Assembly: GCA_947470805.1 (NCBI GenBank)
Contig: CANIVU010000056.1
Coordinates: 1-53,437 of the forward strand
DNA length: 53,437 nucleotides
Source: Acidobacteriota bacterium
Lineage (GTDB): Bacteria; Acidobacteriota; Terriglobia; Bryobacterales; Bryobacteraceae
Direction of reading: 5' to 3'
A program made the position numbers and the translations under genes. The notes beneath the pieces were generated by a model, which was not told where the DNA came from, made no database searches, and saw only the letters and a program-made list of their open reading frames with translations. Shown here piece by piece: positions 1-53,437 of this stretch; the first letter of the stretch is position 1, and each line of letters starts with the position of its first letter.

Positions 1-62
<62 letters not shown>

Positions 63-110
63 ACTCGGGCGGTCAGTGACGACCAAGGAATAGGATAACA
101 CAGCTCGAAA

Positions 111-1943
111 TTATTCCGGTAGCCGGGCGGCTGCAATTTGCGCGATATCGAGAAGCTGAGGCGGTTTTTCGGACGCTGCGGCGAGCCCGTCGCGGAACAT
201 CGTGTTGCAGAACGGGCAGGCGGCAGCGACGATGTCGGCACCCGTGGCGACCAGTTCCTTGGCACGTTCGTGATTGACGCGGTTTCCCTTTTCCTCGCCG
301 AGGAAGGCCAGCCCGCCGCCGGCGCCGCAGCAGAAACTCCGTTCGCCGTGGCGCGGAGCTTCCACCAGATGGCCGGCTTGCGCGGCGACCTGCCGGGGTT
401 CGTCGTAGACGTCCTGGTAGCGGCCCAGGTAGCAGGGGTCGTGGTAGACGACGCGTTTGGTATCTGCCTTGCCGGTGACGGGGAGGCGGGCGAGGAGGGC
501 GCTGTGGTGTTCGATGGGGATGTTGGCGCCGAATTCCTTGTAGTCCTCGCCCAGGGTGCGGACGCAATGGGGGCAGGTGCTGAGAACCTTGTTTGCCTTC
601 TCGAGGGCGGTGATGTTCTGCTCCGCGAGCGTTTGGAACAGAAGATCGTTGCCGAGCCGGCGGGCCGAATCGCCCGAGCAGCGCTCCTTTTTCAACACGC
701 CGAAGGTGATGTTGTGGTGGCGGAGAACTTTGACGAGTGACGTGACGATCTCGCGGCCCTGCGGGTCGTAGCTGCCCATGCAACCCATCCAGAGGGCGTA
801 CTCCTGGGTGCCGTCGAAGAGAGGCAGTTCCAGTTTTTTGACGAACTTGTCCCGCTCGGAAGCGGAGAAGCCCATGGGGTTGCCGTAGCGTTCCAGGTTG
901 CGGAAGAGCTTGCCGCCGTGGTCGTCTTCCCAGGCGCCCGTGTTGACGGCGCCGCGGCGGAGGCCAATGATGATGGGGAGGTGCTCAATGCCAACGGGGC
1001 ACTGGTTTTCGCAGGCGCCGCAGGTGGTGCATTGGAATATGTCCTCCTGCGCGATGTGTTTGCCGAGGAGGTTTTCTTCGCCCTGCACGCCGAACTCGTT
1101 TAGGTGCGACCGCATTCCGAGGATGATCTCCTTGGGATTGAGCGCTTTGCCGGTGTTATTCGCCGGGCAGTGTTCTGTGCAGCGGCCGCATTCAACGCAG
1201 GAGAAGGCTTGTAGTGTGAGGAGTTGGGTGACGTCTTTGGTGGCGACGAGGCCGAAATCTTCGTCGCCGTCAAGCGGGGGGATGGCGCTGAATTTGCCGC
1301 GGGAAAGGAAGACGGTGATGGGGCTGAGGACCAGGTGGAGGTGCTTGGTGTGTGGGATGAGCGGGAGGAAAATCAGCAGTGCCGCGGTGTGGAGCCACCA
1401 GAGGATGTGATAGGCGAGTTCGGTGGGCTGCAGAACGTAGTCGACCAGGTAGGTCAGCATCAGGGTCAGGATGAGGAGGGCGATGAAGCCGCTCTCATAG
1501 CTGACCTTGCCGAGCCATTTGGGCCGTACGACCATTCGCCGAATGGCCAGGCCGCTGATGGAGAGCGCGACAGCGATGGCGAAGCATGCGGCCAGCAGCC
1601 CGTAGGCGGGCCCGAACCAGCCATCGTGCAGGGAGAAGAGAGGGAACCGGAGGCCGATGGCGAAGTGGTTAATCGTCACGACGCCGAACGCGCAGAAGCC
1701 CCAGAAGAGGAACGCATGGGCGATGCCAGGAAGGGGCCGTTCGCGGATGACCTTGGCCTGGCAGATGACTTCCCAGAACAGTTCCTTGAAGCGGGGTCCA
1801 AGTGGGGTGAGTGAGAAACCGGGGTCTTTACGGGCCGCCTTGATCAGCTTTGTGACGCGGTTCACCCGCTGCAAAAAGACAAAAAGGGCCGCCGCCAACA
1901 GGGGGGCAAAGATCAGGGTCTCGACAGGATGCAAGCGTTCCAT
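111..1943 (-). CDS. Membrane-bound (Fe-S) oxidoreductase, HdrC/HdrB-like fusion
   Basis: A 610-residue predicted integral membrane electron carrier. The first ~230 residues hold five or six hydrophobic segments resembling the nitrate-reductase gamma / HdrE type haem membrane domain. Two ferredoxin-type motifs follow near residues 248-260 (CVECGRCTEHCP) and ~303 (CTTCGACENQCP). The C-terminal half carries two CCG-type cysteine domains (GCMGS...RCSGD...CPHC and HDPCYLGR...FCCGAGGG...CPFC), as in HdrB/HdrD and GlpC. Family knowledge suggests electron transfer between a cytoplasmic donor such as electron-transfer flavoprotein and the quinone pool; no partner gene is adjacent. The ATG at 1943 is preferred, but an in-frame GTG at 1952 is possible. 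Confidence 0.85.
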   Translation of the reverse strand: MERLHPVETLIFAPLLAAALFVFLQRVNRVTKLIKAARKDPGFSLTPLGPRFKELFWEVICQAKVIRERPLPGIAHAFLFWGFCAFGVVTINHFAIGLRFPLFSLHDGWFGPAYGLLAACFAIAVALSISGLAIRRMVVRPKWLGKVSYESGFIALLILTLMLTYLVDYVLQPTELAYHILWWLHTAALLIFLPLIPHTKHLHLVLSPITVFLSRGKFSAIPPLDGDEDFGLVATKDVTQLLTLQAFSCVECGRCTEHCPANNTGKALNPKEIILGMRSHLNEFGVQGEENLLGKHIAQEDIFQCTTCGACENQCPVGIEHLPIIIGLRRGAVNTGAWEDDHGGKLFRNLERYGNPMGFSASERDKFVKKLELPLFDGTQEYALWMGCMGSYDPQGREIVTSLVKVLRHHNITFGVLKKERCSGDSARRLGNDLLFQTLAEQNITALEKANKVLSTCPHCVRTLGEDYKEFGANIPIEHHSALLARLPVTGKADTKRVVYHDPCYLGRYQDVYDEPRQVAAQAGHLVEAPRHGERSFCCGAGGGLAFLGEEKGNRVNHERAKELVATGADIVAAACPFCNTMFRDGLAAASEKPPQLLDIAQIAAARLPE

Positions 1944-1980
1944 CACTACCACGCTACACTAAGATTTTGGAGGAGCATTC

Positions 1981-2925
1981 GTGCAGTTTCTTGTTTCCGG
2001 TGCGGCTGGGTTTGTCCCGTCTCACCTGTGCGACCTGATTTTGAGTCAGGGGCACCGGGTGATTGGCGTGGACAACTTCCTTACGGGCAATGCCCGTAAT
2101 ATAGCCCACCTGGCCGGAAACGCGGATTTTCGATTTATTGAAGTCGATGTGTGTCAGGCTCTGCCGGATGTTGGGCCGGTAGATTGTGTGATTCACGCGG
2201 CATCCCCGGCGAGTCCAAAAGATTACTACGAATTTCCGATCGAGACGCTGGACGTGGGTTCGATCGGCAGCCGGAACCTGTTGGAATTGGCACGGGCGAA
2301 CGGGGCGCGTTATCTGGTGACGTCCACTTCGGAGTGCTACGGCGACCCGTTGGAGCATCCGCAGACGGAGACGTATTGGGGCAATGTGAACCCGGTGGGG
2401 CCGCGCTCCTGCTACGACGAGAGCAAGCGGTTTGCCGAGGCGATTACGATGGCGTACCACCGGAAGTACGGTGTACGCACGAATATTGCGCGGATTTTCA
2501 ACACGTATGGGCCACGGATGAAGCTGGACGATGGGCGCGTGGTACCCCAGTTCTTGGATCAGGCTCTGCGGGGCCGGCCGATGACGGTGTACGGGGATGG
2601 GTCGCAGACGCGCAGTTTTTGCTACGTTAGTGATCTGGTACGAGGCTTGTTTTTGTTGTCCCAGTCCGACGAACGGCTGCCGGTGAATATCGGCAATCCG
2701 GTGGAACGGACCATTCAGCAGTTTGCGGAAGTGATTCAAAAGTTGACCGGGACGATGTCCAAAATTGTTTTCGAGCCGTTGCCGCAGGATGATCCGAAGC
2801 GACGGCGACCCGATATTTCCAAGGCGAAGCGGGTATTGGGGTGGGAACCAACGGTTCCGCTCGAAGAAGGTTTGAAACCCACGATCGCCTATTTTCAATC
2901 TATTCAAACAGGTGCCATAGCATGA
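1981..2925 (+). CDS. NAD-dependent epimerase/dehydratase, UDP-glucuronate decarboxylase-like
   Basis: A 314-residue extended short-chain dehydrogenase. The N-terminal Rossmann motif is [10 protein letters not shown], and the catalytic region reads TSECYGDP followed by YDESKRF (YxxxK). The stretch NTYGPRM and the C-terminal [14 protein letters not shown] are typical of UDP-xylose synthase / dTDP-glucose dehydratase relatives. The likely role is making a nucleotide sugar for surface polysaccharide, with UDP-glucuronate decarboxylase the best guess from overall length and motifs. The GTG start is set by a strong GGAGGA about six bases upstream (1969-1974). Its stop overlaps the ATG of the next gene (ATGA). 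Confidence 0.85.
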
Positions 2926-3512
2926 GACTTTTTTGCGCGTTTCTTTTCCTGACGGCCGGCTTTCTGTTCGCCGAAGACGTGAACCAGCCCGCGCCGGAAC
3001 TGGAAATTAAGATGGAAAACGGCCAGACGGTGAAACTGAGCCAGTACAAGGGCAAGCCGGTGGTGCTTGAGTTCTTTTCGACCGTCTGCCCGCACTGCCA
3101 GAAATCGGCGGAAGGCCTGGAGAAGGCTATGCGGGCGTATGCGGCGAAGGGTGTGCAGGTGATTGCCGTGACGACGGATGAGAACCAGCGCAAGGATTTT
3201 CCCGAGTTCCGGAAGAAGTACGGTGCTACCTATCCTATGGGTTCGATCGGGAGCCAGGAAGCCTACCGGTTCTTCGGGTTGTCGGTGATGCGGCCCTTCT
3301 ATGTGCCAACGTTTGCGTTCATCGACAAAGCCGGCGTGATCCGGGAACGCTTCATTGGCGGTTTGATGCCGAACAATCCAAGCGCGGGCCCGGCCGCCGA
3401 ATACGCTGAGTTGTCCAAGCACATCGACGGGCTGCTTAAAGCGGCGCCGGCGAAACCGGCTGCTGCTGCTCGTCCAGTTGGAACTCCGGCTGCAGTAGCG
3501 GCAAAGCACTAA
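2922..3512 (+). CDS. TlpA/ResA-like secreted thioredoxin-fold protein
   Basis: A 196-residue exported redoxin. A signal peptide ([17 protein letters not shown]) precedes a thioredoxin fold with active site CPHC at about residue 60, in the context [12 protein letters not shown]. This is expected to act in the periplasm as a thiol-disulfide oxidoreductase of the AhpC/TSA-Redoxin type. The ATG overlaps the stop of the nucleotide-sugar SDR, so translation is probably coupled. The last ~25 residues are an Ala/Pro-rich tail, and this is the part that overlaps the 3' end of the convergent MntR-like gene by 77 bases. Confidence 0.87.
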
Positions 3513-4155
3513 CCCACACTTTTTCCGCGGCGCCGCGTCCCAGTGGGACGTGGCGCCCGTTGTGTTTTAGCGTGATAGTTTGGTCGACGTTCCGGGCGAC
3601 CATTTCTACGAGGGCGCCGGGTTTAATCCCGAGGCCATCGAGATATTCCAGCAATCCTCGATCCCTCTCGAAGACGCTGACGACCGCTGCCTGTCTGCCC
3701 GGGGCGAGTTCGTGCAGCGCGACCAGACCGCGTTGCAGCCTATCCTCTTTTGATTCGAGTCCGAGGGCGAACCCATGAGGGCAGGTCTTGTCGTCGCCAA
3801 GCTTTTCGGCGAGTTTCGCCTCGAAATCGGCAGAGACGGCATGCTCCATCTGTTCGGCTTCGTCGTGGACCTTGTACCACTCCATGCCGAAGATCTCGGT
3901 GAGCATGCGCTCGATGAGATAGTGCCGGCGGATGAGCCGTTCGGCGATTTCACGCCCCGCGATTGTGAGGGAGATCCGGCCGTTGCGAGCGACTTCGATG
4001 AGTCCGTCGCGGCGGAGGCGGCGCGTCGCCATCGTGACCGCCGGCGCTGACACGTCCAGCCAGCGGGCCAGCGTAGCGGCGATGACGAGTTCGCCCTCGG
4101 CCTCAGCCTCGGCGATCGCCTTCACGTAGTTCTCCTTGGAGATGGTGATCCGCAC
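3436..4155 (-). CDS. DtxR/MntR-family metal-dependent transcriptional regulator
   Basis: A 239-residue three-domain regulator. Residues 1-65 form a winged helix with the recognition region VSAPAVTMATRRLRRDGLI. Residues ~70-150 form the iron-dependent repressor dimerisation domain with likely metal ligands (HYLIERML, HDEAEQMEH, CPHG). The C-terminal ~75 residues form an SH3-like FeoA domain (LGIKPGALVEMVAR). Family members repress Mn or Fe uptake genes when loaded with metal. No metal transporter lies next to it, so its targets are elsewhere or it is autoregulated. The start is GTG. The 3' end overlaps the convergent thioredoxin gene by 77 bases. Confidence 0.9.
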   Translation of the reverse strand: MRITISKENYVKAIAEAEAEGELVIAATLARWLDVSAPAVTMATRRLRRDGLIEVARNGRISLTIAGREIAERLIRRHYLIERMLTEIFGMEWYKVHDEAEQMEHAVSADFEAKLAEKLGDDKTCPHGFALGLESKEDRLQRGLVALHELAPGRQAAVVSVFERDRGLLEYLDGLGIKPGALVEMVARNVDQTITLKHNGRHVPLGRGAAEKVWVSALPLLQPEFQLDEQQQPVSPAPL

Positions 4156-4223
4156 GCAGTTTCAGTTTAGCGTGGTGGCGAAACGGAAGATTTCGCGGAC
4201 CTGCTATCGTGAAACAAAACCCT

Positions 4224-5840
4224 ATGCGAACCACGCTCTTTCTCCTCGCTTTTGGCGTTCTGGCATACCCGCAAGAAAAAGCCAACCTCTACGTTGTCCA
4301 TCAGATCAAACAAGAAGCCCTGGAAAACTCCAAGGTCATGGAGCACCTTTTCTGGCTGACCGACGTGAACGGTCACCGGTTGACCAACTCGCCCGGCTTT
4401 GACAAGGCCGCCAACTGGGTGAAAAAGAGTCTGAACGAAATGGGCGTCACCGATGTCCGTTTTGAGAAATGGGGCCCGTTTGGACGGGGCTGGACCTACT
4501 CCAATTTCTCAGTCCACTTGATTGAGCCTTCCTACTCACCGTTGATCGGCTATCCGAACGCCTGGACCGGGAGTACGCAGGGGCCGACGCAGGCCGAAGT
4601 GATCATGGCTCCGATCCGGACCGAAGCAGATTTTGAAAAGTGGAAAGGGAAGTTGAAGGGCAAACTTGTAATCATGGAGCCGGAGCGTGCTATTGGCGTG
4701 CACATGTTTGCGCGTGGGCGCCGGTACGCCGACGCCGATCTGGCGGCCGAGGCGATGGCGCAGGAACCGGGCGCGACCGGTGTGTTTGGGCTTGCCCCGG
4801 GCGGTCCCGGTGGACGGCAGATGCCGATGGGCCCCGATGGAAGACCGTTGAACATGGCCACTATGCGGGCTTTCCGCGGGAAGTTGCATCAGTTTTTATT
4901 GGACGAAGGTGTTGCCGGCGTCCTGATGCCTGGTTCGCGTGGTGAGGCAGGCACGGTTTTCGGCGGCACAGGAAGCACGCAGGATTTGAAAGCCCCGATT
5001 CCGCCGCCGATGATTTCATTGACGATCGAACACTACAACCGCATCGCGCGCCTGGTGGAGAAGAAGGTCCCGGTGAAGGTGCAGTTGGACGTGAAGACGG
5101 AGTTCTTCGACAAGGGCGTGGACACCTATAACGTGATCGCGGAGATCAAGGGCACCAAGCGGCCGGATGAAGTGGTGATGATCGGCGCGCATTTGGACTC
5201 CTGGCATGGCGCCACGGGCGCGACGGACAACGCGGCCGGGTGCGCGGTAGCGATCGAGGCGCTTCGGATTATCAAGGCGCTGAATTTGAAGACGGACCGG
5301 ACGATCCGGATTGCGCTTTGGAGCGGGGAAGAGCAGGGGCTGTACGGCAGCCGGGCTTATGTGAAGGAGCATTTCGGGGATCAGACGAACATGCAGTTGA
5401 AACCGGACCATGCGAAGTTGCAGGCCTATTTCAATCTGGACAATGGTGGCGGAAAGATTCGCGGCGTGTACTTGCAGGGCAACGACATGCTGCGGCCGAT
5501 CTTTGAAGCCTGGCTGGCGCCGTTCAAGGACTACGGGGCGACGACGCTGACGATCCGGAATACCGGGTCGACGGACCACGTGTCGTTCAACTCCCTGGGC
5601 TTGCCCGGGTTCCAGTTCATTCAGGATCCGCTGGAGTATTTCTCGACGACGCACCACTCCAACATGGACGTCTACGACTACGTTCCCAAGAGCGACTTGA
5701 TGCAGGCGTCGGCCATTCTGGCATCGTTCGTTTATCACGCCTCCACGCGTGATGAAATGCTGCCCCGGAAGCCGTTGCCGAAACCGACGCCGGATCGGTT
5801 CGGAGGAGGGGCGCCGAGTGCGACTGGGCCTACTAATTAG
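4224..5840 (+). CDS. M28-family zinc aminopeptidase, secreted
   Basis: A 538-residue exported metallopeptidase. A signal peptide (MRTTLFLLAFGVLAYPQ) is followed by a PA-type insert around residues 120-270 and then the M28 catalytic domain. The di-zinc ligands are visible in order: GAHLDSWHGATGATDN (His, Asp), SGEEQGLYGS (Glu-Glu), FNLDNGG (Asp) and THHSNMDVYD (His). Family role is release of N-terminal amino acids from peptides outside the cytoplasm, probably for protein scavenging. An in-frame GTG at 4209 would add five residues; neither start has a clear ribosome site. It overlaps the next gene by 23 bases. Confidence 0.9.
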   Translation: MRTTLFLLAFGVLAYPQEKANLYVVHQIKQEALENSKVMEHLFWLTDVNGHRLTNSPGFDKAANWVKKSLNEMGVTDVRFEKWGPFGRGWTYSNFSVHLIEPSYSPLIGYPNAWTGSTQGPTQAEVIMAPIRTEADFEKWKGKLKGKLVIMEPERAIGVHMFARGRRYADADLAAEAMAQEPGATGVFGLAPGGPGGRQMPMGPDGRPLNMATMRAFRGKLHQFLLDEGVAGVLMPGSRGEAGTVFGGTGSTQDLKAPIPPPMISLTIEHYNRIARLVEKKVPVKVQLDVKTEFFDKGVDTYNVIAEIKGTKRPDEVVMIGAHLDSWHGATGATDNAAGCAVAIEALRIIKALNLKTDRTIRIALWSGEEQGLYGSRAYVKEHFGDQTNMQLKPDHAKLQAYFNLDNGGGKIRGVYLQGNDMLRPIFEAWLAPFKDYGATTLTIRNTGSTDHVSFNSLGLPGFQFIQDPLEYFSTTHHSNMDVYDYVPKSDLMQASAILASFVYHASTRDEMLPRKPLPKPTPDRFGGGAPSATGPTN

Positions 5841-6639
5841 CTGTTTGGTGATGGCTCTGCCGGTGATGGCGGAGTTGAAAAAGGACATCGAGTTCGCGAA
5901 GCCCGGCGGGGCTTCGCTTCTCCTGAACGCCTATGTGCCGGAGGGGAAGGGCCCCTTCCCCACGGTGATCATCGTTCATGGCGGCGGCTGGGAGAACGGG
6001 ACGCGGACGTCCTATGTTCCGCCGCTGTTTGATCCGCTCTCGAATGCCGGGTTTGCCTGGTTTTCGATCGATTACCGGCTGGCGCCGATGCACCGTTTCC
6101 CGGCGCAGGCCGAGGATGTGGACGCGGCCATTCGCTGGGTGCGCAAGCACGCGCGCGAGTACAAAGTGGACACCAAGCGGATCGCGCTGATGGGCGAATC
6201 GGCAGGCGGGCACCTGGTGTCGTGGGCGGGTGTGCGCGGGAAGGGCGATAGGAAAGTCGCCGCCGTGGTTTCTTTCTACGGTGTGCATGACTTCAACGCC
6301 CGGTCCCGGACGATGGGCGAGATTGGCAAGAACGTCACGCAGTTGTTGGATTTGAAAGGCCCGGGGCCGGAGGCGGAAGAGAAGATGCGCCTGGCTTCGC
6401 CCATTACCTTCGTCCACAAAGGCATGCCGCCGTTTTTGATGATTCACGGGACTGCCGATAAGGCGGTGCCCTACGAACAGTCGCCCCAGATGTGCGCGAA
6501 GATGAAAGAAGCGGGTGTGCGCTGCGAAGTCTTCACAGTGGAAGGCGCGCCTCACGGGATTGGTCCGTGGGAGAAGAACCCGGCGTTTCAAAAGTACAAG
6601 GAGAAGATGGTCGAGTGGCTACGGCAGACGTTGAAATAG
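5818..6639 (+). CDS. Secreted alpha/beta hydrolase (esterase/lipase, BD-FAE/HSL type)
   Basis: A 273-residue esterase-like enzyme with a signal peptide (VRLGLLISCLVMALPVMA). The oxyanion-hole motif HGGGW is near residue 60, the nucleophile elbow GESAGG near 133, an acid residue in HGTADKAVP and the catalytic His in APHGIGPWE. The GTG at 5818 is chosen because a strong GGAGGAGGGG lies directly upstream (5802-5811) and gives a clean signal peptide; an in-frame ATG at 5749 lies well inside the preceding peptidase. The start overlaps the M28 gene, which implies a coupled operon. The substrate is unknown. Confidence 0.88.
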   Translation: MRLGLLISCLVMALPVMAELKKDIEFAKPGGASLLLNAYVPEGKGPFPTVIIVHGGGWENGTRTSYVPPLFDPLSNAGFAWFSIDYRLAPMHRFPAQAEDVDAAIRWVRKHAREYKVDTKRIALMGESAGGHLVSWAGVRGKGDRKVAAVVSFYGVHDFNARSRTMGEIGKNVTQLLDLKGPGPEAEEKMRLASPITFVHKGMPPFLMIHGTADKAVPYEQSPQMCAKMKEAGVRCEVFTVEGAPHGIGPWEKNPAFQKYKEKMVEWLRQTLK

Positions 6640-7844
6640 AGCAGTTATCCTCCACGCAGCAGGTGATGGAGCTCGAGAAGCAGTACGTGCTGCAAAACTA
6701 TGGGCGCTATCCGTTGGCGATCCGCCGGGGGAAGGGCACGTGGTTGTACGATTTCAACGGCAAACGGTACCTGGACCTGATCAGCGGGATCGGCGTGAAC
6801 GCGCTGGGCCATGCGCATCCGCGGTTGACGCGTGTGATCCGCGAACAGGCCGGATTGCTAATCCACTGCTCCAATCTGTACTTTCACGAGTACCAGGGCA
6901 AGCTGGCCGAGAAGCTTGCGAAGCATAGCGGGCTGCAGCGTACGTTCTTCTGCAACTCCGGCACCGAGGCGATGGAAGGCGCGATGAAGATGATTCGTTC
7001 CCACGGGAACGGCGTTTCGTCGAGCAAAATCGAGATCATTGCTCTTGAGAATTCGTTCCACGGCCGCAGCCTGGGGGCGTTGTCGATCACCGGGCAGCCG
7101 AAGTACCGGATGGATTTTGAACCGCTGCTGGCCGGGCCGCGATGGATTCAACCGAATGATATGGCGGCGTTGGAAGCCTCGGTGAACGACAATACAGCGG
7201 CAATCGTGTTGGAAGGCATTCAGGGCGAAGGCGGCATCTACCCGATGTACGCTGAGTTCCTCCGCAAAGCGCGCGAATTGGCCGACAAGCACAATGCATT
7301 GTTGGTGTTCGACGCGACGCAATGCGGCGTGGGCCGAACCGGGACGTGGTTCTCGCATCAGTTGATCGCGCCCGATGTGAATCCGGATGTGATGGTGACG
7401 GCGAAGCCGCTGGCATGTGGTCTGCCGCTCGGGGTGGTGATGTGCAATGAGCGCGCGGCGGCGTCGATCCGTCCGGGGATGCACGGCAGCACGTTTGGTG
7501 GCGGTGCGCTGGCGTGCCGGGCGGCGCTTGAGTTCATCGACATCATGGAAAACGGGCTGCTGGAGCAGGTGGGCCGCGTCGGTGAATACTTCCGCGCGGG
7601 GCTGCGCGATTTGGCCACGAAGCATTCCTTCATCAAGGAAGTCCGCGGCGCCGGGTTGATGATCGGCGTCGAACTCGACCGGCCTGGCAAGAACTACGTG
7701 ATGCGCGGTATCGAAGAAGGCCTTTTGTTCAACGCGACGCATGAAACCGTTCTGCGCTTCCTGCCTCCGTACATTTTGACGGAGAAGGAAGTGGACCGGG
7801 CGCTACGTACGTTGGGCAAGCTGTTCCGCGTCGTCAAAGTGTAA
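6615..7844 (+). CDS. Class III PLP aminotransferase, acetylornithine aminotransferase-like
   Basis: A 409-residue fold-type I aminotransferase similar to ArgD/GabT enzymes. The N-terminal region reads YVLQNYGRYPL, the phosphate-binding site NSGTEAMEGAMK, and the PLP lysine is in TAKPLACGLPLG. The usual D-E-x-Q sequence before the glycine-rich segment reads DATQ, so the conserved Glu is Ala. The GTG start at 6615 overlaps the esterase by 25 bases and has AAGGAGAAG upstream; the ATG at 6666 is an alternative. There are no arginine genes nearby, so the substrate is not certain. The stop lies just before the PerR promoter. Confidence 0.83.
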   Translation: MATADVEIEQLSSTQQVMELEKQYVLQNYGRYPLAIRRGKGTWLYDFNGKRYLDLISGIGVNALGHAHPRLTRVIREQAGLLIHCSNLYFHEYQGKLAEKLAKHSGLQRTFFCNSGTEAMEGAMKMIRSHGNGVSSSKIEIIALENSFHGRSLGALSITGQPKYRMDFEPLLAGPRWIQPNDMAALEASVNDNTAAIVLEGIQGEGGIYPMYAEFLRKARELADKHNALLVFDATQCGVGRTGTWFSHQLIAPDVNPDVMVTAKPLACGLPLGVVMCNERAAASIRPGMHGSTFGGGALACRAALEFIDIMENGLLEQVGRVGEYFRAGLRDLATKHSFIKEVRGAGLMIGVELDRPGKNYVMRGIEEGLLFNATHETVLRFLPPYILTEKEVDRALRTLGKLFRVVKV

Positions 7845-7845
7845 T

Positions 7846-7876
7846 TTGACGGATGAGAATAATTCTCATCTAATAA
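7846..7876 (+). promoter_or_regulatory. Promoter with Fur/PerR-type operator upstream of the peroxide module
   Basis: A 19-bp palindrome GATGAGAATAATTCTCATC (7852-7870) has two perfect nine-base arms around one central base. It occupies exactly the space between a -35-like TTGACG (7846-7851) and a -10-like TAATAA (7871-7876). Its 9-1-9 design and A/T-rich centre match the general form of Fur-family boxes. Because the Fur-family gene follows immediately, autoregulation of perR-ahpC is the simplest reading. Binding itself is inferred. Confidence 0.8.
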
Positions 7877-7916
7877 AAGCATGCATCCTGTGCGCGACGT
7901 CCGCATCCAAACCGGT

Positions 7917-8378
7917 ATGGACGTCGAGCACAAAATGCAGTGGTTCCGTAACCGCTGTGTCGAGGCCGGGCTTCCCTGCACCCACCAGCGTCAGGTTTTG
8001 TACCGGGCGTTGTTGGAGGCCGAGGATCACCCGAGTCCTGAGATGCTTTACGAACGGGTCAAGCGCGACATCCCCAGCGTTTCTCTGGGTACGGTGTATC
8101 GCAATATCAAGACTTTTCTCGACAACGGCCTCATTGGTGAGGTGAGCCTGCATCACGGCTCACTGCGCCTGGAGGCAAATAACGCGCCGCACCACCATCT
8201 GGTTTGCCGTTCGTGCCGGACGATGTTTGATCTGCCGGTGGAGCAGGTGGAAGATATCCGCCTGCGCCAGTCCCTGCCGAACGGTTTCCGGTTGGAGCGT
8301 TTTGTTGTCGAAGCCCACGGCCTTTGCGCCAACTGCGCCGCGCCGAAAGCGCGTCGCACTTTTTCAAAACACAGTTAG
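7917..8378 (+). CDS. perR: Fur-family regulator, PerR-like peroxide sensor
   Basis: A 153-residue Fur-family repressor. The winged helix includes TVYRNIKTFLDNGLI, and the structural zinc site is two Cys pairs (CRSC and CANC). Aligned by eye to Bacillus PerR, the regulatory-metal ligands are His (EDHPSPE), Glu in the usual Asp85 place, His/His in PHHHL, and Asp in MFDLP at the Asp104 place; that Asp is characteristic of PerR rather than Fur. The ATG at 7917 is preferred over 7881, because 7881 is only four bases past the -10 and probably untranscribed. The gene leads directly into ahpC. Confidence 0.85.
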   Translation: MDVEHKMQWFRNRCVEAGLPCTHQRQVLYRALLEAEDHPSPEMLYERVKRDIPSVSLGTVYRNIKTFLDNGLIGEVSLHHGSLRLEANNAPHHHLVCRSCRTMFDLPVEQVEDIRLRQSLPNGFRLERFVVEAHGLCANCAAPKARRTFSKHS

Positions 8379-8393
8379 GAGACAGCAATCATC

Positions 8394-8924
8394 ATGCTTG
8401 GAGTTGGAGATAAGTTCCCCGCCTTTTCCGTTATGGCCACGGTGAGCCTGGAAAAGGGTAAAGAGTTCGAGACGATCACGGACGCTAGCTATCCGGGCAA
8501 GTGGAAGGTTTACTTCTTCTGGCCGATGGATTTCACGTTCGTGTGCCCGACCGAAATTGCCGCCTTCGGCAAGTTGGCGAAAGACTTCGCCGACCGTGAC
8601 GCTCAGGTTCTGGGTGGCTCGACCGATTCGGAATTCGTGCACCTGGCGTGGCGCAACAACCACGACGATCTGCGCGGGTTGCCGATCCCGATGCTGGCCG
8701 ACAAGAAGCAGGAACTGGGCAAAACGCTCGACGTTCTGCACAAGGGCATTGGCATGTATCTCCGCGCCACCTACATCGTGGACCCGGAAGGCACCATTCG
8801 TTTTGTGAGCGTTAACGATCTGTCGGTGGGCCGGAATCCGCAGGAAGTTCTGCGCGTTCTGGACGCTCTGCAGACCGACGAACTCTGCCCCTGCAACTGG
8901 GAAAAGGGTCAGGCGACGCTGTAA
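8394..8924 (+). CDS. ahpC: Peroxiredoxin, alkyl hydroperoxide reductase subunit C
   Basis: A 176-residue 2-Cys peroxiredoxin. The peroxidatic cysteine sits in DFTFVCPTE and the resolving region is CPCNW near the C terminus. It reduces H2O2 and organic peroxides in the cytoplasm. It lies 15 bases after perR with GGAG upstream, and before ahpD, so the reducing partner is probably AhpD rather than the flavoprotein AhpF, which is absent here. Expression is presumably under the palindrome upstream of perR. Confidence 0.93.
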   Translation: MLGVGDKFPAFSVMATVSLEKGKEFETITDASYPGKWKVYFFWPMDFTFVCPTEIAAFGKLAKDFADRDAQVLGGSTDSEFVHLAWRNNHDDLRGLPIPMLADKKQELGKTLDVLHKGIGMYLRATYIVDPEGTIRFVSVNDLSVGRNPQEVLRVLDALQTDELCPCNWEKGQATL

Positions 8925-8938
8925 GTTTTCGCGAATCG

Positions 8939-8964
8939 AGGGCGGGCTTACCGGCCCGCCCTTT
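8939..8964 (+). terminator. GC-rich hairpin with short T run between ahpC and ahpD
   Basis: A nine-base stem AGGGCGGGC / GCCCGCCCT (8939-8947 and 8954-8962) with a six-base loop is followed by TTTCT. It could terminate or attenuate transcription after ahpC so that ahpD is made at a lower level. The T run is short, so it may instead be an mRNA-processing or stabilising hairpin. Confidence 0.6.
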
Positions 8965-8978
8965 CTACAGGAATCCTC

Positions 8979-9506
8979 ATGAATCTCGAACAACTCCTCG
9001 ATACCGTCCCGGCGTACGCCAAGGACTTGAAGCTGAACCTCAGCAACCTTTTGCAGCAACCCGATCTTTCCAAGCAACAAATTTGGGGCTCGGCGTTGAC
9101 CTCGGCGATCACGTCGCGCAACCCGCAGTTATTGACGGCGATCACGACCGCGGCCGCCGAACACCTGAAGCACGAAGCGATGGAAGCGGCGCGCGCCGCG
9201 GCCGCCATCATGGGCATGAACAACATCTACTACCGTTTTCAGCATCTGGCGGAGAACAAAAAGTACGGCACGATTCCGGCCCGCCTGCGGATGAATGTGA
9301 TTCGCACGCATGGCATCGAACCGGTCGACTTCGAACTGTTCTGCATCGCCGCGAGCGCCATTAACGGTTGCGGTGTCTGCATCGATTCCCACGAAAAAGT
9401 CGTACGCGGAAAAGGCACCGGTGAGGAAGTGATTCTCGGCTGCGTTCGCATCGCCTCCGTCGTCCACGCGCTGGCTACGGTGTTTGACGCCGAACTCGGG
9501 GCTTAA
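8979..9506 (+). CDS. ahpD: Alkylhydroperoxidase AhpD
   Basis: A 175-residue all-helical carboxymuconolactone-decarboxylase-family protein. The AhpD catalytic site is intact in NGCGVCIDSHE (CxxC followed by SHE). In mycobacteria AhpD passes electrons from a lipoyl protein to AhpC, and the same job is likely here because ahpC is directly upstream. A hairpin separates the two genes. The last four bases overlap the 3' end of the convergent MarC gene. Confidence 0.92.
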   Translation: MNLEQLLDTVPAYAKDLKLNLSNLLQQPDLSKQQIWGSALTSAITSRNPQLLTAITTAAAEHLKHEAMEAARAAAAIMGMNNIYYRFQHLAENKKYGTIPARLRMNVIRTHGIEPVDFELFCIAASAINGCGVCIDSHEKVVRGKGTGEEVILGCVRIASVVHALATVFDAELGA

Positions 9507-10153
9507 CGCTTCACGCCAAAACCGAGGTCGAGCAATCCTCCGCTGATGAACTGTACGGCGAGCGCGGTGAGCAGCATACCCATCAGCCGCGTCATGATGT
9601 GAATGCCGGTTTCGCCAAGGTAACGCCGCACGCTGTCAGCGGCTTTTAGAACCCAGAAACAGGCTGCTGCGGTCACCGCGAGGGCTGTGAAAATCAGCAG
9701 CAGTTGCCACCACTCAGGCGTTGGCCCGATCAGGACCATCACGGTGGAGATCGCGCCAGGGCCGGCCAGCATCGGCATGCCGAGCGGGATGATGCCGACG
9801 TCCTCTTTGTGCGCGCCCTCTTCCGCTTCGCCAGGAGCTTCGTTCGTGCTGGGCCGGCGTGCCTGCACCATGTCGATGCCGATCAACAGCAGTATCAACC
9901 CGCCGGCAATCCGAAATGCGGGCATCGTGATTCCGAGAAGTTTAAATACCTGCGCGCCAATCAGGCCAAAGCCCCCAAGGACGAAGAAACAGGTCCAGGC
10001 GGCGCGCTTTGCCATGCGCCGGCGATGCTCCTGCGTGTGACCATCGGTCATCACCAGGAATGCCGGGATGGTTGCCACCGGGTCGACCAGGAACAGGATC
10101 GACGAGAGCGCGACCGCGAAAAACTGCCACCAGCTGGCTACGTCGAAAGGCAC
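9503..10153 (-). CDS. MarC-family integral membrane protein
   Basis: A 216-residue protein with six predicted membrane spans, in the MarC/UPF0056 family. Supporting signatures are the N-terminal FFAVALSSILFLVDPVATIPAF, the GMPMLAGPGAISTV motif after a charged loop (residues ~105-120), and RLMGMLLTALAVQFI. The function of the family is not established; the original antibiotic-resistance link was withdrawn, and transport has been suggested. The likely start is GTG. It is divergent from the following MFS gene with only ~30 bases between them. Confidence 0.9.
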   Translation of the reverse strand: MPFDVASWWQFFAVALSSILFLVDPVATIPAFLVMTDGHTQEHRRRMAKRAAWTCFFVLGGFGLIGAQVFKLLGITMPAFRIAGGLILLLIGIDMVQARRPSTNEAPGEAEEGAHKEDVGIIPLGMPMLAGPGAISTVMVLIGPTPEWWQLLLIFTALAVTAAACFWVLKAADSVRRYLGETGIHIMTRLMGMLLTALAVQFISGGLLDLGFGVKR

Positions 10154-10184
10154 TTCTTCATTGTAGTCTCGGTATAATCAACCA

Positions 10185-11417
10185 TTGTTTGCCAATAGCC
10201 ATATAACGCCCACCCAGTGGCGCACGTTGATTGCCGCGATGCTCGGCTGGATGTTGGATGCCCTCGACGTGATGCTCTATTCGTTCGCGCTGCTTTCGAT
10301 GCAGAAGGAGTTCGGGTTAACCGGCGCGCAGGCGGGCACGCTGACGACTGTGACGTTGGCGGCGGCCGCGGTGGGCGGAACGTTGGCCGGTGTGTTGGCT
10401 GATCGGTTCGGCCGAACGCGCGTGTTGATGGGTTCGATTCTGACGTATTCGATCTTTACGGCATTGATCGCGACGTCGCATTCGTTCGCGGAGTTGTTGC
10501 TGTGGCGCTCGTTGGTCGGGCTGGGGCTGGGCGCGGAATGGTCGGCCGGGACGGTCCTAGTGGCCGAGACGTGGCCGGCGGAGCATCGGGGAAAGGCCAT
10601 CGGGATTACGCAGTCTGGCTGGGCCATCGGTTATCTGGCCGCGGCGGGGCTGGCGGCGTGGATCCTGCCCACATATGGCTGGCGGCCGCTCTTCGCAATT
10701 GGCGCCCTGCCGGCGCTCCTTGTGCTTTGGATCCGGCGCAGCGTACCGGAGCCGGAAACGTGGATTCAGTCCGAACGGTTGCCGGTACGAGAGCGGTTCC
10801 GTCAGATCTTTGCGCCTCCATTGTTGCGGTATACGGTAGTCGCGATTGGGATGTCGAGCCTGGTGTTGTTTGCATACTGGGGGCTGTTTACCTGGGTTCC
10901 CGCGTATCTGGCGACGCCGGTGGAGAAGGGCGGCGCGGGGTTGAGCATCGTGAAAAGCTCGGCCTGGATCGCGCCGATGCAGATCGGGGCGCTGCTCGGG
11001 TATCTTCTTTTCGGCTTGCTATCGGACAAGATCGGGCGCCGCCCATCGTTCGCGCTCTTCCTGACGGGTGCGGCTGTGGTCACTATCCTCTACGGTGGCG
11101 CGGCGCGAAACCCGCAGACGCTGCTGCTGCTTGGGCCGTTGGTCGGTTTCTTTGGCCATGGATACTACAGTGCATTTGGTTCGATTTTGAGCGAATTGTA
11201 CCCGTCCACCGTACGGGCCACCGCACAGGGGCTTTGCTACAACGGCGGGCGCATCATGAGCGCCTTCGCGCCGGCGGTGATCGGGGCGCTGGCGGATCAG
11301 CACGGCCTGGGAACGGCGTTGACACTGACCGCCGCCTTTTTCCTGGTGGGTGGCTGGCTGGTATTTGCCCTGCCGGAAACCCGCGGCCGCGCACTTAACA
11401 CTTCTTTACCGTCCTGA
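10185..11417 (+). CDS. MFS transporter, organic/aromatic acid:H+ symporter type
   Basis: A 410-residue major facilitator protein with about 12 spans. Family signatures include DALDVMLYSFAL in the first helix, the loop motif GVLADRFGRTRVL, RSLVGLGLGAEWSAGTVLVAE in helix 4, and LLSDKIGRRPSF in the second half. It resembles the sialic acid / aromatic acid / shikimate symporter group, which takes up small organic acids. No ATG lies ahead of the first helix, so the TTG at 10185 is taken as the start. No catabolic partner gene is adjacent, so the substrate is open. Confidence 0.87.
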   Translation: MFANSHITPTQWRTLIAAMLGWMLDALDVMLYSFALLSMQKEFGLTGAQAGTLTTVTLAAAAVGGTLAGVLADRFGRTRVLMGSILTYSIFTALIATSHSFAELLLWRSLVGLGLGAEWSAGTVLVAETWPAEHRGKAIGITQSGWAIGYLAAAGLAAWILPTYGWRPLFAIGALPALLVLWIRRSVPEPETWIQSERLPVRERFRQIFAPPLLRYTVVAIGMSSLVLFAYWGLFTWVPAYLATPVEKGGAGLSIVKSSAWIAPMQIGALLGYLLFGLLSDKIGRRPSFALFLTGAAVVTILYGGAARNPQTLLLLGPLVGFFGHGYYSAFGSILSELYPSTVRATAQGLCYNGGRIMSAFAPAVIGALADQHGLGTALTLTAAFFLVGGWLVFALPETRGRALNTSLPS

Positions 11418-11454
11418 GCGTGCCATTTGCCCATGGCTCGTCGTCTTGTCCTAC

Positions 11455-12510
11455 GTGAGCAGATTCTTAATACTCGCGGTGGCGGCCATCAGTATGTGGG
11501 CACAGGGACGTGTCCTGGGCACCATCACTTCCGCCGACATTGCCAATCGGCAGTTCAGCCTGCAGACCGATCAAGGTGAACTCTACGCGGTGAAAGCGTT
11601 GCCGGAAGCGAAAATCCAGCGGATCGCGCCTGGGCAGACGGACCTGACGAAGGCGGAGGCCATTGAGATTTCCGCACTGACCAAGGGCGACCGCGTCTTG
11701 GCTCGTGGGCAACAGGACGCCGCGGCGAAGACGCTGCTGGCCGCGCAAATCGTGGTGATCCCGAAGCAATCGCTCGAATCGCGAGACGCGGCACGGCAAC
11801 AGGAATGGAAAACAGGCTCGATTGCCGGTGTGGTGAAATCGGTTGCGCCATTGACTGTGCAGTCGAAGGGTAATGCCACGTGGACCGTCGATACCTCCGG
11901 GCTGAAGGCGATTCATCAATACGCGGAAGACTCTTCCAAGTTCGCGAACGCAAAGGTGGCGCAGCTAGCCGACCTCCAGCCGGGTGACCAGTTAAAGGTA
12001 TTGGGCCCTCGCGACGCCGAAGCAAAAACTGTGAAGGCCGCCGAAATTGTTTTCGGCCGGTTCTCAACGATGGGCGGCGAGATCAAGTCCATCGACGCGG
12101 CCAATCAGACGTTGACGGTTTATGACCTGTCGACAAAGAAAAACATCACGATTCAAGTTTCCCGGGAGGCGCGGATGACGCGTCTGGCCGGGGGACCTGG
12201 AGGCGGCTCTCCAGGTGGTGGCCCTCGAGGTCCGGCGCCCAACGGTCCCCCGGGCGCCGGACCCCGCGGTCCCGGTGGTCCCGGCGGCGGTGGCGGCCCG
12301 GATCCCAGCATGCTCCTCGATCGACTTCCTCCGGCCAAGTTCGCCGATCTGCAGACCGGTGACGCCGTGGTTCTCACCATCGGCAAGGCCAAATCCTCTC
12401 GTCCCGTGGCGCTCTCCCTCGTCGCCGGGCTGGATTTCCTGCTCCGTGCTCCCGCTCAGCAAGCATCCCAGATGATTGCGAACTGGAACATGGAGGGTGG
12501 CTTACAGTAA
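11455..12510 (+). CDS. Secreted DUF5666-like protein with Gly/Pro-rich tract
   Basis: A 351-residue exported protein of unknown function. A signal peptide (VSRFLILAVAAISMWA) is followed by three repeated beta-rich units (GTITSADIANRQFSLQ, GVVKSVAPLTVQ, GEIKSIDAANQTLTV), the pattern of DUF5666-type OB-like repeats. Residues ~245-285 are a low-complexity segment of Gly, Pro and Arg (GGPGGGSPGGGPRGP and similar). The GTG start gives a clean signal peptide. It lies 27 bases before a TonB-dependent receptor that carries similar Gly-rich tracts, so the two products may act together in the envelope. Confidence 0.72.
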   Translation: MSRFLILAVAAISMWAQGRVLGTITSADIANRQFSLQTDQGELYAVKALPEAKIQRIAPGQTDLTKAEAIEISALTKGDRVLARGQQDAAAKTLLAAQIVVIPKQSLESRDAARQQEWKTGSIAGVVKSVAPLTVQSKGNATWTVDTSGLKAIHQYAEDSSKFANAKVAQLADLQPGDQLKVLGPRDAEAKTVKAAEIVFGRFSTMGGEIKSIDAANQTLTVYDLSTKKNITIQVSREARMTRLAGGPGGGSPGGGPRGPAPNGPPGAGPRGPGGPGGGGGPDPSMLLDRLPPAKFADLQTGDAVVLTIGKAKSSRPVALSLVAGLDFLLRAPAQQASQMIANWNMEGGLQ

Positions 12511-12537
12511 CCCTCAAAAACCAACGAGATTATCCCC

Positions 12538-15537
12538 ATGACTACAGTACTTCGCGTGCTCACGCTCTTCGTGTGTCTATTCGCAAGCGCATTCGCCCAG
12601 ACGTTCACGGGCGAGGTGATTGACCCTTCCGGTGCCTCGATCCCGAACGCGCAAGTGAAGCTCACAGGCGGTGCTGGCTTCACCGGCCAGGCCACGACCG
12701 ATGGTGACGGCAAATTCACCGTTGGCGCGGTTCTGCCCGGCAAATACAGCATGCAGATCACCGCCGCCGGTTTCTCTGTGTTTCAGGTCCGCAATATCAC
12801 CGTTACCGGCGCCGGCTATGCCATCAAAGTACGCCTGGCCATCGCCACCGAAAAGCAGACGGTGGAAGTAACCGACGCCGAAGCCGTGACCACCGATCCC
12901 AACTCTTCCGTTGGCGCGATTGTCCTGAAAGGCGAGGATCTGAACATCCTTTCCGACAACCCGGACGACCTCCAAAGCGACTTGCAGGCGCTCGCCGGAC
13001 CGTCAGCCGGACCGAACGGCGGCGAGATCTTCATTGACGGTTTCAGTGGCGGGAAGTTGCCGCCGAAGAGCTCCATTCGCGAAGTGCGCGTCAACATGAA
13101 CCCGTTCTCCGCCGAATACGACCGGCTCGGCTTCGGCCGCATCGAAGTCTTTACCAAGCCCGGAACCGATCGCTACCGTGGCACGGCGAACGTCGGATTC
13201 GGCGACGAGAGTCTGAACTCACGCAATCCATTCGCGGCCAACAAAGCGCCCTACCAGACGCGGAGCCTGGGTCTCAATTTCGGCGGCCCGCTGTCGAAGA
13301 AGTCCTCCTTCTTCCTGGATTTCGACCGCCGCGCCGTGGACGAAAACGCCATCGTCAACGCGACGATTCTCGATTCCAATCTCCTGGCAACGCCCTTCAA
13401 TCAGGCCATCGTCACGCCGACCCGCCGGTGGAGCTTCAACCCCCGTGTCGACTACCAGTTGAACCCGAAAAACACACTGGTTGCGCGCTACGGCTACAGC
13501 CAGTCCGACAACGAAAATCAAGGTTTGGGGCAGTTCAATCTCGCCTCCCGCGCCTACAACACAACCGACCATGACCACTCCGTGCAGATCACGGAAACCG
13601 CCGTGGTGAGTCCCACGACGATCAACGAATCGCGCTTCCAGTTTCTGCGCAGCGACACCCGCCAGCTGGGCGACATCAGCATCCCGTCGATCTCCGTCTT
13701 AGACGCTTTCACCGGTGGTGGCGCCCAGATCGGTGACGCCCGTACCTTGCGAAACTCCATCGAATGGACCAACATCACATCGGTCAACAAGGGCAAGCAC
13801 CTTTGGAAGTTCGGCGGGCGCCTGCGGTCCAGCTGGCTGGACGACAAGAACCCGAACGGCTTCGGCGGCAGCTTCACGTTCGCTGGCGGCGTTGCTCCGG
13901 TGCTCGATAGCAATAATCAGGTCATCGCTGGATCGCAGGCGCCGATCACCTCAATCGAACGCTACCGGCGTACCCTGTATTTCCAACAGCGGGGCCTGAA
14001 CGCGGCGCAGATCCGCGCGCTCGGTGGCGGCGCGTCGCAGTTCTCGTTGACCTCGGGTAACCCACTGGCCAGCGTCACCCAGACCGACTTCGGCGTCTTC
14101 TTTGACGATGCCTGGCGGTGGCGTCCGAACCTCACTGTGAACTACGGCTTGCGCTACGAGAACCAGACCAACATCTCTTCCAATATGAACTTCGCGCCTC
14201 GCGCCAGCATCGCCTGGGGCCTGGACGGCAAAGGCAGCAAACCGGCGAAGACCGTGATGCGACTCGGTGGCGGAATCTTCTATGATCGCTTCCAGGAAAA
14301 TCTCACCCTGCAGGCCCAGCGCTTCAACGGAACCAACCAGCTGCAGTACCTGGTGCCGAGTCCGGACTTCTTCCCGAATCTGCCCACCGCCACGACGCTC
14401 GCCGGTTACCAGACTTCATTGACAACCCGGCGCGTCGCGCAGGATCTGCAGTCGCCCTACGTAGCGCAAACCGTGATTGGCATCGACCGCCAACTGCCGA
14501 AATCGACGACGGTCTCCGTAAGCTTCGTTCAGACCCGCGGCCTGCATACGCTGCGCATCCGCAACATCAACGCGCCCACCCCCGGCACCGGCGTACAGCC
14601 GCTCGGCAGCGCGGCCGGCAACGTCTACTACTACGACTCGTCCGGCTCCTTCCGGCAACGGCAGTTGATGACGAACTTCAACACCCGCTTCCGTTCGAAC
14701 GTCATGCTGTTCGGCTTCTACTCGTATGGTCACGCCAACGGGGATACCGACGGCGCGGGCTCATTCCCTGCCAATACCTACGACCTTTCTACGGAGTACG
14801 GCCGGTCCAGCTTCGATATTCACCACCGTTTTCTGATGGGCGGCAATCTGCGTGGGAAGTGGGGCGTCTCTCTGAACCCGTTCCTGATGTACTCCACCGG
14901 CGGACCCTTCAACATCACCACCGGGCGGGACAACAACGGCGACTCCGTCTTCAATGATCGTCCCTCCTTCGCCGCTGCCGGTGCCACCGGACGCGACATC
15001 GTCAACACGGCCTACGGCACCTTCAACCTGAACCCGCAGCCCGGCGAAAAACTGATTCCGCGGAACTATGGCAACGGGCCGGATTCCTTCACCGTCAACC
15101 TACGCATGAGCAAAACGTGGGGCTTCGGCGAAGCCACCAGTGCGTCGGCCGGCGATGGTGGCGATCGCGGTTCGTTCAGCGGTGGCCCTCCCGGAGGTGG
15201 CCCCATGGGCGGCGGAATGGGCGGTCCCCGTGGCGGTGGCGGCGGCGGTCCGCGCGGTGGCGGCGGCGGTGGTCCTCGTGGCGGAGGCGCGGCGTCCGGC
15301 AAGAAGTACTCGCTCACCTTCTCTGCCTCGGCCCGTAATCTGCTCAATCACGTGAACTACGGCTCACCCATCGGCAACCTCACCTCTCCCCTCTTCGGCT
15401 TGTCCAATTCTCTGGGCGGCGGCTTTGGTGGTCCCGGCGGAGGTGGTGGTGGACGCGGCCCCGGCGGCGGTGGCGGTGGCGGTGGCGGCGGAGCAGGGAA
15501 TCGCAGGATTGATCTGCAGCTTACCTTCTCGTTCTAG
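12538..15537 (+). CDS. Oar-like TonB-dependent outer-membrane receptor with Gly-rich insertions
   Basis: A 999-residue outer-membrane protein. A signal peptide ends around FASAFAQ. Residues ~22-110 form a carboxypeptidase-regulatory-like (SpaA/CnaB-like) domain (GEVIDPSGASIPNAQVKL). A plug domain (GEIFIDGFSGGKLPPKSSIREVRV) and a large beta-barrel follow, ending in the aromatic DLQLTFSF expected for Bam recognition. Two Gly-rich stretches interrupt the last strands, at about residues 880-920 and 955-990. Oar-like proteins are abundant in Acidobacteriota and probably take up oligosaccharides or peptides; the substrate is unknown. A two-component system follows 17 bases later. Confidence 0.87.
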   Translation: MTTVLRVLTLFVCLFASAFAQTFTGEVIDPSGASIPNAQVKLTGGAGFTGQATTDGDGKFTVGAVLPGKYSMQITAAGFSVFQVRNITVTGAGYAIKVRLAIATEKQTVEVTDAEAVTTDPNSSVGAIVLKGEDLNILSDNPDDLQSDLQALAGPSAGPNGGEIFIDGFSGGKLPPKSSIREVRVNMNPFSAEYDRLGFGRIEVFTKPGTDRYRGTANVGFGDESLNSRNPFAANKAPYQTRSLGLNFGGPLSKKSSFFLDFDRRAVDENAIVNATILDSNLLATPFNQAIVTPTRRWSFNPRVDYQLNPKNTLVARYGYSQSDNENQGLGQFNLASRAYNTTDHDHSVQITETAVVSPTTINESRFQFLRSDTRQLGDISIPSISVLDAFTGGGAQIGDARTLRNSIEWTNITSVNKGKHLWKFGGRLRSSWLDDKNPNGFGGSFTFAGGVAPVLDSNNQVIAGSQAPITSIERYRRTLYFQQRGLNAAQIRALGGGASQFSLTSGNPLASVTQTDFGVFFDDAWRWRPNLTVNYGLRYENQTNISSNMNFAPRASIAWGLDGKGSKPAKTVMRLGGGIFYDRFQENLTLQAQRFNGTNQLQYLVPSPDFFPNLPTATTLAGYQTSLTTRRVAQDLQSPYVAQTVIGIDRQLPKSTTVSVSFVQTRGLHTLRIRNINAPTPGTGVQPLGSAAGNVYYYDSSGSFRQRQLMTNFNTRFRSNVMLFGFYSYGHANGDTDGAGSFPANTYDLSTEYGRSSFDIHHRFLMGGNLRGKWGVSLNPFLMYSTGGPFNITTGRDNNGDSVFNDRPSFAAAGATGRDIVNTAYGTFNLNPQPGEKLIPRNYGNGPDSFTVNLRMSKTWGFGEATSASAGDGGDRGSFSGGPPGGGPMGGGMGGPRGGGGGGPRGGGGGGPRGGGAASGKKYSLTFSASARNLLNHVNYGSPIGNLTSPLFGLSNSLGGGFGGPGGGGGGRGPGGGGGGGGGGAGNRRIDLQLTFSF
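15178..15297 (+). repeat. In-frame Gly-rich low-complexity repeat within the receptor gene
   Basis: A run of imperfect GGC/GGT repeats encodes units such as GGPRGGGG three times in tandem. A second tract lies at about 15415-15500. Replication slippage in such a run would change length in steps of three, so the reading frame would usually survive. Confidence 0.8.
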
Positions 15538-15554
15538 TCCGCAATCCGATCGTT

Positions 15555-16220
15555 ATGCACCTACTGTTAATCGAAGACGACATAGAATTGTGCTGTCTAA
15601 TGGAAGCCTACTTCGCCGCCCAGGACGTCCGTGTGACTTCGGTCCACGACGGCCCGGGCGGCTTGGCGCTCGCGTTAACGGAGGCGTTCGATCTCGTGCT
15701 ACTGGACGTGATGCTGCCGGGCTTCGACGGCTTTACATTGTTGGGTCAACTCCGCGCCGCCTCCAATATTCCCGTCATCATGCTGACGGCGCGCACGTCC
15801 CCATCTGACCGCATTCACGGGCTGGAACAGGGTGCCGATGACTATCTCGCCAAGCCGTTCGCGCCCGGCGAACTGCTGGCCAGGATCCGCGCTGTCTTGC
15901 GCCGGACGAAACCATCCACCGGGATGGTCGTGTTGGAGGTAAACGGGGTCAAGATATCGTCCTCGACTCGCGAAGTTTGGTGTGACGGTTTGCCGGTCGA
16001 GTTGACCGGCGCGGAGTTCGATATTCTCGAACTGTTGCTGCGAAACTCCGGCCGCGCGGTCTCGCGGGACGAGATTGCCACGTCACTGCATCAGCGGGAA
16101 GCGTCGCCGTATGAGCGCAGTCTCGACGTCCACATTTCGAATGTGCGCAAAAAACTAGGCTCCCGGCGGGCTGCCATCCGCACCCTCCGCGGCGCTGGCT
16201 ATCTCTTCTCACCCGCATGA
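15555..16220 (+). CDS. OmpR/PhoB-family response regulator (CpxR-like)
   Basis: A 221-residue two-domain regulator. The receiver domain (1-120) has the acidic pair EDD at residues 7-9, the phosphorylated Asp in LVLLDVMLPGFDG near residue 55, the switch Thr in MLTARTS, and Lys in DDYLAKPF. The C-terminal winged helix ends with LDVHISNVRKKLG and RTLRGAGYLF, typical of the OmpR group. Its stop overlaps the ATG of the sensor kinase (ATGA), so the pair is a classic two-component operon. Position behind the envelope genes suggests control of outer-membrane or envelope functions. Confidence 0.93.
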   Translation: MHLLLIEDDIELCCLMEAYFAAQDVRVTSVHDGPGGLALALTEAFDLVLLDVMLPGFDGFTLLGQLRAASNIPVIMLTARTSPSDRIHGLEQGADDYLAKPFAPGELLARIRAVLRRTKPSTGMVVLEVNGVKISSSTREVWCDGLPVELTGAEFDILELLLRNSGRAVSRDEIATSLHQREASPYERSLDVHISNVRKKLGSRRAAIRTLRGAGYLFSPA

Positions 16221-17522
16221 GGTCTCTCTATTTCAAAGTTCTGGTGTGGTCGATCGCCACAGTCATGGCGGCGGTGTTGGGTCTGTTTATCCACTCAGCC
16301 CTGATGCCGAACCGCGGGGGGGGGGCCTCCTTTCCAAGGCGGCAAAATTCTCGCCGACGCGGCCCAGCGCATCTATACGAAGGAGGGCCGCGATGCCCTT
16401 CGTGAGTTCGTCCGCGGGGCCGGCGAGGACCCGAACAACGAGTACTACGTCACCGATGCTCGCGGCCGGGATCTGATCACGGGCGCGGATCGATCCCCGC
16501 TGCTCGCCGAGCGGCCCTCTCCGCGGCCACGCTATCCGTTTCCGGTTCCACCGCCTCCGCGATTTGTTCTTGTGGCGTCTTCGTCAGATGATTCGATCCG
16601 TTGGATCACTCTTCTGAAGCTGCCTCCTCCCACCGGCGCGTCCATATCGGAGGCGTTCATCTGGATCCTCGCAGCCGTTGCGATTCTTGCCTATCTTTTC
16701 ACTGTCTATCTTGTCTCCCCGCTTCGGAAGCTCGCCGGCGTTGTCGAGCGGTTTGGCGCCGGCGATCTGAATGCCCGCGTGGAAACGAGACGTCGCGACG
16801 AACTGGGGAATCTGGCGCGCGCCTTCGATCAGATGGCCGAACGCATCGACACGCTCGTAACTACGGAGCGCCGGCTCTTGCAGGACATCTCTCACGAGTT
16901 GCGCACGCCGCTGGCGCGGATGCGCTTCGCCGTGGAGGTGGCGCGGACGGATCCGAATCGCGAAGCCGCGCTGGACCGGATTCGGAAAGAGTGCGACCGC
17001 CTTGCACTGTTGACCGACGAATTGCTGGAAATCGGCGTGGCCGAAGGGGATCCCGGCAGTCGTCAATTGGAACCGGGCGATCTGGCGGAACTGTTGGCGG
17101 AAACGGTGGAGGATTCGTCGCTGGAATCAGCCGGCCGCGGTGTCCAGTTAGATATGTGTGCGCCCCCCGCAGCGGAGCTGAAGATGGATCGGGAACTACT
17201 TCGCCGCGCGGTGGAAAACGTGCTGCGCAATGCCATCCGCTACTCGCCGGACGGATCGACCATCGATGTTGAACTCACCGGTACACCTGACGCTTGGCGC
17301 CTGTCGATTCGAGACCGCGGCCCCGGCGTCCCTCCAGAAATGTTGGAGAAGATTTTTCAACCATTCTTCCGTGCCGACAGCCACCGCGCCAGGAAAGAGG
17401 ACTCCGGTGGCGTCGGGCTGGGCCTGGCCATCGCCCGCCGAGCCGCGCAGTGGCATCACGGCACGTTGAAAGCAGAGAACGCGGAGCCGGGCCTCCGCGT
17501 TCTTCTAACCCTTCCTCGCTAA
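16217..17522 (+). CDS. Sensor histidine kinase (CpxA-like), frame broken at a run of ten G
   Basis: The start codon at 16217 encodes a membrane segment (YFKVLVWSIATVMAAVLGLFI). After the G run at 16316-16325 the frame is wrong and stops at 16405. Reading on from 16326 in the other frame gives uninterrupted sensor-domain sequence (GGKILADAAQRIYTKEGR), a Pro-rich linker, a second membrane span, a HAMP domain (LVSPLRKLAGVVERFGAGDL), the H-box DISHELRTPL, N-box ENVLRNAIRYSP and G-boxes RDRGPGVP and GVGLGLAIARR. With nine G instead of ten the gene is a complete ~434-residue kinase. The cause is a sequencing error, slippage-based phase variation or a recent mutation. Confidence 0.88.
16316..16325 (+). 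repeat. Homopolymer of ten G inside the sensor kinase gene
   Basis: Ten consecutive G bases lie just after the first membrane span. Loss of one G, or gain of two, restores the full kinase frame. It is the exact point where the two coding frames meet. Confidence 0.95.
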
Positions 17523-17528
17523 CGGAAG

Positions 17529-18653
17529 CTACTTCTTCGCGGGCGCCAGCAACTTCTCCAGTAACCCTTCGAAGCCTCCCGAAACGTTCACGGTTCCGAC
17601 CTTCTCCGTCAACTTTTCGAGAGTTTCCAGCTCCTTCAGCCGGATCAGGATGGGGGACTCTTCCATCAACCGCGCGGTGTTCAGCAACGACCGGGTCGCC
17701 GCCGTTTCCTCACGCCGCTGGATCAGGTTGGCCTGCGCCCGCTTCTCCGCCGCCACCACCTGGTTCAAGATCTCCCGGATCTCCCCAGGCAGGATAACGT
17801 CCTTCAGCGCCATCGTTCCCACTTCCACGCCAACGGCCGCCATCTCCTCGCGGATAGCCTCGGCCGAAGCGGGTTCAATGTCCACCTTCTCCTGCAACAG
17901 TTCGTCCAGCGTGCGCCGCCCCAACGTCCGCCGTACGGCGAGCTGCAGCAATCGGTACAGCGCCTCGCCGGCATTCCGTACGGTTCGCGCGGCCAGCATC
18001 GGATCGGTCACACGGAATTCGGCCGAGATGTTCACCCGCAGCGTCACCTTGTCTTTCGTCAGGATCTCCTGCGCATTCACTTCCAGCACCTGCCGGCGCA
18101 ACTCCACCAACTCCACCCGCACGTTCCCCCGCGCCACCCAGAACCCATGCATCCCAGGTCCCACGTTGCGCACGAGTTGGCCGTTGACGAAGATCAGTCC
18201 AGTGGACTGCTCCGGTACCATGATGAACTGAACCCGGGCGGCAACCGATCCGAGACGCGTCAACGCCGGGATCAGCGAAGCCTCCACGGCGGGCTCGGCC
18301 ACGATGTCGAATTCACGCACTGTCACCGTGCGCGGGGCACGCCAAACCAGCGCCGATTCTCCGGGGCTCAGCACACGAATTACGACGCCGTCGGCAAAGA
18401 CGATCGCCGTGCGGTCCTCGCCCACCACCACGCGGACAAAGTTCTCATCCACCAGTGCCGACGCCGACCGTACCAAACCCTCCGCCAGCGTGGGCCGCAG
18501 CACGGCGTCGAGCGTGGACACAATCTCGACCTCCAGACCCCGCCGCAGCGAGAACATCCGGTGCACCCCGGGCCCCTCAATCGCCTGCAGTTGCCCGTTC
18601 ATGAACACCAGCGCGCGCTCCATCTCTCGCACAACGATCCGCTTCCAAATCAT
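17529..18653 (-). CDS. SPFH/Band 7 protein, slipin family
   Basis: A 374-residue protein with a long N-terminal region (MIWKRIVVREMERALVFMNGQ) and an SPFH core from about residue 165 (STGLIFVNGQLVRNVGPGMHGFW, then LEVNAQEILTKDKVTLRVN). An Ala/Glu-rich helical segment (VVAAEKRAQANLIQRREETAATR) follows. Slipins form membrane-associated ring or scaffold assemblies and are often tied to membrane stress and proteolysis; no NfeD or protease partner is adjacent. The ATG at 18653 is supported by GGAGGG about eight bases upstream. It ends six bases from the convergent kinase gene. Confidence 0.87.
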   Translation of the reverse strand: MIWKRIVVREMERALVFMNGQLQAIEGPGVHRMFSLRRGLEVEIVSTLDAVLRPTLAEGLVRSASALVDENFVRVVVGEDRTAIVFADGVVIRVLSPGESALVWRAPRTVTVREFDIVAEPAVEASLIPALTRLGSVAARVQFIMVPEQSTGLIFVNGQLVRNVGPGMHGFWVARGNVRVELVELRRQVLEVNAQEILTKDKVTLRVNISAEFRVTDPMLAARTVRNAGEALYRLLQLAVRRTLGRRTLDELLQEKVDIEPASAEAIREEMAAVGVEVGTMALKDVILPGEIREILNQVVAAEKRAQANLIQRREETAATRSLLNTARLMEESPILIRLKELETLEKLTEKVGTVNVSGGFEGLLEKLLAPAKK

Positions 18654-18845
18654 CTCCCTGCCCTCCTTCCCTTTCCTAAGTTGAGGCCAACCAGTCCGCG
18701 TCAATCTCCGCCGTCATAGCGGGCCGAAGCTAAAAGCCAACCCACAACTCACATGGGATGGCATGTTCCGCCAGGCGCATAGCTATGCCCCGAATGGCAG
18801 CGGCCCAGAGGGCCCCGTTGTTACCGAAACAGTTTTCAAGACTGT

Positions 18846-18920
18846 TGGTGCATGAAACAGGATTCGAACCTGTAACCCCGGATGTTCAAGATCCGTGCTC
18901 TACCCTTGAGCTATTCATTC
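18846..18920 (-). tRNA. tRNA with UGA anticodon (Ser codon UCA) but short variable loop
   Basis: On the minus strand from 18920 the cloverleaf reads: acceptor GAATGAA, TA, D-stem GCTC/GAGC with loop AAGGGTA, anticodon stem CGGAT/ATCCG with loop CTTGAAC (anticodon TGA), a five-base variable loop, T-stem ACAGG/CCTGT with loop TTCGAAT, acceptor TTCATGC, A and encoded CCA. All stems pair except position 2 of the acceptor (A opposite G). UGA would read serine UCA, but serine tRNAs have a long variable arm and this one does not. It is therefore an unusual or decaying tRNA of uncertain charging identity. Confidence 0.8.
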
Positions 18921-19222
18921 GTGGTCGGTTAATACGGATCTGGCAGCCGGTACGCAGTAACTGAATCAGCCTGCGCCGCGCAGTGAAATACTGCCGCCTC
19001 AGGGCGGCCACATCCCGAATTAACACGCTTGCGAGCCACCCGCGGGTGGCAATTCCAATATGCCGCGTCAGACGCGCGGCGAACTACCTTGTCTCGGACA
19101 AGTTAGCCACGCGAACTGATTTGTATGTAAGTCAGAGTTCGTGTGAATCATCAATATGTCGTTCCTGCGACTCAGTCAGAGTAACATGCATAAAGCACCA
19201 CATGCAAGAGGTGTTTTGTGTT
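18921..19222. other. Gene-free spacer with a cluster of short perfect hairpins
   Basis: I see no convincing gene in this ~300-base stretch. It holds five closely spaced inverted repeats: CTGCG/CGCAG (18971-18983), GCCGCC/GGCGGC (18993-19008), a 16-base palindrome GCCACCCGCGGGTGGC (19035-19050), GCCGCG/CGCGGC (19062-19080) and CTTGTC/GACAAG (19088-19102). It sits 5' of the minus-strand tRNA and 3' of the minus-strand sulfatase, so some hairpins may terminate sulfatase transcription, although T runs are lacking. Confidence 0.7.
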
Positions 19223-20524
19223 TTATTGCGCTATTCGCAAAAAAGAACCATCCCCGGTCTTTGATGCCCAGGCCCGCAGCAACGTCCGGTGGTCCTGCAG
19301 AATCGTCCCCGCCTGCGGCGCCAGATTGAACGTCTCGCCAGGATCCGCTTCCAAATCGAACAACTGTTCCGGACGCGCACCGGAGTTAAACCGGATGTAC
19401 TTGTATCGTTGTGTCCGGATCATTCGCCCCTCCCGCCCCGCGTCCTCATAACGGAGTTGGCTGGCCACAAAGGGCCGCGTGAACGGCGCCATCAGGTTGA
19501 CCCCGCGCATATCGACAGGCGCCGAAACTCCCGCCACCGCGCAGAGCGTTGGCACGATATCGGTCAGAGTTGCCAACGAATCATTGACGCCAGCCGCAAT
19601 CGCCGGTCCCGCCAGGAAGAACGGCACCCGCAGCGACTCCTCGTAGAACGAAGCCTTCTGCGCCCATCGGTGCGCGCCCATCCCCTCCCCGTGGTCACTG
19701 GCAAACACAATCACCGTGTCCTGCTCTAACCCGCTCTCCCGCAGCGCCCGCAGCACCTTCCCGATCTCCCCATCCACCTGCTCCACCATCCGGTAGTAGT
19801 CGTGGTGGTAAAGGCGCATGTCATCGCGTCGCCACTCGCTAGCAATCCCCACAGCTTGCGACATCAGGTCGTACCCGGCCGTCCGGTGATACTGAATCGC
19901 CTCGGGTTCATTCGGGTCCACGGCCATGTTCAACGGCGCCGGTGGCATCACGGCGGAAGCAGGCAACTCCCGCGTCCCTTTATGTGCACGAATCCAATCG
20001 CAGATGTCGTGCGGGTTCATGAACGACGCCACCATCAAAAATGGCGCGCCCGGCTTCCGGCGCAGCCACTCCGCGCAGGCGTTCGACAACGGCGCGTCCA
20101 TGTCCTTTCCCAACGCCGACCCACCGATCAGCTTCGTAAATCCAGTCATCCCGTCGAACGTCTTCGGCAGGTGCCATTTGCCGCCGTAAACCGTCTCGTA
20201 CCCGGCCCCCCGGAACAACTCCCCCAATGACGCCATGCCCGCCGGAATCGCCCCGTTATTGCCCATCACGCCCGTCTCATTCGGCATCCGCCCGGTGAAG
20301 ATCGCCGACCGCGACGGCGAACAAACCGGGTACGGGCAAATTGCATTCGTGAACACCATTCCCCGACGCGCAATCGAATCCATCGCCGGCGTTTTCAGCC
20401 ACGAATTCCCGCACCCGCTCCAGGCGTTGTGCGTCTGCTGATCCGTCAAAATCACCAGAACATTGGGCCGTTTCTGCGCCTTTACTTGCAGCATCGGCGC
20501 CGCCAACAACGACCGCCGCGTCAT
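19223..20524 (-). CDS. Type I sulfatase (formylglycine-dependent), exported
   Basis: A 433-residue arylsulfatase-family enzyme. The N terminus MTRRSLLAAPML resembles a Tat signal. The metal site begins at VLVILTDQQ, and the formylglycine signature is CSPSR (in CPYPVCSPSRSAIFTGRMP, near residue 70), so activation by a formylglycine-generating enzyme or anSME encoded elsewhere is needed. Further signatures are GKWHLPK and ASDHGEGMGAHR. It likely removes sulfate from a polysaccharide outside the cytoplasm. The ATG overlaps the stop of the upstream Gfo/Idh/MocA gene by one base. Confidence 0.9.
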   Translation of the reverse strand: MTRRSLLAAPMLQVKAQKRPNVLVILTDQQTHNAWSGCGNSWLKTPAMDSIARRGMVFTNAICPYPVCSPSRSAIFTGRMPNETGVMGNNGAIPAGMASLGELFRGAGYETVYGGKWHLPKTFDGMTGFTKLIGGSALGKDMDAPLSNACAEWLRRKPGAPFLMVASFMNPHDICDWIRAHKGTRELPASAVMPPAPLNMAVDPNEPEAIQYHRTAGYDLMSQAVGIASEWRRDDMRLYHHDYYRMVEQVDGEIGKVLRALRESGLEQDTVIVFASDHGEGMGAHRWAQKASFYEESLRVPFFLAGPAIAAGVNDSLATLTDIVPTLCAVAGVSAPVDMRGVNLMAPFTRPFVASQLRYEDAGREGRMIRTQRYKYIRFNSGARPEQLFDLEADPGETFNLAPQAGTILQDHRTLLRAWASKTGDGSFLRIAQ

Positions 20525-21708
20525 CACGCCTGCTCCACCTTCCACTCCTTCGCATTCCACCGCATCCGCCGCCCATGCTTCATCGAAAGATTCGCCAACT
20601 GCACCACCAGCGCCGCCTGGAAGCCCAGCGCCACCGGCGCCGTCGGCTTCTGCCGGGTGCGAATGCACTCCAGGAAATTCCGCACATGTAGCTCCGTCGC
20701 GAAGCCAAATCCCCGTGCCGACTTCTTCTCCAGCAACACCTCTTCTTCCTTCCCCGCCGCATACACGCGGCACGTCTCCCGCCCAATATCCATCCGCGCC
20801 TTCGTCCCGTCCAACTGGTTCAACTGATCGTTCTTCGACGCATACTTCATCGCCGCATAGTTGAGCGAAAACACGCCCAGAAAATCCTCCGGATACTCCG
20901 CCGTCACCACCACACTGTCGGCCGTATCAACGCCGGACCGGTGCGGCCGCCCGCCCGCCGCCGTCACCGCCAGCGGATACGACGCGTCCATCAACATGTG
21001 GAAGCCGTCGAAAACATGCGCCCCCTGATCGGCCACAATGCCCCCCGCGTAGTCGGAATACAACCGCCAATTCCGAAACCGTGAAGCATCCACCGGCCGC
21101 TTCACCGCCGGCCCCTGCCACTGCTCCCAATCCAGCTTCCCCTCCAGCGGAGTTTCCTTCCCTGGGTTGATCTGGTTGTTCAACCACCACCCGCGCACCA
21201 TCCGCACACTGCCCAACGTGCCACTCCGCACCACGTCCCGCGCCTGCTGGTACAAGTCGTACGACCGCCGCTGCATACCCACCTGCACAATCCTGTGCGA
21301 CGCTCGCTCCGCATGCACCAGCTCCACGCCCTGCTCCGGCGTCTGGCACAGCGGCTTCTCCACGTAGACATCCTTGCCCGCCGCCAGCGCGTCCAGCACC
21401 ATGCGGTGATGCCAGTGCTCCGGCGTCGCGATCAGCACCGCATCAATCGTCCGGTCCGCCAAAATGTCCTGATACCGCCTCACCGCCCGCGCCGGTTCAT
21501 TCTGCGCCTTGCGCACCACGCCCAGCGCCCGCTCCAGGTTCGGCTCATACACGTCGCAGATCGCGCCCACACGCAGCGCCATGTCCTTCTGGAACTCCGT
21601 CATCACGTACGTGCCGCGGCCACCTGCGCCGATCACGCCCAGCGTCACCCGTCCCTCGGCGGCAAAGGCCACGCCGCTTGCGCCCATCCAGAACTGTCGT
21701 CGATTCAT
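20524..21708 (-). CDS. Gfo/Idh/MocA-family oxidoreductase with Tat signal
   Basis: A 394-residue NAD(P)-dependent oxidoreductase. A twin-arginine N terminus (MNRRQFWMGASGVAFA) precedes the Rossmann motif VIGAGGRGTYV; the family EKP motif is in VYVEKPLCQTPEQG near residue 115, and the C-terminal domain is the usual alpha/beta sheet. Tat export would carry the folded enzyme with its nucleotide across the membrane, as in Gfo from Zymomonas. It probably acts on a sugar or cyclitol. It is the first gene of the minus-strand unit with the sulfatase and is divergent from the ADH gene across a palindromic operator. Confidence 0.88.
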   Translation of the reverse strand: MNRRQFWMGASGVAFAAEGRVTLGVIGAGGRGTYVMTEFQKDMALRVGAICDVYEPNLERALGVVRKAQNEPARAVRRYQDILADRTIDAVLIATPEHWHHRMVLDALAAGKDVYVEKPLCQTPEQGVELVHAERASHRIVQVGMQRRSYDLYQQARDVVRSGTLGSVRMVRGWWLNNQINPGKETPLEGKLDWEQWQGPAVKRPVDASRFRNWRLYSDYAGGIVADQGAHVFDGFHMLMDASYPLAVTAAGGRPHRSGVDTADSVVVTAEYPEDFLGVFSLNYAAMKYASKNDQLNQLDGTKARMDIGRETCRVYAAGKEEEVLLEKKSARGFGFATELHVRNFLECIRTRQKPTAPVALGFQAALVVQLANLSMKHGRRMRWNAKEWKVEQA

Positions 21709-21726
21709 AATCTGTGTAACAGCAAA

Positions 21727-21747
21727 CGTATCGCATTTTGCGATACG
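21727..21747. promoter_or_regulatory. Perfect 9-3-9 palindrome between divergent catabolic operons (candidate operator)
   Basis: Arms CGTATCGCA (21727-21735) and TGCGATACG (21739-21747) flank TTT. It lies in the 52-base gap between the divergent Gfo/Idh/MocA and ADH starts, so one bound regulator could control both units. The half-site size fits GntR-, LacI- or IclR-type repressors, but no regulator gene is next to it, so the cognate protein is unknown. Confidence 0.75.
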
Positions 21748-21760
21748 GTAAAGGACAGCA

Positions 21761-22792
21761 ATGAAAGCGCTATTACTCAAGGAATACATGCAGCTCGAAG
21801 TGACCGAAGTTCCCGAACCGGAACTCGGCCCCGAAGACCTGCTCGTCCGCGTCCGCGCCTGCGGAATCTGCGGCAGTGACATTCACGGTATCGACGGCTC
21901 CACCGGCCGCCGCATCCCGCCGTTGGTGATGGGCCATGAAGCCGCCGGCTTCGTCGCCAAAGTCGGCAGCGCCGTGACGCAATGGAGCGTCGGCGACCGC
22001 ATCACTTTCGACTCCATGATCTCCTGCGGCAAGTGCCATTTCTGCCGCTCCGGCCACATGAATCTGTGCGAAAACCGCATGGTTCTCGGCGTCTCCTGCG
22101 GCGACTACCGCCGCCACGGCGCCTTCGCCGAATTCGTCGCCGTGCCCCAGCACATCTGCTACAAGCTGCCCGACGAACTTCCCTTCGAACACGCCGCGTT
22201 GATCGAAGCCGTCTCGGTCGCCGTTCACGCCGTCGAAGTTACCCCGGTTCACCTTGGTGACACCGCCGTCGTCGTCGGCGCCGGCATGATCGGCCTGCTC
22301 ACAATCCAGGCCGCCAAGAACGCCGGTTGCACCACCGTCTACGCCGTCGATCTCGACGACGCCAAGCTCGCCCTCGCCAAGGAACTCGGCGCCGCCGAAG
22401 GCTTCAATCCGAAGTCCTGCGACCCCGCCGAAGAGATCCTCAAGCGCACCGGCGGCCGCGGTGCCGACATCGTTCTCGAAGCCGTCGGCGCCACCGATCC
22501 CATTAAGACCGCGCTCGCCTGTGTTCGCAAGGGCGGCACCGTGACTTTGATCGGCAACATCACCCCGAAGATCGAACTCAACCTGCAATCGGTTGTCACC
22601 CGCGAAATCCGTCTCCAGGGCACCTGCGGCTCCAACGGCGAATATCCCGCCTGTATCGATCTCCTCGTCAAAGGCCTAATCAAAGTCGACTCGATGATCA
22701 GCGCCAAGGTCTCGCTCGATGACGCCCCCGACGCCTTCCGCCGTCTCTATAACCACGAACCCAATCTGATGAAGGTGATCGTCCAGCCGTGA
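21761..22792 (+). CDS. Zinc-dependent medium-chain alcohol dehydrogenase (polyol/sugar type)
   Basis: A 343-residue MDR-family dehydrogenase similar to sorbitol and galactitol-1-phosphate dehydrogenases. The catalytic zinc site is in CGICGSDIHG and GHEAAG, the structural zinc in CGKCHFCRSGHMNLC, and the NAD motif is VVGAGMIGLL near residue 170. It would oxidise a secondary alcohol of a sugar or polyol in the cytoplasm. The start is the ATG right after GGA at 21752. Its stop overlaps the SDR start (GTGA), so the two enzymes are made together and probably act in one pathway. Confidence 0.9.
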   Translation: MKALLLKEYMQLEVTEVPEPELGPEDLLVRVRACGICGSDIHGIDGSTGRRIPPLVMGHEAAGFVAKVGSAVTQWSVGDRITFDSMISCGKCHFCRSGHMNLCENRMVLGVSCGDYRRHGAFAEFVAVPQHICYKLPDELPFEHAALIEAVSVAVHAVEVTPVHLGDTAVVVGAGMIGLLTIQAAKNAGCTTVYAVDLDDAKLALAKELGAAEGFNPKSCDPAEEILKRTGGRGADIVLEAVGATDPIKTALACVRKGGTVTLIGNITPKIELNLQSVVTREIRLQGTCGSNGEYPACIDLLVKGLIKVDSMISAKVSLDDAPDAFRRLYNHEPNLMKVIVQP

Positions 22793-23586
22793 GCAACCCC
22801 ACCCCCTACTTCAATCTGACCGGCAAGGTGGCCATCGTCACCGGCGCCTCCCGCGGTCTCGGCCAGTACTTCGGCCGCGCCCTCGCCAAGTCCGGTGCCG
22901 ATCTCGTCATCACCAGCCGCCGCAAGGACGACTGCGCTGATTTCGTCAAGGAGATCGAAGCCCTCGGCCGCAAGGCCATACCAGTCGAACTCGACGTGCG
23001 CAACTACGACAGCATCGTGCAATTTGCCGAGGAAGCCGAAGCCGCCTACGGCAAGATCGATATCCTCGTCAACAACGCCGGTTGCAACGTGCGCAAGCCC
23101 GCCGTCGACATCAGCTGGGATGAGTACAACCTCGTGCTCGAAACCAATCTGCGCGGCACGTTCTTCGTCGCCCAGCAGATCGCGAAGAAAATGATCCCCC
23201 GTGAATACGGGCGCATCGTCAACATCGGATCCGTCACCAGCGTCTTCGGCTACGCCGGCATCGCGCCGTATTGCGCCAGCCGCGGCGGCGTCAAACAGCT
23301 CACCATGGCCCTGGCCGACGAGTGGGGCCGCTTCGGCATCACCGTCAATTGCCTCGCGCCCGGCTGGTTCCGCACCGAACAGAACAAGGTCCTCTACGAC
23401 AACCAGGAATGGCTCGAGTACCTGAAGGATCGCATCCCGGTAAAGCGCCCCGGCCAGCCGAACGATCTCGATGGAGCCGTGGTCTTCCTCGCCTCCGAAG
23501 AGAGCCGTTACGTCTCCGGCCAGACGCTGCTGGTCGACGGTGGCATCTCCACCGGCGCCACCCGCGCCTCCGTGTCCCCTAAGTAG
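22789..23586 (+). CDS. Classical SDR oxidoreductase (gluconate 5-dehydrogenase-like) with YxxxR active site
   Basis: A 265-residue short-chain dehydrogenase. The cofactor motif is GASRGLG (residues 18-24), the NNAG motif is present, the catalytic Ser is in NIGSVTS, and the Tyr is in APYCASRGG. The residue four after the Tyr, nearly always Lys, is Arg here (codon CGC). The C-terminal part (GQTLLVDGGIS) is normal. It is coupled to the zinc ADH by a GTGA overlap and probably works on a keto-sugar acid or similar. It overlaps the convergent DinB gene by eight bases. Confidence 0.88.
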   Translation: MSNPTPYFNLTGKVAIVTGASRGLGQYFGRALAKSGADLVITSRRKDDCADFVKEIEALGRKAIPVELDVRNYDSIVQFAEEAEAAYGKIDILVNNAGCNVRKPAVDISWDEYNLVLETNLRGTFFVAQQIAKKMIPREYGRIVNIGSVTSVFGYAGIAPYCASRGGVKQLTMALADEWGRFGITVNCLAPGWFRTEQNKVLYDNQEWLEYLKDRIPVKRPGQPNDLDGAVVFLASEESRYVSGQTLLVDGGISTGATRASVSPK

Positions 23587-24043
23587 CCAGTTGGAATAGA
23601 TGGTTCCGGTCATGACCGGCCATCGTTTCCACCAGAGTGCGGAACGTCATCGCTCCGCGCTCTGGATGGCTTAACTCTTTCGCAAACATGCCCTCCGGCT
23701 GAGCCGCGATGAACTGCACATTCCACGTGCGAACCGCCGAGAAAACAGCCAGCGCCGTCTCCAGATCGGCCGCGGCATAGCCGCGTGCCCAGGCGTCCTG
23801 GTCGAACGGCTGAATCACATGGTTGTCTTCCGCTACTGCCTGGCGCAGATGCATCGCGAAGACAATCTCCGTATCCGCCAGGTGCGCCAGAATCTGCCGC
23901 GCCGTCCAGGCGCCCTCCGCCCGCGGCTTGTCCGTCGTGCCGGCCACGCCGTGGCTCGCCATCGCCTCCCGGAGCTTTTGCGGAGTCTCCCGAATGACAG
24001 CCAAAGGGTCCAGCCCTTCCATCCACAGGGAATCGGGGTTCAT
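23579..24043 (-). CDS. DinB-family putative metal-dependent protein
   Basis: A 154-residue four-helix-bundle protein of the DinB/YfiT superfamily. The three likely metal-binding histidines are visible: one in ILAHLADTE near residue 54 and two in GHDRNHLFQL near the C terminus. Family members include thiol-dependent S-transferases, but many have no assigned function. The start ATG lies about 30 bases from the divergent phosphodiesterase gene. The 3' end overlaps the SDR gene by eight bases. Confidence 0.85.
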   Translation of the reverse strand: MNPDSLWMEGLDPLAVIRETPQKLREAMASHGVAGTTDKPRAEGAWTARQILAHLADTEIVFAMHLRQAVAEDNHVIQPFDQDAWARGYAAADLETALAVFSAVRTWNVQFIAAQPEGMFAKELSHPERGAMTFRTLVETMAGHDRNHLFQLAT

Positions 24044-24075
24044 ATACGTTCATTATGCATTTGGCAGAATAGAAG

Positions 24076-25716
24076 TTGCCCTCTCCGATTCGCGTTCTCT
24101 TCTTCCTCCTCTGCCTCGCTGCCCCCGCGCAGACCGTCTATCTCTTCTCCCTCGACGGCCTCGGTCACCAGTTGTTGACGAAGTCTCCCGTCACCGCCCC
24201 CTTGAAAACCCTCCGTCGCCTCGCGGCCCGCGGTGCCATGGCCGATGGCATCCAGCCCGCCTTCCCCAGCGCCACCGGCAACTCCCACGCCGCGCTCTGG
24301 ACCGGCGTCTACGGCGATGTTTCGAACATCACCTCCAACAGCCAGCCCTATCTCCCCCGTGCCGCCCACACGTTTCTCGAACGCAATAACGGCTACCGGT
24401 CCGATCAACTCGCCGCTGAACCGCTCTGGGTGTCCGCTGGCCGTCAGGGCCTGAAATCGGTCGCTTACCAGGCCCCGCAGGTCTTCCCCTTTCGCCCCTT
24501 CACGACACACCCCAACGCAACTTTAATCAACGGATACCAGTCCCGCCAGATCGCCGGCCACACCATCCTTCGCCGCAAGGATCTGATCTTTGATTCCCCC
24601 ACCGGCTTCCATTTCAAACACGGCCCACTCACGCTCCGCGGTACGCTCACCGCCACCGGTGTCACCGTCGAAAACACGGTCGTCCGCCTCGCGCCCGTCG
24701 AAACAAAACCCCCGCTGCAGCGCCCGCTGGCCCGCCACTTCAGCGATGGACTCTACTTGGCCGATCCCGTCCCCGCCGTCATCTATTTCCGCCTCTTCGA
24801 ATTCACCGCGGCCGACCTGCTCCTCTACGTCTCCCCCATCCAGGAACTCGCCATCAGCCAAGGCGAAGCAACGGCGATGCTCCGCGAAGCCGGCGGCTTT
24901 ATCGGCAATACCCATTTCGGACCCAAGCTCACCACCAGCCAGTCGCTCGAAGTCATGGAACTACTGACGCGCCAGAACGCGCGCCATACGCTGTGGCTCG
25001 CCGAACATCTCCGCCCCGCCCTCTTCATCGGCTACATCCCCATCTGTGACGAACTCGGCCATCAGTTCCTCGGCCGCCACGAACAGGGCGATGCCGACGC
25101 CACCCGCGCCATGCTCTGGGGCTTCACCATCGCAGAACGCTGGCTCCAACAGGTCGCGCCGTTGGTGACAAAGCAAGACCATCTCATCATCACCGCCGAT
25201 CACGGCATGGCGCCCATCTCCAAACTGGTGAATGTCAACGAAGCTCTCCGCCGCGCCGGCCTCGGCAAAGCCGCCACTCACGTCTACAATTCGGTGCTGA
25301 TCAACACCACGGATTGGAAAGGCGGCACCGTACAGAACCGCGATGCCGTCCGCGCCCTTGTCCGCAAAACGCTCGAAGAGACCGGCGTCTTCACCGCTTT
25401 CTATACCCCCGAAGAACACGGCAAAAACTACGGCATCAGCGGCCCCGCCGGCAGCGATCTCTACTTCGATCTCAAGCCCGGCTTCAGCGTTCGCGATACC
25501 GTCGGCGAACTCTTCCCCCCGCTCGATAAACCCATCGGTTCCCACGGCTTCGTCCCCGACCGGCCCGACATGCTGGCCACGCTGATCGTCGCCGGTCCGC
25601 GCATCGGCAAGGCCACAAAATGGCCCCGCCTGAAATCGATCGACGTTGCTCCACTAGCCGCCAAATTGCTGGGCATCGAGCCCCCGAAACAAGCCCGCGG
25701 ACGCAGCCCTCTCTAA
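24076..25716 (+). CDS. Secreted type I phosphodiesterase / nucleotide pyrophosphatase-like hydrolase
   Basis: A 546-residue alkaline-phosphatase-superfamily enzyme with a signal peptide (LPSIRVLFFLLCLAAPAQ pattern after a TTG start; no ATG fits). The di-metal site is visible: FSLDGLG (Asp), PSATGNSHAALWTG with the presumed Thr nucleophile near residue 60, CDELGHQFLG (Asp, His), ITADHGM (Asp, His) and GSHGFVPDRPDM (His). It would cleave phosphodiester or pyrophosphate bonds outside the cytoplasm, serving phosphate or nucleotide scavenging. It overlaps the convergent TonB receptor by four bases. Confidence 0.85.
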   Translation: MPSPIRVLFFLLCLAAPAQTVYLFSLDGLGHQLLTKSPVTAPLKTLRRLAARGAMADGIQPAFPSATGNSHAALWTGVYGDVSNITSNSQPYLPRAAHTFLERNNGYRSDQLAAEPLWVSAGRQGLKSVAYQAPQVFPFRPFTTHPNATLINGYQSRQIAGHTILRRKDLIFDSPTGFHFKHGPLTLRGTLTATGVTVENTVVRLAPVETKPPLQRPLARHFSDGLYLADPVPAVIYFRLFEFTAADLLLYVSPIQELAISQGEATAMLREAGGFIGNTHFGPKLTTSQSLEVMELLTRQNARHTLWLAEHLRPALFIGYIPICDELGHQFLGRHEQGDADATRAMLWGFTIAERWLQQVAPLVTKQDHLIITADHGMAPISKLVNVNEALRRAGLGKAATHVYNSVLINTTDWKGGTVQNRDAVRALVRKTLEETGVFTAFYTPEEHGKNYGISGPAGSDLYFDLKPGFSVRDTVGELFPPLDKPIGSHGFVPDRPDMLATLIVAGPRIGKATKWPRLKSIDVAPLAAKLLGIEPPKQARGRSPL

Positions 25717-28700
25717 AACTCCAGCCGCAGCCCCACCTGGTGCACGCGCGCTCCCTTGGCAGTATTGATCGTCGCACCGCCCCGCACGTCCACCTGCGTC
25801 AACGGCAGGTTGAAGTTCGCACGGTTCGATAGATTGAACGTCTCCCACCGGAACTGAAACGCCGTGTGCTCGGTCACCGCGAACCGCCGCGACAGGCTCA
25901 TGTCGAACGTGAAGAACCCCGGGCCGTCCACCACGTTCCGCCCCGAACTCCCAAAGCGATAGGAGCCCCGCGGCACCAGCGGAAACGCGTTCCGGTCGAA
26001 CCACGCATCCACGCCCGGCTGGTCCAACCGCCCGCTGGCGATCCGGTCCGGCCGCACCGCTTCACCCAGGTCAATCGACACATTCGCCACCTTCGGCGTG
26101 AATGGCGCACCCGTATAGGCCCGCGTCGTCCCGGCCAGTTGCCACTTCCGCAGGAAAATATTCCGCGCCACATCCGGCTCCCAAATAAACGCGCCCACCA
26201 TCGAATGGCCGATATCGAAATCGGACCGTCCCCGCTCCCCGTGCAGGTTGCGCGAATCCTGCGCCGAGGGGAACCCGGCCGCGATCGTCCCACCCGTATT
26301 CGAGCTCTCGTCAATCGCCTTGGAATACGTATACGCCGCCCGCACAAACAGCTTCTTGCTGAACCGCCGCTTCACCGTCACCGCGCCGGAATTGTAGATC
26401 GAATTCGATCCGTTGATGATGTAGTTAATCGTCTGAAACTGCGGGAACGGTCGCGGGAAAGTCCCATCTGGCAACCGCAACGCCAACTGCCGGTTCGGCT
26501 GGTTCAGGTCAAAACGCCGCGGTAAATTGGTTCCCTTCGAACCCGCAAACGCCACCTCCAACACGGAGCCCTTGCCAATCTCCCGCTCCGTCGTCAGGTT
26601 CCAGCTCTGCAGATACTGGCTCGGTTGATTCACATCCTGACCGGTGGTCGAAGTCACCCCGCCCACCCGGCGCTTGGCCTCCGGAAAGGCATTCGAAACC
26701 GTCAACAGCAACGGGTTTGTGGACGTTGCCGAATAGGTCTCATTAATGGAGAACGGATACGTGTCGCTATTCTCATCCAGCCGGTACAGCGAACTTGTGC
26801 CATAGAAAATGCCATACCCGCCGCGCAGCACAAACTTCGTCCCGCCACGCGGCCGCCACGCAAACCCGAACCGCGGCCCGAAATCGTTCCGGTCCGGATT
26901 CACCAGCGTGTCCGGCAGCCCTGCCGCCGAGGCCATCATCACATTCTGCGCCACGCCCGTCGCGTTAATCCGCGCATCGAAATCCGGAATAATGCCTTTC
27001 CCTGCGATTACAATTTTTCCCAGGCTCGGCACGAAGCTCGACCACGCGCCAAACTTCTCCCGCGGCGGCAACATCAAGTCGTAGCGCACGCCGATATTCA
27101 ACGTCAGCGTCGAAGTGATCTTGTAGTCGTCCTGCACGAACGCCGAATAGTTCGAAACCAAATGATACGGCCCGGCCGCATCCAACTGCCGCCGCGAAGT
27201 CTGCGCATAGCCCATCAGGAAATCGGCAAACGGCTCCTGCGTGAACCGCCCCAAAAACGTCATCCTCCCCCGTGTATCGCCAAACCCGCGCGAAAAATAC
27301 TGGTAGCGCAAAAAGTCGCCGCCGGTCTTGATGGTGTGCTTGCCCTTAATCCACGTGAAGTTCCCGCTGTACTGATAGTTGTTGTAGCTCCAGATCTTCG
27401 GCAGGTCGTAGGCGTGCCCCAGAATCACATATCCTGTCACTTCCATCTGCGGCAGGCCCAGCGCCACCGGGTTCTTCAACCCGCCCGTGAACCCCACCTC
27501 GCTCGCCCAATCCCGCCCCGTAATAGGCCAGCCCTGATTGTTCGTCCGGCGCGAAAAACTCGCATTCGCCTCCAGGATCATCGATGGCGAAATCGTGCGC
27601 GTGTACCGCAACCCGCTCAATAATTCAAACGGCGAATTCGTGGAGCCGAAAACCGGAATGAACGACCGCGTGAACGGATCAAACGACTCCGTCTTCCGCC
27701 ACAACGTCCGCGCGCTGAACTGGTCGCGCACACTGAACGCGTGGTCGATCTTCATGCTGTAGTTATCCCAGTTGCTATTGGCGTTGCTCTGCACCAGATA
27801 GTTCAGAGCATTCGAATTCATGTTGGCCTTCGGATAGTAGGCCGCCATCTTCAACGCCACCGGGTCGAACCGCGACGAAGGGATCTGCTTGCCTGGAAAC
27901 GGCGTGTTCCGGTTCAGCGGATCGGTGATCGCCAACGCCTTCCCCGTCGCATCCACGGCCGCCGAAAAGTCGCCGCCAATCATTCCATTCGCCGGCACCA
28001 GCCCGCGTCGCGTAGCGCCCGAAATCTGTCGCAACGACTCCCAACTCGCCAGGAAAAACGTCTTGTTTCGCCCGTCATAAATCTTCGGAATTACCACCGG
28101 CCCCGACGCCGTCGCACCAAACTGGTGCCGCCGCAACTTCGACTTGTCCACGTCAAAAAAGTTCCGCGCATCGAAAACATCATTCCGCATGAACTCATAC
28201 AGCGAACCCCGCAACCGGTTCCCGCCGCTCTTTAGAATCACGCTCAACACGCCGCCCGCATACCGCCCATATTCGGCCGCGAAACCGGACGTGATCATCT
28301 TGAATTCCTGCACACCCTCCAACGGCGGACTCACCATCGATCCCGTATTCCGCCTCTGCGTATTGTTCATCCCATCAATCAAAAAGCCCGCATTATCGGC
28401 CCGCGCGCCGTTGATCGCAAACGCCCCGTCCCCGTCCTCCCCCTTCGGCAACACGCCCCCGCTCAAATACGCCAGGTCCGAAAAGTTGCGACCCGCCAGC
28501 GGCATCTCGCGAATCTCATCGTTCGTCGTCACATCGCCCCGCGCCCCGCTCTCCGTGTTCAACACCGGCGGCGTATCCACAATCGTCACGCTCTCCGTCA
28601 CCGCGCCCACCTGCAGCGAAACATCCAGCCGCAGCACCTGATCCAGCGCCAGCGTGAACTCCGGCCGCCGGTACAACTGAAAGCCCTCCCGCCGCGCCTC

Positions 28701-28928
28701 CAGCGAATAGCGCCCCGGCGCCAGATTCGGCGCCGTAAAATCGCCGCTGTCCCGCGTCACCACCTCATGCCCCTGGTTCGTCTCCAGGTTGGTCAATTTC
28801 ACCGTCACCGCAGGCACCACGCCGCCAGCGCTATCGGTCACTCGCCCCACCACCGTCGCCGACGGCGTCTGGCCGAAAACAGCCATGCAAAACAGCGGCA
28901 ACAACGCCGCACGGAATCGTGCCAACAT
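25713..28928 (-). CDS. Oar-like TonB-dependent receptor
   Basis: A 1071-residue outer-membrane protein. A signal peptide (MLARFRAALLPLFCMAVFGQ) precedes a carboxypeptidase-regulatory-like domain (VVGRVTDSAGGVVPAVTVKL, residues ~25-110), a plug region (NDEIREMPLAGRNFSDLAYLSGG, FLIDGMNNTQRRN) and a large beta-barrel ending in VGLRLEF. The start has AGGTG upstream and gives a clean signal peptide. Such receptors probably import oligosaccharides or peptides in soil acidobacteria; the substrate is unknown. It stands alone, separated by 40 bases from the upstream three-gene unit. Confidence 0.92.
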   Translation of the reverse strand: MLARFRAALLPLFCMAVFGQTPSATVVGRVTDSAGGVVPAVTVKLTNLETNQGHEVVTRDSGDFTAPNLAPGRYSLEARREGFQLYRRPEFTLALDQVLRLDVSLQVGAVTESVTIVDTPPVLNTESGARGDVTTNDEIREMPLAGRNFSDLAYLSGGVLPKGEDGDGAFAINGARADNAGFLIDGMNNTQRRNTGSMVSPPLEGVQEFKMITSGFAAEYGRYAGGVLSVILKSGGNRLRGSLYEFMRNDVFDARNFFDVDKSKLRRHQFGATASGPVVIPKIYDGRNKTFFLASWESLRQISGATRRGLVPANGMIGGDFSAAVDATGKALAITDPLNRNTPFPGKQIPSSRFDPVALKMAAYYPKANMNSNALNYLVQSNANSNWDNYSMKIDHAFSVRDQFSARTLWRKTESFDPFTRSFIPVFGSTNSPFELLSGLRYTRTISPSMILEANASFSRRTNNQGWPITGRDWASEVGFTGGLKNPVALGLPQMEVTGYVILGHAYDLPKIWSYNNYQYSGNFTWIKGKHTIKTGGDFLRYQYFSRGFGDTRGRMTFLGRFTQEPFADFLMGYAQTSRRQLDAAGPYHLVSNYSAFVQDDYKITSTLTLNIGVRYDLMLPPREKFGAWSSFVPSLGKIVIAGKGIIPDFDARINATGVAQNVMMASAAGLPDTLVNPDRNDFGPRFGFAWRPRGGTKFVLRGGYGIFYGTSSLYRLDENSDTYPFSINETYSATSTNPLLLTVSNAFPEAKRRVGGVTSTTGQDVNQPSQYLQSWNLTTEREIGKGSVLEVAFAGSKGTNLPRRFDLNQPNRQLALRLPDGTFPRPFPQFQTINYIINGSNSIYNSGAVTVKRRFSKKLFVRAAYTYSKAIDESSNTGGTIAAGFPSAQDSRNLHGERGRSDFDIGHSMVGAFIWEPDVARNIFLRKWQLAGTTRAYTGAPFTPKVANVSIDLGEAVRPDRIASGRLDQPGVDAWFDRNAFPLVPRGSYRFGSSGRNVVDGPGFFTFDMSLSRRFAVTEHTAFQFRWETFNLSNRANFNLPLTQVDVRGGATINTAKGARVHQVGLRLEF

Positions 28929-28968
28929 GGAACACCTCGCGAGAACTCTTACCCGTAGTTTACCCGCA

Positions 28969-29490
28969 TCACATACTCGTTTTGCGCGTAGCCGGTCCCA
29001 GGAACTCCCGTATCTTCGCCAGTTCCGCCTGCCAGTCGCCAACCCGCACGCCCGCCTTGTCCAACCCCGCTCCCCGCGCAAACACAAACGCCGCACCCGC
29101 CCCCAACTCCCCCCGCAACCCCGTGCCCGTCGCCCAATAGTGCCGCGCCCGCTTGTCCCACACCCGCGCCATCGCGTCCGTAGTCGGTGCCCAGTCCGTC
29201 CGCGCTACCGGTTGCCAAACCACATGCGCCTCCAACGCGTCGTTCTCATACTCCATCAATAACGCCTGCACCCGCTCTGCCACCGCCAGGTCCGCCGGCG
29301 TCGTTGGTGACAACACAGCCACCACCCGCGGCTTCCCCACGCCAGCCTGAAACGCCTGACGGAACGCCATCTCATCGCCCAACGGCTTCTGCCCCTCCGG
29401 CGTCGACCCTGCTGAAAACAGATACCACCACGCTACCCCGCCCACTGCCACCACCGCCAAAAACCACGCCACCAATACCGCCCGCCTCAT
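28969..29490 (-). CDS. Hypothetical protein with one N-terminal membrane anchor
   Basis: A 173-residue protein I do not recognise. The N terminus (MRRAVLVAWFLAVVAVGGVAWWYLF) is a membrane anchor or uncleaved signal. The soluble part contains PRVVAVLSPTTPADLAVAERVQ, which has the look of a thioredoxin-like first strand and helix, but a serine-proline-threonine stands where an active-site CxxC would be. It is the third gene of a unit linked by ATGA overlaps to a P-loop kinase and a penicillin acylase. Confidence 0.65.
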   Translation of the reverse strand: MRRAVLVAWFLAVVAVGGVAWWYLFSAGSTPEGQKPLGDEMAFRQAFQAGVGKPRVVAVLSPTTPADLAVAERVQALLMEYENDALEAHVVWQPVARTDWAPTTDAMARVWDKRARHYWATGTGLRGELGAGAAFVFARGAGLDKAGVRVGDWQAELAKIREFLGPATRKTSM

Positions 29491-29972
29491 CCCACAAACT
29501 CCCGCACCTGGGCCACGCACTCCGCCACCGGCCGCGTGCTGTCCACCAGAATCCCCGCGCCCCACCACGGATACGTCGTCGCAATCTCCGTCACCCGTTC
29601 ATCCGTCAGGTCCAACCCCGGATGAGAATCCCGCCGCGCCCGGTTCCGTTCCAGCAGCACCGCCAACGGCGCCGTGAACTCCACCACATAAACCGCCGCG
29701 CCCGCCCCGCGCGCCACCGCCAAGCACCCCTGCCGGTCCTCGGCGTGACCAAACCCGCCATTGCAGATCACGATATCGGTATACCGCAACACGTGCCCCG
29801 CGGTCCACAACACCGCCCGGTAGGCCACCTCCCGGTCCGCCCGCGTGTGCGCCGCGTCGGGCAACAGCGCCATCCGCGCCGCGTCCATCTCCAAATGCGC
29901 CCACCCCAGGGCCCTGCCCACGGTTGACTTCCCCGTACAAGGCGGCCCGCCAAAAACCACCAGCTTCTTCAT
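29487..29972 (-). CDS. Small AAA_33-type P-loop kinase
   Basis: A 161-residue ATP-binding protein. The Walker A motif GGPPCTGKST is at residues 8-17; an Asp-rich helix (HLEMDAARMALLPD), a lid region (ERNRARRDSH) and a C-terminal VDSTRPVAECV follow. This fits zeta-toxin/chloramphenicol-phosphotransferase-like small-molecule kinases, whose substrates range from sugars to antibiotics. The ATG overlaps the stop of the penicillin acylase gene, and its own stop overlaps the next ATG. The coupling suggests the acylase product or a related amide is phosphorylated, which is speculative. Confidence 0.82.
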   Translation of the reverse strand: MKKLVVFGGPPCTGKSTVGRALGWAHLEMDAARMALLPDAAHTRADREVAYRAVLWTAGHVLRYTDIVICNGGFGHAEDRQGCLAVARGAGAAVYVVEFTAPLAVLLERNRARRDSHPGLDLTDERVTEIATTYPWWGAGILVDSTRPVAECVAQVREFVG

Positions 29973-32137
29973 GGCTGCAGCGTCAACGTGGACTTCACCG
30001 TCCACCCGCCCGGATAGTGCAGCGGATAACTCGTCGCGTTCGAATACGCCTCCCACTGATCCTTGAAATGGCCCGACAGCGGCTGCCCGCTCTGCCCCAC
30101 CGGCAGGTTCAACAACCCGCCCTGCGGATCTCCAAAATCCACCACCATCCGCATCGATGGCCCCATCCGCGCCGTCGTCTGCTTCACCGTCGTCGACGAC
30201 CCGCTCACCCCCACTGGCCCGATCTGGAAATACCCCGACACCCACGGCACCCCGCGCACCACCGGGTTCACAATCGCCAGCTTGTTGAACTCGCCCCACT
30301 GCCACTTCCGCACGTCCGTCCCCTGCCGTCGCGAGCCCTCTTCCACGCCCTCCTGCAAGCACCGCAGCAATTCGTGGTCCCAATCGGCAAACCACCCCTC
30401 CGGCCGCTTCCGCAACATGTTTTCCATCACGCCGAAATAGATAAACGGCTCCCATTCAATCGTCGGCATGTTCGTCGCCTTCGCCGCAATCGACCGCCGT
30501 AAATAGTTCGCCAGATACGTCGCAATCAATGGCTCCGCCTTCGCCGCGTCCATGTCGCCCTTCCACCCGCGCAGCATCTCCACCGCGTCCTTCAACTGCG
30601 GATTGCTGGCCTTCTTCTTGTCCCACGCCGCCACCACCTGCCCCGCCAGGAAATGCGAAAACGGCGAGTAGATATCGGCCTGCAACTTCACCATCTCCTC
30701 CGGCGCCCACTTCTCTCGCCGCTTCAGTTCATCCAAAATCCGGTTCGCCCGGTAATGCGGCGCAAAATTCCCGCTCACCGCATACGGATACTTCTCCGGA
30801 AACGGATTCTGATTCCCCGTCACAATCAGTCCCGGCCCCGGATTGTAGAACGACGGCAGCTCATCAAACGGAATAAACCCCTGCCATTCGCAAGTCCCCG
30901 CCGCCAGCACCCGCTGCCCATTGCAGTCTTTCCGGATCGGCAACGGCCCCGTCACCTGCAGCCCAATGTTCCCGTCCTTATCCGCATACGCCACGTTCGA
31001 CGCCGCCCCCGGAAACTCCCGCAGCGCATCCCGGAACTCCGCCCAATTCTTCGCCCGGTTCAACTTCACCAGCCCGATCTGAAACGGCCCATTCTCCGCC
31101 GCCACCCACCGCAGCGCCACCGGCTTCCCGCCCGGCCCGCTAAACACCGGCCCATGCTCGTTCACTAACTGCTGAAACGGCTCGCCCGCCGTCCCCTTCA
31201 CCGCAATCCTGTCCCGCTCCAGTCGCGCCTGCTGCGTCGCCGGCACGTACAAGTCCTGCACGTCAAAGCCCAGGTTCGTAATGCCCCACGCGATGTGCTC
31301 GTTCCGCCCCACCACAATCGCCGGCACCCCGGGAATCGCCACGCCCGTCACATTCACGCCCGGCCCCTGCAAATGCGTCATGTACCAAACGCCCGGCAAA
31401 GACCACGCAATGTGCATATCGTTCGCCACCGCTGGCTTGCCCGACCGCGTATGCGCCCCGCTCACCGCCCAGGCATTCGACCCCGGCTGATTCTCCGATC
31501 CCGTCCGCTCCGGAAACAGCTGCGCCACCTTCGCCGCGTCGCCCTTCTCATACATCGCCTCGCGCGTCAGGTCGTGCTTATACGTGTTGCTCAATGACTG
31601 CTGCATCATCAGCCCCACCAGCAGCGTGTCCTCAATCCGCCACGGCCGCGGCTTGTACCCCAGCAGTGTGAACTCCACCGGCAGCCGGTCCATGTGCGTC
31701 TCCATGTAGTGGTTCACGCCCCGCGCGTACGCCGCCAGAACCGCCCGGTCCTCGCCCGTCACCGTCCGCGCCCGCTGCTCGGCCAACCGCGACATCCGCA
31801 ACCGCCGGAACTCCCTGTCACTTTCCAACGCCGCCAGCCCCGCCACCTCCGCCAACTCCCCGGCCGTCATCCGCCGAAAAGATTCCATCTGCCAGAACCG
31901 GTCCTGCGCCGTTACGAAGCCCTGCGCGAAATACAAATCCTCCGCCGTCTCGGCAAAAATATGCGGCACGCCCAGCGCATCGCGTTCCACGCGAACACCC
32001 TTCGCCAACGGCGCCGATATCGTCCCACTCGCCTGCGGCAGCGGCCGCCAGACGCACCAATAAACCAAACCAATCGCCGCTAAAACAGCGATGCCGATCA
32101 GTACGTTGATAGACTGTAATAGCTTTCGAGCAAACAC
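29969..32137 (-). CDS. Penicillin acylase family Ntn hydrolase
   Basis: A 722-residue S45 N-terminal nucleophile hydrolase. A membrane anchor or signal (SINVLIGIAVLAAIGLVYW) is followed by the alpha-chain region (VERDALGVPHIFAETAEDLYFAQGFVTAQDRFWQ, residues ~50-85). The self-cleavage site is PGSNAWAVSG near residue 215, whose Ser becomes the nucleophile of the beta chain. The Asn and His/Asn motifs TGNQNPFP and NDMH follow. Relatives hydrolyse penicillins, acyl-homoserine lactones or other amides in the periplasm. The GTG start lies only 11 bases from the divergent CNNM gene. Confidence 0.88.
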   Translation of the reverse strand: MFARKLLQSINVLIGIAVLAAIGLVYWCVWRPLPQASGTISAPLAKGVRVERDALGVPHIFAETAEDLYFAQGFVTAQDRFWQMESFRRMTAGELAEVAGLAALESDREFRRLRMSRLAEQRARTVTGEDRAVLAAYARGVNHYMETHMDRLPVEFTLLGYKPRPWRIEDTLLVGLMMQQSLSNTYKHDLTREAMYEKGDAAKVAQLFPERTGSENQPGSNAWAVSGAHTRSGKPAVANDMHIAWSLPGVWYMTHLQGPGVNVTGVAIPGVPAIVVGRNEHIAWGITNLGFDVQDLYVPATQQARLERDRIAVKGTAGEPFQQLVNEHGPVFSGPGGKPVALRWVAAENGPFQIGLVKLNRAKNWAEFRDALREFPGAASNVAYADKDGNIGLQVTGPLPIRKDCNGQRVLAAGTCEWQGFIPFDELPSFYNPGPGLIVTGNQNPFPEKYPYAVSGNFAPHYRANRILDELKRREKWAPEEMVKLQADIYSPFSHFLAGQVVAAWDKKKASNPQLKDAVEMLRGWKGDMDAAKAEPLIATYLANYLRRSIAAKATNMPTIEWEPFIYFGVMENMLRKRPEGWFADWDHELLRCLQEGVEEGSRRQGTDVRKWQWGEFNKLAIVNPVVRGVPWVSGYFQIGPVGVSGSSTTVKQTTARMGPSMRMVVDFGDPQGGLLNLPVGQSGQPLSGHFKDQWEAYSNATSYPLHYPGGWTVKSTLTLQP

Positions 32138-32148
32138 TAACTCTAAGT

Positions 32149-33471
32149 ATGGCGGATTCAAGTTACGGTTACCGGTTCCTGCTCGTTGGCCTGATCGTCG
32201 CGGCAAACGCATTCTTCGCGGCTGCCGAGACCTCCCTCCTCAGTTCCCGCAAATCGCGGTTGAAACAGCTCGCCGACGATGGCAACTCCGGCGCCAAAGC
32301 CGCCCTCCATCTCCTCGAATATCCGGAGCGCCTCCTCTCCGTCACGCAAGTCGGCGTCACCCTCGCCTCCCTCGGCCTCGGCTGGGCCGGCGAAGAAACC
32401 ATCCATCAAATCCTCATGGGCTGGATGCAGCCGCTCATGATGCCCCTCACCGAAAAGGTCATTCCCGTCTTCGCCCTCGTCCTCTCCTTCGCCTTGATGA
32501 CCTACATGCACGTCGTCATCGGCGAAGTCGTGCCGAAGAACATCGCCATCGAAACGGCCGACCGCTTCGCCGTCCTCGTCGCCCCCATCCTCGTCGTCTT
32601 CGGCCGCATCGCCGGCCCACTCGTCTCCATCATCGAGCGATCATCCAAACGCATCTCCCTCCAACTCGGCCTGAAGGGCGAAGGCGAAGGCTCCGGCGGC
32701 CACTCCGTCGAAGAAATCAAATTCATCGTCTCCCTGTCGGAGTCCGAAGGCAAGCTGCCAAAGTTCCAACAACTGGCCATCCACCGCCTCCTCGAACTCG
32801 AAGAATACGCCGCCCGCGAGATCATGGTCCCGCGCACCAACATGGTCGCCGTGCCCGTCGATACATCCCTCGAACAACTCCTCGTCCTCCTCAACGAACA
32901 CCAGTTCTCCCGCCTCCCGGTCTTCGAAAAAAGCACCGATCAAGTCATCGGCATCGTCCACTTGAAGGACCTGATCCACGTCCTGATGCTCCGCAAAGGC
33001 CCCGCCCAATTCAACCTGCGCAACGTCATGCGCGTGCCCATCTTCGTTCCCGAAACCCGTTCGCTCTCTGACCTGATCGACGTCTTCCGTGCTCACAACA
33101 CCCACATGGCCGTCGTCGTCGATGAGCACGGCTCTACCACCGGCGTCGTCACCCTCGAAGACGTCCTCGAACAAGTTTTCGGTGAAATCGAAGACGAACA
33201 CGATATCTCCCGCCCCAAGCAGGACCGCAACTCCGCCGCCCTCGAACTCGACGGCACCATCAACATCCCCGACCTCGCCAACCAGTACGGCGTTGAACTC
33301 CCCGCCGACGGTGGTTTCGAAACACTCGCCGGCTACATCCTCTCCAAGCTCGGCGATCTCCCCCAAGCCGGCGCCGTTCTCGAAGACGATGGCCGCCGCT
33401 TCACCATCCTCGAAATGGAGCGCAATCGCATCGCCCGCGTTCGCGTGGAGCGCCTCGAACCCGTCGCATGA
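32149..33471 (+). CDS. CNNM/CBS-domain membrane protein (HlyC/CorC family)
   Basis: A 440-residue integral membrane protein. Residues ~5-190 form the CNNM (DUF21) domain with three or four spans (FLLVGLIVAANAFFAAAETSLLSSRKSRLKQL is the family hallmark). A CBS pair (IMVPRTNMVAVPVDTSLEQLL and HMAVVVDEHGSTTGVVTLEDVLEQV) and a C-terminal CorC/HlyC domain follow. Family members are implicated in Mg2+/Co2+ efflux, with nucleotide sensing through CBS. The stop overlaps the next ATG (ATGA). The divergent acylase gene starts 11 bases upstream. Confidence 0.92.
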   Translation: MADSSYGYRFLLVGLIVAANAFFAAAETSLLSSRKSRLKQLADDGNSGAKAALHLLEYPERLLSVTQVGVTLASLGLGWAGEETIHQILMGWMQPLMMPLTEKVIPVFALVLSFALMTYMHVVIGEVVPKNIAIETADRFAVLVAPILVVFGRIAGPLVSIIERSSKRISLQLGLKGEGEGSGGHSVEEIKFIVSLSESEGKLPKFQQLAIHRLLELEEYAAREIMVPRTNMVAVPVDTSLEQLLVLLNEHQFSRLPVFEKSTDQVIGIVHLKDLIHVLMLRKGPAQFNLRNVMRVPIFVPETRSLSDLIDVFRAHNTHMAVVVDEHGSTTGVVTLEDVLEQVFGEIEDEHDISRPKQDRNSAALELDGTINIPDLANQYGVELPADGGFETLAGYILSKLGDLPQAGAVLEDDGRRFTILEMERNRIARVRVERLEPVA

Positions 33472-34061
33472 CACCTGCTGAAATGCATGCCGCCATCCGT
33501 GCGGAACTCGTCAGTCACGCCGAGCCCGAAAAGCTCCCCACCATGCAACGGTTCTTCAAGGACCCCATCGACGCCTACTGCACCTACACCGTCCACGTTC
33601 GCAACCTCGCCAAAAAACACGGTGCCGAATTCGCCGCCTGGCCGGACAAGGATCGCACCGCCCTCACCCGCGCCCTCTGGGCAAGCGGCAAGTTTGAGGA
33701 GGGCTCCGTCGCCATCCTCCTCTACGCCCGCATGCGCCGCAAGTGCGACTACTGCGAATGGAAGCTCTTCGTGAAGTGGCTCGAAAAGGACATTCACAAC
33801 TGGGCCCACTGCGACACGCTCTGCGCCGAAGTCATGGGCCCGCTCTTAATCGCCCACCCCGAATGGGTCGCCGAACTCCCCTCCTGGACCGCCGCGCCCC
33901 AGAAATTCAAACGCCGCGCAGCCATCGTCGTAACTCTCAAAGGACTCGCCAAAGGCCTCTTCCGAAACGAAGCGCTCCAGCTAATGGCAACCCTCTCCGC
34001 CGACAAGGAAGATATGGTGAAAAAAGCAATCGTCTGGTTGAAAAAGGACCTCGCCAAATGA
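33468..34061 (+). CDS. AlkD-like DNA alkylation repair (HEAT-like repeat) protein
   Basis: A 197-residue all-helical protein of the DNA alkylation repair family. The conserved catalytic region is recognisable as IHNWAHCDTLCAEVMGP (Asp after a Trp, as in AlkD) and the later Trp-rich FKRRAAIVV. AlkD removes positively charged alkylated purines without base flipping. It is slightly shorter than the usual ~225 residues, missing some N-terminal helices. Both ends overlap neighbours by ATGA, which places it inside an operon with CNNM and a Tat-exported enzyme. Confidence 0.83.
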   Translation: MTPAEMHAAIRAELVSHAEPEKLPTMQRFFKDPIDAYCTYTVHVRNLAKKHGAEFAAWPDKDRTALTRALWASGKFEEGSVAILLYARMRRKCDYCEWKLFVKWLEKDIHNWAHCDTLCAEVMGPLLIAHPEWVAELPSWTAAPQKFKRRAAIVVTLKGLAKGLFRNEALQLMATLSADKEDMVKKAIVWLKKDLAK

Positions 34062-35431
34062 AACGACGCGACCTCCTTCTCACCGCCGCCGCCCGCCTGC
34101 TCGCCCAGCCAAAAGAGTCCCGCCGCGAACTCTTCCTCGATGAATCCCTCGTCGAATGGATCCGCGGTGCCGAACTCCGCCTCGGCACGCCCGTCGAAAA
34201 GGAAGTCGTCCTCAAACTCGACCGCCCCCACGAAGGCCCCTTCAGCGCCTATTTCACCGTCCTCCACGACAACGGCAAATACCGCCTCTACTACCGCGGC
34301 GTTCCCGAAGCCGGCAAGGACGGCCGCCCTACCGAGGCCACCTGCTACGCCGAATCCGCCGACGGCATTCACTTCGAAAAGCCCGCCAACAACATCCTCC
34401 TCCAGGGCCAGGCCCCCTTCTCCCACAACTTCTGCCCGTTCATCGACAAGAACCCCCGCGCCACCACCCGCTACAAAGCCATCTCCGGCATCGCCTCGAG
34501 CGGCCTCAAAGCCTGGGTCTCCGACGACAGCCTCAAATGGCGCGCGCTGCAAGAAGCCCCCGTCATGCCCGCCACGAAGTTGCCCCTGTTTGACTCGCAG
34601 AATCTCGCCTTCTACTCCGAAAGCGAAAACTGCTACGTCGCCTACGTCCGCCAGTTCCGTGACCGCGTCCGTTCTATCGTCCGCACCACCAGCGCCGACT
34701 TCGTCAACTGGTCCCCCTACGTCCCGCTCGATCTCGGCGGCGCTCCTGCAGACCACCTCTACACCAATCAGCTCCACCCCTACTTCCGCGCCCCCCACAT
34801 CTACGTCGGCATCGCCGCCCGCTTCAATCCCAAGCGCCAAGTGCTAACCCCCGAAGAGGCCCGCGAAGTCGGCGTCCACCCCGATTATTTCAAGGACACC
34901 TCCGACAGCGTTCTCCTCTCCACCCGTGGGGGCGACACCGTCTCCCGCTACTTCCGCGAGTCCTTCCTCCGCCCCGGCCTCGGCCTCAACCATTGGGTCA
35001 GCCGCGACAACTACCCCGCACTCAACATCGTCCCCACCGGCGAAGGCGAAATGAGCTTCTACGTGAACCGCCACTACGGCCAACCCACCTCCCACCTCCA
35101 GCGCTATGCCCTCCGGACGGACGGCTTGGCAAGTCTCCACGCCGGCTGGCGGGGCGGGGAACTGCTCACCGTGCCCATCACCTGCACCGGTGCCAATCTC
35201 GAACTCAACTTCGCCACCAGCGCCTATGGCGGCGTCCGCGTGCAAGTGCTCAACGAGGACGAAACCCCCATCCCCGGCCTCGCCCTCGGCGACTGCGTGG
35301 AGATGATCGGCGACCGCATCGCCCGTAACGTCAAATGGCGCGGCGACCTGAAACAGCAAACCGGCAAACCCGTCCGCCTGCTCTTCTCCGTCAAGGACGC
35401 CGACGTCTACAGCTGGCGCTTCACTTCGTAA
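34058..35431 (+). CDS. Tat-exported putative glycan-active protein (GH32/43-like propeller)
   Basis: A 457-residue protein with a twin-arginine-like N terminus (MKRRDLLLTAAARLLA). The pattern of the body, with repeated strands such as GKYRLYYRGVP, TCYAESADGIHFEKP, SGLKAWVSDDSLKW and ENCYVAYVRQF, resembles five-bladed beta-propeller glycosidase relatives. The C terminus looks like a beta-sandwich (GANLELNFATSAYGGVRVQVL). I cannot point to a full catalytic triad, so enzymatic function is not proven. Its ATG overlaps the AlkD stop, and it overlaps the convergent DoxX gene by 11 bases. Confidence 0.7.
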   Translation: MKRRDLLLTAAARLLAQPKESRRELFLDESLVEWIRGAELRLGTPVEKEVVLKLDRPHEGPFSAYFTVLHDNGKYRLYYRGVPEAGKDGRPTEATCYAESADGIHFEKPANNILLQGQAPFSHNFCPFIDKNPRATTRYKAISGIASSGLKAWVSDDSLKWRALQEAPVMPATKLPLFDSQNLAFYSESENCYVAYVRQFRDRVRSIVRTTSADFVNWSPYVPLDLGGAPADHLYTNQLHPYFRAPHIYVGIAARFNPKRQVLTPEEAREVGVHPDYFKDTSDSVLLSTRGGDTVSRYFRESFLRPGLGLNHWVSRDNYPALNIVPTGEGEMSFYVNRHYGQPTSHLQRYALRTDGLASLHAGWRGGELLTVPITCTGANLELNFATSAYGGVRVQVLNEDETPIPGLALGDCVEMIGDRIARNVKWRGDLKQQTGKPVRLLFSVKDADVYSWRFTS

Positions 35432-35783
35432 CGAACGGCAACAGCGCCCGCACGCGCTCATCGCGCAAATACAGCCCGCCCCACACCAGCACGCCCAGCA
35501 ACGGCGTGGCAAAGTACGGGTCGTCCACGCGCACATGCGTCGCCGTCGCCCCGCCCAGATACGCCGTCAGCAAAATCGCTCCCAACACGCTCGTCCGCGG
35601 CACCAGATAGACGATCGTGCATAGAACTTCCAATACCCCCAGCCCCATGGCCTTGCTCACCGGCCAACCCAAATGCGCGAACCCCTCCGCCAGCCCCGGC
35701 GGCTGCGCCAGCTTCATCCCCGCGCTGACCAGAAGCATCAGCACCGGCACCGCGCTCATCGCCCAGCTGCTCCAGCGTTTCAC
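35421..35783 (-). CDS. DoxX-like small membrane protein
   Basis: A 120-residue protein with four predicted spans (SWAMSAVPVLMLLVSAGMKL, AMGLGVLEVLCTIVYLVP, SVLGAILLTAYLGGATATHV, PLLGVLVWGGLYL). The spacing matches DoxX-like proteins, for which a redox or quinone-related function has been suggested without firm proof. The ATG overlaps the stop of the upstream DUF1080 gene, so the two are translationally coupled. Confidence 0.85.
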   Translation of the reverse strand: MKRWSSWAMSAVPVLMLLVSAGMKLAQPPGLAEGFAHLGWPVSKAMGLGVLEVLCTIVYLVPRTSVLGAILLTAYLGGATATHVRVDDPYFATPLLGVLVWGGLYLRDERVRALLPFVTK

Positions 35784-36394
35784 TGCTTCACGCTAATTTC
35801 TTTGAAGAACACAATCGACTTCTCATCGTGGTTCTGCACCCCGATGTACCCCTTGTTCGCCCGCGGTCCGCGAATCGGTTCAAACCACTGCTTCCGCTCT
35901 GGCACCGCCTGCCCCTCTTTGTATTCGTTCACCAATTTCCCGTTCAGCTTCACCCGTGTCACCCCGCCCTTCAGCTCAATCTCCAACGTGTTCCATTCCC
36001 CCGTCGGCTTCTGGTTCCGCTGCGTCACTTTGCTGATGGAATAGATCGCCCCGGTGCAATGCCAGTCGTCCCCCGCCGAATCAATCTGCACCTCGTAGCC
36101 GTTGTGAACCCCGTACCAGGCGTCTTTCGGCTGCTCCGGCATCCGGATCACCACGCCCGAATTCCCACGCTCGCTCGTGGTCTTAAACACTAGCCGGATC
36201 GTCGTATCCCCAAACGCCGCCGGTTCAAAGTACAACAGCCCCATCCCGCCGCCCGTCTTCAACATCCCGTCTTCCACGGTAAACCCAGGCCACCCCACCT
36301 GCTTCCAGCCGGTCATATCCTTGCCGTTGAACAACGGCTTCCACGCGGCAAACAGTCCAGGCGTGAGCAGGGCGAAAAGCAGTAGGAGTCGCAT
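35780..36394 (-). CDS. DUF1080 secreted protein (3-keto-disaccharide hydrolase domain)
   Basis: A 204-residue exported protein. A signal peptide (MRLLLLFALLTPGLFA) precedes a concanavalin-like jelly-roll fold with the DUF1080 signatures WKPLFNGKDMTGWKQ, SGVVIRMPEQPKDAWYGVHNGYEVQI and GYIGVQNHDEKSIVFFKEI. In Bacteroidetes such domains hydrolyse 3-keto-glucosides. This fits the Gfo/Idh/MocA oxidoreductase elsewhere in the window, which could make keto-sugars. Its stop overlaps the DoxX start. Confidence 0.9.
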   Translation of the reverse strand: MRLLLLFALLTPGLFAAWKPLFNGKDMTGWKQVGWPGFTVEDGMLKTGGGMGLLYFEPAAFGDTTIRLVFKTTSERGNSGVVIRMPEQPKDAWYGVHNGYEVQIDSAGDDWHCTGAIYSISKVTQRNQKPTGEWNTLEIELKGGVTRVKLNGKLVNEYKEGQAVPERKQWFEPIRGPRANKGYIGVQNHDEKSIVFFKEISVKQ

Positions 36395-36443
36395 ATCGTT
36401 CGGTCTCCAGTATGAAACTTCCCGCCCCACTCGTGTCAAATCG

Positions 36444-36818
36444 CTACTGCTTCTTCGCCTCGAACGGCCGCGCCTGCCCGCCCTCGCGTTCCGCGTTGCC
36501 CTTCATCACGGCGCCTTCCACCGTCCCGCTGTACATGGTCTTCATATCCCCATTCGGCGTCGAAATTGTCGTCGAAAAACTGAACTTGTTCCCGTCCAGC
36601 TTCCCGTCTTTGACCTCCGATGCCGGCGGTTCCATCTCGCCAAACTTCATCGAGAATTTCCCCGTCACCTTCCCGCCCTCTTCCTTCAGCTCGAAGGTCT
36701 GCACGATGGTCATCGCCTGCCCATCCCGCTCCATCTTCCGTTCCGACACCCACTTGCCATCAATCGGTCCGGCAAACACCACTCCGGCCAGCAGCAGCAA
36801 AGAAACCAGCAGTTTCAT
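36444..36818 (-). CDS. Small secreted beta-barrel-like hypothetical protein
   Basis: A 124-residue exported protein. The signal peptide is MKLLVSLLLLAGVVFA. The mature part alternates short charged strands (GKWVSERKMERDGQAMTI, GGKVTGKFSMKFGEM, GNKFSFSTTI, MYSGTVEGAVMKGNAE), a pattern seen in small lipocalin-like or DUF-type beta-barrels that are frequent in Acidobacteriota. No catalytic motif is visible. It lies 49 bases upstream of the DUF1080 gene on the same strand. Confidence 0.7.
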   Translation of the reverse strand: MKLLVSLLLLAGVVFAGPIDGKWVSERKMERDGQAMTIVQTFELKEEGGKVTGKFSMKFGEMEPPASEVKDGKLDGNKFSFSTTISTPNGDMKTMYSGTVEGAVMKGNAEREGGQARPFEAKKQ

Positions 36819-36865
36819 AACGTCTCCCTAAAGCGAGCTCTGCCCGCCCCGGCAGGATAGCAAAA

Positions 36866-38128
36866 TCACCTACGGGTCAACTTATACGCCAACCCAATCG
36901 CCGCCCACGTCGCCCCCAGCAGCAACGATTTCGGACTCAAACTCGCCCACATATACAGGCACAGCAATAACCCGCAAGCCGGCGCAATCGCATCATAACT
37001 CCGCACCCGCCACGCCCGCAGAAACGCCGCCAGGTTCACCCCAATGAACCCAATAAACGCGCCAAAGTTCAACAACTCCGCGCCCAGCTCATACGTCAGC
37101 GTCAACGCCCCCGCCAGCGAAATTGCCCCAATCAACAACACGTTCCAAGCCGGTACCTGCCGCACCGCATCAATCCGCGCAAAGAACCGTGGCGGCAAAA
37201 CATTGTCCCGTCCCATCCCGAACAACAGCCGCGCCCCCGCCATCTGCCCGCCGCTGCCCGAACCTACCGTTGCCACCAGCAGCGTCAAATTCACCGCATG
37301 AAACAGCCACATCCCCCCGGCCCTTCCCGCAATGTACACATACGCCGTATCCACGTCCGGAAACGCCTCCCCGTGCGGCCAAACCAGCTGCCCCGCGTAC
37401 ACCTCAATCGCCGACAAAATCCCAATCAGCAAACACACAATCACCGTCGCCTTCGGAATCGTGTTCTCCGCGTCTACCGTCTCTTCGGATAACGTCGAAA
37501 TCGCGTCAAACCCAATGTAGGTCAACACCGCCAGCGCCGTCCCCGCCGAAAACGTTGACATCGTAAACGTGGCCGGATCATAGAACGGTTTCCAGAAATC
37601 CGCCGGATGCGTCTGCAGGAAAACCGCCGTCGCCCCCAGCATCCACGCCACCACCACGCCCATCACAATCGCCAGATATTTGTGCGTGTTCGCCGCCGCC
37701 TGAATGTTTCGCAGGTTCAGCCACGTGAACACCAGCGTGAAGAAAATCGTCCACGCCGCATACGGCACCGCCGGCAGAAAATTCCCCGCCGCCTTCGAAC
37801 ACCAGATCACGCAGATCAGCGGATTAATCACGTAATCCAGCAACAAGCCCCACCCCGTCAAAAAGCCCAGCGTCGGATGAATCTCCTTCCCCACATACGT
37901 GTACGCCGACCCCGCGCTCGGGTACACCCGCGCCATCCGCCCATAGCTGATCGCCGTCAGCAGCATCCCCACCATCGCCACCAGCACCGTCGAAACCACA
38001 TGCCCGCCGGCTTTATTACTCACCACCCCAAACAGCGGCATCGGCGCCGTCGGCTGAATAATAATCAGCCCCATGAAGATCAAATGCCGCAGGTGCAATG
38101 CACGTCGAAGTTCCGGAGCCTGGTCCAT
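36866..38128 (-). CDS. APC-superfamily amino acid permease
   Basis: A 420-residue transporter with about 12 spans. The N-terminal LIFMGLIIIQPTAPMPLFG, the family segment MARVYPSAGSAYTYVGKEIHPTLGFLTGW, and FDAISTLSEETVDAENTIPKATVI near residue 215 are characteristic of the APC / amino acid-polyamine-organocation group. It likely imports an amino acid or amine. The ATG at 38128 is the first clear start. Only 18 bases separate it from the divergent DUF58 gene. Confidence 0.92.
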   Translation of the reverse strand: MDQAPELRRALHLRHLIFMGLIIIQPTAPMPLFGVVSNKAGGHVVSTVLVAMVGMLLTAISYGRMARVYPSAGSAYTYVGKEIHPTLGFLTGWGLLLDYVINPLICVIWCSKAAGNFLPAVPYAAWTIFFTLVFTWLNLRNIQAAANTHKYLAIVMGVVVAWMLGATAVFLQTHPADFWKPFYDPATFTMSTFSAGTALAVLTYIGFDAISTLSEETVDAENTIPKATVIVCLLIGILSAIEVYAGQLVWPHGEAFPDVDTAYVYIAGRAGGMWLFHAVNLTLLVATVGSGSGGQMAGARLLFGMGRDNVLPPRFFARIDAVRQVPAWNVLLIGAISLAGALTLTYELGAELLNFGAFIGFIGVNLAAFLRAWRVRSYDAIAPACGLLLCLYMWASLSPKSLLLGATWAAIGLAYKLTRR

Positions 38129-38146
38129 CGTTGTATTGTCAACGAT

Positions 38147-39196
38147 ATGAGGAAGCTTTGGCGTCGCGCGGCGGAAGCCTGGCGCACGCGGATCGATCAA
38201 CGCATCACAAAGGCCGGTCTCGCCTTCACGCTCGCCGTCGTTTTGACGGGCGCCGCGGCGTTCCTGTCGGCCAACAATCTCATCTTCCTCATCACCTCCG
38301 CCCTCATGGCCACGCTCCTCGTTTCCGGCTTCGTCAACCGCCTTTCCCTCGCCGGTCTCGAAGTCGAATTCCACCCGCCCGAACACCTCTTCGCCCGCGA
38401 ACAATCCATGGCAAAACTCGTCGTCCGCAACGAAAAGAGTTGGATGCCCAGCTTCGCCACCCGCCTCCAGTCCGTCCACTCCGACGGCCTCTCCCAGCCC
38501 ATCTTTTTCCCCATGATCCCGGGCGGCGAAACCGTCACCGAATACTCCAGCGTCCGCTTCTCCCACCGCGGCCGCTTCCGCGACAACTCCCTCCAATTCA
38601 CCTCCCGCTTCCCCTTCGGTTTCGCCGAACGCCGCGCCCGTGTCACCCTCCATGCCGACGTTCTCGTCTACCCCGCCCTCGAACCCCAGCCCTACGCCCA
38701 GGATTTCCTCGCTCAGGTCGAAGGAGAAATCCAGGCCCGCCGCGCCGGCGCCGGCGACGAGTTCTACCGCCTCCGCCCCTACCTCCCCACCGACCCCGCC
38801 AGCCGCATCGACTGGCGCTCCACCGCCCGCCACGGCCAACTCCACGTCCGCGAACACGCCCAGGAAGACGCCGTCACCGTCCACATCATCCTTGATCTCT
38901 TCACCGCCGAAGCCGGCATGCCCTGGCTCGAACGCGCCCTCGAAACCGCCGCCTGGCTCTGTGCCCGCCTCGAAGACGCCAACGTCGAATACTCCCTCCG
39001 CACCCAGGAACGCATCCTCGAAATCCCCCGCGACGGCGATCTCTACACCGTCCTGCGCTACCTCGCCGTCGTCGAACCAACCCCCTTCGGCGAACGCGAT
39101 ACGCTCCACAAAATCATGCCCGCCGAATCCGAAGGCTTCGTCATCATCCTCACCCCGGCCCCTCCCGCGCCCCCGCCACCACCGGCCTCGTCGTAG
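38147..39196 (+). CDS. DUF58 domain protein
   Basis: A 349-residue protein. Two adjacent hydrophobic segments at residues 25-70 anchor it, and a central region (FHPPEHLFAREQSMAKLVVRN, PFGFAERRARV, VYPALEP) leads to the DUF58 motif FYRLRPYLPTDPASRIDWRSTARHGQLHVREH near 225-255. DUF58 proteins usually sit beside MoxR ATPases; none is adjacent here. The product ends in a Pro-rich tail (PAPPAPPPPPASS). The start ATG has no strong ribosome site and is 18 bases from the divergent permease. Confidence 0.88.
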   Translation: MRKLWRRAAEAWRTRIDQRITKAGLAFTLAVVLTGAAAFLSANNLIFLITSALMATLLVSGFVNRLSLAGLEVEFHPPEHLFAREQSMAKLVVRNEKSWMPSFATRLQSVHSDGLSQPIFFPMIPGGETVTEYSSVRFSHRGRFRDNSLQFTSRFPFGFAERRARVTLHADVLVYPALEPQPYAQDFLAQVEGEIQARRAGAGDEFYRLRPYLPTDPASRIDWRSTARHGQLHVREHAQEDAVTVHIILDLFTAEAGMPWLERALETAAWLCARLEDANVEYSLRTQERILEIPRDGDLYTVLRYLAVVEPTPFGERDTLHKIMPAESEGFVIILTPAPPAPPPPPASS

Positions 39197-39221
39197 GCTC
39201 GTGATAGCCTTTGATTTCGGC

Positions 39222-41129
39222 ATGAATCTACGATCTTTAATCTGGTGCGTCCTCCCCGCCGTTCTCGCCGCGCAAGACCCCGCCCCCATCGACCCGGTGA
39301 AGACCGAAATCACCGTCAACGAAAAAATCGCTGCCGAAGCCCCCGCCGCCATCACCGTCTGGCCCAAACTCCAAATCCAAGCCAACCCCGGCGTCAACGT
39401 CGACGACCGCCTCCGCTCCGTCCCCGGCTTCACCCTCTTCCGCCGCAGTTCATCGATAGTGGCCAACCCCACCACCCAGGGCATCTCCCTCCGCGGCCTC
39501 GGCTCCTCCGGCGCCTCCCGCACCCTCGTCCTCTGGGACGGCATCCCCGCCAATGATCCCTTCGGCGGCTGGGTCTATTGGACCCGCTTCGCCCCCGAAG
39601 AAATCGATCGCATTGAAGTCGTCCGCGGCGCCTCGACGAGTGTTTTTGGCGATCGCGCCATCGGCGGCAGCATCCAGCTCTTCAGCCGCCAGGCGGAGCC
39701 CTGGCGCCTCCACGGTGCCTACGAAGGCGGCAACAAAGGAACCCACCAAATCGGTGCCGGCTTCAGCCATCTGAAGCCCCGCTGGGCCTTCAGCACCGAT
39801 ACCCGCCTCTTCCGTACCGATGGCTTCTACATCATCGAAGACGGCCGCCGCGGCGCCGCCGATACCAAGGCCGGCGTCCACTTCGCCGCCGGCGATGTCC
39901 GCCTCGATTACACCGGCGCCAAAGATCGCTTCTTCCTGAAGTTCGACGCCCTCACCGAGGACCGTGCCAACGGCACCGTTCTCCAACGCAACTCCACCAG
40001 CCTCGGCAACATCTCCGGCCAGTACTTCCGCGAATTCGGCAAGGACAACCTCAGCCTCTCCGCCTGGCACGGCCAGGAAGAATTCCACGCCAGCTTTTCA
40101 ACCATCCTCGGTGCCAACCGCGCCACCGAGCGCCTAACCATGCGCCAACAAGTCCCCGCCGATGTCAGCGGCGGCTCCGCCCTCTACCGCCTGCAACGGA
40201 CGGGCGCGAACGCGCTCTTCGGCGGCGACTTCACCCGCGTCGAAGGCTACAGCATTGAAACCAGTTTCCCCACCGGCTTCGCCAATCGCGGCGGCATCCA
40301 GTGGCAGCGCGGAGCGTTTGCCCAGGCCGATGTCAAAGCCGGCCCAGTCAAGTTCTTCGGCGGCGGCCGCGTCCACGCCGCCGGCACGCAGGGCAGCTTC
40401 TTCTCCCCCAGCGGCGGCTTCGTCGTGGGCCGCAAACAGTGGCGCGGCCGCGGCAGCGTCTACCGCTCCTTCCGCGCGCCGACGCTCAACGAACTCTTCC
40501 GCGAATTCCGCGCCGGCAACGCCGTCACCCGCGCCAACGATCTGTTGAAACCCGAATTCGCCTTCGGCTCCGAACTCGGCCTCGATTACTCCGGCGAAAC
40601 CACCCGCGCCTCCATCACAGCCTTCCGCACCTCCCTGACAGACCTCATCACTAACGTCACGTTGCTCTCCACGCCCGCCCTCATCGAACGCCAGCGCCGC
40701 AACGCCGGCGCAGCTCTCACGCGCGGTATCGAAGCAACGGTCACCCAACAGTGGCGCCACAATCTGCGTCTCGAACTCGCCTGGCTCTTCAGCGATAGCC
40801 GCTTCACCAATCGCCTCCGCATCGCCCAGGTGCCGAAACATGCCGGCAACGCCCTACTCATGTGGTCCAAGGGAAAGACGTTAATCAGCGGCGGCCTCCG
40901 CAGCTTCTCCATGCAATTCGATGATGAGTTGAACACCTTCCGCCTGCCCGGTTACGCCACGGTCCAACTCGCCATGCGCCACAATCTGACGACGCAGCTC
41001 TCGGCCATCGCCAGCTTTGAAAATCTCCTCGACCGGCGCTTCTACACCGCCTTCTCGCCCATCCCCAACGTCGGCATCCCGCGCATGTGGCGCGGCGGCC
41101 TCCGTTGGGAAGGCCGCGTCCGAAAGTAA
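39222..41129 (+). CDS. TonB-dependent receptor (BtuB/siderophore-size)
   Basis: A 635-residue outer-membrane receptor. A signal peptide (MNLRSLIWCVLPAVLAA) is followed by a plug domain (VDDRLRSVPGFTLFRRSS, QGISLRGLGSSGASRTLVLWDGIPANDP, IDRIEVVRGASTSVFGDRAIGG) and a 22-strand-size barrel (RGRGSVYRSFRAPTLNELFREF; LPGYATVQLAMRHNLT; SFENLLDRRFYTAF). Unlike the two large Oar-like receptors in the window, it lacks the carboxypeptidase-regulatory domain, so it is closer to vitamin B12 or siderophore receptors. An in-frame GTG lies at 39201. A lipase-like gene follows after six bases. Confidence 0.9.
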   Translation: MNLRSLIWCVLPAVLAAQDPAPIDPVKTEITVNEKIAAEAPAAITVWPKLQIQANPGVNVDDRLRSVPGFTLFRRSSSIVANPTTQGISLRGLGSSGASRTLVLWDGIPANDPFGGWVYWTRFAPEEIDRIEVVRGASTSVFGDRAIGGSIQLFSRQAEPWRLHGAYEGGNKGTHQIGAGFSHLKPRWAFSTDTRLFRTDGFYIIEDGRRGAADTKAGVHFAAGDVRLDYTGAKDRFFLKFDALTEDRANGTVLQRNSTSLGNISGQYFREFGKDNLSLSAWHGQEEFHASFSTILGANRATERLTMRQQVPADVSGGSALYRLQRTGANALFGGDFTRVEGYSIETSFPTGFANRGGIQWQRGAFAQADVKAGPVKFFGGGRVHAAGTQGSFFSPSGGFVVGRKQWRGRGSVYRSFRAPTLNELFREFRAGNAVTRANDLLKPEFAFGSELGLDYSGETTRASITAFRTSLTDLITNVTLLSTPALIERQRRNAGAALTRGIEATVTQQWRHNLRLELAWLFSDSRFTNRLRIAQVPKHAGNALLMWSKGKTLISGGLRSFSMQFDDELNTFRLPGYATVQLAMRHNLTTQLSAIASFENLLDRRFYTAFSPIPNVGIPRMWRGGLRWEGRVRK

Positions 41130-41135
41130 CCCGCC

Positions 41136-41948
41136 GTGGTAACGTTCCGTACACTCTTCTACCCGCCCCAGGGCCACGCGTATAAAGCGAGCCCAGTCGA
41201 TCTCGCCATGCTCGCCTACGGCCAGGACGGCGAAACGCCAATGGGCTGGGAAGGAGTAAAAAGCCGCCTCTCCGCCCTGTCCTACTCCGCCGAACCCATC
41301 GGGGATTGGAATGGCCCCGGCACCCAGGGGTACGTCGCCACCAACGAGCACCAAACGGTCCTCTCGTTCCGAGGCACGGAGCCCAATGACTGGGCCGATC
41401 TCTTTATCAACCTCAAGCTCCTCCCCGCCACTGAAGCAGGCGAGGCGAAGGTGCACGAAGGGTTTCAAAAGGCGTTAAACGAAGTCTGGTCGCAGGTAGA
41501 ATCCACGCTCCCGGCGAACCTGCCGTTACTCATCTGCGGCCATAGTTTAGGAGGCGCGCTCGCCCTTCTGGCCGCCAGCAGGCTCTCCGCGCGAACCCCA
41601 CAGGTGTACACGTATGGCGCACCCAGAGTCGGCAACCAGGCCTGGGGCCAGCGCCTGCTGGAAGCCACCAACCACCGCGTATTTCGCAACGTGAATGAAG
41701 AGGACATGATCGCCTCCGTCCCGGCGCGCCATTTGGGCTACGCCCACGCGCCAGCAAACGTGATCCGCCTCCGCGAAGGCAGCGTGTCGGAGGACAGCGT
41801 GGATCTCGGCGCCAACCCGTTGGAGCTAGCCGCCGCCATCAGCGAACTCGCCCGCTGGGTCGTCCACTGCGATCTAAGCAAACCGGTGAACCAACCCCGC
41901 CTCGCCGCCCACTCCCCCAGCCGCTACCTCAGCCGCGCGCCAGCCTAA
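41136..41948 (+). CDS. Class 3 lipase-like alpha/beta hydrolase
   Basis: A 270-residue hydrolase. The nucleophile elbow GHSLGG (in LLICGHSLGGALALLAASRL, near residue 135), the preceding SFRGTEPNDW oxyanion region, and the later YTYGAPRVGNQAWG with the Asp in NEEDMIASVP match fungal-type class 3 lipases. The catalytic His is probably HAPANVIRL. There is no obvious signal peptide. It starts with GTG six bases after the TonB receptor, so it may be cotranscribed with it. Confidence 0.85.
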   Translation: MVTFRTLFYPPQGHAYKASPVDLAMLAYGQDGETPMGWEGVKSRLSALSYSAEPIGDWNGPGTQGYVATNEHQTVLSFRGTEPNDWADLFINLKLLPATEAGEAKVHEGFQKALNEVWSQVESTLPANLPLLICGHSLGGALALLAASRLSARTPQVYTYGAPRVGNQAWGQRLLEATNHRVFRNVNEEDMIASVPARHLGYAHAPANVIRLREGSVSEDSVDLGANPLELAAAISELARWVVHCDLSKPVNQPRLAAHSPSRYLSRAPA

Positions 41949-41957
41949 TCAACAACT

Positions 41958-42053
41958 CTCCGGGGACATGCCGAGCACACTACCCTCCGGGGACATGCCG
42001 GGCAGACCCTCCGATGCAGTTCGGCCTGTAGCCCTAACTGCAGGCGTGTCCCC
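41958..42053. repeat. REP-like intergenic element built on a GGGGACA motif
   Basis: A 16-base direct repeat CTCCGGGGACATGCCG occurs at 41958-41973 and 41985-42000. A near-inverse GGCGTGTCCCC follows at 42043-42053, and TGCAGTT/AACTGCA (42015-42021, 42036-42042) makes an inner stem. The block lies between two convergent genes and could fold into a long hairpin that acts as a bidirectional terminator. Its GGGGACA/TGTCCCC core recurs in the convergent gap at 51974-52056. Confidence 0.6.
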
Positions 42054-42118
42054 TAGACGCGATGCCTCCCGCAGAAGCCCGAAGCCCGACGCCCGAAACC
42101 ACAAGCCCCAAAAGAAGC

Positions 42119-43546
42119 CTACCGCCCCTTCCGCGCCCCCTGCAACGTCGTCCACGGCCGCGCCGGCATATCTTTCAAGTACGGCCGCGCCCACCCATTC
42201 TCCGGATGCTGCGCCAAATGCCGCGCCGCTCGGAACGGAACCCCGCACTGCGGCCCGATCGCGCCGGTGAACGTCATCTGCGACGCCATCGCCCCATCGG
42301 CCACCTTGTTCTGTACTGCCCCCGCCAAGCCGAACGGTGGCACCCACGACACAACTCCGCGCGGCGACAAATCAATCCGCCCACACAACGTCCGCTCATT
42401 CGGGTCCGTTTTGCCCGTAAAACTGTCCACTGAATCCGCCAGGAATCGCTGCCCGGCTTTGACGTCAATCTTGCCCTTCCACTCCGCCATCAACTGTTCC
42501 CACCGCACCCGCCGCGCATTCGCGCTGATGCTCTTGTCTTTCATGTTGAACGTCGTCTCTTCCTCCGCCAGCTTTTCGTTCACCGGGAAGTTCGACCCCA
42601 CAAAATAACCATCCGTCGTCCGCCGCAACGTTACGTTCTTCAATCCCAGTTCCAGGCTCGCAATCTCGCCCGTCTTGTTGTCCCCGATCAGCCAGTTATT
42701 CGCATAACCGCCATTATTCCCCTCGCTCATAATCTGCGCGAACTCATCGATCGAATTGGCATACTGCATCGCCTTCCGCGCCCGCACAAACTCCGGAATC
42801 CCCTCCGGATCGAATCCCGTGAACTGGCTGATCGTCGTCTCGGTAATCATCATCCCCGCCGAGTTGATGCCGAAATCGTCCCCACTGTGAATCACGCCCG
42901 GCAACCCGTCCATGAAGATCCGGTTGCCCTTCTCCGGAACAATATCGAAGGCAATGTTCCAACGTTGCCCGTCCAGATAACCGGTCCAGGCGTTGTGCCC
43001 CATCACGATCTTCCCGTCTTTCGTATAGTCGCCCGTCGCGATGAACGCACTGCACCGCTCCGGAACGGAAACATGCTTCTGGTGCTCGCCCTCGGGTTGC
43101 TTCTTCTCCCAGTAGGGAACGTAGTAGGGGCCCAGTTCCAGGTACGCGTTCAACGCCACCACGTCCCATACATCCAGCTTCACCCCGCGCGATTGCAACC
43201 CTGTGACGATACCCTGCAACTCTTCCCGGTACTCGCCTTCCACCCTCGGCCACAACACGTCCTCGGCCGCCTTCCGGAAGAAATCCCAGTCTTTCTTGGT
43301 GTCGTGCTCCAACTCCAGCGCCACGATCTTCTGCAACTCCGCAATCTCTTTCGAAAGCAGATGCCCGTGCTGGTAGCCGATCTCGGCCGGCGTCCCCTCC
43401 AAATGGACCTGGATCCATCCGTTCAGCGGCGCTTTACGCGACGCCTTCCGCAACACGGCCTCAGGATGCTCAGGTGCGGCGGGCCGGGCAATCAAAGGGG
43501 AGAACAGACAAACGAAGAAGGTAACAATCACGGACCGAAACGTCAC
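42119..43546 (-). CDS. C45-family autoproteolytic acyltransferase/hydrolase (Ntn)
   Basis: A 475-residue exported protein. A signal peptide (VTFRSVIVTFFVCLFSPLIARP) precedes the C45/phospholipase-B-like fold (VHLEGTPAEIGYQHGHLLSKEI, VALNAYLEL). The presumed self-cleavage site has the nucleophile Cys in ERCSAFIATGDYTKDG near residue 165, followed by GHNAWTGY, SAGMMITETTI and NNWLIGDNKTGEIASLELG. Relatives cleave or form amide bonds. The GTG start has GAGGAGAT seven bases upstream. It is divergent from the parvulin gene. Confidence 0.87.
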   Translation of the reverse strand: MTFRSVIVTFFVCLFSPLIARPAAPEHPEAVLRKASRKAPLNGWIQVHLEGTPAEIGYQHGHLLSKEIAELQKIVALELEHDTKKDWDFFRKAAEDVLWPRVEGEYREELQGIVTGLQSRGVKLDVWDVVALNAYLELGPYYVPYWEKKQPEGEHQKHVSVPERCSAFIATGDYTKDGKIVMGHNAWTGYLDGQRWNIAFDIVPEKGNRIFMDGLPGVIHSGDDFGINSAGMMITETTISQFTGFDPEGIPEFVRARKAMQYANSIDEFAQIMSEGNNGGYANNWLIGDNKTGEIASLELGLKNVTLRRTTDGYFVGSNFPVNEKLAEEETTFNMKDKSISANARRVRWEQLMAEWKGKIDVKAGQRFLADSVDSFTGKTDPNERTLCGRIDLSPRGVVSWVPPFGLAGAVQNKVADGAMASQMTFTGAIGPQCGVPFRAARHLAQHPENGWARPYLKDMPARPWTTLQGARKGR

Positions 43547-43598
43547 GATATCTCCTCGGGTCAATCTATAGTATAGGAGGTTCAGTACACTGGAAAAG

Positions 43599-45167
43599 AT
43601 GATGATTCGATTGGCTGCCGCTATTGTACTGGCTGGCGGCGTTTTTTCCCAACCTGTCATGCCCACCGGTCCTCGGATGATCGAAATTGATCCGAGTAAA
43701 CCGCGCGAGGTCGTCGCTAAGCTCGACGGCCAGTCCATTACCGCCGAAGAGTTCCAGCAACTCTACGTCGCCATGGATGCCAAGTCAAAGGAAGCCACCA
43801 CCAACGATGCGCGCGAAATCCTGCGCTACGTCGGTTGGCTCCGCCGCATGGGGGCCGAAGCCGAAAAACGGGGACTCCACGAACAGAACCCGCTCAAGCT
43901 CCAATTGGAGATGAACCGCATCCAGCTGCTCTCCAACGCCATCATCCAGCAGCACGAAATCGAAGAGGTCGTCACGCCCTTCGAACAGCGCGGCTACTAC
44001 ACCGCCAACGTCGCCGCCTACTCGGGCGTGAAGATGAAGCTCATCTACCTCCCCTTCTCCACCGAGACCGAAGAGCTGCAAGCCAAACGTCGCGCCGAAG
44101 AGATCCACAAGAAGCTCAAGGCCGGCGCCGATTTCGTCGCTCTCGTCAAAGAGTTTTCCAAGGACGAAGCCTCCCGCGAAAAGGACGGCGACTACGGCGA
44201 AGTCCGCATGGGCGACCAGATCCCCCCGGCGGTCAAGGATCTTGCCTACGGCCTCAAGGACGGCGGTATCTCCGGGCCCACCCGCCTCCCCAACGGCTAC
44301 TATCTCTTCAAACGCATCGGCCTCAATACCGACCCCTACGAAAAGGTGCGCGACCAGATCTTCACCGAAATCAAACAGAAGCGCAATCTGGAGTGGGTGG
44401 AGAAGAACCGCAAAGCGGTCCAGGTCACCAAGACCACTCTCGAAGGCAAGCCCGTCACCCCCGCCGAAATCGAAGCCTTCCTCGGCGCCATGGATGAAAA
44501 GCTCCGCTCCAACCTCCGAGATAATCCGGAAGAGATGCTGCGCGGCATCGGCTTCATGCGACGCATGACCAAACTGGCCGAGGAAGCCAAACTCGATCAA
44601 GCCCCTCCCTTCCGCCAGCAGTTGGAACTCACACGGCTCCAGGCACTCTCGAGCGCCCTAATGCAGTCCGCCGAAAAGACCACCACCGTCACTGACGCCG
44701 AAATTCAGCAGGCCTACAAGGAGAATGTGAAGTACGTCTCCGCGGCCAAACTCAAAATCGTCTTCTTCTCCGCCGGCCAGGAAAACGAGGCCGAAAACAC
44801 CGCCGCCCTCGAACTGGCCAAGGACGTTCGCGAAAAAATCAAGAACGGCGCCGATTTCGTGGAAATGGTCAAACAGTACTCCAAAGACCCCGTTTCCCGC
44901 GACAAAAACGGCGATTACGGCCCGCTCAAGATTACCGATGACATCCCGGCGCAGGCCAAACAGGCCATCTGGACGACTCTGAATATCGGGGATGTCAGCG
45001 CTCCCGTCAAACTCCCTAACGGCTACTATCTATTCAAGTTAATGGGGTTGGAGGAGCCGGGGATCGAAAAGGTCCGCGACGACCTGGCGAAACGCCTCAA
45101 GACCGCCAAGGCCCGCGAGTTACTGAATTCCATGCGCGCGCAGGTCCAGGTAGCGCTAACCAAATGA
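43599..45167 (+). CDS. Tandem parvulin-type peptidyl-prolyl isomerase/chaperone, periplasmic
   Basis: A 522-residue exported protein made of two copies of the same ~240-residue unit. Each unit has a helical SurA-like segment (TAEEFQQLYVAMDAK / TPAEIEAFLGAMDEK), then a parvulin domain (KLKAGADFVALVKEFSKDEASREKDGDYG / KIKNGADFVEMVKQYSKDPVSRDKNGDYG) ending in LPNGYYLFK. The His residues expected at the first strand (usually xRHI) and in the last strand (usually HIIK) are absent in both units, which suggests chaperone rather than isomerase activity. It sits just upstream of the trp operon, where base composition switches. Confidence 0.88.
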   Translation: MMIRLAAAIVLAGGVFSQPVMPTGPRMIEIDPSKPREVVAKLDGQSITAEEFQQLYVAMDAKSKEATTNDAREILRYVGWLRRMGAEAEKRGLHEQNPLKLQLEMNRIQLLSNAIIQQHEIEEVVTPFEQRGYYTANVAAYSGVKMKLIYLPFSTETEELQAKRRAEEIHKKLKAGADFVALVKEFSKDEASREKDGDYGEVRMGDQIPPAVKDLAYGLKDGGISGPTRLPNGYYLFKRIGLNTDPYEKVRDQIFTEIKQKRNLEWVEKNRKAVQVTKTTLEGKPVTPAEIEAFLGAMDEKLRSNLRDNPEEMLRGIGFMRRMTKLAEEAKLDQAPPFRQQLELTRLQALSSALMQSAEKTTTVTDAEIQQAYKENVKYVSAAKLKIVFFSAGQENEAENTAALELAKDVREKIKNGADFVEMVKQYSKDPVSRDKNGDYGPLKITDDIPAQAKQAIWTTLNIGDVSAPVKLPNGYYLFKLMGLEEPGIEKVRDDLAKRLKTAKARELLNSMRAQVQVALTK

Positions 45168-45187
45168 TAGGATAGGGGTTACACGGA

Positions 45188-45976
45188 ATGCTCCAAACCG
45201 TCCCCGATATCCTGGCCAAGATTGTCGCCCACAAACGCGTGGAACTCGCTGAGCGGCAAGGAGATCTGCGCCAACTGGAAGCGCGCGCGGAAGCCAGCGC
45301 CGCTTCGCGGCGCGGCTTCCGCAAGGCGCTCGAAGCCTCGAACGGGCCGGCGATCATTTCTGAAATCAAAAAAGCATCGCCTTCGAAGGGGCTTCTTTCC
45401 CCGGATTTTGATCCGGTAAAAATCGCGCAAGTGTATGAAAAGGGAGGGGCTTCGGCGTTAAGCGTCCTTACCGATGAGCGGTTTTTTCAGGGCGGCTGGC
45501 CGGATTTACAGGCGGCCCGGCAGGCCGTAGGCCTGCCGGCGTTGCGCAAAGATTTCACCATCGATCCGCTGCATGTCATTGAAGCGGCGGCGCTTGGCGC
45601 TGACGCCATTCTTCTGATCACCGCGATTCTGGAAACCGCCGAGATGCGGCGGCTGCGGGAACTGGCCGAAAGCTACGGGCTCGATGTGCTGGTTGAGGTC
45701 CATGATGAGGATGAATTCAAACGGGCGTTTGACTCCGGAGCGTCCATAATTGGCGTGAATAACCGCGATTTGCGCACGTTCCACGTCGATTTGGGTACAT
45801 CTTTGCGCATTTCTGAGCGCTTTTCCGAGGGGATTCTGGCCGTCAGCGAAAGCGGCATCCACTCGGCCGACGACGTTCGGCTCCTCCGGTCGGCGGGATA
45901 CCGGGCGTTCCTGGTGGGTGAGCATTTGATGAAATCGCCGGACCCTGCGGCGGCGCTGGAGGCGTTGCGGTCGTGA
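45188..45976 (+). CDS. trpC: Indole-3-glycerol phosphate synthase
   Basis: A 262-residue TIM-barrel enzyme of tryptophan synthesis that closes the indole ring of CdRP. The motifs are PAIISEIKKASPSKGLL (catalytic Lys), ALSVLTDERFFQGG, LRKDFTIDPLHVIEA and LVEVHDEDE, with ISESGI-type ending SESGIHSADDV. It is first in the aromatic operon, 20 bases after the parvulin gene with a GGGG ribosome site. Its last four bases overlap trpF (GTGA). trpE, trpG and trpD are not in the window. Confidence 0.97.
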   Translation: MLQTVPDILAKIVAHKRVELAERQGDLRQLEARAEASAASRRGFRKALEASNGPAIISEIKKASPSKGLLSPDFDPVKIAQVYEKGGASALSVLTDERFFQGGWPDLQAARQAVGLPALRKDFTIDPLHVIEAAALGADAILLITAILETAEMRRLRELAESYGLDVLVEVHDEDEFKRAFDSGASIIGVNNRDLRTFHVDLGTSLRISERFSEGILAVSESGIHSADDVRLLRSAGYRAFLVGEHLMKSPDPAAALEALRS

Positions 45977-46572
45977 CCCTCGTGAAGGTTTGCGGGATCA
46001 CCAGCGTCGACGACGCGCTGGCGGCGGTGGAGGCCGGGGCTGGCGCCCTGGGCTTTAACTTTTACCCGAAGAGCCCTCGCTATATCACCCCGGCTGGCGT
46101 CGCGGTGATCACCGCCCGGGTGCCCGCGGAGATCCTGAAAGTCGGGGTTTTTGTGAATGAATCGCCGGATTCGATCGCCGCGATTGTTAAAGAAGCGGGG
46201 CTCGATGTGGCCCAGCTGCACGGTGACGAAGGCGCGAATGGCGTGCCGCCGGACGTCAGGGTTTGGAAGGCGTTCCGGGTGAACGATTCCTTTGGATTGG
46301 AACAGTTGGAAGCATTTCCGGCGGAGGCGTTTTTGTTGGACACGCCGACGGAGATGTATGGCGGCAGCGGGCACACGTTCGATTGGACGCGGGCGCGCGG
46401 CGCGTCGGGGAAGATATTGCTGGCGGGCGGGTTGGACGAAAGTAATGTACGGCAGGCCATCGCGGTGGCGCATCCATGGGGTGTGGATGCGTGTTCGCGA
46501 TTGGAATCCGCACCTGGAAAGAAGGACCATGGCCGCATGGCGCGATTTATCGCGGCGGCGCACTCAGTATGA
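45973..46572 (+). CDS. trpF: Phosphoribosylanthranilate isomerase
   Basis: A 199-residue TIM-barrel isomerase. The catalytic Cys is in [12 protein letters not shown] (residues 4-15), the Asp in [19 protein letters not shown], and [14 protein letters not shown] forms the phosphate site. It converts PRA to CdRP, just before TrpC in the pathway. GTG start, GTGA overlap with trpC and ATGA overlap with trpB. Confidence 0.96.
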
Positions 46573-47768
46573 TTACGACATCGCAACCGGACAAGGGCGG
46601 GCACTTCGGGCCCTATGGCGGGCGGTTTGTGCCCGAGGTGCTGATGGCACCGTTGGAAGAGCTGGAAAAAGCCTATGAAGTGGCGCGGCAGGACCCGGCG
46701 TTCCACAAAGAGCTCGCCGACCTGATGCACAACTATGCGGGCCGGCCGACGGCGCTGTGGGAAGCGAAACGGCTTTCCGAGAACCTGGGCGGAGCGCGGA
46801 TCTACATCAAGCGCGAAGACCTGCTGCACACGGGCGCGCACAAGATCAACAACTGCCTGGGCCAGATCCTGCTGGCGCGGCGGATGGGGAAGAACCGCGT
46901 GATCGCCGAGACTGGCGCGGGTCAGCACGGCGTGGCGACGGCGACGGTGTGCGCGTTGTTCGGCATGGACTGCACGGTCTACATGGGCGAGGAAGACATG
47001 CGGCGGCAGCGCCTGAATGTGTTCCGGATGCGGTTGCTGGGCGCCAAAGTTGTGGGCGTGACGAATGGCTCGCGGACGTTGAAGGACGCCATCAGCGAGG
47101 CCATGCGCGACTGGGTTACCAATGTTGAAAACACTCATTACCTGTTGGGCTCGGCTTTGGGGTCACATCCTTATCCGATGATGGTTCGCGACTTTCATAG
47201 TGTGATCGGGAAGGAAGCCCGGGCGCAGTTTCTGGAGCGCGAAGGCAAGTTGCCGGACACTGTGTTTGCGTGTGTGGGTGGCGGGTCGAACGCGATCGGG
47301 ATGTTCCACGAGTTCATTGGCGACACGGGTGTGGAGTTGGTGGGCGTGGAAGCTGGCGGCCGGAACCTGACGTTGGGCGAACACGCGGCGCGGTTTGCCG
47401 GTGGCTCGCCGGGCGTGTTGCAGGGTTGCTATTCGTATGTCCTGCAGAATGCGGATGGGCAGATTGCGTTGACGCACTCGGTGTCGGCGGGGCTGGACTA
47501 TGCCATGATCGGGCCGGAACACGCGAATTTGGCCGACGAGGGCCGGGCGACGTATGTGAACTGTTCGGACGCCTCGGCGTTGGCGGCGGCGGTGACGTTG
47601 TCGCGGACCGAGGGAATTATTCCGGCGTTGGAGTCGTCGCACGCGATGGCGGAAGCGATCCGTCGGGCGCCGGCGGAGAAGGGCAAGGTTTTCCTTGTGA
47701 ACCTGTCCGGGCGCGGCGATAAGGACATTGATATTTATCGCGAGAATCTGAAGGATTTGGATGAGTAG
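46569..47768 (+). CDS. trpB: Tryptophan synthase beta subunit
   Basis: A 399-residue PLP enzyme that joins indole and serine. The N terminus is [11 protein letters not shown]; the PLP Lys is in [15 protein letters not shown] near residue 93; the GAGQHG loop and [12 protein letters not shown] phosphate-binding motif are intact. It has the TrpB1 type needed for the alpha2beta2 complex. The protein ends DLDE, and its stop lies within ATGAGTAG, which also starts the following repeat-containing ORF. In relatives trpA usually follows directly; here ~626 bases intervene. Confidence 0.97.
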
Positions 47769-48402
47769 TTGTTGGCTTGAGCGTTCGGTAACGGGCGCCG
47801 CCGCGAGGATTGTTCTGCTGGGTTGGCGTCGCGATTCCGAGTTGTCATCGTGGGCCGCGGCTGTGTCGCGGACGCGGGATGGCCGCGGCCGATCGCGGCG
47901 GCGTGGGCGTAGTGCGTCCGGGGCGTTGTCGCGGCTTGGTGCGGATGGCTTGATTCGCTCTGCCGTGCGGCGTGATTTTGGGCATGGGTTCGGTGCGGTT
48001 GGTGGCCGATGGTCTGGCCTGGTTGGGTCCACGGGTTGGCCTGGGGTTGCGGTGCGGCTGGGTGCGGATGGCTTGATTCGCTCTGTCGTGCGGCGTGATT
48101 TAGGGCATGGGTTCGGTGCGGTTGGTGGCCGATCGTCTGGCCTGGTTGGGTCCACGGGTTGGCCTGGGGTTGCGGTGCGGCTTGGTGCGGATGGCTTGAT
48201 TCGCTCTGCCGTGCGGCGTGATTTTGGGACTGGGTTTGGTGCGGTTGGTGGCCGATGGTTTGACTTGGTTGGGTCTGCGGCGCGGCCTGGGGTTGCGGTG
48301 CGGCTGGGTGCGGATGGCGGCTGGGGAGTGGGGACAGGTACCGATGGAGTTGGGATCGGGATTGGTATGCTTCTAGAGAACGTAAGGGATGTGCATGAGT
48401 AA
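47761..48402 (+). CDS. Possible repeat-containing ORF between trpB and trpA
   Basis: An open frame of 213 codons starts inside the trpB stop (ATGAGTAG) and ends inside the trpA start (ATGAGTAA). It encodes a Gly/Arg-rich product of three 41-residue repeats (unit: [20 protein letters not shown], then [21 protein letters not shown]). I recognise no family. The opposite strand is also open over long stretches, so openness is weak evidence. The operon-style overlaps at both ends favour translation, or at least a length under selection to stay in frame. It could equally be a non-coding minisatellite. Confidence 0.35.
47935..48318 (+). repeat. 123-bp tandem repeat, three full copies plus a partial copy
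   Basis: Copies run 47935-48057, 48058-48180 and 48181-48303, with a ~15-base fourth start at 48304. Each begins CTTGGTGCGGATGGC or CTGGGTGCGGATGGC. Copies 1 and 2 differ at only a few positions; copy 3 is more diverged near its end. The period is 41 codons, so copy-number change keeps frame. It lies wholly between trpB and trpA. Confidence 0.95.
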
Positions 48403-49210
48403 CACACGAATTGGCCGCCGGTTTGCCGAACTGCGCGCGAAGAATGAACCGGCGCTGGTCGCCTACATCACTGCTGGTGATCCGTCGCTCGATGATACGG
48501 TCCGGCTGGTTGCGGCGTTGGAACGCGGCGGGGCGGATGTGATTGAGTTGGGTGTTCCGTTCTCCGATCCGATCGCCGATGGTCCGGTGATCATGCGCGG
48601 TGCCGAACGCGCTATCGCGAATGGCGCCACGCTGCGTGGCGTTCTGGACTGCGCGGCGAAGATTCGGGAACACTCCGAGGTTCCGATTCTGCTGTTCTCC
48701 TATCTGAATCCGCTTATGAAATACGGCTTTGCGAAGTTGGCCGTTGATGCCAAGGCCGCTGGTGTGGATGGGGTCTTGATGACCGACGCCAGTGTGGAAG
48801 AGGCCGAGCCGTACGTGAAGACCATTCGCGAGGCCGGATTGGACACTGTGTTTTTGGCTGCTCCTACGAGCACGCCGGAACGGCTGGCGCTCGTTGGCCG
48901 GTACTCGTCGGGGTTTGTCTACCTGGTCAGCCGGACGGGTGTGACCGGTGAGCAGCAACAGCTTTCTGCGCAGGCGTTGCCGCTAGTTACGGCGATGCGG
49001 GCGCACACCGATCTGCCGCTGGCCGTTGGGTTTGGCATTGCCAAAGCCGCCGATGCCGAGGCCGTTGGCCGATTGGCGGATGGGGTAGTTGTAGGCAGTG
49101 CGTTGGTCCGCGTGATAGAAAAGTACGCGGGGACTCCTGAGATGGAAACCAAGTTGGAAGAGTTGACGCGCGAGTTGAAGACTGGGGCGTTGCAAGGCAG
49201 AGCGAGATGA
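48395..49210 (+). CDS. trpA: Tryptophan synthase alpha subunit
   Basis: A 271-residue TIM-barrel lyase that releases indole from indole-3-glycerol phosphate. The catalytic Glu is in DVIELGVPFSDPIADGPVI, the Asp in GVLMTDASVEEA, and GFVYLVSRTGVTG and AVGFGIAKA complete the site. The catalytic Asp motif, usually DLPPE, reads TDASVEE. The ATG at 48395 has AAGGGA seven bases upstream; an ATG at 48389 is too close. It overlaps the chorismate mutase gene by ATGA. Confidence 0.95.
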   Translation: MSNTRIGRRFAELRAKNEPALVAYITAGDPSLDDTVRLVAALERGGADVIELGVPFSDPIADGPVIMRGAERAIANGATLRGVLDCAAKIREHSEVPILLFSYLNPLMKYGFAKLAVDAKAAGVDGVLMTDASVEEAEPYVKTIREAGLDTVFLAAPTSTPERLALVGRYSSGFVYLVSRTGVTGEQQQLSAQALPLVTAMRAHTDLPLAVGFGIAKAADAEAVGRLADGVVVGSALVRVIEKYAGTPEMETKLEELTRELKTGALQGRAR

Positions 49211-49500
49211 CGCTGGACGAGGCGAAAGAGACACTGACGGCGTGCCGGGAAGAGATCGACGGCATTGACCGGCGGCTGGTGGCGCTGTTGAACGAACGCA
49301 GCCGCGTGGTGGAACGCATTGGCGCCGTGAAGGCCAATATGGACATGCCGGTGTACGAGCCGAAGCGCGAGGACATGGTCTACGCGAATATCATGGCCGC
49401 CAATGGCGGGCCGATTCCGGATGACGCTGTGCGCCGGATTTTTGAACGCATCATCGATGAGATGCGCACTTTGCAACGGACGCGAATGGGGGCGAAGTAG
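49207..49500 (+). CDS. Chorismate mutase, AroQ type
   Basis: A 97-residue helical enzyme that turns chorismate into prephenate. The AroQ pattern is clear: CREEIDGIDRRLVALLNERSRVVERIGAVK with active-site Arg, then PVYEPKREDMVY and a last helix FERIIDEMRTLQR. It is monofunctional, with no prephenate dehydratase domain attached. It overlaps trpA and lies three bases before the DAHP synthase gene; type I-beta DAHP synthases often work with an AroQ mutase. Confidence 0.93.
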   Translation: MTLDEAKETLTACREEIDGIDRRLVALLNERSRVVERIGAVKANMDMPVYEPKREDMVYANIMAANGGPIPDDAVRRIFERIIDEMRTLQRTRMGAK

Positions 49501-49503
49501 GCA

Positions 49504-50523
49504 ATGCTGGTCGTGATGCAAGAGGGGGCACCGGAATCCCAGGTGCAGAATGTCATCGACCGTCTGGTGATGATGGGCTTTACGGTTCATCGTTCGACGG
49601 GCGTGACGCATACGGTGCTGGGCGGTGTGGGGCCGCTGGAGACGTTTGACCCGGCCGAGTTTGAAGTGCTGGACGGTGTGCAGGAGTGCCACCGGATTGT
49701 GTCGCCGTACAAACTGGCGAACAAGCGCTTCCGGCCGCAGGGGACGGTGATCGAGATCGGTTCCGTGAAGATAGGCGGGCCTGAGGTGATCGTCATGGCC
49801 GGGCCTTGCAGTGTGGAGAGCGAGGAGCAGATTGAGATTACTGCTTCCCTCGTCGCCAAGGCTGGTGCGAAGGTGATTCGTGGTGGCGCGTTTAAGCCGC
49901 GCTCGTCTCCGTACAGTTTTCAGGGGATGGGCGAGGCTGGTTTGAAAGTCCTGCGCGCGGCGGCGGACCGGAACGGGCTGCTGGTTGTGAGCGAGGTGAT
50001 GGACCGATCGCAGATTGCGCTGTTGACCGAGTACTCCGACATTTTGCAGGTCGGGGCGCGGAACATGCAGAACTTCAATTTGCTTCGGGATTTGGGGCTT
50101 TCGCGGAAGCCGGTGCTGTTGAAACGCGGCATTGCGGCGACGATTGAAGAGTTGCTGTTGTCCGCCGAATACATCATGTCGGGCGGCAATTATCAGGTGA
50201 TTTTGTGTGAGCGCGGGATTCGCACCTTTGAGACCGCCACGCGGAACACGATGGACATTTCGGCGATTCCGGTGTTGAAGCAGTTGACGCATTTGCCGGT
50301 GATTGGCGATCCGTCGCACGGCGTGGGCAAGCGGACGCTGGTGCCGGCGATGGCGCGGGCTACGGTGGCCGCCGGTGGGGATGGGCTGATCATCGAAGTC
50401 CACCACGATCCGGACCACGCGTTGAGCGATGGGGCGCAGTCCTTGTTCCCCGAGCAGTTTGCGGAGTTGATGGGGCAGTTGCGGCTGATTGCTTCGGCGG
50501 TGGGGCGGTCGATCGCGGGATGA
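49504..50523 (+). CDS. 3-deoxy-7-phosphoheptulonate (DAHP) synthase, type I-beta
   Basis: A 339-residue enzyme for the first step of the shikimate pathway. Residues 1-65 form the ferredoxin-like regulatory domain ([21 protein letters not shown]) known from Thermotoga, where it mediates Tyr/Phe feedback. The barrel holds [56 protein letters not shown] and [15 protein letters not shown]. The gene lies between chorismate mutase and tyrA, so entry and exit of the branch are encoded together. Confidence 0.95.
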
Positions 50524-51350
50524 AAACGGTTGCCATTGCGGGCGTAGGGCTGATTGGCGGAAGCTTTGCGCTGGCGCTGCGGCAGGCAGGGTTTACGGGC
50601 CGGATCTATGGCGTCAGTTCGCCGCGGACGATTGCCGAGGCGCTGGCGCACGGGATTATTGACGGTGAGATGACGCTGGCCGAGGCGGCTTCGACCGCCG
50701 ATTTGGTTTTGTTGGCGCAGCCGATTGGGCGGATTGTTTCGATGATTGAGGAGATGGCGCCGCACTTGGGGCCGTCGACTTTGGTGACCGATGCGGGGAG
50801 TACGAAGGCGTTGATTTGTTCGGCGGCGGCGCGGTTTTTGCCTCCTTCGCAGTTCCTGGGCGGGCATCCGATGGCGGGGAAGGAGTCTCGCGGGGCTTCC
50901 AGCGCCGATGGCGGATTGTTTCGCGGGCGGACTTGGGTTTTGACTCGTGCGATCGAGCATCCGTTTGTGGATTGGGTCCGGAAGATTGGTTCGAACGTGT
51001 TGGTGCTGGGGCCGGAGGAACATGACCGGACGGTGGCGCTGACGTCGCATTTGCCGCAGTTGGTGGCGACGGCGTTGGGGTGCACGGTGGGGGCGGGGTT
51101 GGATCGGGATGAGCAGTTGCGGGCGGGCGGGCCGGGGTTGATTGATATGACGCGGCTGGCGTTGAGCCAGTTCGATATGTGGAATGATATTTTGGCGACG
51201 AATTCGGGGGCGGTGGATGCGGCGCTGGTTTCTATGATTGACCGGTTGGAGGCGATGCGAGGGCATCTGACGGATGGGGAGTTGCGGGGGGAGTTTGAGG
51301 CGGGGGCGAAGTTACGGCGGAAGCTGGTGAATCCGGTGCGGTTGGGGTAG
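50520..51350 (+). CDS. tyrA: Prephenate dehydrogenase
   Basis: A 276-residue NAD(P)-dependent dehydrogenase for tyrosine synthesis. The Rossmann motif is [17 protein letters not shown]; the active site includes [12 protein letters not shown] and [23 protein letters not shown] with the catalytic His, and [10 protein letters not shown] follows. No ACT or mutase domain is fused, so regulation probably rests with the DAHP synthase. It overlaps the DAHP synthase stop by ATGA and is the last gene of the aromatic operon. Confidence 0.93.
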
Positions 51351-51388
51351 CGGGCGCCGAATACTATACTGGAAAGAAATAGGAATTC

Positions 51389-51964
51389 ATGGCATCCCTG
51401 ATTGACGCAATTGACGTGAAACGTCGTACTTTGTTTGAGCTGGAAAATGTTCCGTATATTTGCCTGGAGGCGGATATCAGTTCGCCGACGGCGCGGGGCG
51501 GGCAGACGCTGGTTCGTCTGAAGGTCCGGAACCTGCTGACGAGCGCGGTTTTTGAGAAGACGTTCAAGGCTGGGGAGAAGTTTAAAGAGCCTGATTTGGT
51601 GATGGTGGCGGCTTCCTATCTGTACAGCGATGGGGATGGGTCGCACTTTCTGGATCAGGAGAGCTTTGAGACTTTGACGCTGCCGGCGAACGTGATTGGC
51701 AAGGCGCTCGATTACCTGAAGGAAGGGTCGCTGATCGAGATGCAGAAGTACAATGGCAATCCGATCGGGCTGGAGTTGCCGCAGTTTGTCGAGCTGGACG
51801 TCAAGTATACGGAGCCGGGTGTGAAGGGGAATTCGTCGAGCGGGAGCGTGACGAAGCCGGCGACGGTGGAGACGGGGTTGGAAGTGCAGGTCCCGCTGTT
51901 TATTAAGCAGGGGGAGAAGATCAAGATTTCGACCGAGACCGGGGAGTTTGCCGGGCGGGCGTAG
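51389..51964 (+). CDS. Elongation factor P-like protein (EfpL/YeiP type)
   Basis: A 191-residue three-domain EF-P paralogue. The N-terminal KOW-like domain has the loop SSPTARGGQTLVR, matching the SPTARG loop of E. coli YeiP (EfpL) and longer than the PGKG loop of canonical EF-P. The tip is Arg rather than modifiable Lys. The OB domains end KPATVETGLEVQVPLFI and GEKIKISTETGEFAGRA. EF-P proteins rescue ribosomes stalled on proline-rich sequences. A TATACT -10-like box lies about 25 bases upstream. It is probably transcribed alone. Confidence 0.85.
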   Translation: MASLIDAIDVKRRTLFELENVPYICLEADISSPTARGGQTLVRLKVRNLLTSAVFEKTFKAGEKFKEPDLVMVAASYLYSDGDGSHFLDQESFETLTLPANVIGKALDYLKEGSLIEMQKYNGNPIGLELPQFVELDVKYTEPGVKGNSSSGSVTKPATVETGLEVQVPLFIKQGEKIKISTETGEFAGRA

Positions 51965-51973
51965 GGCTCAGGG

Positions 51974-52056
51974 CAGAGGACACTCTTCACCGCGGACAGG
52001 GGTGAGCTATCGGACTGGGGATCAGAGTGTCCCCGGAAGAGCGCGCGGGTCCTCTG
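51974..52056. terminator. Long inverted repeat between convergent genes
   Basis: The outer arms CAGAGGAC (51974-51981) and GTCCTCTG (52049-52056) overlap a second pair GGACACTCT (51978-51986) and AGAGTGTCC (52024-52032), so they could alternate, and an inner TCACC/GGTGA stem (51987-51991, 52001-52005) lies inside. The element fills the gap between the convergent efpL-like and malectin genes and could stop both transcripts. Its GTGTCCCC core recalls the element at 41958-42053. Confidence 0.6.
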
Positions 52057-52057
52057 T

Positions 52058-53314
52058 TTAGTGGAAGCGGCCGGTGGGGCCTTCGTCGAGGAGTTCGAGG
52101 GCGTTGATGGCGGCGTAGTTTTCCGTGGGGGCGAAGAGGACGCGGATGTTGCCCTGGGCGTCCGGGTTTAGGTGGCTGAACGATTTGTGGGCGGCTTTGA
52201 CGGGGCCGCCGGCGATGTCGGCCAGGGAGACGTCGCGGGCGAGGGCGAGGCCGTTGGAGAAGATGTCGAAGACGCGGCGGGGCTTGGGGCCGGCTGGGGT
52301 GTTGACGCCGAAGTATTGTTCGGCACCCCAAACGTTGAGTTGGTACTGGTGACCGGGGACGGCGGGGAGGTTGTACTCGAAACGGCCGAAGCGCTCGTAG
52401 CGGAAGAGTTCGGGGACTTCGGCCTGAACGGGTTTCAGGCGCTCCACGGTGCGGCCGCCGGTGACGTAGCGGTCCGGCATCCAGACGCGGCCTTTGGCAT
52501 CGACGAGGGAGGTGGGCGCGCCGACGGCGAGGCGGAAGGGGAGAAGCTTGTCCTTCAGGCCGGGGACGATTTCGATGGCGTTGACGAAGGCTTTGTCGTT
52601 GAGATTCGACTCGAAACGGATGCGGAGCTTACCGTCGGCTTCGGGATGCTGGCCGGGAAACGCTTTCATCAAGGCCATGTTGGAGCCGCCGGCGTGGAGG
52701 ATGACGTCCATGTGGCCGATGGCCACCTTGCCGTTTAGGAGGATTTGGAAGAGGCGGCTGGACTCGCCGCCGCCGTTGAGATTGTCCTTGCCGTAGACGG
52801 TTTCGGCGAAGTGGATGCGGACTTCGTAGTCGCCGGGCGGGAGGGGGATCTCGTAGAAGAAGTCGCCTTCGCGGTGGCCTTTGTAGATTACCTGGTCGGG
52901 TGTGTTTTGGATCCAGGCGGAGGGCGTGTTGACGCCGCGGCCGCCGGTGAAGAAGCGGTCGCCGAGCCATTCGTGGCCGAGGGAGTCGACGTAGTGGCGG
53001 TCGGGGGAGCCGGCGAGAATACGGATGGAGTTGGTGGGGGTGGCGACGGGGATCGGGGGCGGGGTTGCGGCGACCGAGGCGGGGGATTGGGTGACGGTGC
53101 GGACGGTATAGGCGGTGGCGAACAGGGCGATGATTGTAAGCAGCACCCAGAGGAGGGGCTTGTTGTTGGCGGGTGGGAGCGCTGTGGGTGGGGTGACGAC
53201 TTCGAGCTGGGTGGCTGGGGCGGGGGCGTCGGCACGGTCGACGGTGATGGCGTATTTGCCGAGGGCGAGGCCGATGCGGGTGGGGCGATCGAGGCCGGCC
53301 CTCCGTGCCAACAT
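52058..53314 (-). CDS. Membrane-anchored protein with two malectin-like domains
   Basis: A 418-residue protein. A short Arg-rich N terminus is followed by one membrane span near residues 52-75 (PLLWVLLTIIALFATAYTV), a Pro-rich linker and two tandem malectin-type carbohydrate-binding domains: residues ~95-255 (HEWLGDRFFTGGRG, YEVRIHFAETVYG, FVNAIEIVPG) and ~265-415 (GRVWMPDRYVTGGRTV, AEQYFGVNTPAG, AINALELLDEG). The domains face the periplasm and probably bind glucose-rich glycans. In related bacteria such proteins sometimes follow an N-terminal DNA-binding domain, which is not visible here. Confidence 0.83.
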   Translation of the reverse strand: MLARRAGLDRPTRIGLALGKYAITVDRADAPAPATQLEVVTPPTALPPANNKPLLWVLLTIIALFATAYTVRTVTQSPASVAATPPPIPVATPTNSIRILAGSPDRHYVDSLGHEWLGDRFFTGGRGVNTPSAWIQNTPDQVIYKGHREGDFFYEIPLPPGDYEVRIHFAETVYGKDNLNGGGESSRLFQILLNGKVAIGHMDVILHAGGSNMALMKAFPGQHPEADGKLRIRFESNLNDKAFVNAIEIVPGLKDKLLPFRLAVGAPTSLVDAKGRVWMPDRYVTGGRTVERLKPVQAEVPELFRYERFGRFEYNLPAVPGHQYQLNVWGAEQYFGVNTPAGPKPRRVFDIFSNGLALARDVSLADIAGGPVKAAHKSFSHLNPDAQGNIRVLFAPTENYAAINALELLDEGPTGRFH

Positions 53315-53370
53315 AGGTGAGACAAATCCGGTTCGACTAATTAAAGAGCAGAGCGGGAAAGAGAACCGGA

Positions 53371-53437
53371 ATGAACAAGCAGCAGACGAACGGATCGACC
53401 ACGGCGTGGGGAGCCGCGGAACGGAGCGAAGGCGAGC
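53371..53437 (+). CDS. Start of a possible gene cut by the window edge
   Basis: An ATG at 53371 opens a frame (MNKQQTNGSTTAWGAAERSEG) that runs off the window with no stop. A weak purine-rich site (GGGAAAGAGA) precedes it. It is divergent from the malectin gene. Too little is visible to identify it, and it may not be real. Confidence 0.3.
   Translation, partial: MNKQQTNGSTTAWGAAERSEGE

What the first reader, a model, noticed from the sequence alone, without database searches (positions are those of the whole stretch)
47769..48394. Minisatellite block inserted inside the trpB-trpA junction of an aromatic operon
Seen: about 626 bases separate trpB and trpA and contain three perfect-length 123-bp tandem repeats plus a partial fourth. 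Established: TrpA and TrpB form one complex, and their genes are normally adjacent or overlapping. Inference: the block is either a small unknown protein translated between the two subunits or a variable-length spacer altering their coupling. The period is a multiple of three, and the open frame overlaps both neighbours, so copy-number change would not break it.
Basis: partly seen in the sequence, partly recalled or inferred. Interest (0 to 1): 0.72.

Follow-up and report, generated by a model that had tools for sequence, protein, structure and literature searches.

The report
Non-coding repeat spacer splitting trpB and trpA
In one acidobacterial genome the two usually overlapping genes for tryptophan synthase are pushed 626 bases apart by a recently grown, apparently non-coding repeat block; it is a neat natural example of a broken gene-to-gene coupling but belongs to a known kind of bacterial minisatellite.

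Summary
In detail: trpB (stop 47766-47768) and trpA (start 48395) are 626 bp apart, and 47931-48318 is a 123-bp array of 3.2 copies. The protein reading fails: the 213-codon frame has non-coding codon usage, changes fall evenly over codon positions, and the closest relative has two stops in it. Comparison shows a young junction expansion. Of 29 relatives with a measured junction, 26 overlap trpB and trpA, two have about +11 and +19 nt, and only the closest (G010, Ca. Sulfopaludibacter isolate, ~92% DNA identity) shares the insert, at 221 bp and without the array. The insert lies between two copies of the old stop/start overlap (ATGAGTA). About 41 bp of the trpB end, with trpA's Shine-Dalgarno, seems to be duplicated (29 of 41 identical), so trpB keeps its end and trpA its start. 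The array was found only in the window's genome. A second, perhaps related array fills hisS-aspS in this genome and one sister. Likely effect (inferred): the ancestral -8 overlap coupling is lost, or relayed through filler ORFs. Closest known: mycobacterial MIRU and rnc-fpg1 intergenic repeats; the MIRU test of dispersed copies is not met.

The parts
46569..47768 (+). trpB, complete; its ATG overlaps the trpF stop by 4 nt
   Evidence: NCBIfam TIGR00263, 605 bits; coordinates
47727..47767 (+). left (ancestral) copy of the trpB-end / trpA-start segment, ending in ATGAGTA
   Evidence: orthologous to the trpB ends of relatives; 29 of 41 identical to 48361-48401
47761..48402 (+). 213-codon open frame overlapping trpB and trpA by 8 nt; judged non-coding, at most a ribosome relay
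   Evidence: NCBIfam no family, Pfam one hit below its cut-off that no single unit reproduces
47769..47930 (+). left unique part of the insert; the stretch up to 47871 matches G010
47931..48318 (+). minisatellite, 123-bp unit x 3.2; the unit is a dimer of a 64- and a 59-bp half
   Evidence: TRF, copy comparison, halves
48319..48360 (+). right unique part of the insert, partly shared with G010 (match 48339-48389)
48361..48401 (+). right, diverged copy of the trpB end, carrying a Shine-Dalgarno-like AAGGGA (48384-48389) and ATGAGTA
48367..48402 (+). 11-codon mini-ORF (MLLENVRD..) whose stop overlaps the trpA start; its first 23 nt are identical in G010
   Evidence: function inferred only
48395..49210 (+). 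trpA, complete; its stop overlaps the chorismate mutase start by 4 nt
   Evidence: NCBIfam TIGR00262, 253 bits

Best explanation
The block is a lineage-specific, non-coding expansion of the trpB-trpA junction. Step 1 (shown by comparison): the ancestral junction was an 8-nt overlap in which ATGAGTAA holds both the trpA start and the trpB stop. Step 2 (shown that it happened, mechanism inferred): after the split from G014 and before the split from G010, about 200 bp of DNA came to lie between two copies of that overlap. The duplication seems to include about 41 bp of the trpB end and trpA's Shine-Dalgarno, so trpB kept its last codons and trpA its ribosome site. A local duplication plus filler during break repair or template switching is the likeliest cause. 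Step 3 (shown that the array is here and not in G010; direction and mechanism inferred): in the window's lineage a ~60-bp segment became a dimer and the 123-bp dimer was amplified to 3.2 copies by slippage or unequal exchange. Step 4 (inferred): the stop/start-overlap coupling of trpB to trpA is lost or weakened, and trpA is translated from its own duplicated Shine-Dalgarno. No selected function of the array itself is supported.
For: Junction lengths, with the trpA start projected from the alignment: 26 of 29 relatives overlap (-2 to -32), two at about +11 and +19, G010 at +221; G002 also overlaps; of 28 named loci (many the same genomes; L070-L076 lie outside Acidobacteria), 26 lie at 0 or below, one is G010, one could not be read. 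Empty site CTGGATGAGTAACAC in G003. Duplication: 7 bp exact here, 10 bp exact in G010, 29 of 41 identical in both; beyond ATGAGTA, 11 of 5000 and 29 of 5000 shuffles score as high. Non-coding. The 123-bp unit matches 1 of 61 genomes, the own one, at E <= 0.001. Matches to both ends of the insert at the trp locus are in G000 and G010 only, of 19 genus genomes (the other matches listed there are short, 25-48 bp, E above 1e-4). The G010 fragment matches the last 59-bp half best of four halves compared. A parallel case: hisS-aspS is 975 and 873 bp with arrays in G000 and G004, but 53-55 bp in G014, G003 and G018.
Against: The duplication beyond 7-10 bp rests on a 41-bp alignment with shuffle frequencies of 0.002-0.006. 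The source of the filler was not found. The chosen frame stays open in only 5.7% of shuffles, so a faint coding or relay role is not excluded. The alignable ends of the insert differ from G010 at 14 of 114 and 9 of 60 sites, less than trpB and trpA third positions (72 of 400, 65 of 272), and a 24-nt block next to trpA is unchanged, so some constraint on the DNA is possible; the middle could not be aligned. Copy number comes from a draft assembly and may be collapsed. The left end against the trpA start was not significant (285 and 271 of 5000 shuffles). That G010 lost the array, rather than the window gaining it, is not excluded.
Confidence: 0.78

Rival explanations
1. MIRU-like relay: the insert works as a coupling-preserving cassette. 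Because it lies between two copies of the stop/start overlap, ribosomes ending trpB restart on the 213-codon frame and, ending it, restart on trpA, so coupling survives.
For: The frame overlaps both genes by the ancestral 8 nt and is in register in G010 too (spacing of copies 634 and 229, both 1 mod 3). A 2025 review says MIRUs insert at start codons with an ORF coupled to the gene (PMC12548453, passage). The 11-codon mini-ORF ending on trpA is kept in both species.
Against: G010 has two stops in the frame; codon usage is non-coding; no dispersed copies found.
Confidence: 0.15
2. A real small repeat protein with a 41-residue unit, translated between the subunits.
For: Open frame of 213 codons; period a multiple of three. 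Small proteins in trp operons exist: TrpM (trpX) lies in the trpCXBA locus of Streptomyces coelicolor (PMC5036795, abstract and passages).
Against. NCBIfam gave no family. Pfam gave DUF7185 at E 3.5e-5, 24.2 bits, below its cut-off of 27; none of three single units nor the left part gave any hit. No plasmid match.
Confidence: 0.03
3. A transposed element (MITE-like) that made a target-site duplication, with the array grown inside it.
For: Flanking direct repeat of 7-10 bp.
Against: No terminal inverted repeats above shuffles; no second copy of the insert in 19 genus genomes beyond short matches.
Confidence: 0.07
4. The insert carries an internal promoter for trpA and the genes after it, as reported for the MIRU-filled senX3-regX3 junction.
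For: By analogy only: that intergenic region is said to drive regX3 on its own (PMC4213456, passages).
Against: No sigma-70-type consensus site in 47600-48500; other promoter types were not tested.
Confidence: 0.05
5. Assembly artefact: chimeric join or false tandem copies.
For: Draft genome of 220 contigs; long repeats can mislead assembly.
Against: G010, a separate assembly, has the same ends at the same junction; the copies differ from each other; the array lies inside a contig.
Confidence: 0.03

Closest known systems
Mycobacterial interspersed repetitive units (MIRU), as in senX3-regX3
   Same: Tandem units in a junction of co-directional genes; a start-codon site; an internal ORF that can couple to the next gene (PMC12548453 and PMC4213456, passages).
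   Different: MIRUs lie at 41 places in one genome (PMC2734929, passage); here one locus, plus one perhaps related array. Unit 123 bp, not 40-100. Overlap -8, not -4. Sequence homology to MIRU was not tested.
rnc-fpg1 intergenic tandem repeats of the M. tuberculosis complex
   Same: A junction of a few bp in relatives grew to 279-358 bp of repeats in one lineage (PMC2734929, passage).
   Different: There repeat length was reported to track mRNA level (passages); no expression data here. Gene pair and repeats differ.
E. coli trpB-trpA translational coupling
   Same: Same gene pair. The stop/start overlap is reported as required for efficient coupling (Das and Yanofsky 1989, as cited in PMC10666635, passage).
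   Different: Here the overlap is duplicated and the copies are 634 bp apart. In native E. coli test pairs +38 nt (almost) abolished reinitiation (PMC10666635, passage).
Separated trpB1 and trpA of Geobacter
   Same: trpB and trpA are not adjacent (PMC2700814, passage), so loss of the junction is not without precedent.
   Different: There three or more genes lie between them; here non-coding repeats in an otherwise tight operon.

Membership tests
Bacterial intergenic minisatellite / VNTR | Head-to-tail copies of a unit of tens to ~100+ bp in non-coding DNA | tested here: met
   TRF; non-coding tests
Bacterial intergenic minisatellite / VNTR | Copy number differs between strains of one species | not testable with these tools
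   One genome per species is held; between species the array is present here and absent in G010
MIRU | Many dispersed homologous copies in the genome | tested here: not met
   Model of the half-units finds only the trpB-trpA and hisS-aspS arrays at E below 0.001 in the own genome (150 of 10521 candidates scored); the 123-bp unit matches one locus
MIRU | Internal ORF overlapping the next gene's start by 4 nt | tested here: inconclusive
   8-nt overlap at both ends in the window; frame broken in G010
MIRU | Sequence homology to the mycobacterial units | not tested
   No MIRU sequence was fetched
MITE-like transposed element | Terminal inverted repeats | tested here: not met
   11 of 30 matches in both species, as in shuffles (526 and 724 of 1000 reach it)
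MITE-like transposed element | Flanking target duplication | tested here: met
   ATGAGTA here, TGGATGAGTA in G010; also explained by local duplication
Protein-coding gene | Codon usage and third-position bias of changes | tested here: not met

The most novel reading that the evidence does not exclude
The insertion site was not random: an insertion that duplicates the stop/start overlap keeps trpB, trpA and a ribosome relay between them intact. The window (open 213-codon relay), G010 (broken relay, 11-codon relay kept) and G014 (overlap) would then be a natural series for asking whether a heteromeric enzyme really needs overlap coupling.
Probability: 0.17. Interest if true: 0.5.

Novelty: new member of a known kind. 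Interest (0 to 1): 0.3.

Why it matters
trpB-trpA is a classic coupled gene pair, and gene pairs with short overlaps are enriched in subunits of heteromeric complexes (PMC10666635, passages). Three closely related genomes with the overlap, a 221-bp gap and a 626-bp gap, with both proteins well kept, suggest that overlap coupling can be given up here. The site also shows how an operon junction can be opened without damage to either gene: duplicate the stop/start overlap with the Shine-Dalgarno and let the space between grow.

Tried and rejected
Small protein: rejected. The Pfam hit DUF7185 (E 3.5e-5, 24.2 bits, cut-off 27) was rejected as a sum over repeats, since none of three single units nor the left part gave a hit at E <= 10. 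RNA element: no Rfam match at 45000-51500 at gathering scores and no unusual folding of the insert (z -1.13, 20 shuffles). Promoter or terminator in 47600-48500: none by consensus (sigma-70 type only). Plain tandem duplication of trpA start plus trpB end: the left end against the trpA start is not significant. Dispersed family: the half-unit model finds two strong arrays in the own genome; in nine relatives it gave weak hits in seven, best E 0.004, and did not list the G010 junction fragment. I read the letters of four weak hits, one from the own genome, and saw nothing repeat-like.

Likeness of the two arrays: half-unit alignments reach z 5.7 against 300 mononucleotide shuffles each, and the DNA search gave E 0.002. 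Against it: the typed core pattern, with up to 3 mismatches, hits the C27 array (7 of 9 own-genome hits) and G004 but not the trpB-trpA array itself, which has an extra base there (hits in 3 of 19 genomes, reversed-pattern control hits in 3 of 19). Both arrays are G+T-rich on one strand, and the model was trained on both. So kinship is only suggestive.

The structure around the trpA start showed nothing clear. Papers: in the lists of five searches I found no report of a repeat array between trpB and trpA or of such minisatellites in Acidobacteria; one search listed 10 of 25 papers; only a few of the listed papers were looked at by passages, and the library is open-access only. No structure was predicted, as nothing here is a likely protein. 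Of the 56 genomes with TrpA, 30 loci were returned (one is the window), so 26 junctions were not looked at.

Correction inside the work: trpB was cut out of frame for the codon score; one search repeats the score with the right frame, and only that is used. In one search minus-strand loci were not turned, so its distances are replaced by those.

Full report
WHAT IS THERE. The window is contig C56 of an 8.7-Mb draft genome, G000; its nearest named kin are Bryobacterales, Acidobacteria and Ca. Sulfopaludibacter records. The aromatic operon runs trpC-trpF-trpB-[insert]-trpA-chorismate mutase-DAHP synthase-prephenate dehydrogenase, all on the + strand. Every other junction from trpC to prephenate dehydrogenase is tight: -4, -4, then -4, +3, -4. 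Only trpB-trpA is open, by 626 bp. In it lies a 123-bp unit in 3.2 copies, 47931-48318, whose copies differ pairwise at 4, 11 and 15 of 123 positions. Each unit is itself a dimer of a 64-bp and a 59-bp half, with 42-43 of 66-68 aligned columns identical.

IS IT CODING? The frame 47761-48402 is open and overlaps trpB and trpA by 8 nt each. This is weak evidence: three of six frames are open; with the repeat structure kept, this frame stays open in 5.7% of 3000 shuffles and some frame in 79%. Codon usage scores -0.23 per codon, against 0.215 as the lowest and 0.417 as the median of 32 stretches of real genes of the same length; the next frame scores higher (-0.013) than the open one. Codon changes between copies are 1, 3 and 4 synonymous against 3, 6 and 9 non-synonymous. 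Against G010, the first 114 nt differ at 5, 5 and 4 sites by codon position and the last 60 nt at 4, 3 and 2, while trpB shows 11, 2 and 72 of 400 codons and trpA 6, 0 and 65 of 272. G010 has two stops in the frame. So the alignable ends of the insert show no coding constraint. They differ somewhat less than third codon positions do, so weak constraint on the DNA is not excluded; the middle could not be aligned.

WHERE DID IT COME FROM? TrpA was found in 56 of 61 genomes. For the 30 loci returned, one of which is the window, I measured the distance from the trpB stop to the trpA start projected from the alignment: 26 of 29 relatives overlap by 2 to 32 nt, two (G025, G032) lie at about +11 and +19, and G010 at +221. 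G002, whose trpA is cut by a contig end, also overlaps. The 28 named loci, many the same genomes and seven from outside Acidobacteria, give 26 at 0 or less, G010 again, and one unreadable. The window and G010 are about 92-93% identical in DNA around the junction; G014 and G003 are the next kin by TrpB and TrpA identity and have the empty site. The insert is therefore shared by two sister species and was not seen outside them. No other of 19 genus genomes has more than short matches to its ends, and the 123-bp unit matches 1 of 61 genomes, the window's own.

THE FLANKS ARE A DUPLICATION. The ancestral site reads ...GGATGAGTAACAC... in G003, in which ATG is the trpA start and TAA the trpB stop. 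Here GGATGAGTAG ends trpB and GCATGAGTAACAC begins trpA, so ATGAGTA stands on both sides; in G010 the exact duplication is TGGATGAGTA. Including these, 29 of 41 positions of the right copy match the trpB end in both species. Beyond ATGAGTA this score is reached by 11 of 5000 shuffles in the window and 29 of 5000 in G010. In the trpB frame the right copy reads [14 protein letters not shown] in G010, against [14 protein letters not shown] at the real trpB end. It carries AAGGGA five nt before the trpA start, the counterpart of AAGGA in the left copy. So trpB kept its end and trpA its likely ribosome site. Terminal inverted repeats are not above chance.

THE ARRAY IS YOUNGER OR LOST IN G010. G010 has a single fragment that matches the last 59-bp half of the array best of the four halves compared. 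The simplest order is insert first, then dimer, then amplification in the window's lineage; loss in G010 is not excluded.

A SECOND CASE. A 57-bp unit in 112-bp dimers, 6.6 units, lies between hisS and aspS in the same genome (the two genes named by recall from their translations), and a 4.6-unit version in G004. Of 17 genus loci with aspS, 14 hold hisS: gaps are 975 and 873 bp in G000 and G004, 53-55 bp in G014, G003 and G018, and 226-933 bp in the nine others; three of 14 have a tandem array, that of G017 with its own 145-bp unit. Junction growth is thus recurrent in this genus, with or without repeats. The two array families look alike in parts and may be related, but the core pattern of one does not hit the other and both are strand-skewed in composition. 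In a further 400 kb of this genome, taken from contigs known by number and not chosen for arrays, Tandem Repeats Finder gave nine rows with period 30 or more; the two largest arrays lie in or look like coding sequence, and the longest other one is a 61-bp unit x 1.9 at L153:807-924.

HOW IT MAY WORK. In E. coli, trpA is translationally coupled to trpB and overlap of stop and start was reported as required; in native test pairs a distance of +38 nt (almost) abolished reinitiation (PMC10666635, passages). From this I infer that a 626-bp gap ends direct coupling here. trpA would then start from its own duplicated Shine-Dalgarno. A relay through the 213-codon frame, or through the 11-codon mini-ORF at 48367-48402 whose stop overlaps the trpA start and whose first 23 nt are identical in both species, remains possible. 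At the observed divergence an unchanged stretch of 23-24 nt is only mildly unlikely by chance (my estimate, a few per cent).

COMPARED WITH THE KNOWN. MIRUs are described as apparently mobile repeats that insert at start codons with a coupled ORF (PMC12548453, passage), and the rnc-fpg1 junction is a few bp in mycobacteria outside the tuberculosis complex but 279-358 bp of repeats within it, with length tracking mRNA level (PMC2734929, passages). The present case resembles both in build. It is not filed as a MIRU: dispersed copies were tested and not found, and homology was not tested. trpB and trpA are apart in Geobacter too, by whole genes (PMC2700814, passage). It is a new member of the known kind 'intergenic minisatellite in an operon junction', of interest for its gene pair and its duplicated stop/start flank.

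Noticed in passing
L085:10226-10598 (G000:C27:35226-35598): Second non-coding dimeric minisatellite (57 bp in 112-bp dimers) between hisS and aspS; fewer units in the sister G004, not found in G014, G003 and G018.
   Followed up: yes
L148 (G017), hisS-aspS junction: An independent 145-bp tandem duplication in the same junction of a more distant genus member; eight other genus members have 226-933 bp there without a detected array.
   Followed up: partly
window 44000-46000: GC skew turns from about -0.3 (28-38 kb; -0.2 at 42-44 kb) to +0.2 to +0.3 (46-52 kb); the insert and the hisS-aspS array follow the local sign of the skew and exaggerate it.
   Followed up: no
L162:19505-19958 continuing into L163: 117-135-bp repeats inside a long coding frame, a Pro/Ala-rich protein with repeated GEFTRMF motifs, between two similar genes that look like type VI secretion TssK by recall.
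   Followed up: no
L153:9917-10797: 243-bp array x 3.6 with coding-like codon usage (81-residue repeat); not identified.
   Followed up: no
window 15220-15294: 24-bp G+C-rich repeat x 3.2 near the end of a 999-aa open frame.
   Followed up: no
G018 (L015), G032 (L034), G057: The TrpA match is listed with one in-frame stop in each of these genomes (TGA, TGA, TAA); sequencing error, pseudogene or match end not decided.
   Followed up: no
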